From NCBI GenBank assembly GCA_024516035.1, contig CM044963.1, positions 19,274,703 through 19,338,702 on the forward strand: a stretch of DNA of 64,000 nucleotides, given 5' to 3'. This DNA is from Bactericera cockerelli (Eukaryota > Arthropoda > Insecta > Hemiptera > Triozidae). The position numbers were made by a program, and so were the translations under genes. The notes under the pieces are model-generated. The model searched no databases. It had not been told where the DNA came from and saw nothing but the letters and a program-made list of their open reading frames with translations. This document shows, piece after piece, positions 1-64,000 of this stretch. Every line of letters starts with the position of its first letter. Positions within the stretch are counted from its first letter, which is position 1.

Positions 1-146
1 AATAATTGGGTAGAAAATATATAAAGAAGAGAGAAATAGATACAATTGAAAAGAAGAGCCAAATTAGGAGGGAAGGATGATAAGAAACGATTACTTGAAG
101 AAAAATTGAAGCAACGCAGGGAAAGTATAACTTTAAAAAGAACTGA

Positions 147-240
147 AGCTTAGAAGCCAAATAAAAATGGCTTAGGAGGTCTCTATACAAAAAAAAAAAA
201 ATGAAAAATAAAACAAATGAGTTATTATTATTATTATTAT
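147..240 (+). repeat. Dispersed repeat family H, 3' end
   Basis: GAAGCCAAATAAAAATGGC, GGTCTCTATAC, then an A run and ATTATTATT. Also at 7209-7300 (-), 7425-7500 (+), 51449-51510 (-, with a 31-T run on plus) and 58195-58275 (+). Probably a SINE or LINE 3' end. Confidence 0.6.
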
Positions 241-371
241 GAAAGATTTCCTTCTATGGAGCCAAAACCAGGAGGAAAACCACTTGAACAATGACCACTT
301 GAGGTGGTCCAGTAGGTTTGGTAAATACAAAGTGAAAAAAGAAGGGGGAAAAAATTTATTTATTTATTTAT

Positions 372-600
372 TTACACTTTATTAGATAATAGGACATATA
401 CAATACAAATTATTACAAACGAAAATACAAAATACAATATAACAAAACAAAAAAATAATAATAAATAAAGAAAAAATAAATAAATATGTAAAATAAATAA
501 ATAAAATATGCATAACAATTGTGTTATTTCTTTTTTAATCATATTAAATAACTGATTTTTAAAGTGGTTAAAATGTACCAAGTAGGAAAATTGCCAGCAA
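372..600 (-). repeat. Family F repeat, diverged
   Basis: ACACTTTATTAGATAATAGG matches the complement of the family F 3' end. Confidence 0.5.
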
Positions 601-779
601 GTTTTTTTTAAGAATATAATAATATCTTAGAACGTTTATGATCTTAAAACGTTGTATGCATTTTGTCTATCTAAAAGTTGTATTTTGTCCATCATACAAA
701 TATACGCATTTTTTATTGTAGAAGACTTCAAGAAGGTTAAAGAAATAAGATATAGAAAAAAGGAAAATAAAATATAGGG

Positions 780-1620
780 AGAGCTGGATTCCAGAAGAGA
801 AAGAGAGAGCAAAAGAGAGAGAAAGAGAGAAATTAGTTTGGGAGGGAGGAAGAGAGAGAGAAAGAGAAATGTGTGGGAAAAAAAGAATGAGTGGAAAAGA
901 GGGAGAGGCGGGATAGAGAGGAGGATAGAATGAGAGGAAGAGAAAGTGAGAGATAGGGGGAGAGAGAGAGAGAGAAGAAAAGAGGGAAAGATAGAGAATA
1001 AGAGGAAGATTCTATGAAGAGAGAGAAAGTGCGTGAGAGAGTGAAAAAGATAAGAAAAGAAGGAGAAAAAGAAGAAGAGAGAGTGATAGAGAGGAAGGTA
1101 GAGAACAAGAGAGAGAGAGAATGAGAGGAAGAGAGAGGAAGATAGAGAGAGAGAGAAAGAGAGGAAGGGAGTAAAAGTAAGAGAAACATAGAGAATGAGA
1201 GGAAGAGAGAAAATTAGAGTGAGAGGAAGGGAGAGAAGAAGAGAGGGAGATAGAGAGCACGTGTAAGGGGAAGGCAGAGAAAGAGAGACCGCGAGGAGAT
1301 GAGCTTTCAAATTTGTTTAATTGAGTAAGTTCGTAAGCTGTCACTTCATAAGGCTCATTAATTAAGAAAGACAAGGAGAGAGAATGAAAAATGAAAGAAG
1401 GTAATAGAAAAAGGGGAAGGGGAGAGAGAGATAGATAAAGGAAAGATATAAGGGGAGGAGAAGATAAAAGACGGTAGATTAATAACACGAGAGTATTTTC
1501 GGAACAGTGGATAAGAATAGAGCCGAAGAGAAGAAAGATTAAGAAAGACGGAGAGAGGGAACTTGGAAGTAAAAGCTAGAGAGAGATCATGGCAGGAATT
1601 CAAGTCAGAGAGAGGCATAC
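780..1620. repeat. GA-rich microsatellite tract
   Basis: Imperfect (GA)n/(GGGA)n on the plus strand; the long minus-strand frames here are low complexity. Confidence 0.9.
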
Positions 1621-1795
1621 GTGATGGCGTCCACAGTAGCTGCTGTAACATTGCTAGGCATTAAAAAAGGCTGTGAAACACATCTTTTTTAGAAGGAAAC
1701 AACTGAGTTAACTAGGATAAATTATGATAGAAGAAGGAGGAAAAGAAAGCGAGAGTGAGATTTTATATATAATTTTGTCTTTTCATGGAAATAAA

Positions 1796-2012
1796 GTCAA
1801 CGTCGAAGTTAGCAACGTCCTGCGAGGTGAAGACTTCGTGATGCTGGCATTCCGGCCCGACCTAGGCTAGGTGAGGTTAATGTGGGTAGCAGAGACAACA
1901 ATAACAAGTACAAGTACAGTAATAACAAGTCCAGTACTTCATGGAGATGTAATAGGAATTGTCGTGATATGACCATGCAGTTAAATACAACGTTAGACCC
2001 AAATTAAAAAGG
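1796..2012 (+). mobile_element. 5S rRNA-derived SINE, 5'-truncated
   Basis: Starts within the 5S part (GAAGTTAGCAACGTCC), then the core domain, an AACAAGTAC-rich stretch, and the ATGCAGTTAAATACAACG end. Confidence 0.75.
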
Positions 2013-2039
2013 AAATAAAGTAATAGAAGAAAAGTCAAC

Positions 2040-2990
2040 GAGAGACACTAATTGAGAAATGGAGAAAAAAATGAAACTAGGAGAGAAAAGAAAGAGAGGG
2101 AGGGAAAAAAGGAGAGAGAGAAAAGATAGAGAGAGAAAAAAAGAGAGAAAGATAGAGAGAGAGAGGGGAAACAGAGAGTGAGAGGAGAGAGAGAGAGAGA
2201 GAGAAACTATAATGTAGAGACATGGGAGTGACGAGGGGCGGTGGAGGAAAATAGAGAAGGAGAGAGATACGTTGAAGAGAAGCAATCAGAGAAAGAGAGA
2301 AATAAATAAATTTGATTCAGATAAAAAGAGAGGGAGATATGAGAAAGGGATAGGGGGAGGGGGAGGAATGAAAAGAAAGAGGAAGTAAGTGAATAGGATT
2401 CGTCCGGAATTAAAACTCGGGTGATAAATTAAATTGCATTTCCCGGCTCAGAATGAAACGTAGGAGAATAAGGCAGTGCTATAATTAGACAGATGTAGAA
2501 AGAGGGATGGAGGGGGAGGTGGGGGAGCGAGAGTTGAAGGAGACGTAGAAGAGGGAAGGAAAGAAATAGGAGGGATAGAGAAGATATGAAATAAAGAGGA
2601 GAGAAACAGTGAGGTAGGGATATATGTGAATAGAATATATGGGAAAGGACAGTAAGAGGCAGAGAGAGAGAGAGAGAGAGATAGAGAGAGAGAGAGATGG
2701 AGAAATGTACAGAAGAGGGAGAGAGTAGAAATTAAATGAAGAAGAAAAAACAAGGACGAATAGATCTGAATAAAATCTATGGAAAAGGAGAGAAAGAGAC
2801 AGAGAGGGTGGGTGAAATGGAGAGAGGAAATATCAAATGAAGAAGAGAGAAAAAGAAAGAAAGGATATATTAAATAGAATGATGAAGAAGGAGAGAAAGA
2901 GGCAATGAGTGAGGGAGAGATAAGGGAGTAGAAAGGAAAGAGAGGAAATGAAGAAGAGAGAAATAGAAAGGATCTGAATAGATCTATTCT
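2040..2990. repeat. GA-rich microsatellite tract
   Basis: Same composition, with a short unique patch at 2395-2470. Confidence 0.88.
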
Positions 2991-2998
2991 TACAGGGT

Positions 2999-3180
2999 TA
3001 GGTGGAAGGGTTGGGCGGAAGAGATTGCCAAAGACAATAACCCAGCCTTTTAGAAGGATATAATATTTATTATATGTATATTTATTTTTGTATTTTTTCT
3101 CTTTATACTTCTCTTATATTGTATATTAATTTGTAATTTTTAAGTAATACATATGTATTATATAAGTAATAAAAAAATTA
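2999..3180 (+). repeat. Family F repeat
   Basis: GGGTTGGGCGGAAGAGATTGCC, a short palindrome (ATTGCC/GGCAAT in intact copies), CCTTTTAGAAGGATA, then an AT-rich tail. The family recurs about ten times and ends AATAAAGTGTTT in better copies, suggesting a SINE or retroelement 3' end. Confidence 0.65.
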
Positions 3181-3754
3181 AATAAATTGATAAACATCAA
3201 CAAAAACAAATAATACTGTGTTTGTATAATATATAAGTTTGTATAGAGTATAATTCAATAAAGTGTAAATAAATAAATGGAATAGTATGAAAAATGAGAG
3301 AAAAAGACATAGAGGAAGAAGGGATGGATAGAGAACTTTAATGAAGAAAGTGAAAAGGAAGGAGAATAGATCTGACACAATTAATGACAAAAGGGGCATA
3401 GAGAAGACAGGATATGAGAATGGTTGATTTAATGAAGTATGAACAAATAATGATAAGGAGAAAGAGGAGAGAGAGAGAACTATACAATTTGAAAGCATGT
3501 ATTAAATTGATAAACATAAAAAGAAAAAATAAATTGGATGAATAAAGAGAGTTTGGTAAAGTATAGAATAAAGGAACGAAAAGTGAGAAAGAGAACAAAT
3601 GGAGAAGAGAAAACAGAGAGAAGAAGGAGAGATAGAGGAAATTTGAATAGAAGAGTGAAAAAAAGATGTTAGTTTCCCTGATGAAAAAGAAGGAAAGAGG
3701 AAGACAGGGATAATGGAGAATGGTTAGATTTGAATAGAACGTATGAAAAATAAT

Positions 3755-3785
<31 letters not shown>

Positions 3786-4210
3786 AAAGAGAGCTATACA
3801 ATTTGAATAGCATGTATGAGAGATTGAGGGAAATTAAAAATAGGAGTAAAATAAATGAGAGACATAGGAAGAGAGATTGGAAAGTATAGGAAAAGAATGG
3901 AACGGAAAGTGAGAAAGAGAGATAGAAGTGGAGAGAGAGAAAGAAGAGAGAGAGAGAGAGAGAGAAGATAATTTGAATAGAATGAGTGAGAGAAAAAGAG
4001 TGTTAGTTTACTGAAGGGACACAGAGATACAAATAAATATAGAGCGACAAAATTGATACAATGTCAAAGAAAACGGCAGAGAGAGAAGTGAATGAAATGA
4101 AGGACAGAAGATAAAAATGTATAGAAAAAGGGAGGGAGAGAGAGAAAGATAGAAGGTGAGCAATTGATAAATTAGGCGAACGAGTGGTAAACATAGAAGA
4201 ATAGAGAGGG
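3181..4210. repeat. AT- and GA-rich degenerate repeats
   Basis: GA runs at 3460-3480, 3755-3795 and 3930-3965 among A-rich sequence. No gene seen. Confidence 0.7.
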
Positions 4211-4601
4211 AGAGAATTATACGTGACGTCACATCAAAATATTTCATAGCTTTGTTTTGCGATTACACACAACAAAATTAGATAAAATTTAAAATTAATT
4301 GGGCATTATGGATAAATTGTGTGCAAAATATGGAAATGGAGAATTGGAAAAGGGCCGCACTGACACTAATTTGCTCCTGCCTGAGAAAATAAATTGAATT
4401 TCAAAGGAAATTTTGTTGAAATTGTGATGATAAATTGTGCTGTTTCAATGTCTCTGCTTGTTTCAGTTGTTTGTTCCTTGTTTTTGTGTTAAACATTTCT
4501 GCAGAAAGTTTAAATTTGACCAAATGGGTTTGTAACGTACTCAAGTACAATTAAAATTTGTGAGGGCTGTTAACTTCCTTCACACCTCACGATCGTTGGA
4601 C
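4211..4601. other. No feature seen
   Basis: Non-repetitive AT-rich sequence with a GTGACGTCAC word at 4222-4231; otherwise nothing recognised. The same applies to 4784-5116 apart from a short (ATT)n at 4870-4888. Confidence 0.6.
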
Positions 4602-4783
4602 ACCAGTAGGATGGTATAAGTTTGCATGGAATGGACCTGTTGTTCCACCAGTAGGATGCTATAAGTTTGCATGGATAGGACCTGTTGTTCTACCAGTAGG
4701 ATGGTATAAGTTTGCATGGAATGGACCAGTTGTTCCACCAGTAGGATGGTATAAGTTTGCATGGAATGGACCTATTGTCCTAT
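4602..4783. repeat. 45-bp tandem repeat, four copies
   Basis: ACCAGTAGGATGGTATAAG begins at 4602, 4647, 4692 and 4737; 45 is a multiple of three, so an artefactual frame spans it. Confidence 0.92.
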
Positions 4784-5116
4784 CGTTTGTAACAGTCTCA
4801 CAATATTGCACTCAGTAAACTCGCTATACAGGTTGTCCAACATGTTTGTATGTGTTACTCATTCAGAGCTATTATTATTATTATTATTCAGAGTTGTCCC
4901 TGAAATAGATTGTTTCAAGCAGGTGTGACTGTAATATAGCATGCGACATACATAAATAAAATTAATATTGGGAAATCTGCAGCTTGTGTGCTCTATGACA
5001 ACCGCTTTTTGTTGAGTCCTGTAAGTATAGAACAGTAGACAAGTATCTAAGAGAGAATATTCATACTGAAAATTTAAATACTGTGTGAAAGCTGTTCTTT
5101 TTATTACATCGTATTA

Positions 5117-5448
5117 CAATAGAGCGCCGATCATCCGAAAGCCTGTCCTTCGAAGCTTTAGTTAACGCCAAAACATAACATTTTTCTCAAATGACCTTTA
5201 GGAGTGTCTCAAAGGTAATTCAAACAAAATATCTGGAATTATAAATGTTGATTTTGCGCAATTTGTATCATGAAATTTTAATAAAAAAAAAAAACATAAT
5301 TACAAATTTATAATCCAATGACTTATTTACTTGTATCCCTGCACCCTTTCAAATTGGCCTTGACAAAAGGCTAAGCATCATTTCCAGAATGTTTGATTAT
5401 CCAAAATCTTCCCTGCAACAATTATTTCAGATAATCGGAGCTCTACCG
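5117..5448. mobile_element. Possible pogo/Tigger-type MITE
   Basis: The left end CAATAGAGCGCCGATCATCC matches the complement of the right end (CGGTAGAGCTCCGATTATC) with a few mismatches, and resembles pogo-type ends. No transposase frame. The TA duplication is not clear. Confidence 0.45.
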
Positions 5449-5564
5449 TTTTGCTGAAATTATCTAAAAAAAATAATATTGGAGGAAAACTTGAAGGGCA
5501 AAACTAAAACCGAGGCTCAGAATTAGTTTTGCCCTTCTTTTCAATTTGAATTAAACATAAGCTG

Positions 5565-5775
5565 TTTTTTCTTTTGGATAAATTTTTTCCAGGTTTGGTA
5601 TTTCCAAATATTTCCATTTTATTAGAAATATTTCCAATTAAGCTTCCCCACTATTCGTGAAAGAAAATGCGTTTCGGTACTTTTAAAGATAAACAATGGA
5701 CTTTACCTATAAAAGAAATGGAAGCAAGAATTTTATATGTAAATCCATTGGTTAACCAAACTGGAAGAAGATTTT
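5565..5775 (+). repeat. Dispersed repeat family J
   Basis: TTGGTATTTCCAAATATTTCC, GTTTCGGTACTTTTAAAGAT, AAATCCATTGGTTAACCAAA. The reverse complement of 24125-24315 matches over most of its length. Unclassified. Confidence 0.6.
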
Positions 5776-5888
5776 TCCTCTTCCAAAAGAAAAATGAGTT
5801 TCTTCCAGTTCGTCCATTTTATTCCATTTGAATCCGCTTTAGTTAGAAAGAAAAATACAGAGCTATAGTTATTGATGGTGAGGATTAA

Positions 5889-6590
5889 TAGCCGCGGCCG
5901 GTATTCAGCCGGCCACACACATAAGTGAAAAGCCGTGACTGTCATGCATGCATGAACGTGTGAGGTAAAAAAAGATCACGAGTATAAGCTAGTTTATACA
6001 GACTGTTGACTGTTCATGCATGCATGAAAGTGTGTGGCAAGAAAAGATCACGAGTATAAGCTCGTTTATACGGTCTGTTGACTGTTCATGCATGCATGAC
6101 ATGCATACATGTGCGTGTATGGCAAGAAAAGATCATGAGTATAAGCTCATTTATACGGTCTGTTGACTGTTCATGCATGCATGAAAGTGTGTGGCAATAA
6201 AAGATTACGAGCATAAGCTCGTTTATACAGTCTGTTGACTGTTCATGCATGCATGAAAGTGTGTCGCAATAAAAGATCACGAGCATAAGCTCGTTTATAC
6301 AGTCTGTTGACTGTTCATGCATGCATGAAAGTGTGTCGCAATAAAAGATCACGAGCATAACCTCGTTTATACAGACTGTTGACTGATCATGCATGCATGA
6401 AAGTGTGTGGCAATAAAAGATCACGAGCATAAGTTCGTTTATACAGTCTGTTGACTGTTCATGCATGCATGAAAGTGTGTCGCAATAAAAGATCACGAGC
6501 ATAAGCTCGTTTATATAGACTGTTGACTGTTCATGCATGCATGACATGCATGCATGTACGTGTGTGGTTGGCTTAGGGAGGCCCGGCCGG
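5889..6590. repeat. 72-bp tandem array enclosed by GC-rich inverted ends
   Basis: Eight to nine units between about 5931 and 6560. TTCATGCATGCATG starts at 6013, 6085, 6170, 6242, 6314, 6386 (as ATCATG), 6458 and 6530; spacing is 72, with one 85. Each unit holds CATGCATGCATG and a hairpin ACGAGCATAAGCTCGT. Outside, CAGCCGGCCACACAC (left) and GTGTGTGGTTGGCTTA (right) are inverted relatives, with CGGCCGG beyond both, suggesting a transposon whose interior expanded. Confidence 0.75.
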
Positions 6591-6845
6591 TGTTAAGGAG
6601 CTGTAGCACCCCAGACGAAAAGAGGTTTCAAGTTTAACTGTGTACGAGCAGTTACAATCATTACACATTTCTCGAATCATTCATTCATTGTTACAATGAT
6701 TTGCAAAGGTCACAATAGAACCCATGTGGTTTCAGTATTATTTGTATGAAGTTTCCACAGAAACCCCACTACCATCGAAAATGATAAAAGTAATGATTGG
6801 CACTGCAAAAAAAAAAAATGAAAAAATCAGGCTTGTAAATCTAAT

Positions 6846-7002
6846 TTAGGGCCAAATTATAAAACAGGATTTAAGATGAGACAGACACGCCCTCAAGTTG
6901 AAGTTTCAACCAAACACTGCACAGACTGCACAGTGCACACTATAGCCAAAGTTAAGGAACAGTCAATATTAACTTTAATCCTGTTTATGATTCAGCCCTA
7001 AA
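6846..7002. mobile_element. MITE (GGGCC-AATTATAAAACAGGA ends)
   Basis: AGGGCCAAATTATAAAACAG at the left and, inverted, AGGGCTGAATCATAAACAGG at the right; 60044-60185 is a second member. Confidence 0.72.
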
Positions 7003-7085
7003 CGGCTGCGGCTGATAATCATGGCGTTAATAATAATAAATTGAAATTAACCTAAGTTGTTTGACACAAAGTTGATTATGATGAT

Positions 7086-7133
7086 GTTGATAGTGAAATC
7101 CCGCTAACTAATTAGCGGGATTTCACTATCAAC
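7086..7133. repeat. Perfect 22-bp stem, 4-base loop hairpin
   Basis: 7086-7107 (GTTGATAGTGAAATCCCGC...) is the exact complement of 7112-7133; the loop is CTAA. Confidence 0.9.
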
Positions 7134-7208
7134 TATTTGCTGCGTCCTATATCTGGAGGCATGTGAAAAATTCAATGGACAGTTATTATGATTTCAAATA
7201 AAGAGCGA

Positions 7209-7500
7209 AATAATAATAATAAATCATTTGCTTTGTTTGTTATGTCTTCTTTGTATACAAAGGACCCAAATTAAGCCATTTTTATCTGGCTTCTAATTCA
7301 ATACGAAAAAAAAAAAATCAATGAGAACCAGAGAATTCTTTCGAGTTAACAGGATTTTCGACCTATCGGGATTTCGAGTTATCGAAATTCTACTGTATAA
7401 TTATAATATGAAATAACACTCATCTTTAAAAATGGCTTAGGATGCGTCCTCTGTAAACAAGAAAAATATGAAAAACAAAACAAATTATTAATATTATTAT
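7209..7500. repeat. Two inverted family H copies around a TIR-like end
   Basis: Minus-strand family H (7209-7300), then GTTAACAGGATTTTCG ... GTTATCGAAATTCTACTGTA (7345-7397), which resembles the right end of a Tc1/pogo-type MITE, then plus-strand family H (7425-7500). Confidence 0.5.
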
Positions 7501-7533
7501 GATATGGTGTTAATAATAAGGATTCTCACTTAC

Positions 7534-7616
7534 ATCTGAGTCGGGCCCCTTGTCTGCCCCGGGACACGTGAAGGACACAAACTCGTGGCATCTCTTGTGC
7601 ACCACGAAGCTGCATA
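7534..7616 (-). CDS. PKC: Conventional PKC exon (end of C1A), 83 bp
   Basis: Minus-strand exon bounded by an acceptor ending GGTTTCAG and a GTAAGT donor. It is 83 bases long: two bases completing a Val codon, then 27 codons, [15 protein letters not shown]... ending GADKGPDSD. The pattern C-x2-C-x4-H-x2-C-x7-C spans this exon and the preceding one, so all zinc ligands of the second half of C1A are present. GADKGPDSD is the linker between C1A and C1B of classical (alpha/beta/gamma-type) PKC. The 32/83-bp pair matches, to my recollection, the vertebrate PRKC exon sizes, which points to ancient conserved introns. The next exon (C1B) should lie left of this position on the minus strand; I see none down to base 1, so the following intron is at least 7.5 kb. 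A partial decayed copy of this exon lies at 7828-7862. Confidence 0.92.
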
Positions 7617-7827
7617 CTGAAACCACCAGAAAACAGAAGGACACGTGTATTTAAAACCACATAGGATCACCACCCTTGATCAGGCTTTGTTTATATTAAT
7701 TCCACAACTTGTTACCATGTTTACTGTATATAAAAAAATGTAAATAAAGCTTGGTCCAATTGTTTATAAATAAATAAATATTGCTGATTTTAATGACTCG
7801 AACGTACGGCCAGCAGGTTACACGCAC

Positions 7828-7910
7828 TAGTGGCATCTCTTGTGCACCACAAAGCTGCATACTGAAACTATCAGGACCCAGAAGGAAACTTGTATTTAAA
7901 ACCACATATA
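7828..7910 (-). pseudogene. Decayed duplicate of the 83-bp PKC exon and its upstream intron edge
   Basis: About 80 bases resemble 7586-7665 closely. The copy retains the TTTCAG acceptor and the first 11 codons of the exon ([10 protein letters not shown]) with one silent TTC to TTT change. It then diverges at a TAG stop immediately after the His codon, with a TAA a few codons later. It sits in the intron between the two real PKC exons, about 210 bases upstream of the true exon. If spliced in it would terminate the protein inside C1A. It is either a dead duplicate or a poison exon; the sequence alone does not decide. Confidence 0.7.
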
Positions 7911-8498
7911 TTATCGAAACATCAGACCGAACATCAGATGGGAAGATCCAATAATAAAATCAATTGGTCCAAAATGGACAAGTATGGCACAAGATAGAGA
8001 GAGATGGAAGAAGCATTGCGACCTGCAGCATTGGCGAGAAATCAACAACGCTTGAAATCACGGGTCCATTAAGGTATCAAGGTATATTAAAACAAAACCG
8101 AATTCGAGACTGGATCCTCCGACCTCCAGGTTACAAGTCCACCACCTTATTGATTACATATGCTACTGAGGTAGGTTTACTTTTACTTCTCTATCTCTTT
8201 AAAATCTTAGGGGTCGGTCTACTTCCTCTCGCTTTTGTTTTTTTAATCTCTTTGTAATTTATTCAAATTCGTGCTTTACTATCTGAATAGCACAGCACAA
8301 AGAGGTGTTGTCTGTTACCAATAGCACAGCACAAAGAGATATCAAAAAGTTCATGAGAATCTACAACCATTTTTTAGTTTGAAGAATAAAAAAAAAGTAC
8401 AAAAATAATGGCCATGCCTTGGAATTTTTTAAAGCCATGCCTCAGAATTTTCTTCGGCGAACACCTTTGCAAGTCAAATCCCTACAGCATGAAACACA
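7911..8498. other. PKC intron, mostly unrecognised
   Basis: Includes a family C head fragment at 8108-8180 and a short duplication, ATAGCACAGCACAAAGAG at 8287 and 8321. Confidence 0.55.
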
Positions 8499-9034
8499 GG
8501 TGCACTGGCAGTCAAGTGGTTAACGCGCTAGTCTGGTAAACCAGATAGCGTAGGGATTAGTTGGTTCGAATTCCCCCAGTGCATGAATTTTTCCTCATTC
8601 ATTTGAATTTGTGACCACATACTATTAAGACTCTGAGGGTTAGGTGGTAGAAAATAATAATAATAATTCCGTGTCCGTGATTTAGGTATCAATACCTTGG
8701 TGAGAGGATGATATGGACGCCCAGATCCAATGTCTAGGTTCCTTTCATGTTCCATTGATTCTATTTGGTTTTAACGTCCGGACTTGAGGTAGACAGGACG
8801 GGTGTTCTACCCTCCATTTGCTAGGAATCGTACCAACTATATCCACATTAACCTCACCCAGCCTGAGTAGGGCCAGAATTGCCAGCCTCACATGTTCGGA
8901 GGGAACAGAATTTTCTATGCGAAAAGTCTGCTCCAACCGGGAATCGAACTCAGGATCTATGGACTACGGGCAGTAGTCACAACCGTTACGCCACGGAGAC
9001 TGGTGGTTAACTTCCACTAAAGAGTGTTAATATT
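8499..9034 (+). mobile_element. tRNA-derived SINE, family E, interrupted by family B
   Basis: GCACTGGCAGTCAAGTGG starts the head and CCAGTGC closes it, a 7-bp acceptor-like pairing; spacing suggests a long variable arm (Ser/Leu type). The body runs to about 8668. The 3' end (GGTGGTTAACTTCCACTAAAG) is found only at 9001-9034, after the inserted family B element and about 90 bases of other sequence. Confidence 0.75.
8756..9003 (-). mobile_element. tRNA-derived SINE, family B (3'-truncated)
   Basis: Minus-strand head and core domain; the distal tail is missing. It lies inside a family E SINE (8499-9034). Confidence 0.82.
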
Positions 9035-9284
9035 ACAGACACCAGGGTGTGTAAAGCACTTTAATCACCTGAATAAAACACCGAGAGAAGTTAACATCCC
9101 CCGCGGTGAAATTAAAGGAGAGAACGAAAACTGGAAAATTCAAAAGCAGACGACAAGAAAATTGAATGCCATTTCCTTTGCGCCTTTCCCTCTCTCCAAC
9201 ATTTTTTGAGTCTCTCCCTAGAATACTTTAACTTTTCAACCGACCTCAGTAGCTTGACCGATAACGCGCGGATATTTTTTTTTT

Positions 9285-9462
9285 TTTTTTTTAAAGCTTT
9301 ATTAGGTAGAACAAAAAATATATATAGTAGAAGAACACAATGAAATATAAAGAAAAATAAAAAGATTAAACAAATATACAAGAAGGAAAAAAGAGGGAAA
9401 TGTCCTACCTAAAGGCCGGGGTTATTGCCTGTGGCAATCTCTTCCACCCAACCCTTTAACCT
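9285..9462 (-). repeat. Family F repeat
   Basis: Minus strand: GGTTATTGCCTGTGGCAATC core at the right, TTATTAGGTAGAAC at the left. Confidence 0.68.
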
Positions 9463-9793
9463 GGAGGTGTCAATAGACAGCTGTCGGTCAACACAATCGA
9501 CATAGTGTGGACGTGTCGATCGAGGTTTTGGAGTATGAACACTGTGGATCGACAGCGTTTTAATAGGCATTATAAATACATATAGGTAATAAAAAGTGGC
9601 CCAACACATGCTTTGCATAATGGGTCACTTAAACTTGCGATATTATAATTTTTAGTTAGTTAAAGTTATTTCTTTACAATTAAATTTATTGATGAAGATG
9701 AAAAGTATTTGTTTAATAAAGAAAAATCTTTCGAAAGTAAAAAAAAAATGTACGAGTATGTATGTACATTGTACAGTGTACAGCATTACCTAC
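9463..9793. other. PKC intron, no feature recognised
   Basis: Contains several CGAC/GTCG words near 9480-9560 and GTACATTGTACAGTGTACA at 9762-9781 (palindromic). Confidence 0.5.
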
Positions 9794-9825
9794 CTTGACA
9801 CTGGAATCCCTGTTTGCCGAATCCC
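9794..9825 (-). CDS. PKC: Conventional PKC exon (C1A, first part in window), 32 bp
   Basis: Read on the minus strand, a polypyrimidine stretch ending TTGCAG precedes 32 coding bases that end at a GTAGGT donor. The exon encodes GFGKQGFQCQ, with one leading G completing a codon of the previous exon and one trailing G opening a codon finished in the next exon. This is the well-known stretch of the first C1 (phorbol ester/diacylglycerol) domain of conventional protein kinases C, and it includes the first cysteine of the second zinc-binding CxxC pair. The next exon (7534-7616) starts TA, giving GTA (Val) across the junction, so the two exons read [13 protein letters not shown] in phase. As I recall, vertebrate PRKC genes also have a 32-bp exon here. 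The upstream exon (ending ..CSHC.DFIW) should lie to the right; I did not find it in the window. PKC is a cytosolic/membrane-recruited Ser/Thr kinase; the kinase domain is outside the window. Confidence 0.9.
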
Positions 9826-10087
9826 CTGCAACAGAAAACAAAAGTTTTGTGTTAATTAAAAATAAATTATTGATATTTGAGCAAGCTCTATAGACTATAC
9901 AGGCGCGGTGCTAAGGATCTGCGGAACTTCAGCACCCCTAGCCGAAAAAGAAAAAAGGGAGGATTTTCTCCAGCTCGTACACAATGCAAATTATCACACG
10001 TTTCTAGAATAATCAATACATGATATTTATTATGACTTGCATGGTAAAAAAACTCAGACTTATTACTTACTGAAAAAGCGACTCTAT

Positions 10088-11551
10088 CCAAATTCAAATA
10101 AAATTAAAAAGAATCAAACCAACAATTGAAAATTGGGAATCTTCTAACAGAGACAGTAGATAACAAGAAGTTGTTCTTTGTCGAATGAGAATCGGCCACA
10201 CACGCGCCACTCATAGCTTCTTATTTAAAAGATCACCTCCACCCTCCTGTAGAGATGGAGATCGATCTTCGATTAAATCGGAGATCGATCTTTTGATGAG
10301 AATCGATCTATTTTTTGAATCGATCTTCTATCTTGAATCAAGATCGATTAATCAAAAAAAAGAATCAGATCGAGAATCGAGATCGGAGGTATATTAAAAA
10401 CCGTTTAACGCGTTTTGAGTTTATTTGGCTTTGAAAAAAATATCAAAATTTTGAGACTTGAGAGCCGCTACCGACGAAGGATTTAAATTTTTAATTTTAA
10501 TCGTTCCTCCCGAACTGTCCCGAAGGTCAAATATAAGCTGATTGTGACATATGGTCAGTGATGCCAGATTCAAAGGTTTTTCCTCAAAACAGGAACATTC
10601 ATCCAAGTTTCAAGTCTTTAACTTATTCCGTTCTTGAGATAATCGACTAACAGACACATGGATGGACGGACGGACTGACGCACGAACCAATGGCTAAAAT
10701 TTTTTTTTTTTTTTAATCCTGAGACTAATGTTTATAATTTTCACTTCTCCCGTGGCTGGTGTTCGAACCCGTGGTCCGATCGTAAAATCCGTTCTTAGTA
10801 CGCACCTACATCACATAAGGAAACTTCTTGTCAAATTTCAAGTCATTTGGTCAAGCGGTTTAGGCTGTGTGTATATATATTTATTTTTTAATAATTTATT
10901 ATACAATTAATACAAAATACAATATAAAATCCCCTAAGCTAAATTTAACTTATTTCAAGTTTTCAGTTTCAGCTATATTATAATCAATATCTTGTACTTC
11001 CCAAATTTCTTGCTCATTGAATAATAATTAAATATTATTTTATTGTTTCATATTGAAATTATAGTTTTCTCTTTTCTGGAAAAAAATATATTTTTTAAAT
11101 GTGTTCTAACCTGTATACACATAAATATATGTTAGACTTTTCATTCTGTTAATACTATCATCATTACTATTATTATTATAAAAATCGAAGATCGATTTCT
11201 ACGAAATCGATTTTTTAGGTGAGATCGATCCATCGGATCGATTTTTACACCTCGATCTAAATCGATTCAATAAATCGATCTTTTATGTGAGATCGGGCAT
11301 CACTACCCTCCTGTCAATGTGGCGAGACTCTAACTGTCCTCCACATCCTATCTTGTCATCTACATACCAACATCCGTGCCTCCCTACCTGCTCCCCCGGC
11401 ACTAACTAACAGTTCCGAAAGCGTTGAATCTCTGTTCCAATACTTAAGAGCCCTCCGTCTGTATACTATATGATTTGATCATCTAGGGAATCAGCGCAAA
11501 CGACCTGTATATTGACAAGGTTAAAGCGCTTACAAAGAAAAAGAAAAAGAA
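10088..11551 (+). mobile_element. 5'-truncated non-LTR retrotransposon (LINE) 3' end, split
   Basis: AAAAAGCGACTCTAT is duplicated exactly at 10073-10087 and 11552-11566. The insert ends in an AAAGAAAAAG-rich tail. It encodes the last part of a pol protein: VVLCRMRIGHTRATHSFLFK near 10165-10230, then, after an 1064-bp interruption (insert plus one target copy), CQCGETLTVLHILSC, a C-x-C-x7-H-x4-C finger, and a stop at 11470-11472. A stop upstream of VVLCR and a one-base shift show decay. The RIGHTR...TH motif is typical of Jockey/I-type RNase H-finger tails. Confidence 0.82.
10250..11305. mobile_element. hAT-like non-autonomous element with 8-bp target duplication
   Basis: CCCTCCTG is duplicated at 10242-10249 and 11306-11313. 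The ends are TAGAGATG and, inverted, TAGTGATG. Subterminal regions are dense in GATCGATC/ATCGATT words on both sides. It interrupts the finger codons of the LINE, and removing it with one target copy restores the frame. The centre (10400-10700) includes a GGATGGACGGACGGACTGACG stretch that may be a further insertion. Confidence 0.75.
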
Positions 11552-11631
11552 AAAAAGCGACTCTATAAATCCCATTTGAGTCCGGTTTATATGGTAGCAA
11601 CCCCAAAACATTTTCCCACCGGCCGCGCCTG

Positions 11632-12004
11632 ATTCAGTATCAACAAAATTTTGTTTCCAATTTATTTTATAAATGAAAAAATAATCATTTCAAATGTATG
11701 GTCATGATGACTGATGTCAGTTTTGATTTCAATTTTCAGTCCATCTTTTTTTTGTTTATTTGTTTTTAAAACCTCATTTTCAATTACATTGTCAACATAT
11801 TCATCGTCACACACATATTAAACTGTTACCGTAATGTGACTTCCTGTCTCGAGCCGACAGTCTAAATAAAGCACTACTATACTGTATACTATAGTACATA
11901 TAATCGCTGGAAAAACAACCTAGCTACTCACATGAACCTCACTCAGCCTCAGTGGTACAAGGAATAGCAAGCACAACGTGGATTGTCGTGATGACTGATT
12001 AAAA
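11632..12004. other. Unrecognised AT-rich sequence
   Basis: Only the dispersed motif CAGTCTAAATAAAGCACTAC (about 11860) and a 5S-SINE core scrap (11925-11990) are recognisable. A similar motif follows at 12379. Confidence 0.5.
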
Positions 12005-12170
12005 TTTCTGTTTATACTGATTAAAATAGAGAGGTTAGTTGATGGCATGGATGCTCAGAACTATTGCCTGCTGATGAGAGCAAATAAGCTCGAAACAGCT
12101 GTCCAGGTATGTTCTGATATTCATGTACATCTATTACAACTTCTCACTTTTCTGTTTATACTGATACTGA
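12005..12170 (+). ncRNA. Hammerhead ribozyme (type I) in a 144-bp repeat, copy 1
   Basis: Core at 12065-12109: stem I strand TGCCTG, CTGATGA, stem II GAGC/GCTC with loop AAATAA, GAAA, minimal stem III in the palindrome ACAGCTGT, cleavage triplet GTC (cut expected after 12103), then CAGGTA closing stem I with one G-U pair. An outer helix pairs CATGGATG (12046-12053) with sequence ending 12125. TTTCTGTTTATACTGAT occurs at 12005 and again 144 bases on at 12149, so the ribozyme lies in a tandem-type monomer, as in retrozymes and Penelope-like elements. Confidence 0.85.
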
Positions 12171-12204
12171 TACTGACCATGGATGTATTTGCGAACGGTC
12201 ATCA

Positions 12205-12296
12205 ATCATCAACCACGCTGGACGTTGCTTAAGTTCAGTGTTCGGATGAGAACTGGTGACTTGTGTATTCAATGTGCAATCTCAACTGGCTTCAAT
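12205..12296 (-). repeat. 5S rRNA-derived SINE fragment (5S part)
   Basis: GCTGGACGTTGCTTAAGTTC, GTGTTCGGATGAGAACTGG and GTGTATTCAATGTGC match the complement of 5S. Confidence 0.7.
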
Positions 12297-12469
12297 CCAT
12301 TCAGCATCCTTAGTTGTCATATTATTATTTTGTCTTTTCCATTTTTTCCGACAAATACCTACTCTAACAAATACCTGACAGTCTAAATAAAGCACTACTT
12401 ATACTTATATACTCTTGGTAGGCTTATTTTTTTCTATCTACGCTTCTATCTCCCTTACATATTTTTTTT

Positions 12470-12502
12470 CTTCTCTTTCTCTCTCTTTGTTTCTCTCCCT
12501 CT

Positions 12503-12553
<51 letters not shown>

Positions 12554-13571
12554 CTTTCTCTTTCTTTCTCTCTCTCTCTTTCTCTCTTTCTTTCTCTCTT
12601 TCTCTATCCCTCTCTCACTCTCTCTCACTCTCCCTCTCTCAGATTACACTACTCAAAATTTTATACTTCTTTCCTCCAGCTTATTATTGTACAAGCCAGC
12701 TCGCCTGCAAAGACAAAGAGCTTGAGAGCAGGAAGATACAGCTGTTGAAGAATGGAAAAATTTAAGGAAAAAATTGAGAAAAATAGGAAAAAGACAAAAG
12801 GAAAAGAAACAGAGAAAAGGAAGAGGGAAGAGAGGAAAAGGAAAGAAGAGAGGAAGGAGAAGATAAATAGTACAAAGAATTGAAGCAAAAACAAACAAAA
12901 AGTACAAGACTCTTCTTTGTTAAAAATTGTTTGCTAATACTTAGGTAGTACCATTTCCATCTCTCTCTCTCTCATCACCCTCTTTCTCTCTTTCTCTCTC
13001 TCTCATCTCCCTTTTTTTCTCTCTTCTCCTATTACTTTTCTATCCTTCATTGATTCACCCTCCCTCTTTTTTCACTTCGCTATCTCACTCTTTCTCTCTG
13101 TCTCTTTCGTGCATTTCATTGTGTCCAGCATTTTCTTTAGTCTCTTCGGAAAACTCTGAGCCTCCTTCTCCATTCTTCCACTTCCTCTTAGCTCTCTATT
13201 TCCCCTCTTTCTTGCCCTCCTCTTCCTCTTCCTCCTCTACTTTCTTTCTCTCCTACCTCTCTTTCTCTTTCCCTCCACTTTCTCTACTACTTCCTCCCCC
13301 CTCTCTCTATATTCTCTTTCTTACCCTACTAACGCTCTCTATCTTATACATTTTCGTTATTTACCACTCCTCCTAAACCTCTCCATTTCTTTGTTTCCTA
13401 TTTTTCCGTTATTCTCTCCTTCTCTTTTCCTCTCCTTCTCTTTTCCTCTCCTCTCTTTCTTTCTTCTATCCCTCTCCCTTTTTTTTCTCTCAGAACAATC
13501 CATGCTGTTTTCTATTGTCTACAATATGTTCTATTATCTTCTCTTTGTCATGATGTCTTTCATTCGTTCGT

Positions 13572-13624
<53 letters not shown>

Positions 13625-13670
13625 CCCCCTCTCTTTCTCTCACATCTTTGTCTATCTTTCTGTCTCACTC
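12470..13670. repeat. CT-rich tract with a GA-rich patch
   Basis: CT to about 12645, GA at about 12765-12860, CT from 12960, pure (CT)n at 13567-13620. Confidence 0.9.
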
Positions 13671-13688
13671 ACTCACAAACTCTCGCCG

Positions 13689-13742
13689 TCAGCTCTTCAG
13701 TTCATCCAGCATGCTTTCAATGACACTGCGGAGGTTGTCAGC
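13689..13742 (-). CDS. Candidate terminal exon of an unidentified minus-strand gene
   Basis: On the minus strand a pyrimidine-rich stretch ending CTTTCTCAAG is followed by an open frame encoding ADNLRSVIESMLDELKS and then a TGA stop. The peptide has a normal amphipathic-helix composition, unlike the Ser/Leu-rich translation of the CT tracts on both sides, which is why I list it. I do not recognise the family. The frame stays open upstream, so the exon boundary is uncertain, and the acceptor (AAG) is non-optimal. The surrounding 100 bases, with GC-rich sequence and a CTCCGCCCCC run at 13809-13818, also look less repetitive than their neighbours. Confidence 0.3.
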   Translation of the reverse strand, partial: ADNLRSVIESMLDELKS

Positions 13743-13985
13743 TTGAGAAAGATATGATGCATAAAATATTGAGTAGGTGTGAGAAGCACCGCCCCAACCC
13801 CCTGCTAGGCTCCGCCCCCCGCCGTGTTTCAAGCTTCACAGGTGGCTGCCTATTTCTCTTTCAGTTCAGTTTTTGTTTGTTTGTAAGTTGTTGTTGTTCT
13901 TTTTTTCCTTGAACACTTCAAGTAGAATAACTTGTCATTTGCTCCTGTCCATTTATCATTCTTTTCTCTACTCCTTATTTCTCGT

Positions 13986-14222
13986 CATTCTTTCTCTCCC
14001 TCTTTTTCTTTATTATGGCATTCTTTCGCTCCCTTTTTTTCTTTATTATGTCATTCTTTCTCTCCCTCTTTTTCTTTATTATGGCATTCTTTCTCTCCCT
14101 TTTTTTCTTTATTATGTCATTCTTTCTCTCCCTATTTTTCTTTATCATTTCATTCTTTCTCTCCCTCTTTTTCTTTATCATTTCATTCTTTCTCTCTTTC
14201 TTTTTCTTTATTATTTACTTAG
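13986..14222. repeat. 33-bp tandem repeat, seven copies
   Basis: CATTCTTTCTCTCCCTC + TTTTTCTTTATTATG, T-rich on plus. Confidence 0.88.
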
Positions 14223-14224
14223 AA

Positions 14225-14383
14225 TAATTTAATGGAAGAAATTGCCATAGGCAATAACCTCACTCTATTGTTAAGACATAATTATGTATGATTCTTTCTC
14301 TCACTCTTTTTCTTTATTATTTGCTCGGAAGTATTGGATGGAAGAAATTACCATACGCAATAACCTCGCTCTTATGTATTTTT
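14225..14383 (+). repeat. Two partial family F cores
   Basis: GGAAGAAATTGCCATAGGCA at about 14233 and GGAAGAAATTACCATACGCA at about 14339. Confidence 0.6.
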
Positions 14384-14662
14384 TTTGTGGTGAAGCACAA
14401 GGCCTCTTGACAATTTTTGTGTGTAGCGCAGCATTACTCAGAGCCTCCTTCACTTTTCGAATAATTCTATTACGTTAATTTCTTTTTCCTCTGGTAATGA
14501 CGCCACTGGTCGTTACTCATTAACTCATACAAGTAACTACTCATTTTTCGTCACGAGGTAAGAGTGGATCCCGAACATTTAAGTACAGAACAAAAATATT
14601 CCTGCCCCGCTGGGGATCGAATCCAGGTCACCATGCGTGCAATGCCAAGCGCGCTAATTCAT
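14384..14662 (-). mobile_element. tRNA-derived SINE, family A
   Basis: Minus-strand copy: 3' end at the left (TGTGGTGAAGCACAAGG), head at the right (GGCATTGCACGCATGG on its sense strand). Confidence 0.8.
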
Positions 14663-15333
14663 ATTTTTCTATTTTTTTAATTTTCAGTATCATCATTACC
14701 TGTTTACACATATTTCCTTTTAATAAAAAGTTAAATAATAATACTTTTTTCGGGATGAAAAAAAGTGGAATAATTTGTCTGGTACATGATTTCAATGGAC
14801 AAAAGAAAGATTCAGCGAGGAAAAAAAAATTCATACATGAATGTAGGATTAAGAATAATAGAGAGAGACGTATGGGAAAGTACATCAGGGACGAAGAAGA
14901 GAAAAACAAAATTAATAAGCATAAAAGTTCATTACTTCCGGACAGTGAATTTGTTTTACGGCTTTAAAACGAAAGAAAAAAATCATGCTAAATGTTTTTT
15001 TTAACATTTTGAGGAGATTTTTTGAGACGGAAATAATATATTTAATTATTACATAAAATTAAATTAAAGCAAGAGAGACAGAGATAAGATAGTAGTAGGT
15101 GGGTTCAACAGACATTCTGGAAGCATTATTACTGTTCTATTACAGTAATGATGCTTGAAGGAGTGAAGGAAAAAAGATTAGAAGGAATAGATGGGAGAGA
15201 ATATTATGTATGTGGGCAGTGGAGAGTGGGAACTCATCAGAAAGGATTTAAAATATTTTATTTCATTCAGGGAGTAGTTTGTAGGTATTCGTTTTTATTT
15301 TTTAATAAAGGAGAAGGAATGGAGGAATAATAA
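14663..15333. other. A-rich unique sequence
   Basis: No gene or repeat recognised apart from the left copy of the 65-80-bp duplication (15267-15330). Confidence 0.5.
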
Positions 15334-15528
15334 TAATATCGTCTTATTTATATACTGCCCTATTAGGACTATTAAAGTCCCATTATTACAGCAGTAAGCC
15401 CAAGACATAATATTATGTGGTAAAAATCTCAAATAGGAGGATAACTTGTCATGTCCCGGCTGGGTTTCGAACCTCTGGAATCTCTGGATTCACAGAGTGC
15501 CGCCTTTACCACTGAGCTACCGGGACAG
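15334..15528 (-). mobile_element. tRNA-derived SINE, family D
   Basis: Minus-strand copy: (TAA)n tail at the left, tRNA-like head ending CCGGGACAGAC at the right. About 65-80 bases flanking it on the left (15267-15330) recur on the right (15558-15630), longer than a normal target duplication. Confidence 0.8.
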
Positions 15529-15701
15529 ACTGGGAAGGATATAAATAATTATTTTCATATCGTTAAGGGAGTAGTTTGTAGATATTAATTTTTATTTTTT
15601 TATTAAAAGGAAAAGGAATGGAGGAAGAGAATGGACAAATAGTGGAAGAATAGAAAACAAGAGAGGGGAGGAGAAGTTAATAAGCAAAGGAAGATAAGTC
15701 C

Positions 15702-15830
15702 ATGGCGCGTTCAATGCAACGCTTCTCGCAGGATCACGGAAGTTAAGCAACGTCCCGCGAGGTGAAGATTTCGTGACGCTGGCAATCTGGCCGAACTCAG
15801 CTTGAGTGAGGTTAATGTGGGTAATTAAAT
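15702..15830 (+). mobile_element. 5S rRNA-derived SINE, 3'-truncated
   Basis: GCGTTCAATGCAACGCTTCTC, GAAGTTAAGCAACGTCC and the start of the core (GTGAGGTTAATGTGGG). Confidence 0.75.
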
Positions 15831-16190
15831 TAAATTTTTAAATTTTCACTCACCGACTTAAGTTTCGCCTAACTCGTAGGCTTGATCACGATTAATGACT
15901 GGTTTGGTTTTAGTGTTGTTGTGAAGATATAGGTTCTGTGTGTTTCTTATAGACCAGATAAGTGGGTTAATGTGGGTGACAGGTTTGTGAGTTTGGGAAC
16001 TATAGGGGAAAGAGGGAGAGATAGGGAAGAGGGGATAAGGAGAAGAGGAGGTACTAGAGGGGAAGGGAGTTGAGTTTAAGAAAAAAGGATTTTACGATGG
16101 TAGAGGTAGAAAATTAGGAGAGGGGAGGCAAGTAGAGAAGAGGTGTGGAGTAAGAGGAGATTAGGAAGAAGGGTAAAAGTGGACGGAACT
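15831..16190. other. Purine-rich unique sequence
   Basis: AAATTAAATTT patch, then GA-rich 16000-16180. Nothing coding. Confidence 0.5.
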
Positions 16191-16198
16191 GTGTACGG

Positions 16199-16365
16199 CA
16201 GCGGTTCCCAACCGGTGGGCCACAGGCAGCTTGCTACCGGGCCGCGGATGCTGGCCGAAACTCAAGAAATAATATTAAAATAGCGCAAAAAAAAATCGGG
16301 GTGGGCTGCAAAACTATTTGAAAAATATTATTGGGCCCCCAAGCTAAAAAAGTTGGGAACCGCTG
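16199..16365. mobile_element. hAT MITE with perfect 8-bp target duplication
   Basis: 167 bp with ends CAGCGGTTCCCAAC / GTTGGGAACCGCTG, a classic hAT terminal repeat, flanked by GTGTACGG at 16191-16198 and 16366-16373. Confidence 0.93.
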
Positions 16366-16373
16366 GTGTACGG

Positions 16374-16465
16374 TATATTAATATTGTACCATATTACACA
16401 ACTGACATTAATAATGTGCCATATTACGTAACTAAGTTTAATAATGCGCCATATTACATAACCAG
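16374..16465. repeat. Three tandem copies of a 30-33-bp unit
   Basis: TTAATAATGTGCCATATTAC variants directly after the hAT MITE. Confidence 0.75.
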
Positions 16466-16645
16466 GCACGGGTTCCTGGCCGGATTATTGCTCGACTAAT
16501 GTGTTTTTAGGACGATGAATATTTTTATTGCTACAATAATTTCGTGTTTTCAAAGTTATACGTTGAAATTTACTTCTACATTCTACGTAAATTATTTCTT
16601 GTTCGTGTATTATCGGAGGTAGAAGACTTCTGGAATTTCACATCT

Positions 16646-16858
16646 CATTGGGACTTTTAAAAAAATAATATGCTTTTACTTTTGTAAAGCTATCTGTAGT
16701 TAAAAAATACAAATATGTACCAAGGAAATATGAACAGCCATTACTCCTAACATTGGGACTTTTAAAATAAAATACGCTTTTACTTTTGTAAAGCTATCTG
16801 TAGTGTTAAAAAATACAAATATGTATCAGGGAAATATGAACAGCTATTTCTCCTAACT
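16646..16858. repeat. Tandem duplication of about 106 bp
   Basis: CATTGGGACTTTTAAAA ... GAACAGCCATTACTCCTAA is repeated once with several small changes. Confidence 0.9.
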
Positions 16859-17077
16859 TCATGAACATATTTTAGCTCTTTTTTTCCAAAAACCTGGAGT
16901 TTAAATTGTGGAAAATATTACTTTTATAATGTTGAAGCAAAATAAGAAGGAATTTATCACCGAGTCCAAAGAGAGCATGATCTGATAGGTCTTCCGGTAA
17001 TGCCTCACTAGTTATCCATCTTAACTATTTTCCTTAACGTCTCCTAAGTCTCTTTATCATTTACGTCATTCGATAAG

Positions 17078-17400
17078 GGGGCGTTACCTCCATTCGCTGC
17101 AAACTAACAAGCCAGCCATACCCACATTTTTTTTTATTTATTATTATTACAAGTTCACCAGTTATGGCCATTTTTACAATAAAATACAAAAATATCAAAA
17201 TAATATTAAACACTTTATATGACTACAATTAGAAAAAAAAAATCTTTACCCAACCCAGGCTGGGTCAGGCCGGGAAAAGGCAGCATCACGAGGGTTCGAC
17301 TTAGAATGGTCAACCATTCAAGTCCTGACCTCGCTGGACGTTACTCAACTTCTCTAACTGAACGAAAACTTGTGTATGCAACGTGCCATTGATGCGACGT
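17078..17400 (-). mobile_element. 5S rRNA-derived SINE interrupted by an AT-rich insert
   Basis: The core's distal part is at 17078-17125 and the 5S part at 17250-17400 (GTCCTGACCTCGCTGGACG). The 124 bases between them are TTATTATTA/AAAATAC-rich and foreign to the family. Confidence 0.65.
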
Positions 17401-17445
17401 CGCAAAGGCATCGACAAAGGCACCAGCATTTAGTTCGCCGGAATA

Positions 17446-17662
17446 TACAGGGTGATCACAAAGTCTGACCCCACTCCCAGTATGTGTTCTATGCTGTATC
17501 TCTAGAAAAAGAATTGGTAGAAAGATGATATTTTTTCATGAGAAATCCTCCAACTACACCTTTCAAACATACTCAACCTTATCTGATAGTGTTAGTGTTG
17601 GGCTGGCTTTACAGTTACTGGCCGCCGCGCCGAGTGGAGTGAGACTTTGTGTCCACCCTGTA
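17446..17662. mobile_element. Foldback-type MITE with TACAGGGTG ends
   Basis: Left TACAGGGTGATCACAAAGTC, right (inverted) TACAGGGTGGACACAAAGTC, flanked by TA on both sides. Same end as 47343-48230. Confidence 0.78.
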
Positions 17663-18394
17663 TATTCCAATCCAGCGAACTAAATAATTCAAATTTTATA
17701 TCTATGCATCATGAATCTATTCAAAAATTTACGATGCCATAAAATATTATAAATTTTGGACAAACATTTGTTCAACCAATATTAGTTCGTGGTGTGAATT
17801 TTTCACCAGAGGAAATAAACAGAGAGTCCGAGGAAGACTGCAGATTAAGGGAGGAAGGGAGGAGGAAGAATCAACCGAATTTGGAAATGTTTATGAAGAC
17901 AAAAATGTATCGCTTATTTTTACTCTTTTCTAACTGGGCTTTATGATTCCTATGCTGAAACCGGGACTTGAACCACCGACCTCCAGGTTACAAGTCCGCC
18001 GCACTATCGATCAAGCGACTACGGTCGATGAATAATCATATTAGAAACTTAATGATAAAGGAATACGAATACAAAGTCCTCTTGTTCCAGCAGTTCTTTT
18101 GGTGCCATTTACTGTGGCTAAATTCTCAAACGAATGAAGAAAAATTTATGAATTGGGTAAGATTCGAACCAGTTAATTCCTATGGATGGGCTAGGCTTCC
18201 TTAATAATCGCCTAAACATCTTCGAACAACGATGCATGGTACGATAAAAGTTAGATGACTTTCACTTTTCTCGTGAGACACACAGTATGTCTTTTTTATT
18301 GCATAAGAAGGCTAAAGGGACAGACACTTATATTATCCTACTTTATGATTTCTGGAAAAAGGGCAGAACAAAGGCCAAAAATTCTGAAAGAGAG
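17663..18394. other. Mostly unique sequence
   Basis: Apart from the family C head at 17955-18035, no structure recognised. Confidence 0.5.
17955..18035 (-). repeat. Family C SINE head
   Basis: GGGACTTGAACCACCGACC and GTTACAAGTCCGCC on the plus strand; the body is missing. Confidence 0.7.
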
Positions 18395-18751
18395 TAGGGG
18401 GGGGGAGTTGTAAAAAAAAAGGATAGAGAGAGGGGGAAAGAGGAGGGATAAAAAAAACTAAGGAAAAGAAAGAGAGAACTATAGCTTAAAGAAAAAGGGA
18501 AGCGAGATTAAAGGATTTTCAGAGAGATATGAGGAGAAAGGGAGAAATATTAAGAGTTATACACAGAAAAAGAGAGATAAGAGCAGAGAGAGAGAGAAAA
18601 AGAGCAGACAGACAGAGATAGAGGAGGGATGTATAATGAGAGAGAGAGAGAGAGAGCGGGGAAAAGGAGAAAGAAGAAGTGAAAAACTATAACTCAAGAG
18701 TGAGAAAGAGCAAAGATACATATGAGCTTTGCAGTATTCCTTACAGAAGAG

Positions 18752-18797
<46 letters not shown>

Positions 18798-18830
18798 TGG
18801 GATAGTACGAGAAGAGAGAAGAAAGAATAA
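18395..18830. repeat. GA-rich tract
   Basis: (GA)n with pure stretches at 18636-18660 and 18760-18790. Confidence 0.9.
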
Positions 18831-18888
18831 TGGGATGGATAGATGAAGGAAAAGAATAAATTCAGAGAAATAGTTTTTTTTCTTCAAA

Positions 18889-19043
18889 GTTATCATATTT
18901 TGTGTTATTCACTTTCGTGATATCACAACTACTCAAACTCGCTTTGATAAATCTACAGTGAAACCGCGACTTGAACCACCGACCTCCAGGTCACAACACC
19001 GCCTCCAGGTTACAAGCTTTATCGATGAAGCAACTGAGGTCGG
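18889..19043 (-). mobile_element. tRNA-Thr-like SINE, family C, with an internal 20-bp duplication
   Basis: Minus-strand copy. The anticodon region (ACCTCCAGGT-ACA) is present twice, at 18981-18994 and 19002-19015. Confidence 0.75.
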
Positions 19044-19059
19044 TTACAGAGAAATAGTG

Positions 19060-20170
19060 TAAGAGTGAGACATGGAGAAAGGAAGGAAATAGAAACACGG
19101 GCGAGAGAAAGAAGAAGGAAGAAGAGAGAGGAAGAAGCGAGGAAGAGAGAGAAAGAAGAGAGAAAGAAAGAGAAAGAAAAGAGGAGGAGAGAGAAAGAAG
19201 AGAGGAAGAGAGAGAAAGAAAGAGAAAGAAAGAGAAAGAAAATAAGAAGGAGAAAGAAAGAAGAGAGGAAGAGAGAGAAAGAAGAGAGAAAGAAAGAGAA
19301 AGAAAAGAGGAGGAGAGAGAAAGAAGAGAGGAAGAGAGAGAAAGAAGAGAGAAAGAAAGAGAAAGAAAAGAGGAGGAGAGAGAAAGAAGAGAGGAAGAGA
19401 GAGAAAGAAAGAGAAAGAAAAGAGGAGGAGAGAGAAAGAAGAGAGGAAGAGAGAGAAAGAAGAGAGGAAGAGAGAAAAAGAAGAGAGGAGGAGAGAGAAA
19501 GAAGAGAGGAAGAGAGAGGAAGAATAAGTATGTTGAGGAGAAGTAGATGAATTAATGAAGGAGAGTTGACTGCAGAGATAGGCTTAAGGGCTCTGCAAGG
19601 CATTTTGAGGTTGAAGACATAGAGAGAAGGAGAAGAAGAGAGAAGAAGGAAGAGGAAAAAAGAGAGAAGGAGAGAGAGAAGAGAGAAAGAGAGAAGGAGA
19701 GAGAGAGACTTAGAGAAAGAGTTATGAGAGGAGAGAAGTAGAAAGAGGACTTTAATTCTTCGAGCTTTCTGAGTTTTTTCTTTTTTACTAAGAAGTTTTC
19801 TTTTGGTCATTACTACTGGATCTATAACTCTCTCTCTCTCTCTCTTTCATACTATCTCTGTCTCAATATCTATAGATTTTTCTCTTCTTCTCTTCCCTCC
19901 TCCTCTCTATCTTCTCTCTCTCTCTCTCTCTCTCTCTTTTCTCTCTCTCTCTCTTTCTCTCTCTCTCTTTCTCTCCTCTCTCTTCTCTCTCTCTCTTCCT
20001 CTCTCTCTTTCTCTCTCTCTCTTTCTCTCTCTTTCTCCCTCTCTTCTCCTCTTTCTCTCTCTTCTCTTCTCTCTCTTTCTCTCTCTCTCTTTCCCTCTCT
20101 CTTTCTCTTTCATCCTTTCTTTTTTACTTATCACTGTCTCAGTATCTATATATTTATTTCTCTCCAAGTT
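19060..20170. repeat. Purine tract followed by pyrimidine tract (large GA/CT mirror)
   Basis: Purine-rich 19060-19740, then pyrimidine-rich 19825-20170. The two halves could pair with each other. Frames on both strands are stop-free only because of composition. Confidence 0.88.
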
Positions 20171-20265
20171 TCTATTTATCTATCTATCTCCCACACACAT
20201 GCTTTATAATACTCAGGAGGACGAAGCTAAAAGGAAAACCCGAAAATAATAATAAAGTGGTTCCA

Positions 20266-20450
20266 CCCTTTTTGCTCTTATTACTTCGGAGAAATTTCTA
20301 AATTTAGAACTCCGATTTCCGTATAGTAATCGTTTTTGTATAAAAAAATATCCACTCTTTTTGCTGTTATTACTTCCGAGAAATTTCTCATATTAGAACT
20401 CCGATTTTCGTATTGTGTTCGTTTTAGTAAGAAAATGTTTTTTTCCTGGA
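20266..20450 (+). repeat. Two tandem family L fragments
   Basis: TTACTTCGGAGAAATTTCTA at about 20280 and TTACTTCCGAGAAATTTCTC at about 20370, roughly 90 bases apart. Confidence 0.6.
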
Positions 20451-21129
20451 TACACGATACCTTCTGTTAAAAAAAAAAAATGGACCAGCTTATTCTATAT
20501 CAAAGGTCGGGATGTGCTTTTATAGAAATTACTTGAACTTTTTTTTTATCATCATCATCATCGTCACCTACTCTTTATTTAGATTTTATTGTTAGAAATG
20601 TATATCAATATTTATAAATGGGACACATCCCGTCAATTCTTGAGGAAAAAATAACTCATCAATATGGGTCGTTATGACCCGTTGAAACATTAACCATACA
20701 AGCAAACGTCAGCCTCTGATCTATCAGACAAATCAGACATAATAATGTACAATGTACATACATACATACATGCACATATTGTACATTGTACAGCGGACTC
20801 AGAAGGCTAAACACTGACAAATCAATTTAAAAAAAGGCAAATATAGAGAAATATACGGGAAATCATAGAGGGGGGAGGGGGAAGAGGGAGGGAGACAGTC
20901 AGACAAACACAGACTCTATTAGCCAACACTGGATCCTGTTTTTTTTTTTTTTTTTTTGCGCAAAAATAAAATATATTGGAATTTCAACTAAAAAGTTTCA
21001 AAGCACGAGAGAGAAAACGAATGAGAGAGGGATAGAATATTCATACAGCAAACTTTATGCCCCAGTAAACAGCAAACTTTCATACACATAGTAAACATGT
21101 ATAGCCTCTATCTCACATACCATTGACTC
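20451..21129. other. Unique sequence with a TGTACA palindrome
   Basis: ACAATGTACAT ... ATATTGTACATTGTAC around 20747-20790 can pair; (ACAT)n in the loop. A T run at 20940-20957. Confidence 0.55.
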
Positions 21130-21135
21130 ACCCTT

Positions 21136-21215
<80 letters not shown>

Positions 21216-21710
21216 CTACACACACACACACACTCATAAGCACACATCGAACTTACTCTGTCTATCTAACATAGATTAAGTCCTCTCTCTCTCTCTATCT
21301 GTCTTCTATTTCTCACACACCCACTCTCTACTTTTCTCTCTCTCTCTCCCCTTATCTTAGACACACTCTCTTTCCTATGTCTCTCTCTCTTTCCCCTCTC
21401 CTTCTCTTACACACACACTCTCTCCTTTCCTATTTCTCTCTCTTTTCCCTCTCCTTTACTTACACACACAGTTCTCTCTCTCTCTATCTCTCTCTCTCTC
21501 TTGTTCTTTCTTTTCCTTTTCTCTAACTTTTTTTTAACCTTTCTCCCTATATACCACTATCTCTCTCTATCTAACACACAGCCTTCTTACCTCTCTCTAT
21601 TCCATCTTACACACACATGCTCCCTGCCTCTGTCCTTCGCTCTCTCCCTCTATCTTACACACACTCTATCTTCTCTCTCTATCATATACTATCTCCAATG
21701 TTTTTCTCTC
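21130..21710. repeat. CT-rich tract with CA patches
   Basis: Nearly pure (CT)n at 21139-21212, then CT interrupted by ACACACAC at intervals of 50-80 bases. Confidence 0.9.
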
Positions 21711-21716
21711 ACATAA

Positions 21717-22692
21717 TTTATGGAAAAACCCGTACATTGTAAACTTTATGAACTTTGGTATTTCTTAGAGAAAACTTGGGTATTTCTAGCTCAAAAGTTG
21801 GGGAATTTCTCGTGAATGTTTCTTCTTAGGCTCCAAACTGTCAACTTTTCTCGCTGTGCCAACTCACCCCACCTTTCCATAATGTCTTTTCTCTGTCAAA
21901 CTATCTCGATCCTCCCCTCTTTCACACAACCTATTGTTTGTCGAAATTATTAATGCACATTGCATAGACAATCGGTTGTCAGGCGCGAATAAAAACTATG
22001 ATGGAATTTTTGCTGTATTTCTACCTGAAATTCGATTTGCTATACACCTGCGAAAATGAAAAAAAAAAAAAAAAAAAAAAAATAAATAAAACTTCACAAT
22101 TCACGTTAACTTTTGTTGTTGACATGTTCATTGTTTAAAAAAATATATATAGAACATTTTACAACAAAGTTTTAGTAAAACAATGAATTTGGATTGTTAT
22201 CTATTAGTTTTTGACAATCAGTTTTCAAATTTAATTGAAATTTAGAAGAGGAGAGAGAGAGAGCTAAATTTGAGAGATACTATATGTATAATGATAATGA
22301 CGGTACATAAAAAGAGTGAGAAAGAGAGGAAAATACTTTTGACATTTTCTGCACCTTTTCATACCCTAACACACCCAAATGAATAATTCATGGTCCAATT
22401 TTGAAATCAACTTTTCATATTTTATATTCAAGTAATTTCAGATCCTCCGTATTTATAATTTATTTAACTTACAATTCCTTAGAAGTACTCATACTCATAT
22501 TTTAATAATACAAGGAAATTTTAAACTTGCAATATAAATTATTCGTGGTGTTGGTTGTGAAGATGGGGGGGAGTGTTTGATGTTGCCGAGATATGATTGT
22601 AAAGAGTATTTTTATGTAATAATCTCATATATATTGGTTTGAGTAGTTGTTAAAAAAAAAAAAAAAAATTATAAAAAAAATAAATCTCCTTT
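21717..22692. other. AT-rich sequence without recognised features
   Basis: A run of A at 22058-22081 and a T/A-rich patch near 22650. No exon-like segment recognised. Confidence 0.5.
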
Positions 22693-22795
22693 TTCTTGGG
22701 TTAAATTCATAAAGAATTTTCTTGTGTTAAATTCATAAATATTTTTCTTGGGTTAAATTCATAAATATTTTTCTTGTGTTAAATTATTGAATTTG
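22693..22795. repeat. Four copies of a 26-27-bp unit
   Basis: TTTCTTGGGTTAAATTCATAA alternating with TTTCTTGTGTTAAATTCATAA. Confidence 0.8.
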
Positions 22796-22925
22796 TGATT
22801 AACACAATTATTATTTCGGTTATTCGCACAATAACTCCAGCTGATTTTACTATAATTATGCCATACTTGAGACTCGAACCACTGAACTCTAGGTTACAAG
22901 TCTTCCGCCTCTACTGAGGTTAATT
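22790..22925 (-). repeat. Family C SINE, decayed
   Basis: GACTCGAACCACTGAAC and GTTACAAGTCTTCCGCC on the plus strand with a poor body; other minor heads lie at 8108-8180 (-) and 9238-9275 (+). Confidence 0.5.
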
Positions 22926-23110
22926 TATATACCTTGTAACTATACGTATACTAAAATGGTTTTTTTTTTTATTAAATGCATAGGACTCACAGCTCGAGGG
23001 GGTCTAACACATGCAGGAATAATAATTAGCTAAATTAGAATTTCTTTGATGTGAGAAATACTGTGGTATGGTACTGGATTTTATGTGTTTACTATGTCTA
23101 TGTATTAGTA

Positions 23111-23360
23111 GTCACTGTGGCAGAGTGAGTTAGCGCGCTAGGCATTGCACGCACGGTGACCTGGGTTTGAATCCCAGCGGGGCAGGATTTTTTCTACTCT
23201 GTACTTGGGTGTTCGGGGTCGACTCATACCTCGTGAGGAAAAATGAGTAGCTGCTTTAATGTTAGCAGCGACAAGTGGCGGAATTATAGGCAAAAATAAG
23301 ATTTTGGGATATCAAAGATACGGAAAAGTCCTATAATTCTGCGCTACCCACTAAAATTTT
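23111..23360 (+). mobile_element. tRNA-derived SINE, family A, variant 3' half
   Basis: Head and the first 120 bases match family A. The part after AGTGGCGGAATTA differs (ATAAGATTTTGGGATATC...), then rejoins at CTGCGCTACCCAC. The same variant body is in 41161-41415. Confidence 0.78.
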
Positions 23361-24124
23361 AATATAATAAGACAAAGGAACACATTTATTTATTTATATC
23401 TACAGGTGTATACTGTGGTATGATGGTGGGATTGCACCTTCTGGCTATTACCTACTGGTAAGGGAGATTTAACCGCAGGTATGCAGTTAGCATGGAACTA
23501 ACTATAGGGAAGTCGACACATCTACCTCCTGAACAAATTGATGCAGGTGCCAGTCCTCACCATGTTCGACTTTCAATTCTTTCAAAAATATTAATTAGCC
23601 AAAAAAACAAAAACATTAAAATATAGCCAAATGCTGACTCTACATAACGAGCCTTATGATTCAGTTTCAATTCTTATTTTATATTTTACCCACGCATCAT
23701 TAGACATTACAAAATAAATCACAAGAACACAGCAAAGAATTCACTCGATTCCACAAACATAAATTTTCTACAAACACAGAACAGTTGTCAAAATTTCAGT
23801 CGAATCCTTCAATTCTTTGACACCATTTTCAAATTATACTTCGTTTAAATTTCTTTCTTTTCCTTTTTCATTCATTCAATTTTTTCATTCATTCTCAAAA
23901 ACTTCCTTCTTCATTTGAGCTTCCCTCATCATTTTTCCTGTTTTTAATGTTTTCATAAAGTTTTTTTTTCAATTTTCTACCGTTGCGTTGGTCGTTGAAA
24001 AAACACTTTCCTTCAAATTCGAAGTCCAACCTCCAAAATTCCGAGTGTAACAATGTCAAAACATCTCAAGACTTGAGGCATTGGAGAGAAACAGAACACT
24101 AAAGCAACGACCTCCTTTTTTCCT
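23361..24124. other. Unique AT-rich sequence
   Basis: 23390-23455 has splice-like edges around a 52-base open stretch but no recognisable peptide. The rest is T-rich. Confidence 0.4.
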
Positions 24125-24315
24125 CTTCCTTCTTCCAGTTTGGTTAACCAAAGTGGAAGTAGAAAATTCTTGCTTCCAGTTCTTTTATAGGTTAAATCCA
24201 TTGTTTATCTTTAAAAGTACCGAAGCGCATTTTTCTTTTACGAATGTGGTGAAGTTGATAAAATGGAAATATTTGGAAATATCGAACCTGGAATTTTTTT
24301 TCTTCCAAAAGAAAA
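24125..24315 (-). repeat. Dispersed repeat family J
   Basis: Second copy, inverted relative to 5565-5775; no frame or ends recognised. Confidence 0.6.
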
Positions 24316-24689
24316 GTACCTCTTATCTTTCTCCCATTTAAAACAATACACAAAATCTATAATTAAATCCACGCAGAGTCATAAAAATTAAAAATATCTG
24401 TTAATTTCGTCCCCAAGTGTGCATTATTTATACTATGGATGTGAATGTATCTGTATACATAAGTTTCATGTTTAGTCGATTCGTGACACAAAAGGAAACC
24501 CTGCATCGGGTTGCGGTTATGCAACCCGCATTGCCTCCTGTGTCTATTTTCAGTACGGAAGCCCCACAACATAAGCTTTGGCCAGCACAGGGTGGTTGAG
24601 GGGGGGGGGCTATTGGATTGAATGGTTTATTTTGAACACTGTGGCCATCAAGGTATTTGACACGTAATAGCGTTACAGTGTGAAATAGG
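24316..24689. other. Unique sequence
   Basis: CGGGTTGC and GCAACCCG at 24508-24529 form an 8-bp hairpin; a G run at 24600-24609. Confidence 0.5.
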
Positions 24690-24767
24690 GTAGGAATTGA
24701 ACGAGAGAGAGAAAAAGAAAGAGGGAGGTAAAGAGAGAGAGAGAAAAAAAAGAGGTAGAGAGAAATG

Positions 24768-24798
<31 letters not shown>

Positions 24799-24915
24799 GG
24801 TCAGAGAGAGAGAGAGGGTCAGAGAGAGAGAGAGGGTCAGAGAGAAAAAAAAATACAGAAAGAGAAAAAAGAGAGAGACAAAGAGATAAAGAAAAGGAAT
24901 CGGGAGCAGTCATGT
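24690..24915. repeat. GA-rich tract
   Basis: Contains three copies of GAGAGAGAGAGAGGGTCA. Confidence 0.88.
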
Positions 24916-25349
24916 AAGAGATAAAGAAAGAATTTTAAAAAAATGAGTGTTTCAAAGCTTTTATTATTTCGTAGCCATAAAACATTTTTTTTTTTCGTAA
25001 GCTAAAGCTTCTAAGAAAACGCACTCAGGACCCTACTGAAACTTTGCGATCAAAAGAGAAGAAGATGATTATTTGTAAATAAATATATTTTAAGTATTTG
25101 TTGAAAAAAAGAAGAAAAATAATGTATACTTTTTTACATAGTCGTAGTTTTGTGCGTAGGTGTTCGGGCAGATTTTTCTGAAAGCTTTGTTTGACAGGTT
25201 GAACTTCTGAACGTAACACGTTACGAAGTGTTGAGCGGGGTTTCTTGACACTAAGCTATAGGAGCGTGGGGTAGGAACCAGATGAGAAAATAATAAGAGG
25301 TGGTCGGTCAAGGGTTGGAGATAGTAACCACTTCTCTATATCTAGTACA
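24916..25349. other. Unique AT-rich sequence
   Basis: Nothing recognised before the hammerhead repeat. Confidence 0.5.
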
Positions 25350-25522
25350 ACTTCTCACTTTTCTGTTTATACTGATTAAGATAGAGAGGTTAGTTGATGG
25401 CATGGATATTCAGAACTATTACCTGCTGATGAGAGCAAATAAGCTCGAAACAGCTGTCCAGGTATGTCCTAATATTCATGTACATCTATTAGAACTTCTC
25501 ACTTTTCTGTTTATACTGATAC
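25350..25522 (+). ncRNA. Hammerhead ribozyme (type I) in a 144-bp repeat, copy 2
   Basis: Core at 25420-25464: TACCTG, CTGATGA, GAGC-AAATAA-GCTC, GAAA, CAGCTG, TC, CAGGTA. Stem I pairs perfectly, and an outer helix CATGGATATT (25401-25410) pairs with AATATTCATG (25471-25480), leaving one G-U. Expected cleavage is after 25458. ACTTCTCACTTTTC occurs at 25350 and at 25494, again a 144-base period. Compared with copy 1, A to G in stem I gives G-U rather than a mismatch. Confidence 0.88.
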
Positions 25523-25599
25523 TGATATGCTACCCGATTGGGACTGAAAATAGTCCCCTTGTTCCAGCAGTTGTTTTGGAGGAATTTATATGTTATTTT

Positions 25600-25604
25600 G
25601 GTGG

Positions 25605-25651
<47 letters not shown>

Positions 25652-25895
25652 GGAGAGGCGGAGAGGAGAGAAGGAGAGAGAGAGAGGAGGAGGAATACTG
25701 AGAGAGAGAGAGTGTGAGAGAGGGAAAGAGAGATACCGAAAAAGATTAAGAAAAAGGAAGAGTGAGTGAGTGAGAGAGGGAGAGAAAGAGAGAGGAGGAG
25801 GAATACTGAGAGAGAGGAAGAGTGTGAAAGAGGGAAAGAAAGATATTGAAAAAGATTTAAAACAGGGGAGAAGTGAGAAAGAGAGAGAGAGAGAG
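25600..25895 (+). repeat. GA-rich tandem repeat, unit about 108 bp, left of the BEL element
   Basis: GAATACTG recurs at 25693 and 25801, each within the same GA-rich context, and again at 32731 beyond the retrotransposon. Confidence 0.75.
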
Positions 25896-26150
25896 TGTTA
25901 CATACTGTATATCCTTAATCCAACACCCTGTATGTAAAGTCGAAAACAAGCCTCAACTTCGTTGGAGCAGGCTCTCGAACTACCAGCTTCCAACATCGAG
26001 AGCCTGCCTTCAGTACACCTCGATCAGTAACACGTAAGTGAACGGAACCAATAGCCCCCTCATAATTATTTAGTCCACTGCTCATGAAAACCAACTAGTC
26101 AAAGGCCACGGCTTTTACAGTCCTCCGTGTCCCTTCCTTGCTATCGAACA
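25896..26150 (+). repeat. 5' LTR of the BEL/Pao element (255 bp)
   Basis: Starts TGTTACATACTG and ends CTATCGAACA. It appears base-for-base identical to 32464-32718. It contains a perfect 12-bp inverted repeat, GCAGGCTCTCGA at 25967-25978 and its complement at 25996-26007, separated by 17 bases; in RNA this would form a strong stem-loop within the LTR. Confidence 0.95.
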
Positions 26151-27016
26151 AAATTGGTCATTCGGTCCAAATTAGAATCGCGAATTTTGGGGGGTAAATT
26201 GTTCCTTTTTTTTCTCGTTTTTCGGCTTTCCGCTCTACGTTTTTTTTTCGATTTAAATTCGCGTTCCGTTCAATTTCTGTTTAGGGAGGTGTGCCCGTTT
26301 TCGTTTTATGTATCTTTTTGTAAGTAAAACCGCTTTTTGTTGAACCGCCTTTGTGAAACCGCTTTCGTTAAACCGCATTCTTTAAATATTCCTTTTTTTT
26401 TGATAAACCGCTGTCGCACGATTTTAATCGCGATACTTTTCAGTTTTCGTTAAGTTTTATCGCCATCCCTAAAGTAATTCAGGCTTTTCCGCTTTAATTT
26501 TTTCTTTTAGTATAACCGCTAGATTAATTTAAATTTTTATGTTAATTGTAATTACTTAAGGTGGGTTTCATTGTGTTTCTTTCGTGAAAGTACATGTAAT
26601 TGCCATAAATTATTTTTTTCTATTAATTTCATCTAAAATTTATTAAAATAAGTGCATAGCTAAATAAAATAACCTACCTACTTACTTAACCATTTTATTT
26701 TCAATAGTTATAATCTGAAGTGATTTTAAGTTCAATTACCTAAGTATCATACATAATTATCAGTAAGTTCTAGCGTAGGTACTCTGGATGGACGCACGTA
26801 AGTCATTTGGGCATGCATGTTTGTGTCTTGTAGTAGTTCGTTTTTGATTTTTGCTATTTTACCTGCTCTTATTTGGCTTGATCTTTGATCGCCATAATTA
26901 TTATTTACCGCTTTCTTGTATTACCGCTGCAGAGGTTTATTACTCTCCGCTCAAATTAATTTTTTTTGGTTTATTAATTTTATACTTGCCATTTTTTTGC
27001 TATCCATCTATAAAAC
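26151..27016 (+). other. Untranslated leader of the BEL/Pao element
   Basis: No frame joins the Gag. Between about 26320 and 26420 the motif AAACCGC followed by a T run recurs several times, and CCGC words are frequent across the element. A stretch near 26240-26290 (T run, CGATTT, AATT, CGTT) resembles the 3' UTR near 32340-32375. Confidence 0.6.
26155..26168 (+). promoter_or_regulatory. Possible tRNA primer binding site
   Basis: TGGTCATTCGGTCC begins four bases after the 5' LTR. A TGG start, complementary to the tRNA CCA end, at this spacing is what a primer binding site should look like. I could not assign a tRNA by eye. Confidence 0.45.
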
Positions 27017-28837
27017 ATGGGTGTAGATGAAGATAGGTTAAACAGCCTTCTCTATCGTAGAGAGAAGATCTTTTCTCGCATGCAATCGCTGTTCGACTCC
27101 TCCTCAGACCTCTCAAGTAAGGAAAAGCTAGCATCTTTTCTAGTCAGGTACGATAAAATCGATGAGCATTATTCCGATTATGAGACTGTGCAATGTGATA
27201 TTCATGCTCAGTGTATGAAGATGTCAGATGAGACAACACAGAAAGCGTCAGCTCAACAGACAACTACTTTTGAGGATCTTTATTACAGTGTAAAGGCTAC
27301 AGCTAGGCTAAATAAATTTAAAACTTCTAGTGAGAAACTAGCTGAGCTGGCTATTACTAGTCAGGTACCCGCAGCCACGCCGCCGCCGGTTAGTGTGCCG
27401 ACGCCGCTGCACCTCGTTTACCCAAACTTGAAATTCCTGTGTTCAGTGGGGAACTGCATGAGTGGCCTAACTTTTACGCGTTGTTCAACTCAACGATACA
27501 TACCAATGGCTCTCTTTCCAATACAGAAAAGCTTCAATATTTAAAAACTTTTCTTACTGGTACCGCATTATCTCTTATCGAGTGTCTACAGCTTTCTCCC
27601 GCTAATTATGAGATAGCTTACAAAACCATTGTTGACAGGTATCAAAATAAGCGTAATTTAGGGGCTTTTTATCTTAACAAAATATTTTCTTTCCGCCAGA
27701 TAAATTCCAACTCTTTAGAAAATCTAAGAAAATTTTATGAATGTTTTCAAACCACATTCAACGCTTATACAGCTCTCGAACTGACTCAGCCTGCGGATTA
27801 TTTCGCAATGCATTTAGCGCTACGTGCTCTTGATGTAGATACACGTCAGCGTTTTGAATCTGAATTTGATGTAAGTGATATCCCGACCTTTGAACAGTTA
27901 ATGACTTTTGTGCAGAAGCAATGTCACATTCTAGAGATTAGCAGTGATGCAGATCGACAACCGCATGCTTCGGTGCAAAAGAAAATCCCCGCTTCGCACC
28001 AACCTAGTTCTTTCAGATCCACCCGCCATACTTTGGTTTCTACCGCTCAGCCGAACGTTCCGCCCGCTGCGTCTTCGTCTTGTCCTCATTGCAAGGGAGA
28101 TCACCGCTTGTTTAATTGTTCTTCGTTTCAGGCTGCTGAGGCGACTAAGCGATACGAAATCGTGAAGTCCCTCAGGAAATGTTTTAATTGTTTAGGGAAC
28201 CATATTTTATCTGACTGTAAGTCTAGGTCGCGATGTTCAAAGTGTCAGAGTGGATCCCATCATACATTACTTCATTTTGTAAAACCGCCCGCTATCCCGC
28301 CTGCAGGAATCGCTACTTCCTCCCGCTTTGCCGCTACCGCTACTTGTTACGCTAGTGAGAAGTCTACTGTCTTACTAGCTACCGCTCAGGCGCGGATTCA
28401 AGATTCATGTGGAAATTATCAATCTATTCGTCTAGTAATTGACCCTGGGTCTCAAATTAGTTGTATCAGTGCCAGCTTTGTTCAAAAACTTGGTTTAAAA
28501 TATACGTCATCCCGCACCAATATCTCAGGTATTGGTAATGAGCATACCCTGCAAAGTAAAGGTAATGTTTTTTGCAAGTTGATACCATCTCTGATTATGA
28601 CACCAGAAGTATCTACAGAAGCTGTTGTTCTGTCCAAAATTTCTTCGGACTTACCATCAGTGAACTTGCCATCTAGTGTGAAAGAGCAGTATTCGTCCAT
28701 TTCGCTAGCTGATTCTGATTTTCATAAATCTAGTAGAATAGATTTTCTGCTTGGAGCTGATTTATACCCACATATTTTGATTACCAAGGGTCCCACAATT
28801 ATACAGGGTGAACCAGTCGCGGTCAACACGATTTTTT
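27017..28837 (+). pseudogene. Gag and aspartic protease region of the BEL/Pao element (two frame breaks)
   Basis: The Gag starts at ATG 27017 (MGVDEDRLNSLL). The frame changes once between about 27370 and 27438 (one base lost), then runs as a long frame to 28872. In that frame come a retrotransposon Gag core of the DUF1759 type (PVFSGELHEWPNF region), then three cysteine motifs around 28081-28270: CPHCKGDH, CFNCLGNH and CSKCQSGSHH, typical of BEL/Pao zinc knuckles. The protease follows, with VIDPGSQISCIS near 28438; Asp-Pro-Gly-Ser replaces the common Asp-Ser-Gly, and this position is variable in Pao proteases. A six-T run at 28832-28837 carries one base too many, moving the reading frame just after the LLGAD motif region. 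Confidence 0.88.
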
Positions 28838-29800
28838 GGTTGGGTCCTCATGGGGAAGGTTCCGGTAGCTGATGAAGTGTCAACGCAGAACGCGTTGTTT
28901 GTTCGTTCTGAATCGCCTGAAAAATTTCTGGATGCCGTTATTAAGCGTTTCTGGGAGGTTGAAGAAGTTTCAGAGAGGAAGTTCGAGAATCCGGAAGACT
29001 TGAGATGTGAGAAGTACTATGAGGACACCACGAATCGTGAGCCCGATGGTTCTTATTCTGTTTGTTTGCCCTTTAAGGAGAGTGTTCCCGCTGCAGGGTC
29101 TACTAGAGACGCTGCTTTGAAACGGTTTTTTATCGTTAGAATCCCGCTTGCATAGACAACCGCAACTTTTTGCCGAGTATAAAAAATTTGTCCACGAATA
29201 TTTGGAGTTGGGTCATCTCAACGTAGCTCCGCAACCCTCTCCATACGTGATCCCGCACCACTGCGTCATTAAGGAATCCAGTTCCACTACTAAGCTGCGC
29301 GTGGTTTTTGACTCCTCGGTTAAGGATGATAAGGGTGTCTCGTTAAACGAATGCCTGATGATTGGACCAAAACTACAACGAGATATTCCAGACATCATTT
29401 TAAATTTCCGTTTGCATCGAGTGGCAGTCTGTGCTGATGTGAAGCAAATGTATCGGGGTATTTTGGTCGACAAAGAACATCGTAAATATCAGCATATTTT
29501 TTGGCGAGATTCTCCTGATGAACCACTTATCGAATTTGAATTGAACACGGTTACTTATGGGTTTTCTTGTTCGCCATATCTAGCGCAGAGAACCATGCGA
29601 CAACTTGTCGCAGATGAAAACCCTTCCCGCTTGCCTCTCAGGCAATCTTGTACGAAACGTACGTTGATGACGTCACGGCTGGGGCTGTGGACGTCAAGAC
29701 GGCGTTGTTATTGAGAGATGAGCTCATAGAGTTGTTGGGTAGAGCAAACTTCTCGTTGAGAAAATGGGCATCAAGCCATCCGCAGATCCTGACTGACCTG
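28838..29800 (+). pseudogene. Reverse transcriptase region of the BEL/Pao element (two frame breaks)
   Basis: Continues from the protease with GWVLMGK, a Pao hallmark linker. A second six-T run, 29126-29131, again has one base too many. RT motifs follow: the LHRQPQLFAEYKKF entry segment, LRVVFDSS, ADVKQMYRGI, GFSCSPYLAQ, then a lost base near 29615-29630 and the catalytic YVDD at 29660-29671 (YVDDVTAGA). The catalytic aspartates are intact. It would copy the element RNA to DNA in cytoplasmic particles. Confidence 0.9.
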
Positions 29801-30700
29801 CCTAAGGATCATGTGCAGGCCGCCGTGGGCTTCTCGCCTGAAGGAGATGGTGCGTTGAAGGTGCTGGGGTTGGAGTGGAAACCTGACTTAGATGTTTTGC
29901 TTTATTCAATAGCTCCCCCTATTATTAATGAGCAGCACACAAAACGGTCCATCTTATCTACAATCGCACGTCTCTTCGATCCGCTAGGTTGGTTGTCTTC
30001 CGCTATTTTTTTCGCTAAATGTATAATTCAACGCACTTGGTTAGCAGGCAGTGACTGGAGTGAACCGCTCCCTGAAGACATTACCGCCGACTGGAAAAAA
30101 TTTCTTTTCCAGATCGAATCCTTATCTGAAGTTAGAATTCCCCGCTTTTGTAATATTGAACCAAATGCAGAATACTCCATCTTCGGCTTTTGTGATGCCT
30201 CTGAAAAAGGATACGCCGCTGTATTGTATCTCCGCTCTGCGTTACATGAAGATATTCGTATTTCGCTTTTGATAGCCAAGAGTCGAGTAGCGCCGCTAAA
30301 ATCCGCAACAATTCCTCGATTGGAACTTAATGGCTGCTGTTTTGCTTTCACGTCTGCTTGTTTCGATTCAGGATATTGTGAATAAATTAAATGTCAAGGA
30401 GATCTTTCTCTTTAGTGACTCGACAGTTGTTCTTGGTTGGTTACGAACTTCGCCGCATCGTTTAAAAATATTTGTAGCAAACCGCGTTGTGGAAATATTA
30501 GATAACACTTCTCCCTCCTCTTGGAGGCATATTTCTACTCATGAAAATCCAGCGGATTGTGCCTCGAGAGGGTTATACCCTCAAGATTTAGTTAGCCATC
30601 CTTTGTGGTGGACGGGGCCTTCATTCATGGCTGAACCGCGCGACACTTGGTTGATCGACAGTGTCATTGTCCCCGATGAAAATCTACCGGAGCTGAAGTC
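29801..30700 (+). pseudogene. RT connection and RNase H region of the BEL/Pao element
   Basis: KWASSHPQIL and the TIARLFDPLGWLSS segment are characteristic of the Pao RT thumb/connection. RNase H follows: FCDASEKGYAAVLY (30186-30227, first Asp), then PRLEL, where an extra A at about 30327 shifts frame, MAAVLLSRLL, FLFSDSTVVLGWL (Asp) and ENPADCASRG. All acidic residues I expect are present. Confidence 0.88.
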
Positions 30701-32245
30701 GACAGTCTTAATTGCCGCCTCGGAAAACTCAAGAAATTTATTTTTTGATGTCATAGAGAAGTTTTCGTCGTTAGTACGAGTTCAGCGCGTCATAGGTTTT
30801 GTACTTCGCTTTGTTAATAATCTTCGCTGTGATTCCTCAACTCGCAAGTCAGGGCCGCTAGAAATTGAAGAGATGAACAGAGCCATGAATCTGTGCATTC
30901 GTGTGGTTCAGAAGGCTGAATATGAAGTCGTAGTGCAAAAATTAAAGGATGATCCGCAGTTGAAACATTATTTGAGACGATTGTCACCCTTTATCGATGA
31001 AAACCAGCTTGTCAGGGTGGGCGGTCGGATTAAAAATTCGGATCTGCATTATTCAGCAAAATATCCGCTTTTATTACCGAAATGTAGTCACTTATCAAGA
31101 TTGATTGTCAAACACTATCATCTCCAGACGCTACATGGAGGACCACTCATTGTTCAGTCTATTATTCAGCAACAATATTGGATTATATCTCTTCGTAGTC
31201 TTGTTAGACAATGTATATTTAAATGTTTGATTTGCTATAAACTCAAAGCAAAATCTTTAACCCCGCCTATGAGTGATTTACCCGCCGTTCGATTTGAACA
31301 AGTTCGAGCGTTTCTTAATGTTTTTGTTGACTATGCTGGCTTTTTTGTCTTGAAAGAAAGCACTCGGAGAAACGCGAGAACCTACAAGGGATACCTCGCA
31401 ATTTTTATATTATGTCTACCAAGGCCATGCATCTCGAAGTTGTTACAGATTTATCTACTCCCGCGTTCTTGGCTGCATTGGATCGATTTACATCTCGCCG
31501 TGGATTAGCTGCTAAAATCTACAGTGATAATGGTACGAACTTTGTAGGTGCAGCTCGCCATCTTAAAGAAGTGTACACTCTGTTGTGCAACTCTGAGGAG
31601 GTGATCAGCAATCATCTTACAAAGAGCAAAATTCGTTGGTATTTTAATCCTCCAAACGCTCCCAACTTTTCTGGTTTAGTTGAGCGAGCGGTCAAAAGTT
31701 GTAAACACCACATCAAACGCGTCATCGGAGAGCAATCCTTGACGTATGAAGAGTTTTCAACTTTAATGTGCCGCATTGAAGCGGTACTCAACTCGCGTCC
31801 ACTTTGTGGAGTCCCTAGTTCGGATCCCAATGATGGTAATGATTTTCTTTCCCCCGCACATTTCCTCATTGGCTCGACAATGTTGTCTGCTCCTGAAGAG
31901 AACTTGACTTCTCGACCCATGAATCGACTTAATCGTTGGCAGTTGATTCGTCAGGCTGTGCAGTCATTCTGGAAGCGGTGGTCAATCGAGTATTTACATA
32001 CTCTGATCCCTCGTCCTAAGTGGAACACAGAAGATAGAGAGCTAAATGTAGGAGAAGTAGTTTTTGTTCAATCTACTATCAATCAGATGAATCCTTTGAG
32101 TTGGCCTATTGGTAGAATTGAACAGTTGATTGCGGGAAAAGATGGGGTAACACGCGTCGCTAAGGTAAGGGTCGCGAATACAATAGCTACAAGACCGCTT
32201 ACAAAGTTAGTCCCACTGCCTTTGGCGACCCATCCAGATACGTAG
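30701..32245 (+). pseudogene. Integrase region of the BEL/Pao element (one frame break)
   Basis: The zinc-binding domain lies about 31100-31250 with HYHLQTLHGG and CLICYKLKA (H-H-C-C). The catalytic core has the first Asp in FVDYAGFF (about 31325), the second in SDNGTNF (about 31530) and the Glu in GLVERAVKSCK (about 31680): a complete DDE set. The frame changes at about 31400-31411, in an AT-rich run just before MSTKAMHLE. The C-terminal part (LSPAHFLIG, PLSWPIGRIEQL) ends at TAG 32243-32245. Confidence 0.9.
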
Positions 32246-32463
32246 GACAGGTACAACCTCCCTCTAAGTAATATTTTTTTTGTTAATTTGGCAATTACGT
32301 GTTCGTTCGCGTGAGTTAACCGCGTTCGGTCGCGTTTTGTATTTTTCTGTTTTTTTTTTCGATTTGAATTTTCGTTTTGTTTTGTTTTGCACCGTGGTAC
32401 TGTTTTTGTATATTTTGTTCGTGCCGCGTTGTCGCAAAATTGGTTATTTTGGGTGGGCGGTTA
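32246..32463 (+). other. 3' untranslated part of the BEL/Pao element
   Basis: T-rich with scattered CGTT/CGCG words, and no env-like frame. It ends in the short purine tract before the 3' LTR. Confidence 0.7.
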
Positions 32464-32718
32464 TGTTACATACTGTATATCCTTAATCCAACACCCTGTA
32501 TGTAAAGTCGAAAACAAGCCTCAACTTCGTTGGAGCAGGCTCTCGAACTACCAGCTTCCAACATCGAGAGCCTGCCTTCAGTACACCTCGATCAGTAACA
32601 CGTAAGTGAACGGAACCAATAGCCCCCTCATAATTATTTAGTCCACTGCTCATGAAAACCAACTAGTCAAAGGCCACGGCTTTTACAGTCCTCCGTGTCC
32701 CTTCCTTGCTATCGAACA
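32464..32718 (+). repeat. 3' LTR of the BEL/Pao element (255 bp)
   Basis: Same length and, by eye, same sequence as 25896-26150, including the 12-bp inverted repeat. It is followed directly by GAGAG. The purine-rich GGGTGGGCGG at 32451-32460 just upstream is the best candidate polypurine tract, though it is imperfect. Confidence 0.95.
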
Positions 32719-33020
32719 GAGAGAGAGGAGGAATACTGAGAGCGAGAGAGAGAGGAAGAGTGTGAAAGAGGGAAAGAAAGATACTGAAAAGATTTAAAAA
32801 AGGGAAAAGTGAAGGAGTGAGAGAGGGAGGGAAGGAGAGAGAGAGGGAAGGAGAGAGAGAGAGAGAGAGAGGGAGGGAGGGAGGGAGAGAGGTGATTTCC
32901 CAGGCAGTGGAACACAAGTGTGTCGAATAGCCGAAACCCAATCGATGACCTGGCCAGATGGCACGACTTTCCAAAATAATCCTATTAAAACGCCTCTCTC
33001 TCTCTCTCTCTCTCTTTCTT
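32719..33020 (+). repeat. GA-rich tandem repeat right of the BEL element, then CT tract
   Basis: Continues the repeat interrupted by the insertion (GAATACTGAG at 32731), then GGGA-rich sequence to 32895, about 100 bases of non-repetitive sequence, and (CT)n at 32995-33015. Confidence 0.75.
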
Positions 33021-33039
33021 TTCGTCTAACACTACATTT

Positions 33040-33330
33040 TTACTTCCGAGAGATGTGTAATATTCGAAATCGGAAGTATTGTGTTCGTTTTTTGTAAAAA
33101 AAAAATATATATATTTCCGATTTGGCACTAGCGTTTCTGAGTGAAAGAGACGATGCGCCTGACCACCAACTTTTTACTAAGTCGCTTATATCTCGTGAAC
33201 GGTACATCCCCTGATTTTGAAGACATTTAGTACCTATGTGAAAATGAAATTGTTGTTGAACTTCAAGTAGCTTGACGGTAAAGATGATGCGTGAAGTTTT
33301 GCGGGTACGTGCTTTTGATGAGTGAGCAAG
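33040..33330 (+). repeat. Family L copy
   Basis: ACTTCCGAGAGATGTGTAAT, CGGAAGTATTGTGTTCG, then CTTATATCTCGTGAACGG without the CTGT tract. Confidence 0.65.
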
Positions 33331-33364
33331 AACTATAATCCTTAGGCAATCTCTTCCACCCATC

Positions 33365-33540
33365 AAGGGTTGGGCGAAAGAGATTGCCTAAGGCAATAAT
33401 CCCGCCCAATAACATATATTTTGTATACGTATATTTATTTATTTTTTCTTTATTTTTTTTTCTCTTTTTAATTCTATTATATTGTATTTGTAATAATCTG
33501 TGTTGTATATGTCCAATTAATAATGTGTAAATAAATAATC
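33365..33540 (+). repeat. Family F repeat with a head-to-head core
   Basis: Its core (33372-33393) is mirrored by an inverted core at 33340-33361, 20 of 22 positions pairing. Confidence 0.7.
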
Positions 33541-33726
33541 ATGAAGGGAAATGGAAGTTTGGAAACGTCATCAGGAAGGATGGCCCTCTGCACTGTCCCC
33601 TGAGGATGGATGATCGATTGGTATGGAGACCAGCTCAGGACCACTTGTTAATCCAGGGAGAATTGATAGATATTTAAATATTGGATGTCCATAATCCAAA
33701 TATTGGATTTTATTATTCACATATAA

Positions 33727-34087
33727 ACCAGCCTCCGTGGCGTAACGGTTGTGACAACTGTCCGCAGTCCAGAGATCCTGTGTTCGATCCCCGGTCGGAG
33801 CAGAATTTTCACACAGAAAATTCTGTTCCCTCCGTACATGTGAGGCCGACATTTCCGGCCCTACCCAGGCTGAGTGAGGTTAGTGTGGGTAGCTGGTACG
33901 ATTCCCAGCGAATGGAGGTTAAAACCCCCGTCCCAATCCAGGACGTTAAATCAAAGAGAATCGTTGGCGTTAAGAAGGTCATCCAGCCGTAAAAAAATGT
34001 GCCAAAACCAATTAACCTCAACTATGAGGTTAAACAACGTCCACCCTGCTTAAGCGGGATAAGACAGAGTAAAAGAATATAAAAAAG
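33727..34087 (+). mobile_element. tRNA-derived SINE, family B, full length with 15-bp target duplication
   Basis: Head GCCTCCGTGGCGTAACGG and GTTCGATCCCC, then a central domain (TACCCAGGCTGAGTGAGGTTA ... GCGAATGGAGG) also found in the 5S-derived SINEs, then a specific tail ending in A-rich sequence. ATTATTCACATATAA is repeated exactly at 33712-33726 and 34088-34102. Confidence 0.92.
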
Positions 34088-34228
34088 ATTATTCACATAT
34101 AATGTCCTCACACAATAGCGTGAGTCTCCAACACAGAAGAGACTTGAGTGATCGCACTTTTCTATTTAAAATTACTAAAGAATCAATTAATTCACCTGAG
34201 CTCCTAGAAAAAGTTAACCTACGAATCA

Positions 34229-34373
34229 ACTCTAAGGGCGGAATTAATAGACGTTTTTGTAATACCTTTGTGGCGCTAAGTCAGGGATTGCGTACTGTGT
34301 AAGATAGGGAAAATCGACATTTACCAACGACTTAAGTTATTGATGTTGTCTATTAATTCCGCCCTAAGAATAC
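34229..34373. mobile_element. PIF/Harbinger-type MITE
   Basis: GGGCGGAATTAATAGAC at the left, its exact complement at the right end, with TAA on both sides. A 3-bp TAA duplication and G-rich ends fit PIF/Harbinger. The interior (about 110 bp) has no coding capacity. Confidence 0.75.
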
Positions 34374-34859
34374 TCGCTCTTATCTTGCATTTAAGCTTCT
34401 AACTAATTGAACCAATATAGGTGAATTTTTTCGCCAATGCAAAGACTTCAGGCCATGGGTAATAAAGCCAGTGATGTGGGGCTTGACCTTTTCAATACAA
34501 CCCTAGGTCAATTAAGTACCTAAATGTGATCTTTTTACTACATATTTAGGATTTAATTTAAATGATTTTTTTTTATATATATATTTAAATCTAGTTAAGG
34601 ATTTTTTTATTATACCCGCAATCTATTTTAAATGGATGCGATATTCGTAAATGAAAAAAAAAAAAAAAAAAATAATATTGGGACCGATGTTTCGGCCAAT
34701 TCATTGAGTGCGAGTTTTCTTGTTTCTTGGTCTAAGGACCCTAAGGCCTCTAAGCCAAGAGTGCCCTACCTTTACAGAAGAAGATCTACTATAAAGTCTT
34801 AGATAAATTAAAATGCAACTATTCAGTTTCCTCTCACTCTAAATAATTGTACTTATTTT
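34374..34859. other. AT-rich unique sequence
   Basis: A run of A at 34654-34670, then GGGACCGATGTTTCGGCC at 34680-34697, which resembles the hairpin-containing starts of some retroelements. Nothing further. Confidence 0.4.
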
Positions 34860-35300
34860 CATAAATAAGAAGAAGGATAGGAAGGGAGGGGTAAAATACT
34901 AAAATAGAAGAAAAGAAATTAATATAGAAAGAGAGAAAAGGAGAGAGATGGATAGGAGGGGGCGGGGGAGAGAGAGAGAGAGAGAGGAGAGGAAGAGAGA
35001 GAAGGGTTAAAATACTAAAATAGAAGAAAAGAAATATATGTACCTAGAAAGAGAGAAAAGGAGAGAGGATAGGAACGGAGGGAGAGAGGAGAGAAAGAGA
35101 GAGAAGGGTAAAATACTACTGCACAGACTTAAAATCGATAATATTGTGGGAGGGTTGAATATGCTGCTGGCTTCTGTACTGTACAGTGTCAACAAGTAGC
35201 GTACAACAATAACAATAAATAATACTTTCTCTCCCTCTCTACTTTCCTTTCTCTAAAATATTCTCCTCTCTCTCTCTCTCTCTCTCTCATTTTCCATTCT
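34860..35300. repeat. GA-rich tract, then CT tract
   Basis: Two similar GA blocks each preceded by AAAATACTAAAATAGAAGAA (about 34892 and 35012), then CT at 35225-35290. Confidence 0.85.
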
Positions 35301-35689
35301 TTCATATTCTTCTTTGTCCTTATAACTTCTATATTTCCGAATATTTTTAACTCTTTTACAATATCTAGAGGTGTCGGGGAGTATTTTTTTTTGTTTTGGA
35401 AATGATTTTTTAAATTTTACTTTAATTATCTACTTAATTTCTCTCTTTAGTTTTTGTAGGATAAAATTTAAACAAAAACTGACAATCGAAATCGAAAATG
35501 CTATAAGGAAAGTATAAAAAAAAAAAAATCTTGAAAGTATAAAAAAAGGAGAGAGGGGAGAAAGAAAGAAAATAGATTGTAATTAATTTTTTGCATTAAA
35601 AATGAGAGAGAGAAAAAAATAATAGAGATAAAATATTTATGTATAATTGATAGCCTTTGGGAATAAAGTCACCAGTAAATGAAAAATAA
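35301..35689. other. AT-rich unique sequence
   Basis: No feature recognised. Confidence 0.5.
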
Positions 35690-35960
35690 AATGTTATTGT
35701 TGTTATTTTTGCAGTTCTTGCTGTTATTTTTGTTGTAGATGTTTTTGTTGTTGTTGTAGTTTATGTTGATGGTATTGTTATTGTTGATGCGTCTGTTGTT
35801 GTTGATTTTTCTGTTTTTGGTGTTGTTGGTCTTGATGTTTTTTGTTGTAGATGTTTGTGTTGTTGTTGTTGATGTTTATGTTGTTGATGTGTCTGTTGTT
35901 GTTGTTGATTTTTATGATTCGGTGTTGATGTTTCTGTTGTTTTTGAAGTTTCTATTGTTG
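35690..35960. repeat. Degenerate TTG trinucleotide repeat
   Basis: GTTGTTGTTG/GTTGATG words; the 96-residue frame here is compositional. A second TTG-rich patch is at 45485-45595. Confidence 0.85.
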
Positions 35961-36039
35961 TATAAATCTGTTGTTGGTGATGTTTCTGTTGAAATGGTTA
36001 CCATTATTCTAGGTTTTTTAATAGTTTGCTATCTCAAAA

Positions 36040-36840
36040 GAGATATCTACTGAGGATAGAGCGAAGAGAGTAAGTAAGGGAGAAACAGTTAGAAGAAGAG
36101 AAAGAGAGAGATATACTAAGGAGAGAGCGAAGAGAGTGAGAAAGAGAGATACAGTTAGAAGAAGAGAAAGAGAGATATATATACTAAGGAGAGAGCGAAG
36201 AGAGTGAGAAAGAGAGATACAGTTAGAAGAAGAGAAAGAGAGAGGTATATATTAAGGAGAAAGCGAAGAGAGTGAGAAAGGGAGATACAGTTAAAAGAAG
36301 AGAAAGAGAGAGATATATACTAAGGAGAGAGCGAAGAGAGTGAGAAAGAGAGATACAGTTAGAAGAAGAGAAAGAGAGAGATATATATTAAGGAGAAAGC
36401 GAAGAGAGTGAGAAAGGGAGATACAGTTAGAAGAAGAGAAAGAGAGAGATATATACTAAGGAGAGAGCGAAGAGAGTGAGAAGGAGAGATACAATTAGAA
36501 GAAGAGAAAGAGAGAGATATATACTGAGGATAAAGCGAAGAGAGTAAGTAAGGGAGATACAGTTAGAAGAAGAGAAAGAGAGAGATATATACTAAGGAGA
36601 GAGCGAAGAGAGTGAGAAAAAGAGACAAAGTTAGAAGAAGAGAAAGAGAGAGATATATACTAAGGAGAGAGCGGAGAGAGTGAGAAAGAGAGATAAAGTT
36701 AGAAGAAGAGTAAGAGAGAAATATATACTGAGAGAGCGAAGAGAGTGAAAAAGAGAGATACAGTTAGAAGAAGAGAAAGAGAGAGATATATACTAAGGAG
36801 AGAGCGAAGAGAGTGAGAAAGAGGGGAGGCATTGAAAAGC
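36040..36840. repeat. GA-rich minisatellite, unit about 64 bp, about 12 copies
   Basis: GAGAGCGAAGAGAGTGAGAA and ATACAGTTAGAAGAAGAG recur in register; GA-rich sequence continues to about 36955. Confidence 0.85.
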
Positions 36841-37079
36841 TATTGTTCATAATGAGTTTTTTAATGTTTAATGAAAGAGAAAGAGAGAGAGAGACAGAAT
36901 TTGAAAAAACAAAAGTGAGAGAGAGAGAAGAGGAATGACAGAGAAAGGGAAATGAATGATTGAGGATCATGAAAAACTCCAAACAAAATTGAATGGAAGA
37001 TTAAAAAATAAAAATGTTCATTATTTTTAATTATTTGAAATATTGTTTGGGAAAATATTAAAAAAACACAGCCACAATA

Positions 37080-37430
37080 TTTCCTCGTGATTGTTTCACA
37101 TAGTATACACGTGGCCATTTTGAGATTTTATACTTAATCACTTGTATCCGCTTAAATTGATGTTCTACAAAATTTTGTTTTAAAGATCAAAGACCTCATT
37201 TTTCACTTTTTTCTACTGAATTCTTTGTAAAGGCGTTCTTCACACCTCGGCCGAGGTGTTTGATCATTTGTATCTCCAGAACAGCTTAACCGATTTTATT
37301 CAAATTTGTTCGCGAAGAACCAGTTATTTAGATTCCGCAAAAAAGTCTGTATCGGCAAGTTGAAGACCTCATTTTTCCACTTTTTTGTCAATTTTGGATT
37401 TTTTTAAATATCGGAGCTAAATCATAATAA
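37080..37430 (-). repeat. Family L, 3' portion
   Basis: TTCCTCGTGATTGTTTCACA through AAGTCTGTATCGGCAAGTTG matches the complement of 51230-51425. It contains an 18-bp perfect palindrome at 37242-37259. Confidence 0.6.
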
Positions 37431-37439
37431 ATAGCCTTG

Positions 37440-37495
37440 GGAATTAAACCACCGACCTGCAGGTTACAAGTCTGTCGCAGTATCTCCTTCACTAA
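37440..37495 (-). repeat. Family C SINE head fragment
   Basis: AAACCACCGACCTGCAGG and GTTACAAGTCTG only. Confidence 0.55.
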
Positions 37496-37845
37496 TCAGT
37501 CCCAGTTAGTCCCACTACTCAAGCTGATTAGTCCCTAATTGGGCAGTATAAATAAAGCATCATCATTATTATTATTATTCAGTCGGTGCCTTGACAATCA
37601 ATGTACGGATGGACCTGCCACTGGTTTAACGGATCGCCACTGCTCCAAGAGGTTTAAAAATTACATGTTCAAACTTTCATTGTAACCTCGAAACTAAAAT
37701 CCACAAATGCTGCATGTTTTTTTGCATAATTAAAAAGTTTTCCCTCTCCCGCTTTCGTATATTTGCAATTACGTTCCGAACAACAGCTTTCGAACTACAC
37801 TTGCCGGCAGACATTTTCACCTAACTTGCTCATTTTCCATATCAG

Positions 37846-38150
37846 TCAAAACAGAAAAGTGAGAAGTTGAACTTGATGAACATCAGAGCATACCTTCTGT
37901 CCCGGTAGCTCCGTGGTAAAGGCGGCACTCTGTGAATCCAGAGATTCCAGAGGTCGTGGGTTCGAAACCCAGCTGAGACATGACAATTTATCCTAGCATT
38001 TGGGATTTTTATCACATATTAATCTACGTCTTGGGCTTACTGCTCGAATAATGGGACTTGATAGTCCTAATCGGGAGGTATAATATCATATAAGGCGATA
38101 TTATTATTACCTTGTCAGCTGTTATGGCTCTCTACGGCAGTAGAATGTCT
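37846..38150 (-). repeat. Decayed third copy of the hammerhead repeat, split by a SINE
   Basis: On the minus strand 37848-37896 carries the repeat downstream of the cleavage site (GGTATG..., AACTTCTCACTTTTCTG). Sequence resumes at 38108 with an AACAGCTGAC stem III relative and a corrupted core (CCGTAGAG in place of CTGATGAG). The two halves are separated by the tRNA-derived SINE at 37899-38107, with TACCTT on both sides. Confidence 0.65.
37899..38107 (+). mobile_element. tRNA-derived SINE, family D
   Basis: The head begins GTCCCGGTAGCTC (A box) with GTTCGAAACCC (B box). Its GTCCCGG start would pair with a CCGGGAC 3' side, as in a tRNA acceptor stem. The tail ends in an ATT-rich run. It interrupts the hammerhead repeat. 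Confidence 0.8.
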
Positions 38151-38156
38151 GAATAC

Positions 38157-38300
38157 CATTTAGTTAGGACATATGTATATATATATATTTTTTTTTTTCT
38201 TGATTATATTATTATTATTATTGTCATTTTTATTTTTACTTTTTCCCATTATTTGTCTGTATATATGTTCTACTAATAAAGTGTTTCTAAAAAAATAAAA
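38157..38300 (+). repeat. Family F 3' part
   Basis: TTAGTTAGGACATATGTATA ... CTACTAATAAAGTGTTTC. Confidence 0.62.
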
Positions 38301-38481
38301 TACCCAGGACATCAAAATATCCATCGATTTTAATCCGTCAGCATTAGAACGGATTAACATGTAGGAAACTTCAAATTTCACCTTGCGGACTTGTAATTTT
38401 GGCATAATTTGTATTTTGCTTAACCTCTCGAGAGTAGATGAGTTTTGTTTTAACCCTCCATTCGGAGGAAGATTATTATTA

Positions 38482-38672
38482 TTATATTATGCTTTATTAG
38501 GTATTATATGTATACTAAGGTAAGACAAAATATAATCAAATTCACAATCAAATTCTGAAGAAAAAATTTACAGATTGAACAAAGAAACAAGAACAAAAAA
38601 AGAGAATAAAGCTAATGTCCTACTCAAAAGGCGGGGTTATTGCCTGTGGCAATCTCTTCTACCCAACCAAGA
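38482..38672 (-). repeat. Family F repeat
   Basis: TATGCTTTATTAGGTATTAT left end, GGGTTATTGCCTGTGGCAAT core right end. Confidence 0.7.
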
Positions 38673-38730
38673 TTAACCCCTAAATGGATCAGAGATTGAT
38701 TTTTTTATCTGCCTCCGTGGACATATCTGC

Positions 38731-39030
38731 CTCTTTGCGGCACGGTGGTCCCAAGGAGGACCACATAAATCTGACCTTTACTGCACGTGCCCTCCTGACT
38801 TGTTGTGCCCTGTAAAAGCTACGACAATGTCCGACTACAGCCGAAAACTTTTATCCAATAGGAAGAAGCTTGAGTGGTCCCTGGCTGAGTGAAGCGTGCT
38901 GAGACGATACTAAAGACAGTTCTCATATGGACCACCGTGCAGTAAGGTACATTTTCCAAGTGGTCTTTCTGGGGACCACCGTGCCGGAAAGGTTATTCAA
39001 AAAAATCCGAGCTGTGCCGCAAAGAGTTAA
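38731..39030. mobile_element. Possible piggyBac-like MITE
   Basis: CTCTTTGCGGCAC at the left and GTGCCGCAAAGAG followed by TTAA at the right, with subterminal inverted GGTGGTCC blocks. The left TTAA is missing, so the left end is damaged. Confidence 0.4.
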
Positions 39031-39289
39031 ATGTCATGAGTAAATTCCCGTAGTTTTATCAAAACAAAATTGCTTGGAGAATTTTAAGGAAAATTGCAGA
39101 CCGAATGCAGAAAGGAAAAGAAAGAAATTAGGTTGGATAGTTCTGATGCTTCTGACTGTATATCTAGAAGATTACAAGGTAACAATAGTTTCAGATTTTT
39201 GTTCACAACCCAGAGCAATTTTACGGAACAAAAACTTTTTATTTCAAACTTGTAATAACATGTATAAAAAAAATACAGTGCCGAATGGT

Positions 39290-39830
39290 GCAGTTAGGAA
39301 AATAGAATCGTTAGGAGAATGACACTGTTAGGAAAATAGAACAACTGTAAAATGAGACAGTTTGGAAAATGGAACAGTTAAGAGAATGACACAGTTAGGA
39401 AAATAGAACAGTTAGGAGAATGACACAGTTAGGAAAATAGAACAGTTAGGAAAATGACACAGTTAGGAGAATGACACAGTTAGGAAAATAGAACAGTTAG
39501 GAGAATGACACAGTTAGAAAAATAGAACAGTTAGGAGAATGACACAGTTAGGAAAATAGAACAGTTAGGAAAATGACACAGTTAGGAGAATGACACAGTT
39601 AGGAAAATACAACAGTTAGGAGAATGACACAGTTTGGAGAATGGAACAGTTAGGAGAATGACACAGTTAGGAAAATAGAACAGTTAGGAAAATGACACAG
39701 TTAGGAGAATGGAATAGTTAGAAGAATGTAGCAGTAAGGAAAATGACACAGTTTGAGAATGGAACAGTTAGATTGGAACAGTTATAATAAGGGAACAGTT
39801 AGAAATGAGAATGCAACAGAATGGAAGAGT
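39290..39830. repeat. 17-bp minisatellite, about 30 copies
   Basis: Units alternate ACAGTTAGGAAAATAGA and ACAGTTAGGAGAATGAC. Confidence 0.9.
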
Positions 39831-39879
39831 TGCTTTGATGCCATTTTAATGTAGTGAAGTTTTCATTTGGTGACCTTGA

Positions 39880-40610
39880 CCACAGCCAATGACTGAAAAG
39901 CGAGAAGAAATGACAGAGGGAGAGTTGTAGAATAGGGATGAGAGAGATAGCAGATAATAATAGAATTTGGGTAAAGGCAAGAGATTGAGTAGACGAAGAA
40001 TAAGAGAGCTGGAAAACAAAAAGGAAAGGTTGATATGAAGGGGAGAGAGAGAAATAGAGAGGAAGAGAGAGAGAGGAAACGAGGGAGACACAGAAGAAAA
40101 ATGATGGGAGAGAACAGGAAATAGGAGGTATTACTGGGAAGAGAAATTATATTAATAGGGGACGAGTTGTTCCAGCAGACGGAGAAGTGTGTGGGGAGAG
40201 ACAAGTTAGTGTAGAACAGGAGGAGGATAAGGAGGAAATGGGAGAGGAAAGGAAATGGGAGGTAATAGGGAAGCAGGAAGGGGAGAGACAAGATAGTATA
40301 GACCAGGAGGAGGATGAAAGTGGGAGAGGAAAGGAAATGGGAGGTAATAGGGAAGCAGGAAGGGGAGGGAGCGAGTGGAACGGTAATAGGAGATGACGTG
40401 TTCATGAAAGACAAACTTCAAAACAAAGATGGGAGGATGGTAATTGAATTTGACTGGGGTCGTAAACTATATCCAAACTAATGGGAGGAGTGTTTTTCAC
40501 ACCAGAGTGGAGAGAGGAAGGAGATGGAGGTGCAGGTGGAGCGATAGTAAGTAGAAAGAGTGAGTAGAAGAGGAGAAAGAGAGAGAGAAAGTGATATATA
40601 TGTATAAGGG
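39880..40610. repeat. GA-rich tract with a roughly 85-bp duplication
   Basis: GGAAATGGGAGGTAATAGGG occurs at 40251 and 40333 within repeated context. Confidence 0.82.
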
Positions 40611-40615
40611 TGATT

Positions 40616-40760
40616 ACCGACCTCATAAGCTTGATCGATAAGGCGGCGGACTTGTAACCTGGTGGTTCAAGTCCCGGGTTCAGCGTAGATTTAGTCAAGC
40701 GAGTTTGAATGGTTGTGATATCGCGAAAGTGATTAACACAAATATGATAACTTTACATAA
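40616..40760 (+). mobile_element. tRNA-Thr-like SINE, family C
   Basis: CCTCATAAGCTTGATCGATAAGG, GGACTTGTAACC (anticodon position TGT) and GGTTCAAGTCCC, then a short body ending AACACAAATATGATAAC. Confidence 0.75.
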
Positions 40761-40792
40761 GGGTGATTATTGCAGGGAAACCTATGATTATT

Positions 40793-40875
40793 GGGTGGAA
40801 GAGATTGTCACAGATAACAACCCGCCTTTTATTAGTAAGGATTTTAGTATTATTTTCTTCTTTGTTATTTATTTA
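40793..40875 (+). repeat. Family F core, truncated
   Basis: TTGGGTGGAAGAGATTGTCAC and AACAACCCGCCTTTTATTAG. Confidence 0.62.
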
Positions 40876-40884
40876 TTTATTTTT

Positions 40885-40896
40885 AAGAGAGAGAGA

Positions 40897-40935
<39 letters not shown>

Positions 40936-41000
40936 GAGAGAGAGGAGGAGAGAGAAAAAGAGAGCCGAGAGAGAGAGACAGAGAGATGGTAGAGACAACA
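40885..41000. repeat. GA microsatellite
   Basis: (GA)n following a family F core. Confidence 0.9.
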
Positions 41001-41160
41001 TGTTGACCACTCACGGATGGGATAACTTGGTGAGTCATTCAAATCTTTAACTACTGTGAACAGAAAGAAAGAGAGCCGACAGAAAAGAAAATGTTCGTGA
41101 AAAACTTGTACTTTAATAAAAAAAATAATAATAATGCTTTTTCTTTGTGTTATTATGTCA

Positions 41161-41415
41161 CAATTTTATGGGTAGCGCAGAATCATAGGACTTTACCACT
41201 TTAATTTACAATATCTTGTATTATTTTTTTTTTGCCTAAGATTCTGCCACTGGTCGCTGCTTCACATTAAAGCAGCTACTCATTTTTCCTCACGAGGTAT
41301 GAGTGGACCCGAACATCCAAGTACAGAGCAGAAAAATCCTCCCCCGCTGGGAATCGAACCCAGGTCACCATGTGTGCAATGCCTAGCGCGCTAACATCGC
41401 TCTGCACAGTGATAC
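41161..41415 (-). mobile_element. tRNA-derived SINE, family A, variant 3' half
   Basis: Minus-strand copy sharing the variant 3' region (AGGACTTTACC on the plus strand) with 23111-23360. Confidence 0.78.
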
Positions 41416-41442
41416 TTGTACTTTAAAATAATTACTGATAAA

Positions 41443-41510
41443 CCAACCTCCGTTGTGTAACGGATGTCACCACTATAGTCTGCAGATCCTGAGTTCGATT
41501 CCTGGGAGAG
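41443..41510 (+). repeat. Family B SINE head fragment
   Basis: Only the tRNA-like head remains (ACCTCCGTTGTGTAACGG, GTTCGATTCC). Confidence 0.65.
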
Positions 41511-41548
41511 AAAAAAATAATATGATTATTATTATTATATGTGTCCAT

Positions 41549-41685
41549 TGATAAGGTGACGGACTTGTAACCTAGAGGTCGGTGGATCAAGACCCAGATT
41601 CACCGATTTAGTAAAGCGAGCTAGAGTAAAAGTAATCTGTGATATCACGAAAGTGTGTGTGATAACACAAATATGATAACTTTTT
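41549..41685 (+). mobile_element. tRNA-Thr-like SINE, family C
   Basis: Diverged copy with GACTTGTAACC and the same terminal motif. Confidence 0.7.
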
Positions 41686-41935
41686 TTTTATAATTACATG
41701 TGTCCATAATTTAAAATATATATGTATTATATATATTTTATTTTTGTTACGACTGTTATGAGAGAAGTGACATCACATTTTTTACATTGAACTCATCATC
41801 ATCATCATAGGGTGCGTCATCGTGAACGATGTTACCCAGACAGTGGAGGAATGACTCAGCACTTCTACCACTGTCTTCACAAGGAGGCTAATAATTGACA
41901 AGGGCCCTTAGAACCAAGCCAATTGCTTGCTGGTC

Positions 41936-42260
41936 TACTACCTGTTTATAGTCCCCAACCAGACTTTCTACTCTGTTTATAGTCCCGCAGCCATACTGCC
42001 TGTCTACTCCCTGTTTATAGTCACTCAGCCAGACTTCTGGTCTACTCCTGGTTATAAATTCCCCCAGCCAGACTGCTGGTCTACTTCCTGTTTATTGTCC
42101 CCCAGCCAGACTGCTGGTCTACTACCTGTTTATAGTCCCCCAGCAAGACTTCTGTGTCAACTCCCTGTTTGAGTCCCCCAGCCATACTGCTGGTTACTCC
42201 CTGTTTATAGTCCCCCAGCCTTACTGCTGGTGTACTCCCTGTTTATAGTCCCCACCAGCC
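41936..42260. repeat. Minisatellite of about 38-bp units, about nine copies
   Basis: AGTCCCCCAGCCAGACTGCT and CTACTCCCTGTTTAT recur with small length differences. Confidence 0.85.
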
Positions 42261-42701
42261 GACTTTGGAACTCCCTTATATCTCAATTTGAACTCGCGGT
42301 TACTAATCGAACTCGGTTACAACGTCCAAGTAACGAGTCTGTCTGCTGCCTCATAACAATCGATGTTTTTGAGGTCGGTAATTATTTTAATCAGGCATCA
42401 TGTTTGTGTTTATATGAGAGGCAGTTTATAAAATACAATTATTATACCTATGTATAGATAGTTTAAAAAAAATAAACATCACCCACCCACGCTAAAATTT
42501 ATCGCTACACATTTTTTTTGCTTAATTATTCCTACACAATTTTTCTTTTTTTTATTTTCTTCGGAGATTTATCAAGATTAAAATGACAGGGTGACTAAAA
42601 AATTTGGTCAGTAAAATGAGATGGTTCAGTTGGGCAGGTGAAACAATCTTTTTTATGTTTCTTTTTCTACTAATTATAGTTATTATTATTATTAATATTA
42701 T
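42261..42701. other. Unique AT-rich sequence
   Basis: No feature recognised. Confidence 0.5.
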
Positions 42702-42888
42702 TATACACTTTATTAGATATAAATGAACATAATGTACACATCAAATATTTTTTTTAACAATGAAAAAATGGAAACAATTTATACAGTAAAAATGAAAAAG
42801 AATAGAAAAATATATAAAAACAAAATATATGTCCTAACTAAGAGGCGGGGTTATTGCCTATGGCAATCTCTTCCACCCAAACCTTAGT
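42702..42888 (-). repeat. Family F repeat
   Basis: ACACTTTATTAGATATAAAT left, GTTATTGCCTATGGCAATCT right. Confidence 0.7.
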
Positions 42889-43659
42889 TGTACTATTATT
42901 ATTAAACAATTTCAATTCAGAGTATTATAATATAATGAATGACAGAATATTTAAAAAGAAGAATAATTAATAAATTATTTAGATTAGGAGGGGCGATAGT
43001 AAAAAATGCCTAAACCATTTTCAACCCAATTATCCTGAATTGTATTAAATGTATGACTTTTTTAAGTATACACATTGAATATTAAAGTAATAGTTTGTTG
43101 AGTGTCAATGTTTGTTGGTCTATCTAAGGTTTCTAAGGTTTACTGACAGTTTTGCCAGTCCGGGAAACTAATTATCCATAATTGTGACTTAGTAAAAAAA
43201 GCTTTGATATTATAATTAAACTTAATGCATAGGTCAATCATAGTACCTGAGAAGATCGGCACGAACGACCATACAATAAATGGTTAAAGTGCCTAATAAT
43301 GGAGAGAAAAAAAAAACATAGTACCATCAAATTCTAACTTATTTTCCAGATGTATAAATTCCAGATGTATTCCAGATGGAACCAGGTATGTATAAATGCC
43401 AAAAAAGCACAGTTTAAAAATACAAAAAGTGTTTTTGTATTTTTAAATTAAAACTCTTGAGATTTTTTTTGTTTTTCTACTGTGTTTTTTTTTCCAACAC
43501 TTACGAGACATCGAGTATTGGCGGGGGGCACAATCATGTTCAACAGACTAATAAAACGATAAAGATAATGATACCCGTTTCAAATTCACCGTCGCAGATA
43601 TCAAATCGTTTTAACACGCCCGATGATGTGTCAACACACACACCATGCTCATCAATATT
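42889..43659. other. Unique AT-rich sequence
   Basis: Short direct repeats of TTCCAGATGTAT at about 43344 and 43360; otherwise nothing. Confidence 0.5.
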
Positions 43660-44560
43660 GTGGAGAGTGAGCTGCCAAGAATAAGAGAAGATGAAAGATG
43701 TGAACTTGATGGAATGGAAGAAAAAACAAACGAGGTGCCATTGAGGAAGATGTGCGAAGAAGAAGAGAAGATCAAAGTGAATGTGTTGTAAAAGAAGAAA
43801 ACGAGAAAATAATGAAAATTATATCAGAATAAAAAGGATAGTAAAGAGATTAAAGTTCATTCGACGAAAAGAAAAACAAATCGAAGGACGTAAAAGAAAA
43901 ATAGAAGAGCACTGAATTAAAGATAAAAAAGATTGGGATTTTTTAAAAATGAGGTCTCTTAGAAAATGAGAGAACAGATTAGTACTACCTACACTAGTTC
44001 AAAACTCTTGTGTAAATATAAGCGTTGTACAGGTTGTACCTATCTTCAAATTAAAAAAAAGAGAGATTGAAGTGAATTTCATGAAAAGTAAGAGAAAACA
44101 AAAGAGAAGAAAAACTAGGATATGATAAAGATAAACAAATACGTTGATTGTTGAAAAAGAAAGTCATTTCATTAACAAGAAAGAATAATGAGGACATGAA
44201 AAGGGAGAACAACACATGGATATCTGTAATACGAGTACATAACAATACATACTCGTAGATAAAGATGGAAAATAACAAAAGAAAACATCAAAGAAAATAA
44301 TGATGTTGATACTGACAAAACTGATGATGAAGTAAAGGTATAAAAATGAAGGAAAGCAAATTGCTGATAGTATAATATAAACGATGATGAGAGAAAAAAA
44401 AAACGATAAAACTATAGATAAAGTACTTGATGATAGTTCTAATGATAATAATGATGAAAAAGAAGATTTTTTTTTTTTTAAACTGGAGATGATTAAGAAG
44501 AAATTGTTATAAATAAAGAGAAGAAATATAGAAACAAAAGTTGGTGATGATTTAGGGTAA
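43660..44560. repeat. A/G-rich low-complexity region
   Basis: GAAGAAGAGAA and GATGATGA words; no frame of normal composition. Confidence 0.65.
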
Positions 44561-44949
44561 CAATAAGCAGGGAATAAAACACAGTATTGATGTGTTTTAG
44601 AGAAGAGGAGAAATCAGTATAGTCAGTATTTTTATACAAGTTTTCCCTCCTTGACACTACAAATCTTAATACAATAAAAAATACAAAAATCTTAATACAA
44701 AAAATCTAGTATTACCTATATGTAAATACAGATTCATAAAATTAAGGTATTATTATTATCATTTTAGTTACAAATGTTTGTTTGTTTGTTTGTCCGGAGT
44801 TGTTTAGCCAAAACGGTAAGATATAGCGAAAAATGTCTCAGAATTGACCCCCCCAAAACCATTATCGCTTTGTCCAGAAAAATTATAAAAAGTTCAAAAA
44901 GGCATTGCTGTCCAGCAGTACGGCCACGCCTTAGTAAATTTGAAATTTA

Positions 44950-44980
44950 GTCCCGTTGCAAAGCACGGGCAAACGGCTAG
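44950..44980 (+). mobile_element. Helitron 3' terminus
   Basis: A hairpin CCCGT-TGCAAAGC-ACGGG, then CAAACGGCTAG and a T: hairpin plus CTRR followed by T is the Helitron 3' signature. The element probably extends left to about 44760, including TTTGTTTGTTTGTTTGTCCG; I could not fix the 5' TC end. Confidence 0.7.
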
Positions 44981-45876
44981 TGTACCTATAAATATGACTA
45001 TTATACATAATATGTATTTTTACAATTCATTTCTGTGGCAGAATACTGAGAATGCAGCTAGTGTACCTAGTTCAAGTAAAGAATGTATACATATATTTTA
45101 TTTTTTAAGTCTTAAATTTTCATTGTATTTAATAAATGAGGTACAACACAACCCATAACAAATAGGGTAATAGTACCTCATAAACTCACAATATTTAATG
45201 TATAATATGTAAAATTAAAATAAATAAAGAGTATTTTGTAAAAAAAAAAAAAAAATATCCTAGCTTGAAAAAAAATGGCAGTTATGGTATTATTTTTATC
45301 TAAACTCAAGATGTTTTGGTTAATGACAGAATCCAGTTCTTCTGTGTAGTGGGTAGGCCATGGTATAATAAGAATCTAAGCATTATGTACCATGTTTGAT
45401 GTTTTTTGGTACTGTTTTAATTGATTCAATTGTCTCTTCTTTCAATAGTCTTTTGCAATGCAAAGCAATAGTCTGTTGCTTTGCTTTCTTGTTGTTGTTG
45501 TTTTCCTTGTTGTTGTTTTTATTATCTTTGTTGTTGTTTTCCTTGTTGTTGTTGTTTTTATTATCTTTGTTATTGTTGTTGTTGTTGCTGTGTAGGCCGT
45601 GTAGGACTTGTAAAGATATACAGTCTACACAATTTAATTCTGTCTTAGTGCTTGTCTTTGATGATGAAATTGTTGTTGTAAGTATGTATAGTATTTGTTT
45701 TTCATGCTGTATTATTTGTTGTCTTGATGATTGTTGTTTTAGTTTTTTGTTGTGAATCTCTCAAGCATAATAAATAGTCTTGACACTACAAGAGGGAGCA
45801 AGCATGACATAGGCAACAAACACAAGATTTTTTTCTTTCTTTTTTGTCGTTGGTTTTTTTTATTATTTAAAGGTGT
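44981..45876. other. AT-rich sequence and TTG patch
   Basis: GCTAGTGTACCT at 44976 recurs at 45057. The TTG-rich patch is 45485-45595. Confidence 0.55.
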
Positions 45877-46090
45877 CCATAGCCGGTGTCTATGGTGCGT
45901 TGAATGCACCGGTTCTCGTAAGATGTCCGAAGGTTAAGCAACGTCCAGCGAGGTGAAGACTTCGTGATGCGGGCATTCCGGCCCAACCCAGGATATGTGA
46001 GGTTAATGTGGGTAGCAGGTTTGTGAGTTTCCTGCGAATGGTGTTAATGACCATGCAGTTGAAAGCGACATTAAACCCAAATTAAAAAAA
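45877..46090 (+). mobile_element. 5S rRNA-derived SINE (SINE3 type), full length
   Basis: The first 100 bases follow 5S rRNA: GCCGGTGTCTATGG, TTGAATGCACCGGTTCTCG, GAAGGTTAAGCAACG, then AGGTGAAGACTTCGTGATG. Next comes a core domain (CCCAGG...GTGAGGTTAATGTGGGTAGC, CCTGCGAATGG) shared with family B, then GTTGAAAGCGACATTAAACCC and an A-rich tail. Pol III transcription from the 5S internal promoter is expected. Confidence 0.85.
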
Positions 46091-46429
46091 AGCCCATCGC
46101 TATTTCTGTTATATTCCTTTTGTTGTTGTACCTTTTTTTGTTCATATAATTTAAATTATTTTTGAGGAACAAAACTTTTCTGGTAAATAAATATATTGAA
46201 TTTTTTAGTGAAAATGTTGAAAAGTACCCAATGACAAGTGAAGATTGTATAGTTATGATTCAATTCAATGATAGAGTGGGTTAGACCACGTCACCGTCAA
46301 AGATTGTCATGACCTAAGACCAAAGGGTTTCAGGACGAGGAAGCAGTGGTGAAGGTCTACTATTAATCTGAAAGGTTATCCTGTTTATTCCACTCCGATA
46401 AGTCGTGGGAAGAAAATTGGAAAGAACTC
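46091..46429. other. Unique sequence
   Basis: No exon or repeat recognised. Confidence 0.5.
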
Positions 46430-47245
46430 TTCTGGGTAGAGAGAATTAGTGGGGCAGAGAGGGAGGGAGAGAGAAAAAGAGAGGGGGAGAGAGAGATAGA
46501 GAGAGAGAAAGAAGGAGGGAGAGAGAGAGGGAGAGAGAGAGAGAGAGGGAGAAAGAAGGAGGGAGAGAGAGAGGGAGAGAGAGAGAGAGAGGGAGAGAGA
46601 GGGAGGGAGAGACAGAAGGGAGAGAGAGACAGAAGGGAGAGAGAGAAGGAGAGGGAGAGAGAAAGAGGGAGAGAGAGAGGGAGGGAGAGAGAGAAGGAGA
46701 GGGAGAGAGAGAGAGGGAGATGGAGAGGGAGAGAGAGAGATTAAAAGAAAGCACAAACAGTGGAAGGGTGGGGGGGGGTGGAAGTAAGTAGAAGGGATGG
46801 AATAATAGATCAGGGTATAAGAAAATATAGGATAAAATGAAGAAGAAAAGAAAAAAATGAGAAAGAAAGGAGAGAGAGAGAAAAATAAACGAAAAAAATA
46901 TGTTGAGGTAAGATACAGGGTGGCAAAATTAAAGTGCTATTTTGAATAGGAGGGAGGAAGGTAGAGAAATAGAGGGATAAAGGATAAAAAAAAGAGAAAA
47001 TGAAAGAAAGAGAGACCAGGAAAAAGAGGGATATAGGAGGGAGAGATAGAGGGAGGGAGACAAAGAGAGAGGGAGAGAAAGAGAGGGATAATGAATAAAA
47101 AATAAGAGAAAGAGAGGGAGAAAAAGAAAAAGAGGGATATAGGAGGAAGGGAGGAAGAGAAAGAGAGATAGGAGAGAAAGAGGGATGTAGGAGGGAGGGA
47201 GGAAGAAAGAGAGAGAGGAGAAAAAGAGGGATAGAAGAAAGAGTA
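46430..47245. repeat. GA/GGGA-rich tract
   Basis: Two blocks, 46435-46750 and 46850-47240. TACAGGGTGGCAAAATTAAA at about 46914 may be a broken TACAGGGTG element end. Confidence 0.88.
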
Positions 47246-47342
47246 GAGTATATTCCCGTCACACTCACTTAACATCATAATTTATCACACTTAACCCAAA
47301 GGGATTACAGGCTGCGGATGTGGGTTATCTGGAGGAGAACTA

Positions 47343-48230
47343 TACAGGGTGAGCATAAAGTATCACCCCACCCCCCGTATCTCGAGAATGGCTGATAATA
47401 CAAGAAAACGCAAAAACCCGTATTCCTTACTTTTTAGGGGGATTAATTTTCAGCCAAAGAAAATTTACCTACACGGCCCCAGTCAGGCTGGGCATGGACC
47501 AATTTTAAAATCTTAAATAGAATGGTATGTCTTGTGGCACATTGTTTTAAAGGTCTCATAGAGAGAAGTTCATGACAACAAATTACAATGAGCTACAACT
47601 TACCGTTCTCGAGATACAGGGTCGGACGTCCCGCGTAATATCCATATATTTTGACCTATAACTCGTTGACCGTATATTCCAGAAAAATGAAATTTGTTGA
47701 TAATAACTCCTTATCGCAAGAACTTTCGAAAAAGTTAAAACTGGATTTGTTTTTTCGTTAAATTTTTTCGGACTTTTCGTTCGGGTGGCTGACGAAACCG
47801 ACCAGAAACTAATATCAACAGAGTATGTTGAGTTATAATTTTTTCGAAAGTGCTTGTCATAAGGAGTTATTATCAACAAATTTCATTTTTCTATAATTTA
47901 CGGTTAACGAGTTATAGGTCAAAATATATGGATATTACGCAGGGCGTCCGACCCTGTATCTCAAGAACGGAAAGTTGTAGCTCACTGAAATTTGTTGTCA
48001 TGAACTTCTCTCTATGAGACCTTTAAAACAATATGCCACAAGACATACCATTCTATTTAAGATTTTAAAGTTGGTCCATGCCCAGCCTGACTGGGGCCGT
48101 GTAGGCAAATTTTTTTTGTCTGAAAATTAATCCCCCTAAAAATTAAGGAATACGGGTTTTTGCGTTTTCTTGTATTTTTAGCCATTCTCGAGATACGGGG
48201 GGTGGGGTGAGACTTTATGCTCACCCTGTA
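47343..48230. mobile_element. Long foldback element, about 400-bp arms, TACAGGGTG ends
   Basis: Arms 47343-47741 and 47831-48230 are near-complete inverted copies with an 89-base spacer. Ends TACAGGGTGAGCATAAAGT; TA flanks both sides. No coding capacity. Confidence 0.88.
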
Positions 48231-48404
48231 TACTATTGCATACTAGACACCAGGACTAGACTATAGACCAGTACATATTACATGCCAATATAGACTATAG
48301 ATATAAACTTGTATATATACTATACATAGATCTATAGATGATAAACTAGAATGGACTATAATCGATAAACAAGCATAGATCTTAAACAATTAATTAGTCG
48401 ATTT

Positions 48405-48505
48405 TTGCTCAACTTGAGACTTAAACCACCGACCTCCAGTTTACAAGTCCGCAACCTTATCGATCAAGCTACCTTGCCGACAGACTAAATAAAGCACTAC
48501 TATAG
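48405..48505 (-). repeat. Family C SINE head next to a dispersed 3' motif
   Basis: The family C head (48415-48475) is followed by GACTAAATAAAGCACTACTA, a motif also at 11855 and 12379 with CAGTCTAAATAAAGC. Confidence 0.6.
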
Positions 48506-48935
48506 GTACTATACCTACTAGGGAACTAGGGTAACTACGGTATCGGTACTAATCAATAATAATATCAGCAATATTTTTATAAGTTTCATTTTATTTTGAA
48601 AGATCATAATAATTATTATTTTTGTATTTTTTATGCTGTCAGTGATATTATTAGAAGATCATACCTGTAGTTTTTAAGGAACTCTGTATCTCTCTCTCTC
48701 TCTCTCTCTCGCTCCTTCTCTCTCTCTCACACCCACACTCTTTCTCTCTCTCTCGTGTAGTTAATTCTTACAATTCTTCCAATTCTGAAACAAGTCCATC
48801 ACCTTGTCGCTAGTTTTGCCAAATTTCATACACTCACTTCTTGCTGTGACTCTGAACTCAATATTGTTCTCTCGTATACTTGTTAAGACCTACCAATATA
48901 ATTATTTCCTACCTATAGTATGTCATTCCACCTTT
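48506..48935. other. Unique sequence with short CT runs
   Basis: (CT)n at 48690-48712; no gene. Confidence 0.5.
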
Positions 48936-49145
48936 AGTGCACTGGTAGTCAATTGGTTAACGCGCTAGTCTGGTAATCCAGGTAGCGTAGGGGTCCACCC
49001 ACCTAATGCATGAATTTTTCCTCATGTGCGCTTGTAAATTTGAGTTTGTGACCACGTAATAATAAGACTCTGAGGGTTAGGTGGTAGAAAATGCTTTAAG
49101 CATTAACCTTGCCTGGTGGTTACCTTCCACTAAAGAGTATTATTA
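48936..49145 (+). mobile_element. tRNA-derived SINE, family E
   Basis: Contiguous copy: GTGCACTGGTAGTCAATTGG head, GACTCTGAGGGTTAGGTGG body, CTTCCACTAAAGAG end, TATTATTA tail. Confidence 0.82.
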
Positions 49146-49628
49146 TAGGTTAGGTATAATTACATAAATATATGTACCAATAGGTTATAATTTCATTATA
49201 GATGTACCTATAACTAATTATAATTACATTCGTATTTTGATTAAGGTGAGACACCTCTCTTGCAAAATTTGCTTCTTTTTCCTGTTGAGCATATGCAGAA
49301 GTTTCGGTGAAATATCTTTCATGGCTTCGAAGAACGAGGTTTTTTTATAATTGAGGAAAAAATAAACACTTGTATTCACTCGACAGAAATTTGAAGTATG
49401 AACAATTATAATAATTATTAAGGAAACAAGTATAAAAGTTCACAGAGTCGACATCATGTTTCGCCTGTAGTAGGCATTTTCAAGACAACTGAAAAACTAA
49501 ATTTTGAAAAGTTTTTTATTTTTGCTTGGATTTTTCGAGCTTCTTTTATTTTAATATGTTGTTGTTGTTGCTGTTATCTTTTTAAACCCATAATTTCAAC
49601 ACTTTACTCATAATTTAACCGAAGTAAT
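49146..49628. other. Unique AT-rich sequence
   Basis: CATGTTTCGCCTGTAGTAGG at 49455-49474 forms a small CGCCT/AGGC(A) hairpin of the kind seen near some retroelement termini; assignment not possible. Confidence 0.4.
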
Positions 49629-49839
49629 AATGATAATAATATATCGCCTTATTAATACTGCCCGATTAGGACTATTAAGCCCCAGTATTCCAGCAGTAAG
49701 TCCCAGACTCATTATTATGTGGTAAAAATCCCAAATGGGAGGATAACTTGTCATGTCCCGGCTGGGTTTCGAACCCGCGACCTCTGGAATCTCTGGATTC
49801 ACAGAGTACCACCTTTACCACAGAGCTAACAGGACAGAC
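49629..49839 (-). mobile_element. tRNA-derived SINE, family D
   Basis: Minus-strand copy with the same body (GGGATTTTTACCACATAAT on its sense strand) and head as 37899-38107. Confidence 0.8.
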
Positions 49840-50689
49840 TGTATTACACGGTTGCGGGATCTCATACGTTTTCTGAAAGGTTTTTGGTGGGTAAAAATCC
49901 CACACCCCAGGGAGTGAGGTGGATGGGTGTCTTTAGAAGATTTTCCTATCCTCATTATGGCTGGGTGAAAAAGCTCGAGCAATTTGAGAATCCTGCCATT
50001 AAAGCCTAAAAAAAATTAAAACAAAAACAGAAAATTCAACACTGCACTGAAATTATTTGCATGAAAAATTCAGGAAATGGGAGAAAATAGATTTTTTCGA
50101 TTTGTTATTTAAGGAGAAAAAAAAATATTGAAATAGGAATAATAATACTGATCGATTCTATTTTGGCCACCCGGTATAATGTTCGTCAGGTTCAGAAACG
50201 TTGCGCTTGGCAAGAAAGACGCCTGACCCACTCTGAGATGTCACAACAAAGTATGAGTTCTGGATATCGCCTCTGAAACTCTTTACTGTGATTATTTATA
50301 ATAAAATGCATTAAAATTTATATTCAGTATATTCATCTCTTTTATGCTAATATTAATTCACCTCTTTTATGCATTAAAATTTATATTCATCTCTTCTATG
50401 CTAATATTAATTCAACTCTTTCACGTTATTTATCATTCATCTAATACGTAGGTACGTAATAAATCACGTATAATTTACCTTTTTATATTATCTTCTTTCT
50501 TTCTTCCCAAATCTCTCACTATACAAGGTGTAAAAAAGAGAAAAAATCAATCCACAAGAAACAGAGGAAGGGCCCAATTATTAAAAAAAAAGATTACAAC
50601 AAAGATAAGACAGTCCTTCAATACCAACTCAATTGGTTGAAATACCGACTTGAACTTCTGGACATAATAATAAATCATTTAATTTTGTT
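49840..50689. other. Unique AT-rich sequence
   Basis: CATTAAAATTTATATTCA ... CTCTTTTATGCTAATATTAA is partly repeated at 50309-50410. No gene. Confidence 0.5.
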
Positions 50690-50860
50690 TTATTACTTCC
50701 GAGAAATTTCTAATATTAGAAATCGGAAGTATTGTGTTCGTTTTTGTAAAAAAAAATATTTTTTTTGCTCCGATTTCATTTTTTTTCATATTTCTGGACG
50801 TTTCATAACCTACTGAGTAAATTTGGTTTTGTGTCTGTCTGTCGGTCTGTCGGTCTGTCG

Positions 50861-50895
<35 letters not shown>

Positions 50896-51432
50896 GGTCT
50901 GTAAAAACGATTCCTTGTAACGCGCAAATCTCGGAAACTACTCGACCGATTTTAATGAAATTTTTGCACACATCTAGGAGACATTCTGTAGATGGTCCCA
51001 TTTTTAAATTCATTGAATTCATACCAGCGGTTCTGGGTGAAAGAGACCATGCGCCTGACCACTAACTTTTTACTTAAACGCTTATATCTCGTGAACGGTA
51101 CACTCGATTTCGATGAAATTTTGTGAGAATATGCATATTATTGTTTAACATAGGTAATTTATATTTATTTTTAAATTAATTATAATTTGACTCTGATATT
51201 TAAGAAAATCCGAAATTTTTGACAAAAAAGTAAAAAAATAAGGACCACGACTTGCCGATACAGAATTTTTTGTGGAATGTAGAATGTATAAAAAACGATA
51301 TTCTACCATATAAAACAAATTTGAAGAAAATCGGTTGAGTCGTTTTGGAGATACACGTAATTTTCTATAAAATCTCAAAATTGGCACGTGTTTACAATGT
51401 GAAGCAATCACGAGGAAGTATTGTGTCCATAA
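50690..51432 (+). mobile_element. Non-autonomous element with (CTGT)n, family L, longest copy
   Basis: Opens TACTTCCGAGAAATTTCTAA ... CGGAAGTATTGTGTTCG, has a CTGT/CGGT microsatellite at 50833-50902, then TCTCGGAAACTACTCGACCG and several ATATCTCGTGAACGG-like words, and ends CACGAGGAAGTATTGTG. The start and end share GGAAGTATTGTG in direct orientation. No frames. Confidence 0.65.
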
Positions 51433-51447
51433 TTGGCAGTGTTTTTT

Positions 51448-51479
<32 letters not shown>

Positions 51480-51663
51480 GTATACAGAGGACCCATCCTA
51501 ATCTGACACCCAGTATATTTTCCATTTATTCTTTCACATTAATGTGTGACACCCAGTATATTTTCCACTCATTCTTTCACATTATTGTGTGACACCCAGT
51601 ATATTTTCCTATTATTCTTTCACATTAATGTGTGACACCCAGTATATTTTCCACTCATTCAGA

Positions 51664-51957
51664 AGTCACCGTGGCAGAGTGAGTTAGCGCGCTAGGCATT
51701 GCACGCACGGTGACCTGGGTTCAATCCCCAGCGGGGCAGGATTTTTTCTGCTCTGTTCTTGGGTGTTCGGGATCCACTCATACCTCGTGAGGAAAAATGA
51801 GTAGTTACTTGTATGAGTAACGACCAGTGGCGGCATTACCAGAGTAAAAAGAAATTGATGTAATAGAATAATTCGAAAAGTACAGGAGGCTCTTAGTAAT
51901 GCTGCGCTACCCACAAAAATTGTGAAGAGGCCTTGTGCTTCACCACAAATAAAACCA
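51664..51957 (+). mobile_element. tRNA-derived SINE, family A (full length)
   Basis: The head has TGGCAGAGTGAGTTAGCGC (A box) and a GGTTCAATCCC B box, followed by a conserved body through CTGCGCTACCCACAAAAATT. It is inserted in the 43-bp minisatellite; ATATTTTCCACTCA-YTC flanks both ends, compatible with a target duplication though the array itself repeats that motif. Confidence 0.85.
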
Positions 51958-52401
51958 TACATATTTTCCACTCACTCTTTCACATTAATGTGTGACACCC
52001 AGTATATTTTCCACTCATTATTTCACATTATTGTGTGACACCCAGTATATTTTCCACTTATTCTTTCACATTAACATGTGACACCCAGTATATTTTCAAC
52101 TTATTCTTTCACATTAATGTGTGACCACCTGTATATTTTCCACTCATTATTTCACATTATTGTGTGACACCCAGTATATTACCTACTCATTCTTTCACAT
52201 TAATGTGTGACACCCAATATATTTTCCACTTATTCTTTCACATTGATGTGTGACACCTAGTATACTCGTATTTTTCACTTATTTTTTCACATTAACGTGT
52301 GACACCTAGTATATTTTTCACTTATTTTTTCACATTAATGTGTGACACCCAGTATATTTTCAACCTATTATTTCACAATAATGTGTGACATCCAGTATAT
52401 G

Positions 52402-53798
52402 TACAGGGTGTCCCACCAAACTTGGACACCTCAAATTACTCGGCCCCAGAAAGAGTTTTTGAAAAATAAAAAATCTTAGGGTACATGTCCTAAATATGCG
52501 GTTTCAGTCATGAAATTTTTTTTATACAGGGTGGTTCAAAAGTCAGAAATTGAGGTGTCAACTTTCGATTTTTAAATGGATCGACCTGAATTTTATTTGA
52601 TAATTTTACGTCTAAATGGTTTCTGAGTACTTTTTTAAACAAAAATGAATTTTACATTCAGGGTGGTTTTTTTTCGACCAATTTTTTTTCTAAATCTCGA
52701 ATAACTCAAGTTCTTTTAATTTTTTCGATAACATGAATAGAAAGTGTCTGTGTAATGAATACACGCACTTTTCATTGGCATCAAAAAAAATTATACAGGG
52801 TGTATCACAAGTGAAAAAATGACTTGATTTTTTTTAAAACGGAGTTTTTTAAAAAATTTATTTGGTATTAATACTTCTTGCCTAATTTTACACATTTTTT
52901 GTTGGTCATATCGAAAAATAAAACTAAAGTGTTGTACAGGGTGAGACATAATTTTTTTGTAACACCCTGTATATGGACAGTCAGAGAGACGTAAAATTAA
53001 ATAGAAAGACTAAATAAGTAAGAAAAACTTCGATTTTTAATGATATTAAAAAGTTATGGTGTTTTAACTAATATTGTCGCATGGACCACCCTATAGATAA
53101 CGAGAATATCTACAGGGTGGTCCATGCGACAATATTAGTTAAAACACCATAACTTTTTAATTTCATTAAAAATCGAAGTTTTTCTTGCTTATTTAGTCTT
53201 TCTATTTAATTTTACGTCTCTCTGACTGCCCATATACAGGGTGTTACAAAAAAATTATGTCTCACCCTGTACAACAATTTAGTTTTATTTTTCGATATGA
53301 CCAACAAAAAATGTGTAAAATTAGGCAAGAATTATTAATACCAAATAAAAAATTAAAAAAACTCCGTTCTAAAAAAATTAAGTCATTATTTCACTTGTAA
53401 TACACCCTGTATATTTTTTTTGATGCTAATGAAAAGTGCGTGTATTCATTACATAAACACTTTCCATTCTTGTTATCGAAAAAATTAAAAGAACTTGAGT
53501 TATTCGAGATTTAGAAAAAAAATTGGTCGAATAAAAACCACCCTGTATGTAAATTTTTTGTTTAAAAAAGTACTCAGAAACCATTTAGAAGTAAAATTAT
53601 CAAATAAAATTCAGGTCGATCCTTTTAAAAATCGAAAGTTGACACCTCAATTTCTGACTTTTGAACCACCCTGTATAAAAAAAATTTCATGACTGAAACC
53701 GCATATTTAGGACATGTACCCTAAAAAAATTTATTTTTCAAAAACTCTTTCTGGGGCCGAGTAATTTGAGGTGTCCAAGTTTGGTGGGACACCCTGTA
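52402..53798. mobile_element. 1.4-kb foldback element built of TACAGGGTG modules
   Basis: Left arm 52402-53096 and right arm 53110-53798 pair almost throughout, with a 13-base loop. CAGGGTG motifs head successive 120-140-base modules in the left arm (about 52402, 52536, 52660, 52794, 52936), then appear inverted near 52965 and 53087. It sits inside the 43-bp minisatellite. Confidence 0.9.
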
Positions 53799-54392
53799 TT
53801 TTCCACTTATTCTTTCACATTACTGTGTGACACCCAGTACAATTTCCATTTATTCTATCACATTAATGTGTGACACCCAGTATATTTTCCACTCATTCTT
53901 TCACAATAATGTGTGACCCCCAGTATATTTTCCACTCATTCTTTCACATTAATGTGTGACACCCAGTATATTTTCCACTCATTCTTTTACATTAATGTGT
54001 GACACCCAGTATATTTTCAACTTATTCTTTCACATTAATGTGTGACCCCCTGTATATTTTCCACTCATTCTTTTAGTGTGACTCGAGTTGATGCATAATT
54101 TCAATTCTAAGTGACATGTTTCACCTCTGTGCATTATTCCAAAATTTAGTGACACAACGAAGTCACACGAAAATTTATGAGCCACCGCGCACAGGCGAGA
54201 TGTTTGAATGAGATAATTTATTTAATAAGATGAAATCATAGAGATTAAAAAATAACCTCAATACTGCCACTTCTCCTACTAATCAGTGAGATAATAATAA
54301 TAATATTGCTTTTTTAATGAGCTCTTCAAACGGTAAGCAACCTTTTGGAAGTTTTGGTTTTTAGAAGGGCTAAATCTTATCATACCTTATCT

Positions 54393-54734
54393 TCTTCTTT
54401 TACTCCAGCTTATCCAATTCAAGCAGGGTCGACGTTGTTGAACCTCATGGTTGAGATTGGTACATGTTTTACAACTGGGTGCCCTTTCTAACGCCAAGGA
54501 TTCTATTTGATTTAACGTTCAGGATGAGGACGGCGTTTTACCCTCCATTCGCCGGGAATCGTACCAGCTACCCACACTAACCTCACCCAGCCAGGGTAGG
54601 GCCGGAAATGCCAGCCTCACATTTACGGATCGAACAGAATTTTCTTTGTGAAAAGTCTGCTCCGACCGGGGATGCAACTCAGGATCTCTGGACTACGGGC
54701 GGTAGTCAGAATCGTTACGCCACGGAGGCTGGTG
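54393..54734 (-). mobile_element. tRNA-derived SINE, family B, full length with 15-bp target duplication
   Basis: Minus-strand copy of the element at 33727-34087. TATCATACCTTATCT is repeated exactly at 54378-54392 and 54735-54749. Confidence 0.92.
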
Positions 54735-54894
54735 TATCATACCTTATCTACATTTGTGAATTGGCAATATTAAATTAAATTTATAATCGTCTTACCAAAT
54801 GTTTGCCGTAATTTATGAGTCTTCCGCTTCATCGAGTGAGGATGGTGCTACTGAGGTGGGGTGGAAGAACTTAGGAAAGGAAAAAACAAAATCC

Positions 54895-55105
54895 GTTGAG
54901 TGGTTTCCGAGATTTGCGCGTTACAAAGAATATTTTTAACAGACCGACAGAGACAGACCGACAGGCGAACACAAAACCAAAGTTGCTCAGGAGGTCATGA
55001 AACGTCCAGAAATATGAAAAAAATCGGAGCAAAAAAGTATTTTATTTTTTTACAAAAACGAACACAATACTTCCGATTTCTAATATTAGAAATTTCTCGG
55101 AAGTA
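54895..55105 (-). repeat. Family L copy, 5' portion
   Basis: Reverse of the family L start with a short CAGACCGACAG remnant of the microsatellite. Confidence 0.7.
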
Positions 55106-55505
55106 ATAAAAAGAATTAAAGGGTAATGTCTCCAGAGAGTTTATTCTAACTTCAGTAGTTTTAGAGGATTTATGCAGTTGGGCGGCGCGAATGACCTGTT
55201 TTAATAGAAAAAAATCGCCAAATTTGGGGGGAACAAAAATTAGAGTCAAAACGCATTGGTACATTGTGTATTTTGAGAACACCCTGTCTAATTATAGGAC
55301 CGAGCTTGTCATATTAAACGGTATTGTGTGAGTCTATTAAAATTTATGGCATTTCGCTGACTGATTATTTGCATCACCGCAAGGAATCAGGGACGAGAAG
55401 AGTGATGTATGGAAGGGAGAAGGGTTTCTTTTGTTACTTAAGGCGAAATTATAGACATCGAGATCACCATGTTCGGACTTAGGCATTAGTTTTACCCATT
55501 CATAA
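55106..55505. other. Unique sequence
   Basis: No feature recognised. Confidence 0.5.
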
Positions 55506-55721
55506 TAATAATAATATCATCTTATTTATACTGCCCGATCAGGACTATTAAAGTAAGCATTGTTCCAGCAGTAAGCCCAAAACATATTATTATGTGGTAA
55601 AAATCCCAAAAGGGAGGATCTGCTCCGACTTGTCATGTCCCGGCTGGGTTTCGAATCCACGACCTCTCGTATCTCTGGTTTCACAGAGTGCCGCCTTTAC
55701 CACTGAGCTACCGGGACAGAC
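55506..55721 (-). mobile_element. tRNA-derived SINE, family D
   Basis: Near full-length minus-strand copy, ATAATAATA tail at the left, CTACCGGGACAGAC at the head end. Confidence 0.8.
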
Positions 55722-55881
55722 GATACATGTCAATTCATTGCGCCCTAAATATAGTTAACGTTTATTAAAACTCTTAAAGTCCAGGCATTTGAGAGAACTA
55801 TTAGCTCAGTGGTTAATTACAAATTCGATACGGGTGTTTAACCCTCCATTCGCTGGAAACTCACAAAAAGTTACCCCTATT

Positions 55882-56025
55882 CAAAAGTTATCATATATGT
55901 GTTAATCACTTTCGTGATATCACAACTACCCAAATCTATGCTGAATCTGGGACTTGAACCACCAACCTCCAGGTTACAAGTCCGCCGCCTTTTTGATCGA
56001 GATACTGAGGTTGAGTTACCCATAT
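55882..56025 (-). mobile_element. tRNA-Thr-like SINE, family C, inside a 5S-derived SINE body
   Basis: Minus-strand copy lying between TAACCCTCCATTCGCTGG (55839-55856) and TTACCCATATTAACCTCAC (from about 56033), which are adjacent parts of the 5S-SINE body. Confidence 0.72.
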
Positions 56026-56114
56026 TAACCTCACGAAGTCTGATATGAGTCAGAACTAGCTAGCACCATGAGAGAGGGTTCGGATTTGACTGGTCAACTT
56101 AACTTTCCAGGGAT

Positions 56115-56391
56115 CCCGTGGCAGAGTAAGTTAGCGCGCTAGGCATTGCACGCACGGTGACCTGGGTTCGATCCCCAACAGGGTAGGAATGTTTCGGGGT
56201 CCAGTCATACCTCGTGTGGAAAAATGAGTATTTACATGTATGAATAACGACCAGTGGCGGCATAACCAGAGTAAAAAGAAACTAATGTAATTAGAATAAT
56301 TCGAAAAGTAAAGGAGGCTCTTAGTTATGCTGCGCTACCCACAAAAATTGTGAAGAGGCCTTGTGCTTCACCATAAAAAAAAGAAAACCAT
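56115..56391 (+). mobile_element. tRNA-derived SINE, family A, with target duplication
   Basis: Same head and body as 51664-51957. Flanked by an 18-bp direct repeat ending TTTCCAGGGAT (56097-56114 and 56392-56409) with one mismatch, which defines both ends. Confidence 0.88.
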
Positions 56392-56409
56392 ACTTAAGTT
56401 TCCAGGGAT

Positions 56410-57204
56410 TCTACAAAAACTGTTGTATATTTGAGGAGCCATCAGCCATCACGCTGTCTGACGATTTTGATTTATCTGTATGACGATTTTGATTTATCTG
56501 TATCACGATTTTTTTCACTATTTATTTTTTCAATTAGGGAGCTCTCGTAACTCATGAACAGGTTCGCGCCGTGTCACGAATTGAGGTTTATTTGAAATCT
56601 TAATCGCTCGCCTGGTCCTAATAAGTGCCAACAGCAATTCTCTATTGCACCACAGTATGGACCGCTGGATAGATGTATTGCTGTTTCAATCTCAGATAGG
56701 ATCTACATGGCCAGAGATGTTGGGCACACCCACACAATGCCTTCAATAAAGTGGAAGATAGAGATAGATTAACTAGTTGTGCAACCGTACGAAACCGCTA
56801 GTAGATTTAATAGTTGTGAAACAGAACACTCTACATCTCGGGATACAAGAAACAAGACCGATCTAGTTCCAGTTCCCATGTGGTATGTGGTACTGAAGAA
56901 ACTCAATCAAGAGGACAGAAGTTCGAAGCCCAAGTAGTTATCCTATTTGAAGATTTATTTATTTCTCGTATGGTTTTACGACACATCTCAAAGTGCGAAG
57001 ACATAAATATGTAATAAACTTGATCGGGAAATCTGATGGCAGTGATTGCCTGATCGCCAAAATTGTCAGTACTTTAGCCGTATGTCAATGTGTTGCCCAG
57101 GGTGAACCACGAGGAGGCGTACTAACATTGAAGAGACAGACAAGCATACAAATAGACGTACAAACGAAAGTCAAATCTTTTGTTATTCATGTTAATGTGA
57201 CATA
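56410..57204. other. Unique sequence
   Basis: TGACGATTTTGATTTATCTGT occurs twice in tandem near 56459-56500 (shortened). No coding exon recognised in 56560-57200 although composition is balanced. Confidence 0.45.
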
Positions 57205-57325
57205 ATTGTGTTAATCACAATCGTGATAGATCACAACAATAGTGAAACTCGCTTTACTAAAATTTTGCTTATCTTGGGACTTGAACCATCGACCGCGAAC
57301 TCTAGATCAAGCTATTGAGGTTTGT
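57205..57325 (-). mobile_element. tRNA-Thr-like SINE, family C, decayed
   Basis: GTGTTAATCACAATCGTGATAG tail and GGACTTGAACCATCGACC head on the plus strand; the head has a gap. Confidence 0.6.
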
Positions 57326-57368
57326 TCGAGACACAAATATGGCGAATTTAAGATGTATTTGGGAAATC

Positions 57369-57575
57369 GTGACGTCACTCTTATGATGATCACAAATTTG
57401 TATTTACATGACGCCGAAAGTGCAAGCAAGGCGTCTGTTTGTCTACCAACACCTACTCGCGTCTACGTCACCGTCAAGCGCATAGCCTGCTGTTTGCACG
57501 GACCACCTGGTTGACGGCACACTCGGTATATAAATATGGAGTATTTGCAATCTGTGACGTCGTGAGCAGTTCGTG
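57369..57575 (+). promoter_or_regulatory. Candidate promoter: CRE motifs and TATA box
   Basis: A palindromic TGACGTCA at 57370-57377, further GTCACCGTCAAG and TGACGT words, TATATAAATA at 57527-57536, and CAGTTCGTGTG at 57567-57577. The CAGT lies about 40 bases after the TATA box, longer than ideal. No downstream exon is recognised. A 5S-SINE fragment follows at 57680. Confidence 0.3.
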
Positions 57576-57964
57576 TGTACGCATTTCTGTTGACACAGCC
57601 GTCTGTCCTCAGTCAGGGACGGCCAACTTTCTATACGTGGGCTTTAGACTACATTTCTCTTCTTCAGTCTCTCCAGTAAATCGCAACGTTGAGCACAGCA
57701 ACGTTACGACACCAAGTTAAGCAACGTTGAGCTAGAGTTTTTTTCCTCATGTGAATGTTGGAGTAAGCTCTGATCAGTTTGAGGAGCTGGTGAAAAATAT
57801 TTTTCACTCTAGGTCGGCCTTGAGATTTTGTTTGTTGTTGTAAGGTTTCGTATTTTCACCGGTCTAAGATTCTGTAAAATCGCTGAAGCTAAGCAATGGA
57901 ATGGAGTGTAAACTTGTGAAGCCACTTTTCCAAATAATCTCCATGTTGAAGAGATGTTGTGTGT

Positions 57965-58135
57965 GTGATAGAGGGAGGGAGAGAGGGACTGAGGGATGGA
58001 GGGAGGGAGAGGGGGAAGGGGAGGAAGGGGAGGAAGGGGGAGGGGGAAGGAGAGGAAGGAGGGAGGGAGAGAGGGGGAAGGAGAGGAAGGAGGGAGGGAG
58101 AGAGGGGAGGTAGGGGGGTGGAGGGAGGGAGAGAG
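57965..58135. repeat. GGGA-rich microsatellite
   Basis: GAGGGAGGGAGAGAGGGGGAAGGAGAGGAAGG-type purine tract (shortened here); stop-free in several frames by composition. Confidence 0.88.
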
Positions 58136-58275
58136 TGCGTTTTCAATTTGCGTGTGCCTTACATCAGTCATTGCCCCGATTAACTGTGTGTACTTAGAAG
58201 CCAAATAAAAATAACTTAGGATGGATACTCTATAATAAAAAAATATGAAAAATAAAACAAATGATTTATTATTAT

Positions 58276-59082
58276 TACTTGTGTAGGTATGTGATCTAAC
58301 CACAACTTGGTGTCGGTACTTGTAAAAAGAAAACACTATTGAACCGATCCTGCCCCAAGGCTGAAACAAATAGTCTGCTGGGAAAACAAGAGCGATTTCA
58401 TTCATAAAAACTTCTCTCCGAGTCTCGAGAATCCGCTGACGTAGGTATTCCCATTCATGAAAACCACCACTATTGACTCAGGTGATGGTTTCGTACTACG
58501 AGTGTGGTCTAAATTTAAAACCACACTCAGGATATTTTGAAAGGGGTATGTTCAATAGGCTGCAGGCATTGATTGGAAAATACTGTGATGTTGAGAGAAA
58601 ATATCGATATTTCGTTTATATTGAAAAATATCGATATTGCAATGTACCTATATCTACTAGTAAAAACAATTTAAAAAAATCGATGCAAAAAAATATTTTT
58701 TTTACAAAAACGAACACAATACTTCCGATTTCTAATATTAGAAATTTCTCGGACGTAAAATAAACAGTCGATTTCAAATGTTGTCAATATATTCTTTTAA
58801 ATAGAAGAAAATGTATCTACTTTATTATTTTATAAATCGTGTATTTTGATATCAAACTCGAAAGAAAACTCTTAATTTTGCGAAGGTGAGTTGGAGTGTA
58901 ATGAGGGAGAAAGAACAATATTAAATTTATTGTGAACTAGCTACTCATCTGCTGGGTTGCTCAAAGACACAAAATAAAATTCAAACACCAGTTATGACAA
59001 TAAATAAACAAACATGAGGGTAAAACATAAAGCATATACGTATATAATATATGTATAATTGTATAGGGACTTTAACGTCAGT
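58276..59082. other. Unique sequence with a hairpin and a family L fragment
   Basis: GAGTGTGGT / ACCACACTC (about 58500-58528) form a 9-bp stem. Confidence 0.5.
58668..58757 (-). repeat. Family L fragment
   Basis: AACGAACACAATACTTCCGA and TTAGAAATTTCTCGGACG. Confidence 0.65.
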
Positions 59083-59250
59083 TAATGAATTTAATATCAC
59101 CTTATTTATACTGTATGATAATAGAACATGGGACTCATCCCATGCATGATTCCAGCTCTAACCCGAAGACCTATTTTGTGGTCAAAATCCCAAATGAGAG
59201 GATAACTACTTGTCATGTCCCGGCTGGGTTTCGAACTCGCCACTTCTGGT
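59083..59250 (-). mobile_element. Truncated SINE, family D
   Basis: Body and B box (GGGTTTCGAA) are present, but the 5' half of the tRNA head is lost. Confidence 0.7.
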
Positions 59251-59642
59251 TTACCATACGCCTTGACTTGGTTCACTACATATTTCTATTTTTTTTTTTT
59301 TAGCATGTCCTATTTTGTTGAATGTATATGTAGTTGACCAATAAAGAGTTAAATAATAATAATAATAATAATAAAGAGATGAGACTGGTATTATACTGTT
59401 GTGTTTGATCTCATCAATACGTACTGTAGTAATTCTGGTGCAAATTTGCATCCATGTACTAATGAGTAGTGCAGAGCATCTCCCACCACTTAAGTTACTG
59501 GAACCTACTCTACCAGTCTGTCTACGTCAGCTGGAAACTGGAAAACCAGATAGAGCAACAGGTGGGAGTCTTGGTGACTTGCTGGATAGTTATGTCAGAA
59601 GACTCCTATGCATGCATGCGCCTCCTGTATACTCCAATTTCT

Positions 59643-59795
59643 AAACCAACCTCAGTAGCTTGGTGGATAAAGCGGCGGACTTGTAACCTGTACATCGGTG
59701 GTTCAAGTCCCGGTTTCAACGTACATTTAGTAAAGCGAGTTTGAGTAGTTGTGATATCACGAATGTGATTAACACAAAAATACGATAACTTTACT
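59643..59795 (+). mobile_element. tRNA-Thr-like SINE, family C
   Basis: Best-preserved copy: AACCTCAGTAGCTTGG head, GACTTGTAACC, GGTTCAAGTCCC, body with GTGATATCACGAATGTG and the terminal ATACGATAAC. Confidence 0.8.
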
Positions 59796-59837
59796 TCAAT
59801 TTTTATACGTTGGATTTCTATTTATAAATATAATAAG

Positions 59838-60040
59838 AACACTCTTTAGTGGAAGGTAATAATACCACCAGGCGAGGTTAATGCTCAAAGCATTTTCTAC
59901 CACCTAACCGTAAGAGTCTAAATAATATGTGGTCACAAACTCAAATTACTGAGGATTGCATGCACTGGGTGGGATTCGAACTCACGGATTCCTACCCTAC
60001 CTGTTTTACAAGACTAGCGCGTTAACCACTTGACAACCAA
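59838..60040 (-). mobile_element. tRNA-derived SINE, family E
   Basis: Minus-strand copy: CTCTTTAGTGGAAGG at the left, CGCGTTAACCACTTG head at the right. Confidence 0.82.
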
Positions 60041-60043
60041 AAA

Positions 60044-60185
60044 TCACTTGCCACATTATGAAACAGGATTAAAGTTAACATTCTCTCAAGTCGGAGTTTC
60101 AACCAATCACAGCGCACTATTGTATCCCAACTTGAGTGACAGTCTGGCTTATCTTGACTTTTGTCCTGTTTTATAATTCGGCCCG
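60044..60185. mobile_element. MITE, same family as 6846-7002
   Basis: CATTATGAAACAGGATTAAAG at the left and CCTGTTTTATAATTCGGCCC at the right. The interior shares AAGTTGGAGTTTCAACCAA-like sequence with the other copy. Confidence 0.7.
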
Positions 60186-60617
60186 AAGTTTTCGAGAAAA
60201 ACATTGAGATACAGGTTGTCAACATAAATATTCTTATTATAGAAGCTTTAGCTTGGGAAAAATACCTTTGTATATGTTATCCTGTTATTAAATAAATAAA
60301 TAAATTAGAAATTCCATCTTTACCGTCAACTGTCAGAGAATTAATACATTTACGATTTACTGCCAAGTGCCAGAGTTCCACCGGTTCCACATATACCCCC
60401 TCCGGCCCATCTTATAAATAAAACTCAATATTTTATAAACAAACCACTTCTTGGTCAGATTGTTCTCACGATATATACATAATAATGTATAATTATACAA
60501 GGATGTATATTACAAAACATCGGCCAATTCAGCCGCTAGACAGTTAAGCATGTTCTCAGCGTTCAAAAAGTAATATCAATTATATTACTAATGGTTTTGT
60601 GAACTGCAAACCTTTCA
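60186..60617. other. Unique sequence
   Basis: (AAAT)n at 60290-60305; no gene. Confidence 0.5.
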
Positions 60618-60757
60618 GATTTTTTTTTTTAATTAGGGTTTTACGTCGCTTTCAACTGCATGGTCATATCACGACGGGGTGTTACCCTCTATTTGCAGGA
60701 AACTTACAAACCTGCCACTCACATTAACCTCACCCAGCCTGGGTTGGCCCGGAATGA
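60618..60757 (-). repeat. 5S-SINE 3' half
   Basis: T run, GGGTTTTACGTCGCTTTCAA, GTCATATCACGACGGGG, then the core. The 5S head is missing and a 17-bp minisatellite begins soon after. Smaller pieces lie at 11925-11990 (-), 55835-56098 (-) and 57680-57732 (+). Confidence 0.7.
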
Positions 60758-60810
60758 AACAGACGGACAAACAAACAGTGAGACCACTTGGTTCAAGCAA
60801 ATACAGGCAA

Positions 60811-61495
60811 ACCTGGATAATATAAGAGAAACCTGGATGTAAGAGAAACCTGGATACAAGAGAAACCTGGATATAAGAGAAACCTGGATGTAAGAGAAAC
60901 ATGGATTTAAGAGAAACCTGGATATAAGAGAAATCTGGATATAAGAGAAACCTGGATGTAAGAGAAACCTGGATAGAAGAGAAGCCTGGATAGAAGAGAA
61001 GCCTGGATAGAAGAGAAGCCTGGATATGAGAGAAACCTGCATGTAAGCGAAACCTGGATATAAAAGAAACCTGGATTTAGGAGAAACCTAGATATCAGAG
61101 AAACTTGGATATAAGTGAAACCTGGATAGAAGAGAAGCCTGGATAGAAGAGAAGCCTGGATATGAGAGAAACCTGGATATAAGAGAAACCTGGATATAAG
61201 TGAAACCTGGATATAAGAGAAACCTGGATAGAAGAGAAACCTGGATATAAAAGAAACCTGGATATAAGAGAAACCTGGATAGAAGAGAAACCTGGATTTA
61301 AGTGAAACCTAGATATCAGAGAAACCTGGATATAAGTGAAACCTGGATATAAGAGAAGCCTGGATAGAAGAGAAACCTGGATAGAAGAGAAGCCTGGATA
61401 GAAGAGAAACCTGGATATAAGAGAAACCTGGATAGAAGAGAAACCTGGATATAAGAGAAACCTGGATATAAAAGAAACCTGGATATAAGAGGTCA
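60811..61495. repeat. 17-bp minisatellite, about 40 copies
   Basis: Unit AGAGAAACCTGGATATA with variants (TAGAAG, TTTAAG, CTTGG). It translates on the minus strand to a meaningless FLLYPGFSYIQVS repeat. Confidence 0.92.
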
Positions 61496-61885
61496 AATAT
61501 CCCGTCCCTAGAGTTCTCTCATATCCAGATTCGACTGTACCACGAGTATTATTGTTGTCCCTTACTCCATTTCAAACGTGACCCCATGTCTCATACCTGA
61601 TTTCCCATGGGATAAAAAAAATTCCACAGTGACCCCATGATTAGGTATTGTTGACGAGATTGACGCGCGAGCAATTGCATCTATTGAGCGCATGGCTTAG
61701 GGGTTCACTTGAAATAGAGACGAGTCTAATGAGCCAGGTAATTTTGGACTATGGAACATAGCTAGGGTTGTGACGTCATACTCCATAGAGCAAATCACTT
61801 GATGACGTAAAAACACTAATATCTACGAACAATGATTATGTTTCACAGTTCAAGTTCAAGTCCTTGATGATTTCTCTACATTATA
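61496..61885. other. Unique sequence
   Basis: GTGACGTCATAC at 61770-61781 and ACTTGATGACGTAA at 61797-61810 are CRE-like words; no transcript feature recognised. Confidence 0.45.
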
Positions 61886-62076
61886 AGGGTTGGGTGGAAG
61901 AAATTGCCATAGGCAATAAAGCCGCTCTTCAGTTAAGACATATGTGTACATTTATTTATCATTGTTTTTCCTTTTTATGGTTTATATTGTTTCCATTTTT
62001 TAATTTTTATAATAATTATTTGTACTGTACATATCATGTCTCTTTACATCTAATAAAGTGTTTCATAATATAGATA
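61886..62076 (+). repeat. Family F repeat, well preserved
   Basis: GGGTTGGGTGGAAGAAATTG core to CTAATAAAGTGTTTCATAAT. TCACTTGATGA occurs just before (61795) and just after (62096) it. Confidence 0.72.
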
Positions 62077-62261
62077 GGTGCAGATCACTTGATGATCTAA
62101 AAATGAATGATCCATACAGCTTACATCAGTAAATTATGTAGTTAGTTTTGCTTCGAAATAGACTGAAGAGGGAGAAGGTGTATAAATAGATGTATAATAA
62201 TTATGTACTTAACAGTCTTGATGTACAGGAATGACAGGACATAAAAATGTTTGGGAAAAAA

Positions 62262-62334
62262 AGGTTTCGAACCCGCGACCTCTTGATTACCAGACCGACG
62301 CCGACGCTTTGGCTATGTTGAGCTACCGAGACTG
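62262..62334 (-). repeat. tRNA-like SINE head
   Basis: The minus strand reads GTCTCGGTAGCTCAA ... GGTTCGAAACC, with A and B boxes. It resembles the family D head; the body is not evident. Confidence 0.55.
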
Positions 62335-62601
62335 ACACTAATGACAGTATGAGAGAGAAAGAGAGGAAAGAGAGAGAGAAAGAGAGAGAGGGAGAAAAAG
62401 GGATAGAGATAGAGGGAAAGAGAGAGAGAAAGTTTGCCATCATGTGTTTTATTTTCATTCTGTCTGTTAAACAAACTTTTTTATGTTTTGTGTTTGTTTA
62501 TAATGCATTTGATCTTATTAGACGAAACTACGAAACACTTAAAACTAAAGAGAGTACAGAGGAAGAAAATACAGAATCGTAAAATAAAATACAGTATGCA
62601 T

Positions 62602-62743
62602 GGTTGGGTGGAAGAGATCGCCATAGGCAATAACCCCGCCCTTTAGTTAGGACATCTATATATAATTCATCTATGTTGTTTATCTTTTTTCTTGTTTATA
62701 TTGTTCTCAATTTTGTATTTTAATTTTTATCATAACTTTTTTT

Positions 62744-62745
<2 letters not shown>
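62602..62745 (+). repeat. Family F repeat
   Basis: GGTTGGGTGGAAGAGATCGCC, CCCGCCCTTTAGTTAGGACA, then an AT-rich tail running into the poly(T) of a 5S-SINE. Confidence 0.7.
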
Positions 62746-62781
<36 letters not shown>

Positions 62782-63035
62782 GGGTTTAACGTCGCTTTCA
62801 ACTGCCATGGTCATATCACGACGGGGGTTTTACCCTCCATTCGCAGGAAACTCACAAACCTGCTACTCACATTGACCTCACCCAGCCTGAGTGGGGCCGG
62901 GAAAAGCCAGCGTCACGAGAATTAGAATTTGAATGGTCACCCATCCAAGTCTTAACCTCGCTGGATGTCGCTTAACTTCGGTGTTCTGAAGGGAACCGGT
63001 GTATTCAACATGCCATCGACGCTGGCTACTTTTTT
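62741..63035 (-). mobile_element. 5S rRNA-derived SINE with long poly(A)
   Basis: Minus-strand copy. The plus strand shows a T run of about 30 (62748-62780), then GGGGTTTAACGTCGC, the core, and 5S-like AACTTCGGTGTTC ... GTATTCAACATGCC at the right. The long homogeneous tail suggests a recent insertion. Confidence 0.87.
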
Positions 63036-63039
63036 TTCT

Positions 63040-63370
63040 TATACAGTATGTTTCAGAAAAGGTGGCCACCCCCTCGTAACTTTTGAACGCGACGGAATTT
63101 TTCAATTCTGTAAAGTCCTAAGTATAGAAAGTGCCCTATGGCCCATCCTGTGGTCATATTTATTTTTGGCCCCGGTCCGCCCTTCCGGCTTTTAGGCCAT
63201 ATTTTTTCATTTTTCTCGCGAATTTTAAATGGAATGCTATATTTTTTTATTCCTGTTAATTAAAGTCCAAGTTAGGCTGAGTATAATGAGCTTTTAAAAT
63301 TTTCAAAAACCTTATCAGGGGCGGAGCTAGTAGGGTGCAAGTTTCAAAATTAATACACCCTGTATTTCAG
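63040..63370. repeat. Diverged single-arm relative of the TACAGGGTG elements
   Basis: Begins TACAGTATGTTTCAGAAAAGG and ends ACACCCTGTATTTCAG; the interior is unique. From 63371 to the end I see only AT-rich sequence with T runs and a short CT run at 63855-63870. Confidence 0.45.
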
Positions 63371-64000
63371 CGTTAGTTAGATTTTTGAGTACTTTTTTAT
63401 TGTTCATAGGTTCAAAATATTGTTTTACACCATATGAAATCAAAAAAATATTCTTGTTTACTTCTGATCAGGGTCATAGTAAGGTTTTTGTATAAGTACT
63501 TTTTTTCTCACGTCAATTTTTCCGTAAATTAATGGTGTTCTCGAAATTGGCATTTTTAGAGGTGAAAGTCTGCAGTGACATATGTTTTTTATGCTTGAAA
63601 TCGAAAGAAAACTTAACGGAGAAGCGATTAAGAGCATAAAAAAAGCCATTTAACCTGCTAGTTTTTTCACGACAGTGTCCGGTAAAGTGGGTGAATTTCG
63701 TATTGAATTTTTTTTGTTGTTGAGGAAATACAATTGGCATAGAAAATAAATAATATCTAATAAGTGAATAATACTTCAATAAACATAACTAAATGCGAAA
63801 TTAAATGAAAATTATTTCTTCTAAATCAGTGCCGGATATTTTTTTTTTTTTTTTTCTCTCTCTCTCTCTTTTTCACTTTTCAAAGTTCAAGTTGTATCAA
63901 AAATAATTATCGGATAATGCTGCTTCTAAGGTCGGCCTAGGGGTCCCCTCTTGAGACAATTTTAGTTGGTAAGTTGGTAAAATCTGTAGAAAACACATTG

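Follow-up and report, generated by a model that had tools for sequence, protein, structure and literature searches.

What kind of element carries a hammerhead ribozyme (HHR) inside a repeat with a 144-nt period, and how is such a unit copied? The question is raised by the second of three related copies in the window, the whole 64,000-nucleotide stretch of Bactericera cockerelli DNA analyzed here. The reading that we consider rather likely is a non-autonomous, non-LTR retrozyme whose dimeric transcripts would be cleaved by the HHR to give a 144-nt RNA circle, with reverse transcription started at a loop, continued for one to two turns, and followed by integration.

The ribozyme and the helix that encloses it are laid out as follows.

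25420–25464, + strand: type I hammerhead ribozyme (Rfam RF00163, 32.5 bits, E 2.7e-6); core at 25426–25458; cleavage expected after 25458
25450–25457, + strand: stem III palindrome ACAGCTGT, the predicted 8-bp intermolecular stem III of a dimer
25401–25410, + strand: 5′ arm of the outer rod helix, CATGGATATT, from letters and fold
25471–25480, + strand: 3′ arm of the outer rod helix, AATATTCATG, from letters and fold

The initial annotation held that every position of the hammerhead core is present, and this is borne out letter by letter: CTGATGA (25426–25432), GAAA (25447–25450), and a cleavable GTC ending at 25458 are joined by a 6-bp stem I (TACCTG, 25420–25425, with CAGGTA, 25459–25464), a 4-bp stem II (GAGC, 25433–25436, with GCTC, 25443–25446), and an outer helix of 10 bp that includes one G·U pair. 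The covariance search that it proposed gave a divided answer: RF00163 (Hammerhead_1) matches copy 2 at the place expected, but the score, obtained in 501 bases, lies under the gathering cutoff of 34, and a gathering-level Rfam scan of the 64-kb window listed no hammerhead. Relatives of the window family at C4:34330139 (43.0 bits) and C2:40069181 (42.3 bits) exceed that cutoff. Across the assembly (565 Mb, 1,032 contigs), the exact core CTGATGA-N14-GAAACAGCTGTC occurs 1,354 times on one strand and 1,360 on the other (2,714 in all), against 0 + 0 for the reversed control; the hammerhead is therefore not a chance arrangement of letters. An exact scan of IMG/VR for the HHR core returned 0 matches.

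Three copies of the unit, which is 144 nt long and 36% GC, lie in the window.

25337–25526, + strand: retrozyme copy 2, composed of 40 nt of a second turn (25337–25376), one full 144-nt unit (25377–25520), and the slip tail ACTGAT (25521–25526)
25521–25526, + strand: 3′ slip tail ACTGAT of copy 2, of a kind carried by 62 of 67 sampled termini
25370–25379, + strand: turn-to-turn junction TACTGATTAA inside copy 2; in the unit RNA, the apical loop of the predicted rod and the putative start of reverse transcription
12005–12176, + strand: retrozyme copy 1, 1.12 turns, HHR intact
37841–38159, − strand, limits approximate: decayed copy 3, HHR core broken, interrupted by a tRNA-SINE at about 37897–38108

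The 144-nt period is real (25337–25383 against 25481–25527, 47 nt at 87%), but what had been described as a dimer-like repeat is a 1.28-turn product with a single HHR and not two full units. The view of the family as a small non-coding element of the retrozyme or Penelope-like kind likewise survives in part: By sequence and fold it is retrozyme-like, but no Penelope-like link was found, and copy 2, at 190 nt, is too short to encode a reverse transcriptase. Copies 1 and 2 differ from copy L009 at four and five positions over the unit. The two parts of copy 3 align to unit positions 25–87 and 83–154 and flank the tRNA-SINE, which is bordered on each side by AGGTA; the part past the SINE (38109–38159) scores 17.5, little more than the highest value among 200 shuffles (16.5), and is marginal alone. 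We rejected the idea that the retrozyme shares its tail with this SINE, because the SINE is an independent family (3,004 first-look candidates versus 978 for the retrozyme) and sits inside an old, decayed retrozyme copy (37841–37895).

Other elements accompany these copies. Pieces of a BEL/Pao element at 27014–32245 (+ strand, several frames) match Pfam DUF1759, Peptidase_A17, Integrase_H2C2, and DUF5641; of seven window ORFs scanned, all four with Pfam matches belong to this element (about 27.0–32.2 kb), and among the 21 relatives listed for one piece of it, the 13 that carry a name are all insect proteins. A divergent 5S rRNA-like sequence (65 bits) at 62905–63026 (− strand) is perhaps part of a 5S-derived SINE, which is a guess.

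To read the copy ends beyond the window, we combined 40 places located with the window copy (a 191-nt query) and new places from a 69-nt tail query starting exactly at cut +1. The resulting 70 aligned copies comprise places from both queries plus window copy 1, L076, L121, and L129; decayed, array, or weak places were omitted (L049, L052, L079, L081, L110, L122; L079 could be aligned no further than unit position 134). Removing L097, an array piece, and L112 and L114, whose flanks are the same as those of L111 and L113, leaves a set of 67. The tail search scored 40 of 691 first-look candidates, so copy lengths may be biased; 35 of the 40 scored places were counted, the others being L097, L112, L114, and two places in array L110.

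All 70 aligned copies end within 3 nt of one unit position, TTTATACTGA(T), most of them having been picked by queries that contain that end. Copies ending elsewhere were selected against, since both queries include the common 3′ end; the four copies found otherwise (window copy 1, L076, L129, and L121) share it, L121 with unit-like letters behind. Extra slip units follow the end in 62 of 67 termini and read CTGA, TACTGA, TATACTGA, TTATACTGA, or TTTATACTGA, each a suffix of TTTATACTGA; judged from their letters, they are the last 4–10 nt copied repeatedly. Where the same place lies inside a copy, 56 of 65 contexts read TATACTGATTAAA within two letters and none of the 65 has the 6-nt slip unit; seven of the nine remaining contexts are copies whose 5′ end falls at that spot.

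Query selection does not affect exact counts over the genome. In these, the internal junction CTTTTCTGTTTATACTGATTAAAA is represented 590 + 551 = 1,141 times and the commonest terminus, CTTTTCTGTTTATACTGATACTGA, 337 + 320 = 657 times, with 0 in the control for each; 53 of 67 sampled termini have the latter form, which corresponds to ~1.4 junctions per terminus, arrays adding junctions without termini. On these counts, copying beyond one turn is common. Of 100 exact cores, 16 have an exact junction upstream (corrected fraction ~0.57, crude range 0.29–1.15) and 10 have an exact common terminus downstream; after correction, the latter share rises to between about one-third and one-half, which implies that some copies have other or decayed ends. 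Target-primed reverse transcription leaves a fixed, slipped 3′ end together with variable 5′ ends. The fixed apical-loop end with its slip tail appears new for this class of element and suggests the site at which reverse transcription starts.

Copy lengths extend this picture to the 5′ side. The 35 independent tail-query copies span 74–295 nt: five are shorter than 133 nt, six fall at 133–155 nt, 16 at 156–200 nt, and eight exceed 200 nt. In terms of turns, 24 of the 35 run beyond one full turn, six deviate from one turn by no more than 11 nt, and five are shorter; the 62-nt run-off length from cut to loop is found in none of the 35. Of 60 exact termini on contig C1, 12 have an exact junction 117–204 nt upstream (nine at 144–148), and 51 of 60 copies contain some stretch of the unit in duplicate. 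The fullest 9-nt window of 5′ ends, unit positions 102–110 with 19 copies, probably reflects query selection, because the 191-nt query begins there.

Overlapping turns of one copy share their variants. Variants common to both turns occupy 31 cells, versus a mean of 3.7 and a maximum of 9 in controls that pair turns of different copies, whereas discordant cells number 51 against a control mean of 101 and minimum of 87. For the most part, then, a single template sequence gave rise to both turns. The shared variants would be simply accounted for by a circle read twice; a linear multimer of identical units could also produce them.

The alternative that survives best keeps the retrozyme and dispenses with the circle: A linear template longer than one unit, either intact or cleaved at a single HHR, would be reverse transcribed from ACTGAT into the preceding unit. 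Neighboring units in such a template are alike, so the shared variants fit it. Suitable sources exist among two-HHR copies (7 of 67 sampled) and arrays, namely L052 and a locus with three junctions in succession at C1:43079366–43079648. In addition, 7 of 67 copies (two of the seven in the tail set) have their 5′ end around the cut in the second turn, at unit positions 78–86, the first letter of L020 being precisely cut +1; ends of this kind would be expected from a cleaved linear dimer. Yet two-HHR sources are few: The first 100 listed cores, all on C1, are dispersed and include three pairs 130–230 nt apart. The six copies of 35 that lie within 11 nt of one turn also tell against it, because on a circle the start of the cDNA itself explains this length, whereas a linear multimer does not. 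We judge a linear template unlikely, though a serious contender.

A second alternative makes the unit an ordinary SINE-like linear element, transcribed from TAAAATAG to ACTGAT, with the HHR a passenger. Four copies (L095, L096, L102, L104) do have their 5′ end close to the beginning of the unit, but many others pass that point into another turn, as the 1,141 exact internal junctions attest. A passenger ribozyme also sits poorly with where variation is least: The 14 catalytic positions vary at 0.0099 versus 0.0286 in the unit outside the HHR, and the common catalytic letters stand in 54 of 63 complete cores, although the deficit of recurrent variants within the HHR is not significant (2 of 12 positions, P = 0.21). 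We find this alternative highly improbable. The least credible of all, spread of a satellite at the DNA level by unequal exchange or excised DNA circles rather than through RNA, could draw on partial-unit arrays (62–65-nt units in L052, repeats in L110) and on the near absence of long target-site duplications, but is opposed by copies dispersed over both strands (1,354/1,360) with three pairs in 100 cores, and by the single 3′ end and slip tail common to sampled copies, in which the predicted random end points on both sides were not seen.

The arrays are of interest in their own right. L052 (1742–3217) and L110 are satellite-like arrays built from retrozyme pieces, L110 repeating a flanking piece together with a retrozyme piece. 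We rejected the 62–65-nt array in L052 as proof of cleavage in vivo: Its junction, ACTGATATCCAGG, is two letters off the cut site, and array growth at the DNA level suffices.

Predicted folds connect the copy ends to the retrozyme reading. Folded as a circle, the unit is predicted to form a rod of −42.6 kcal/mol (z −5.2), a value that none of 200 shuffles equaled. One end of the rod carries the hammerhead, and the opposite end is the loop UACUGAUUAA, where the aligned copies end; the window copy folded alone gives z −4.1. The HHR monomer has an inactive best predicted fold (−15.1; active fold, −7.8), and two HHRs together are predicted to fold best (−34.1) as a double hammerhead whose stem III spans 8 bp, in agreement with the earlier description of stem III as only a palindrome, a design suited to dimers. 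Sequence change at rod pairs keeps pairing in 54 cells and breaks it in 60, all one-sided and with no double changes, and recurrent changes keep five and break three; by this measure, support for the rod is weak.

The retrozyme account can then be set out as a series of steps. Transcripts with at least two HHRs would cleave through dimer pairing at the ACAGCTGT palindrome, as the folds predict. The 144-nt monomer would be ligated, by analogy with published retrozymes, into a circle predicted to fold as a rod, and this circle would survive because a lone monomer is predicted to prefer the inactive HHR fold. A reverse transcriptase of LINE or Penelope-like element (PLE) type, presumably target-primed, would begin at the apical loop ACUGAU, the start being read from the copies. 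Slippage at the loop, likewise read from the copies, would leave the ACTGAT tail. The template, putatively circular, would be rounded once and often partly twice, as lengths and shared variants indicate, and insertion of the cDNA would duplicate the target site little or not at all. More specifically, and with some hesitation since we lean slightly toward doubting it in full, we propose that a viroid-like 144-nt circle is the template of target-primed rolling-circle reverse transcription from the apical loop, that the loop acts as the recognition and priming tag toward a host LINE or PLE enzyme, and that the dimer-only ribozyme keeps finished circles uncut.

Integration sites were read from flank repeats and empty sites. 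Exact flank repeats of at least 11 nt occur in 5 of 67 copies versus 0.2% of cross-paired controls. Three of these, L017, L102, and L117, were rejected as target-site duplications, their matched words being found two, nine, and three times upstream as local tandem repeats; L038 (19 nt) and L041 (13 nt) are left. Long duplications, nearly absent once tandem-repeat cases are removed, were accordingly withdrawn as general evidence. When flank repeats were scored, 7 of 41 copies came out above every control, of which some probably did so by chance. Five empty sites read by eye suggest duplications of 0–4 bp, in a LINE frame (L028), a SINE (L032), a palindromic repeat (L101), and tandem repeats (L102 and L117). 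For comparison, animal non-LTR retrozymes have target duplications of more than 4 bp where they have any. Short or missing duplications do not separate LINE from Penelope-like enzymes.

Candidate partners are plentiful: The reverse transcriptase domain PF00078 is found above cutoff at at least 150 places among 10,614 candidates. No owner of the tail ACTGATACTGA outside the family appeared, under a loose criterion, in ~0.3 Mb of fetched DNA plus the window, a small fraction of the genome, and the ACTGAT tail was not seen by eye on the LINE carrying L028 or the LINE in L004. Two insertions have informative surroundings. L028 (C4:10537700–10539900) lies antisense in the frame of a LINE that is RTE-like by eye, with a readable insertion site, and the copy in L019 (C7:22681600–22683800) starts shortly past what looks by eye like an exon and GT splice site of a WD-repeat gene.

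Hammerheads outside the window family were also encountered. A second family (L118, L120, L124, L126, and L128, on C1, C10, C5, C1, and C10, respectively, 406–407 bp each) has the core TATGCCTAACTGATGAGTTC..GAACGAAACGATCGTCTTAGGC, with slight variation in L120 and L128. In L118 and L124, its HHR lies directly 3′ of tRNA-like sequence that includes a B-box-like GGTTCAAAYCC, and an A-box-like part can be made out by eye in L118; the family may be a tRNA-SINE carrying a hammerhead. By eye, L124 also appears to have an inverted retrozyme tail upstream. A tandem array at L119 (C7:17234600–17235100; matches from C7:17218609 to 17234923) places hammerheads every 107–124 bp, three in 501 bp, and its core resembles that of the second family, not the window family. 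A third type with a very short stem III (GAAACTAGTC) occurs at L125 (C2:8889124), C3:19192736, C7:19699051, and C7:37424263, at 40.4 bits each, and may belong to a Penelope-like element.

Among known hammerhead systems, the window family is, on sequence features, best filed as an animal-type non-LTR retrozyme with an unusually short unit. The comparisons that follow draw on parts of the cited papers. Animal non-LTR retrozymes are described as having self-cleaved linear and circular RNAs and dimer-acting HHRs, with reverse transcription of the circles proposed and the enzyme left between LINEs and PLEs, PLEs being favored (PMC7229834, Cervera & de la Pena 2020); the sizes given there are ~170–400 nt for RNAs, 150–450 bp for repeats, and 150 to >1,000 nt for circles. 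The window family resembles them in its type I HHR, short low-GC repeats, dimers or multimers, non-coding character, and absence of an LTR, and it resembles axolotl HHR_Amex1 in a weak stem III whose palindromic loop works as a dimer, here by predicted fold (PMC7229834). It departs from the animal retrozymes reported in the parts drawn on in its 144-nt unit and in the 1–2-turn copies with one 3′ end that prevail in our sample (PMC7229834). The animal repeats treated in the relevant part of PMC7761336 are said to have no conserved motif that helps deduce the donor retrotransposon; here, in contrast, the fixed apical-loop end and slip tail form such a conserved motif.

Resemblance to other systems is partial. 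The newt and salamander HHR satellite (~330 bp) has a similarly weak stem III and dimer-acting HHR, but a larger unit and a different host and sequence (as summarized in PMC7229834). Penelope-like elements with minimal HHRs likewise have type I HHRs in pairs, whereas the retrozyme here has no reverse transcriptase or pseudo-LTR and does have an extended stem I and an outer helix (PMC7761336, in part). For plant LTR retrozymes, HHR-made RNA circles are proposed retrotransposition intermediates, a role that putative circles would play here (portions of PMC4918200, PMC7761336, and PMC7229834); those elements have type III HHRs, LTRs, a primer-binding site, and 4-bp target duplications, whereas the HHR here is type I and no LTR was seen (same parts of PMC7761336 and PMC7229834). 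Titles and abstract openings of the openly licensed literature name neither a 144-nt nor a psyllid retrozyme.

The putative circle would be a very small natural ribozyme RNA, equipped with a predicted dimer switch, and the pattern of copy ends makes reverse transcription from such a circle directly testable with candidate LINE or PLE enzymes.
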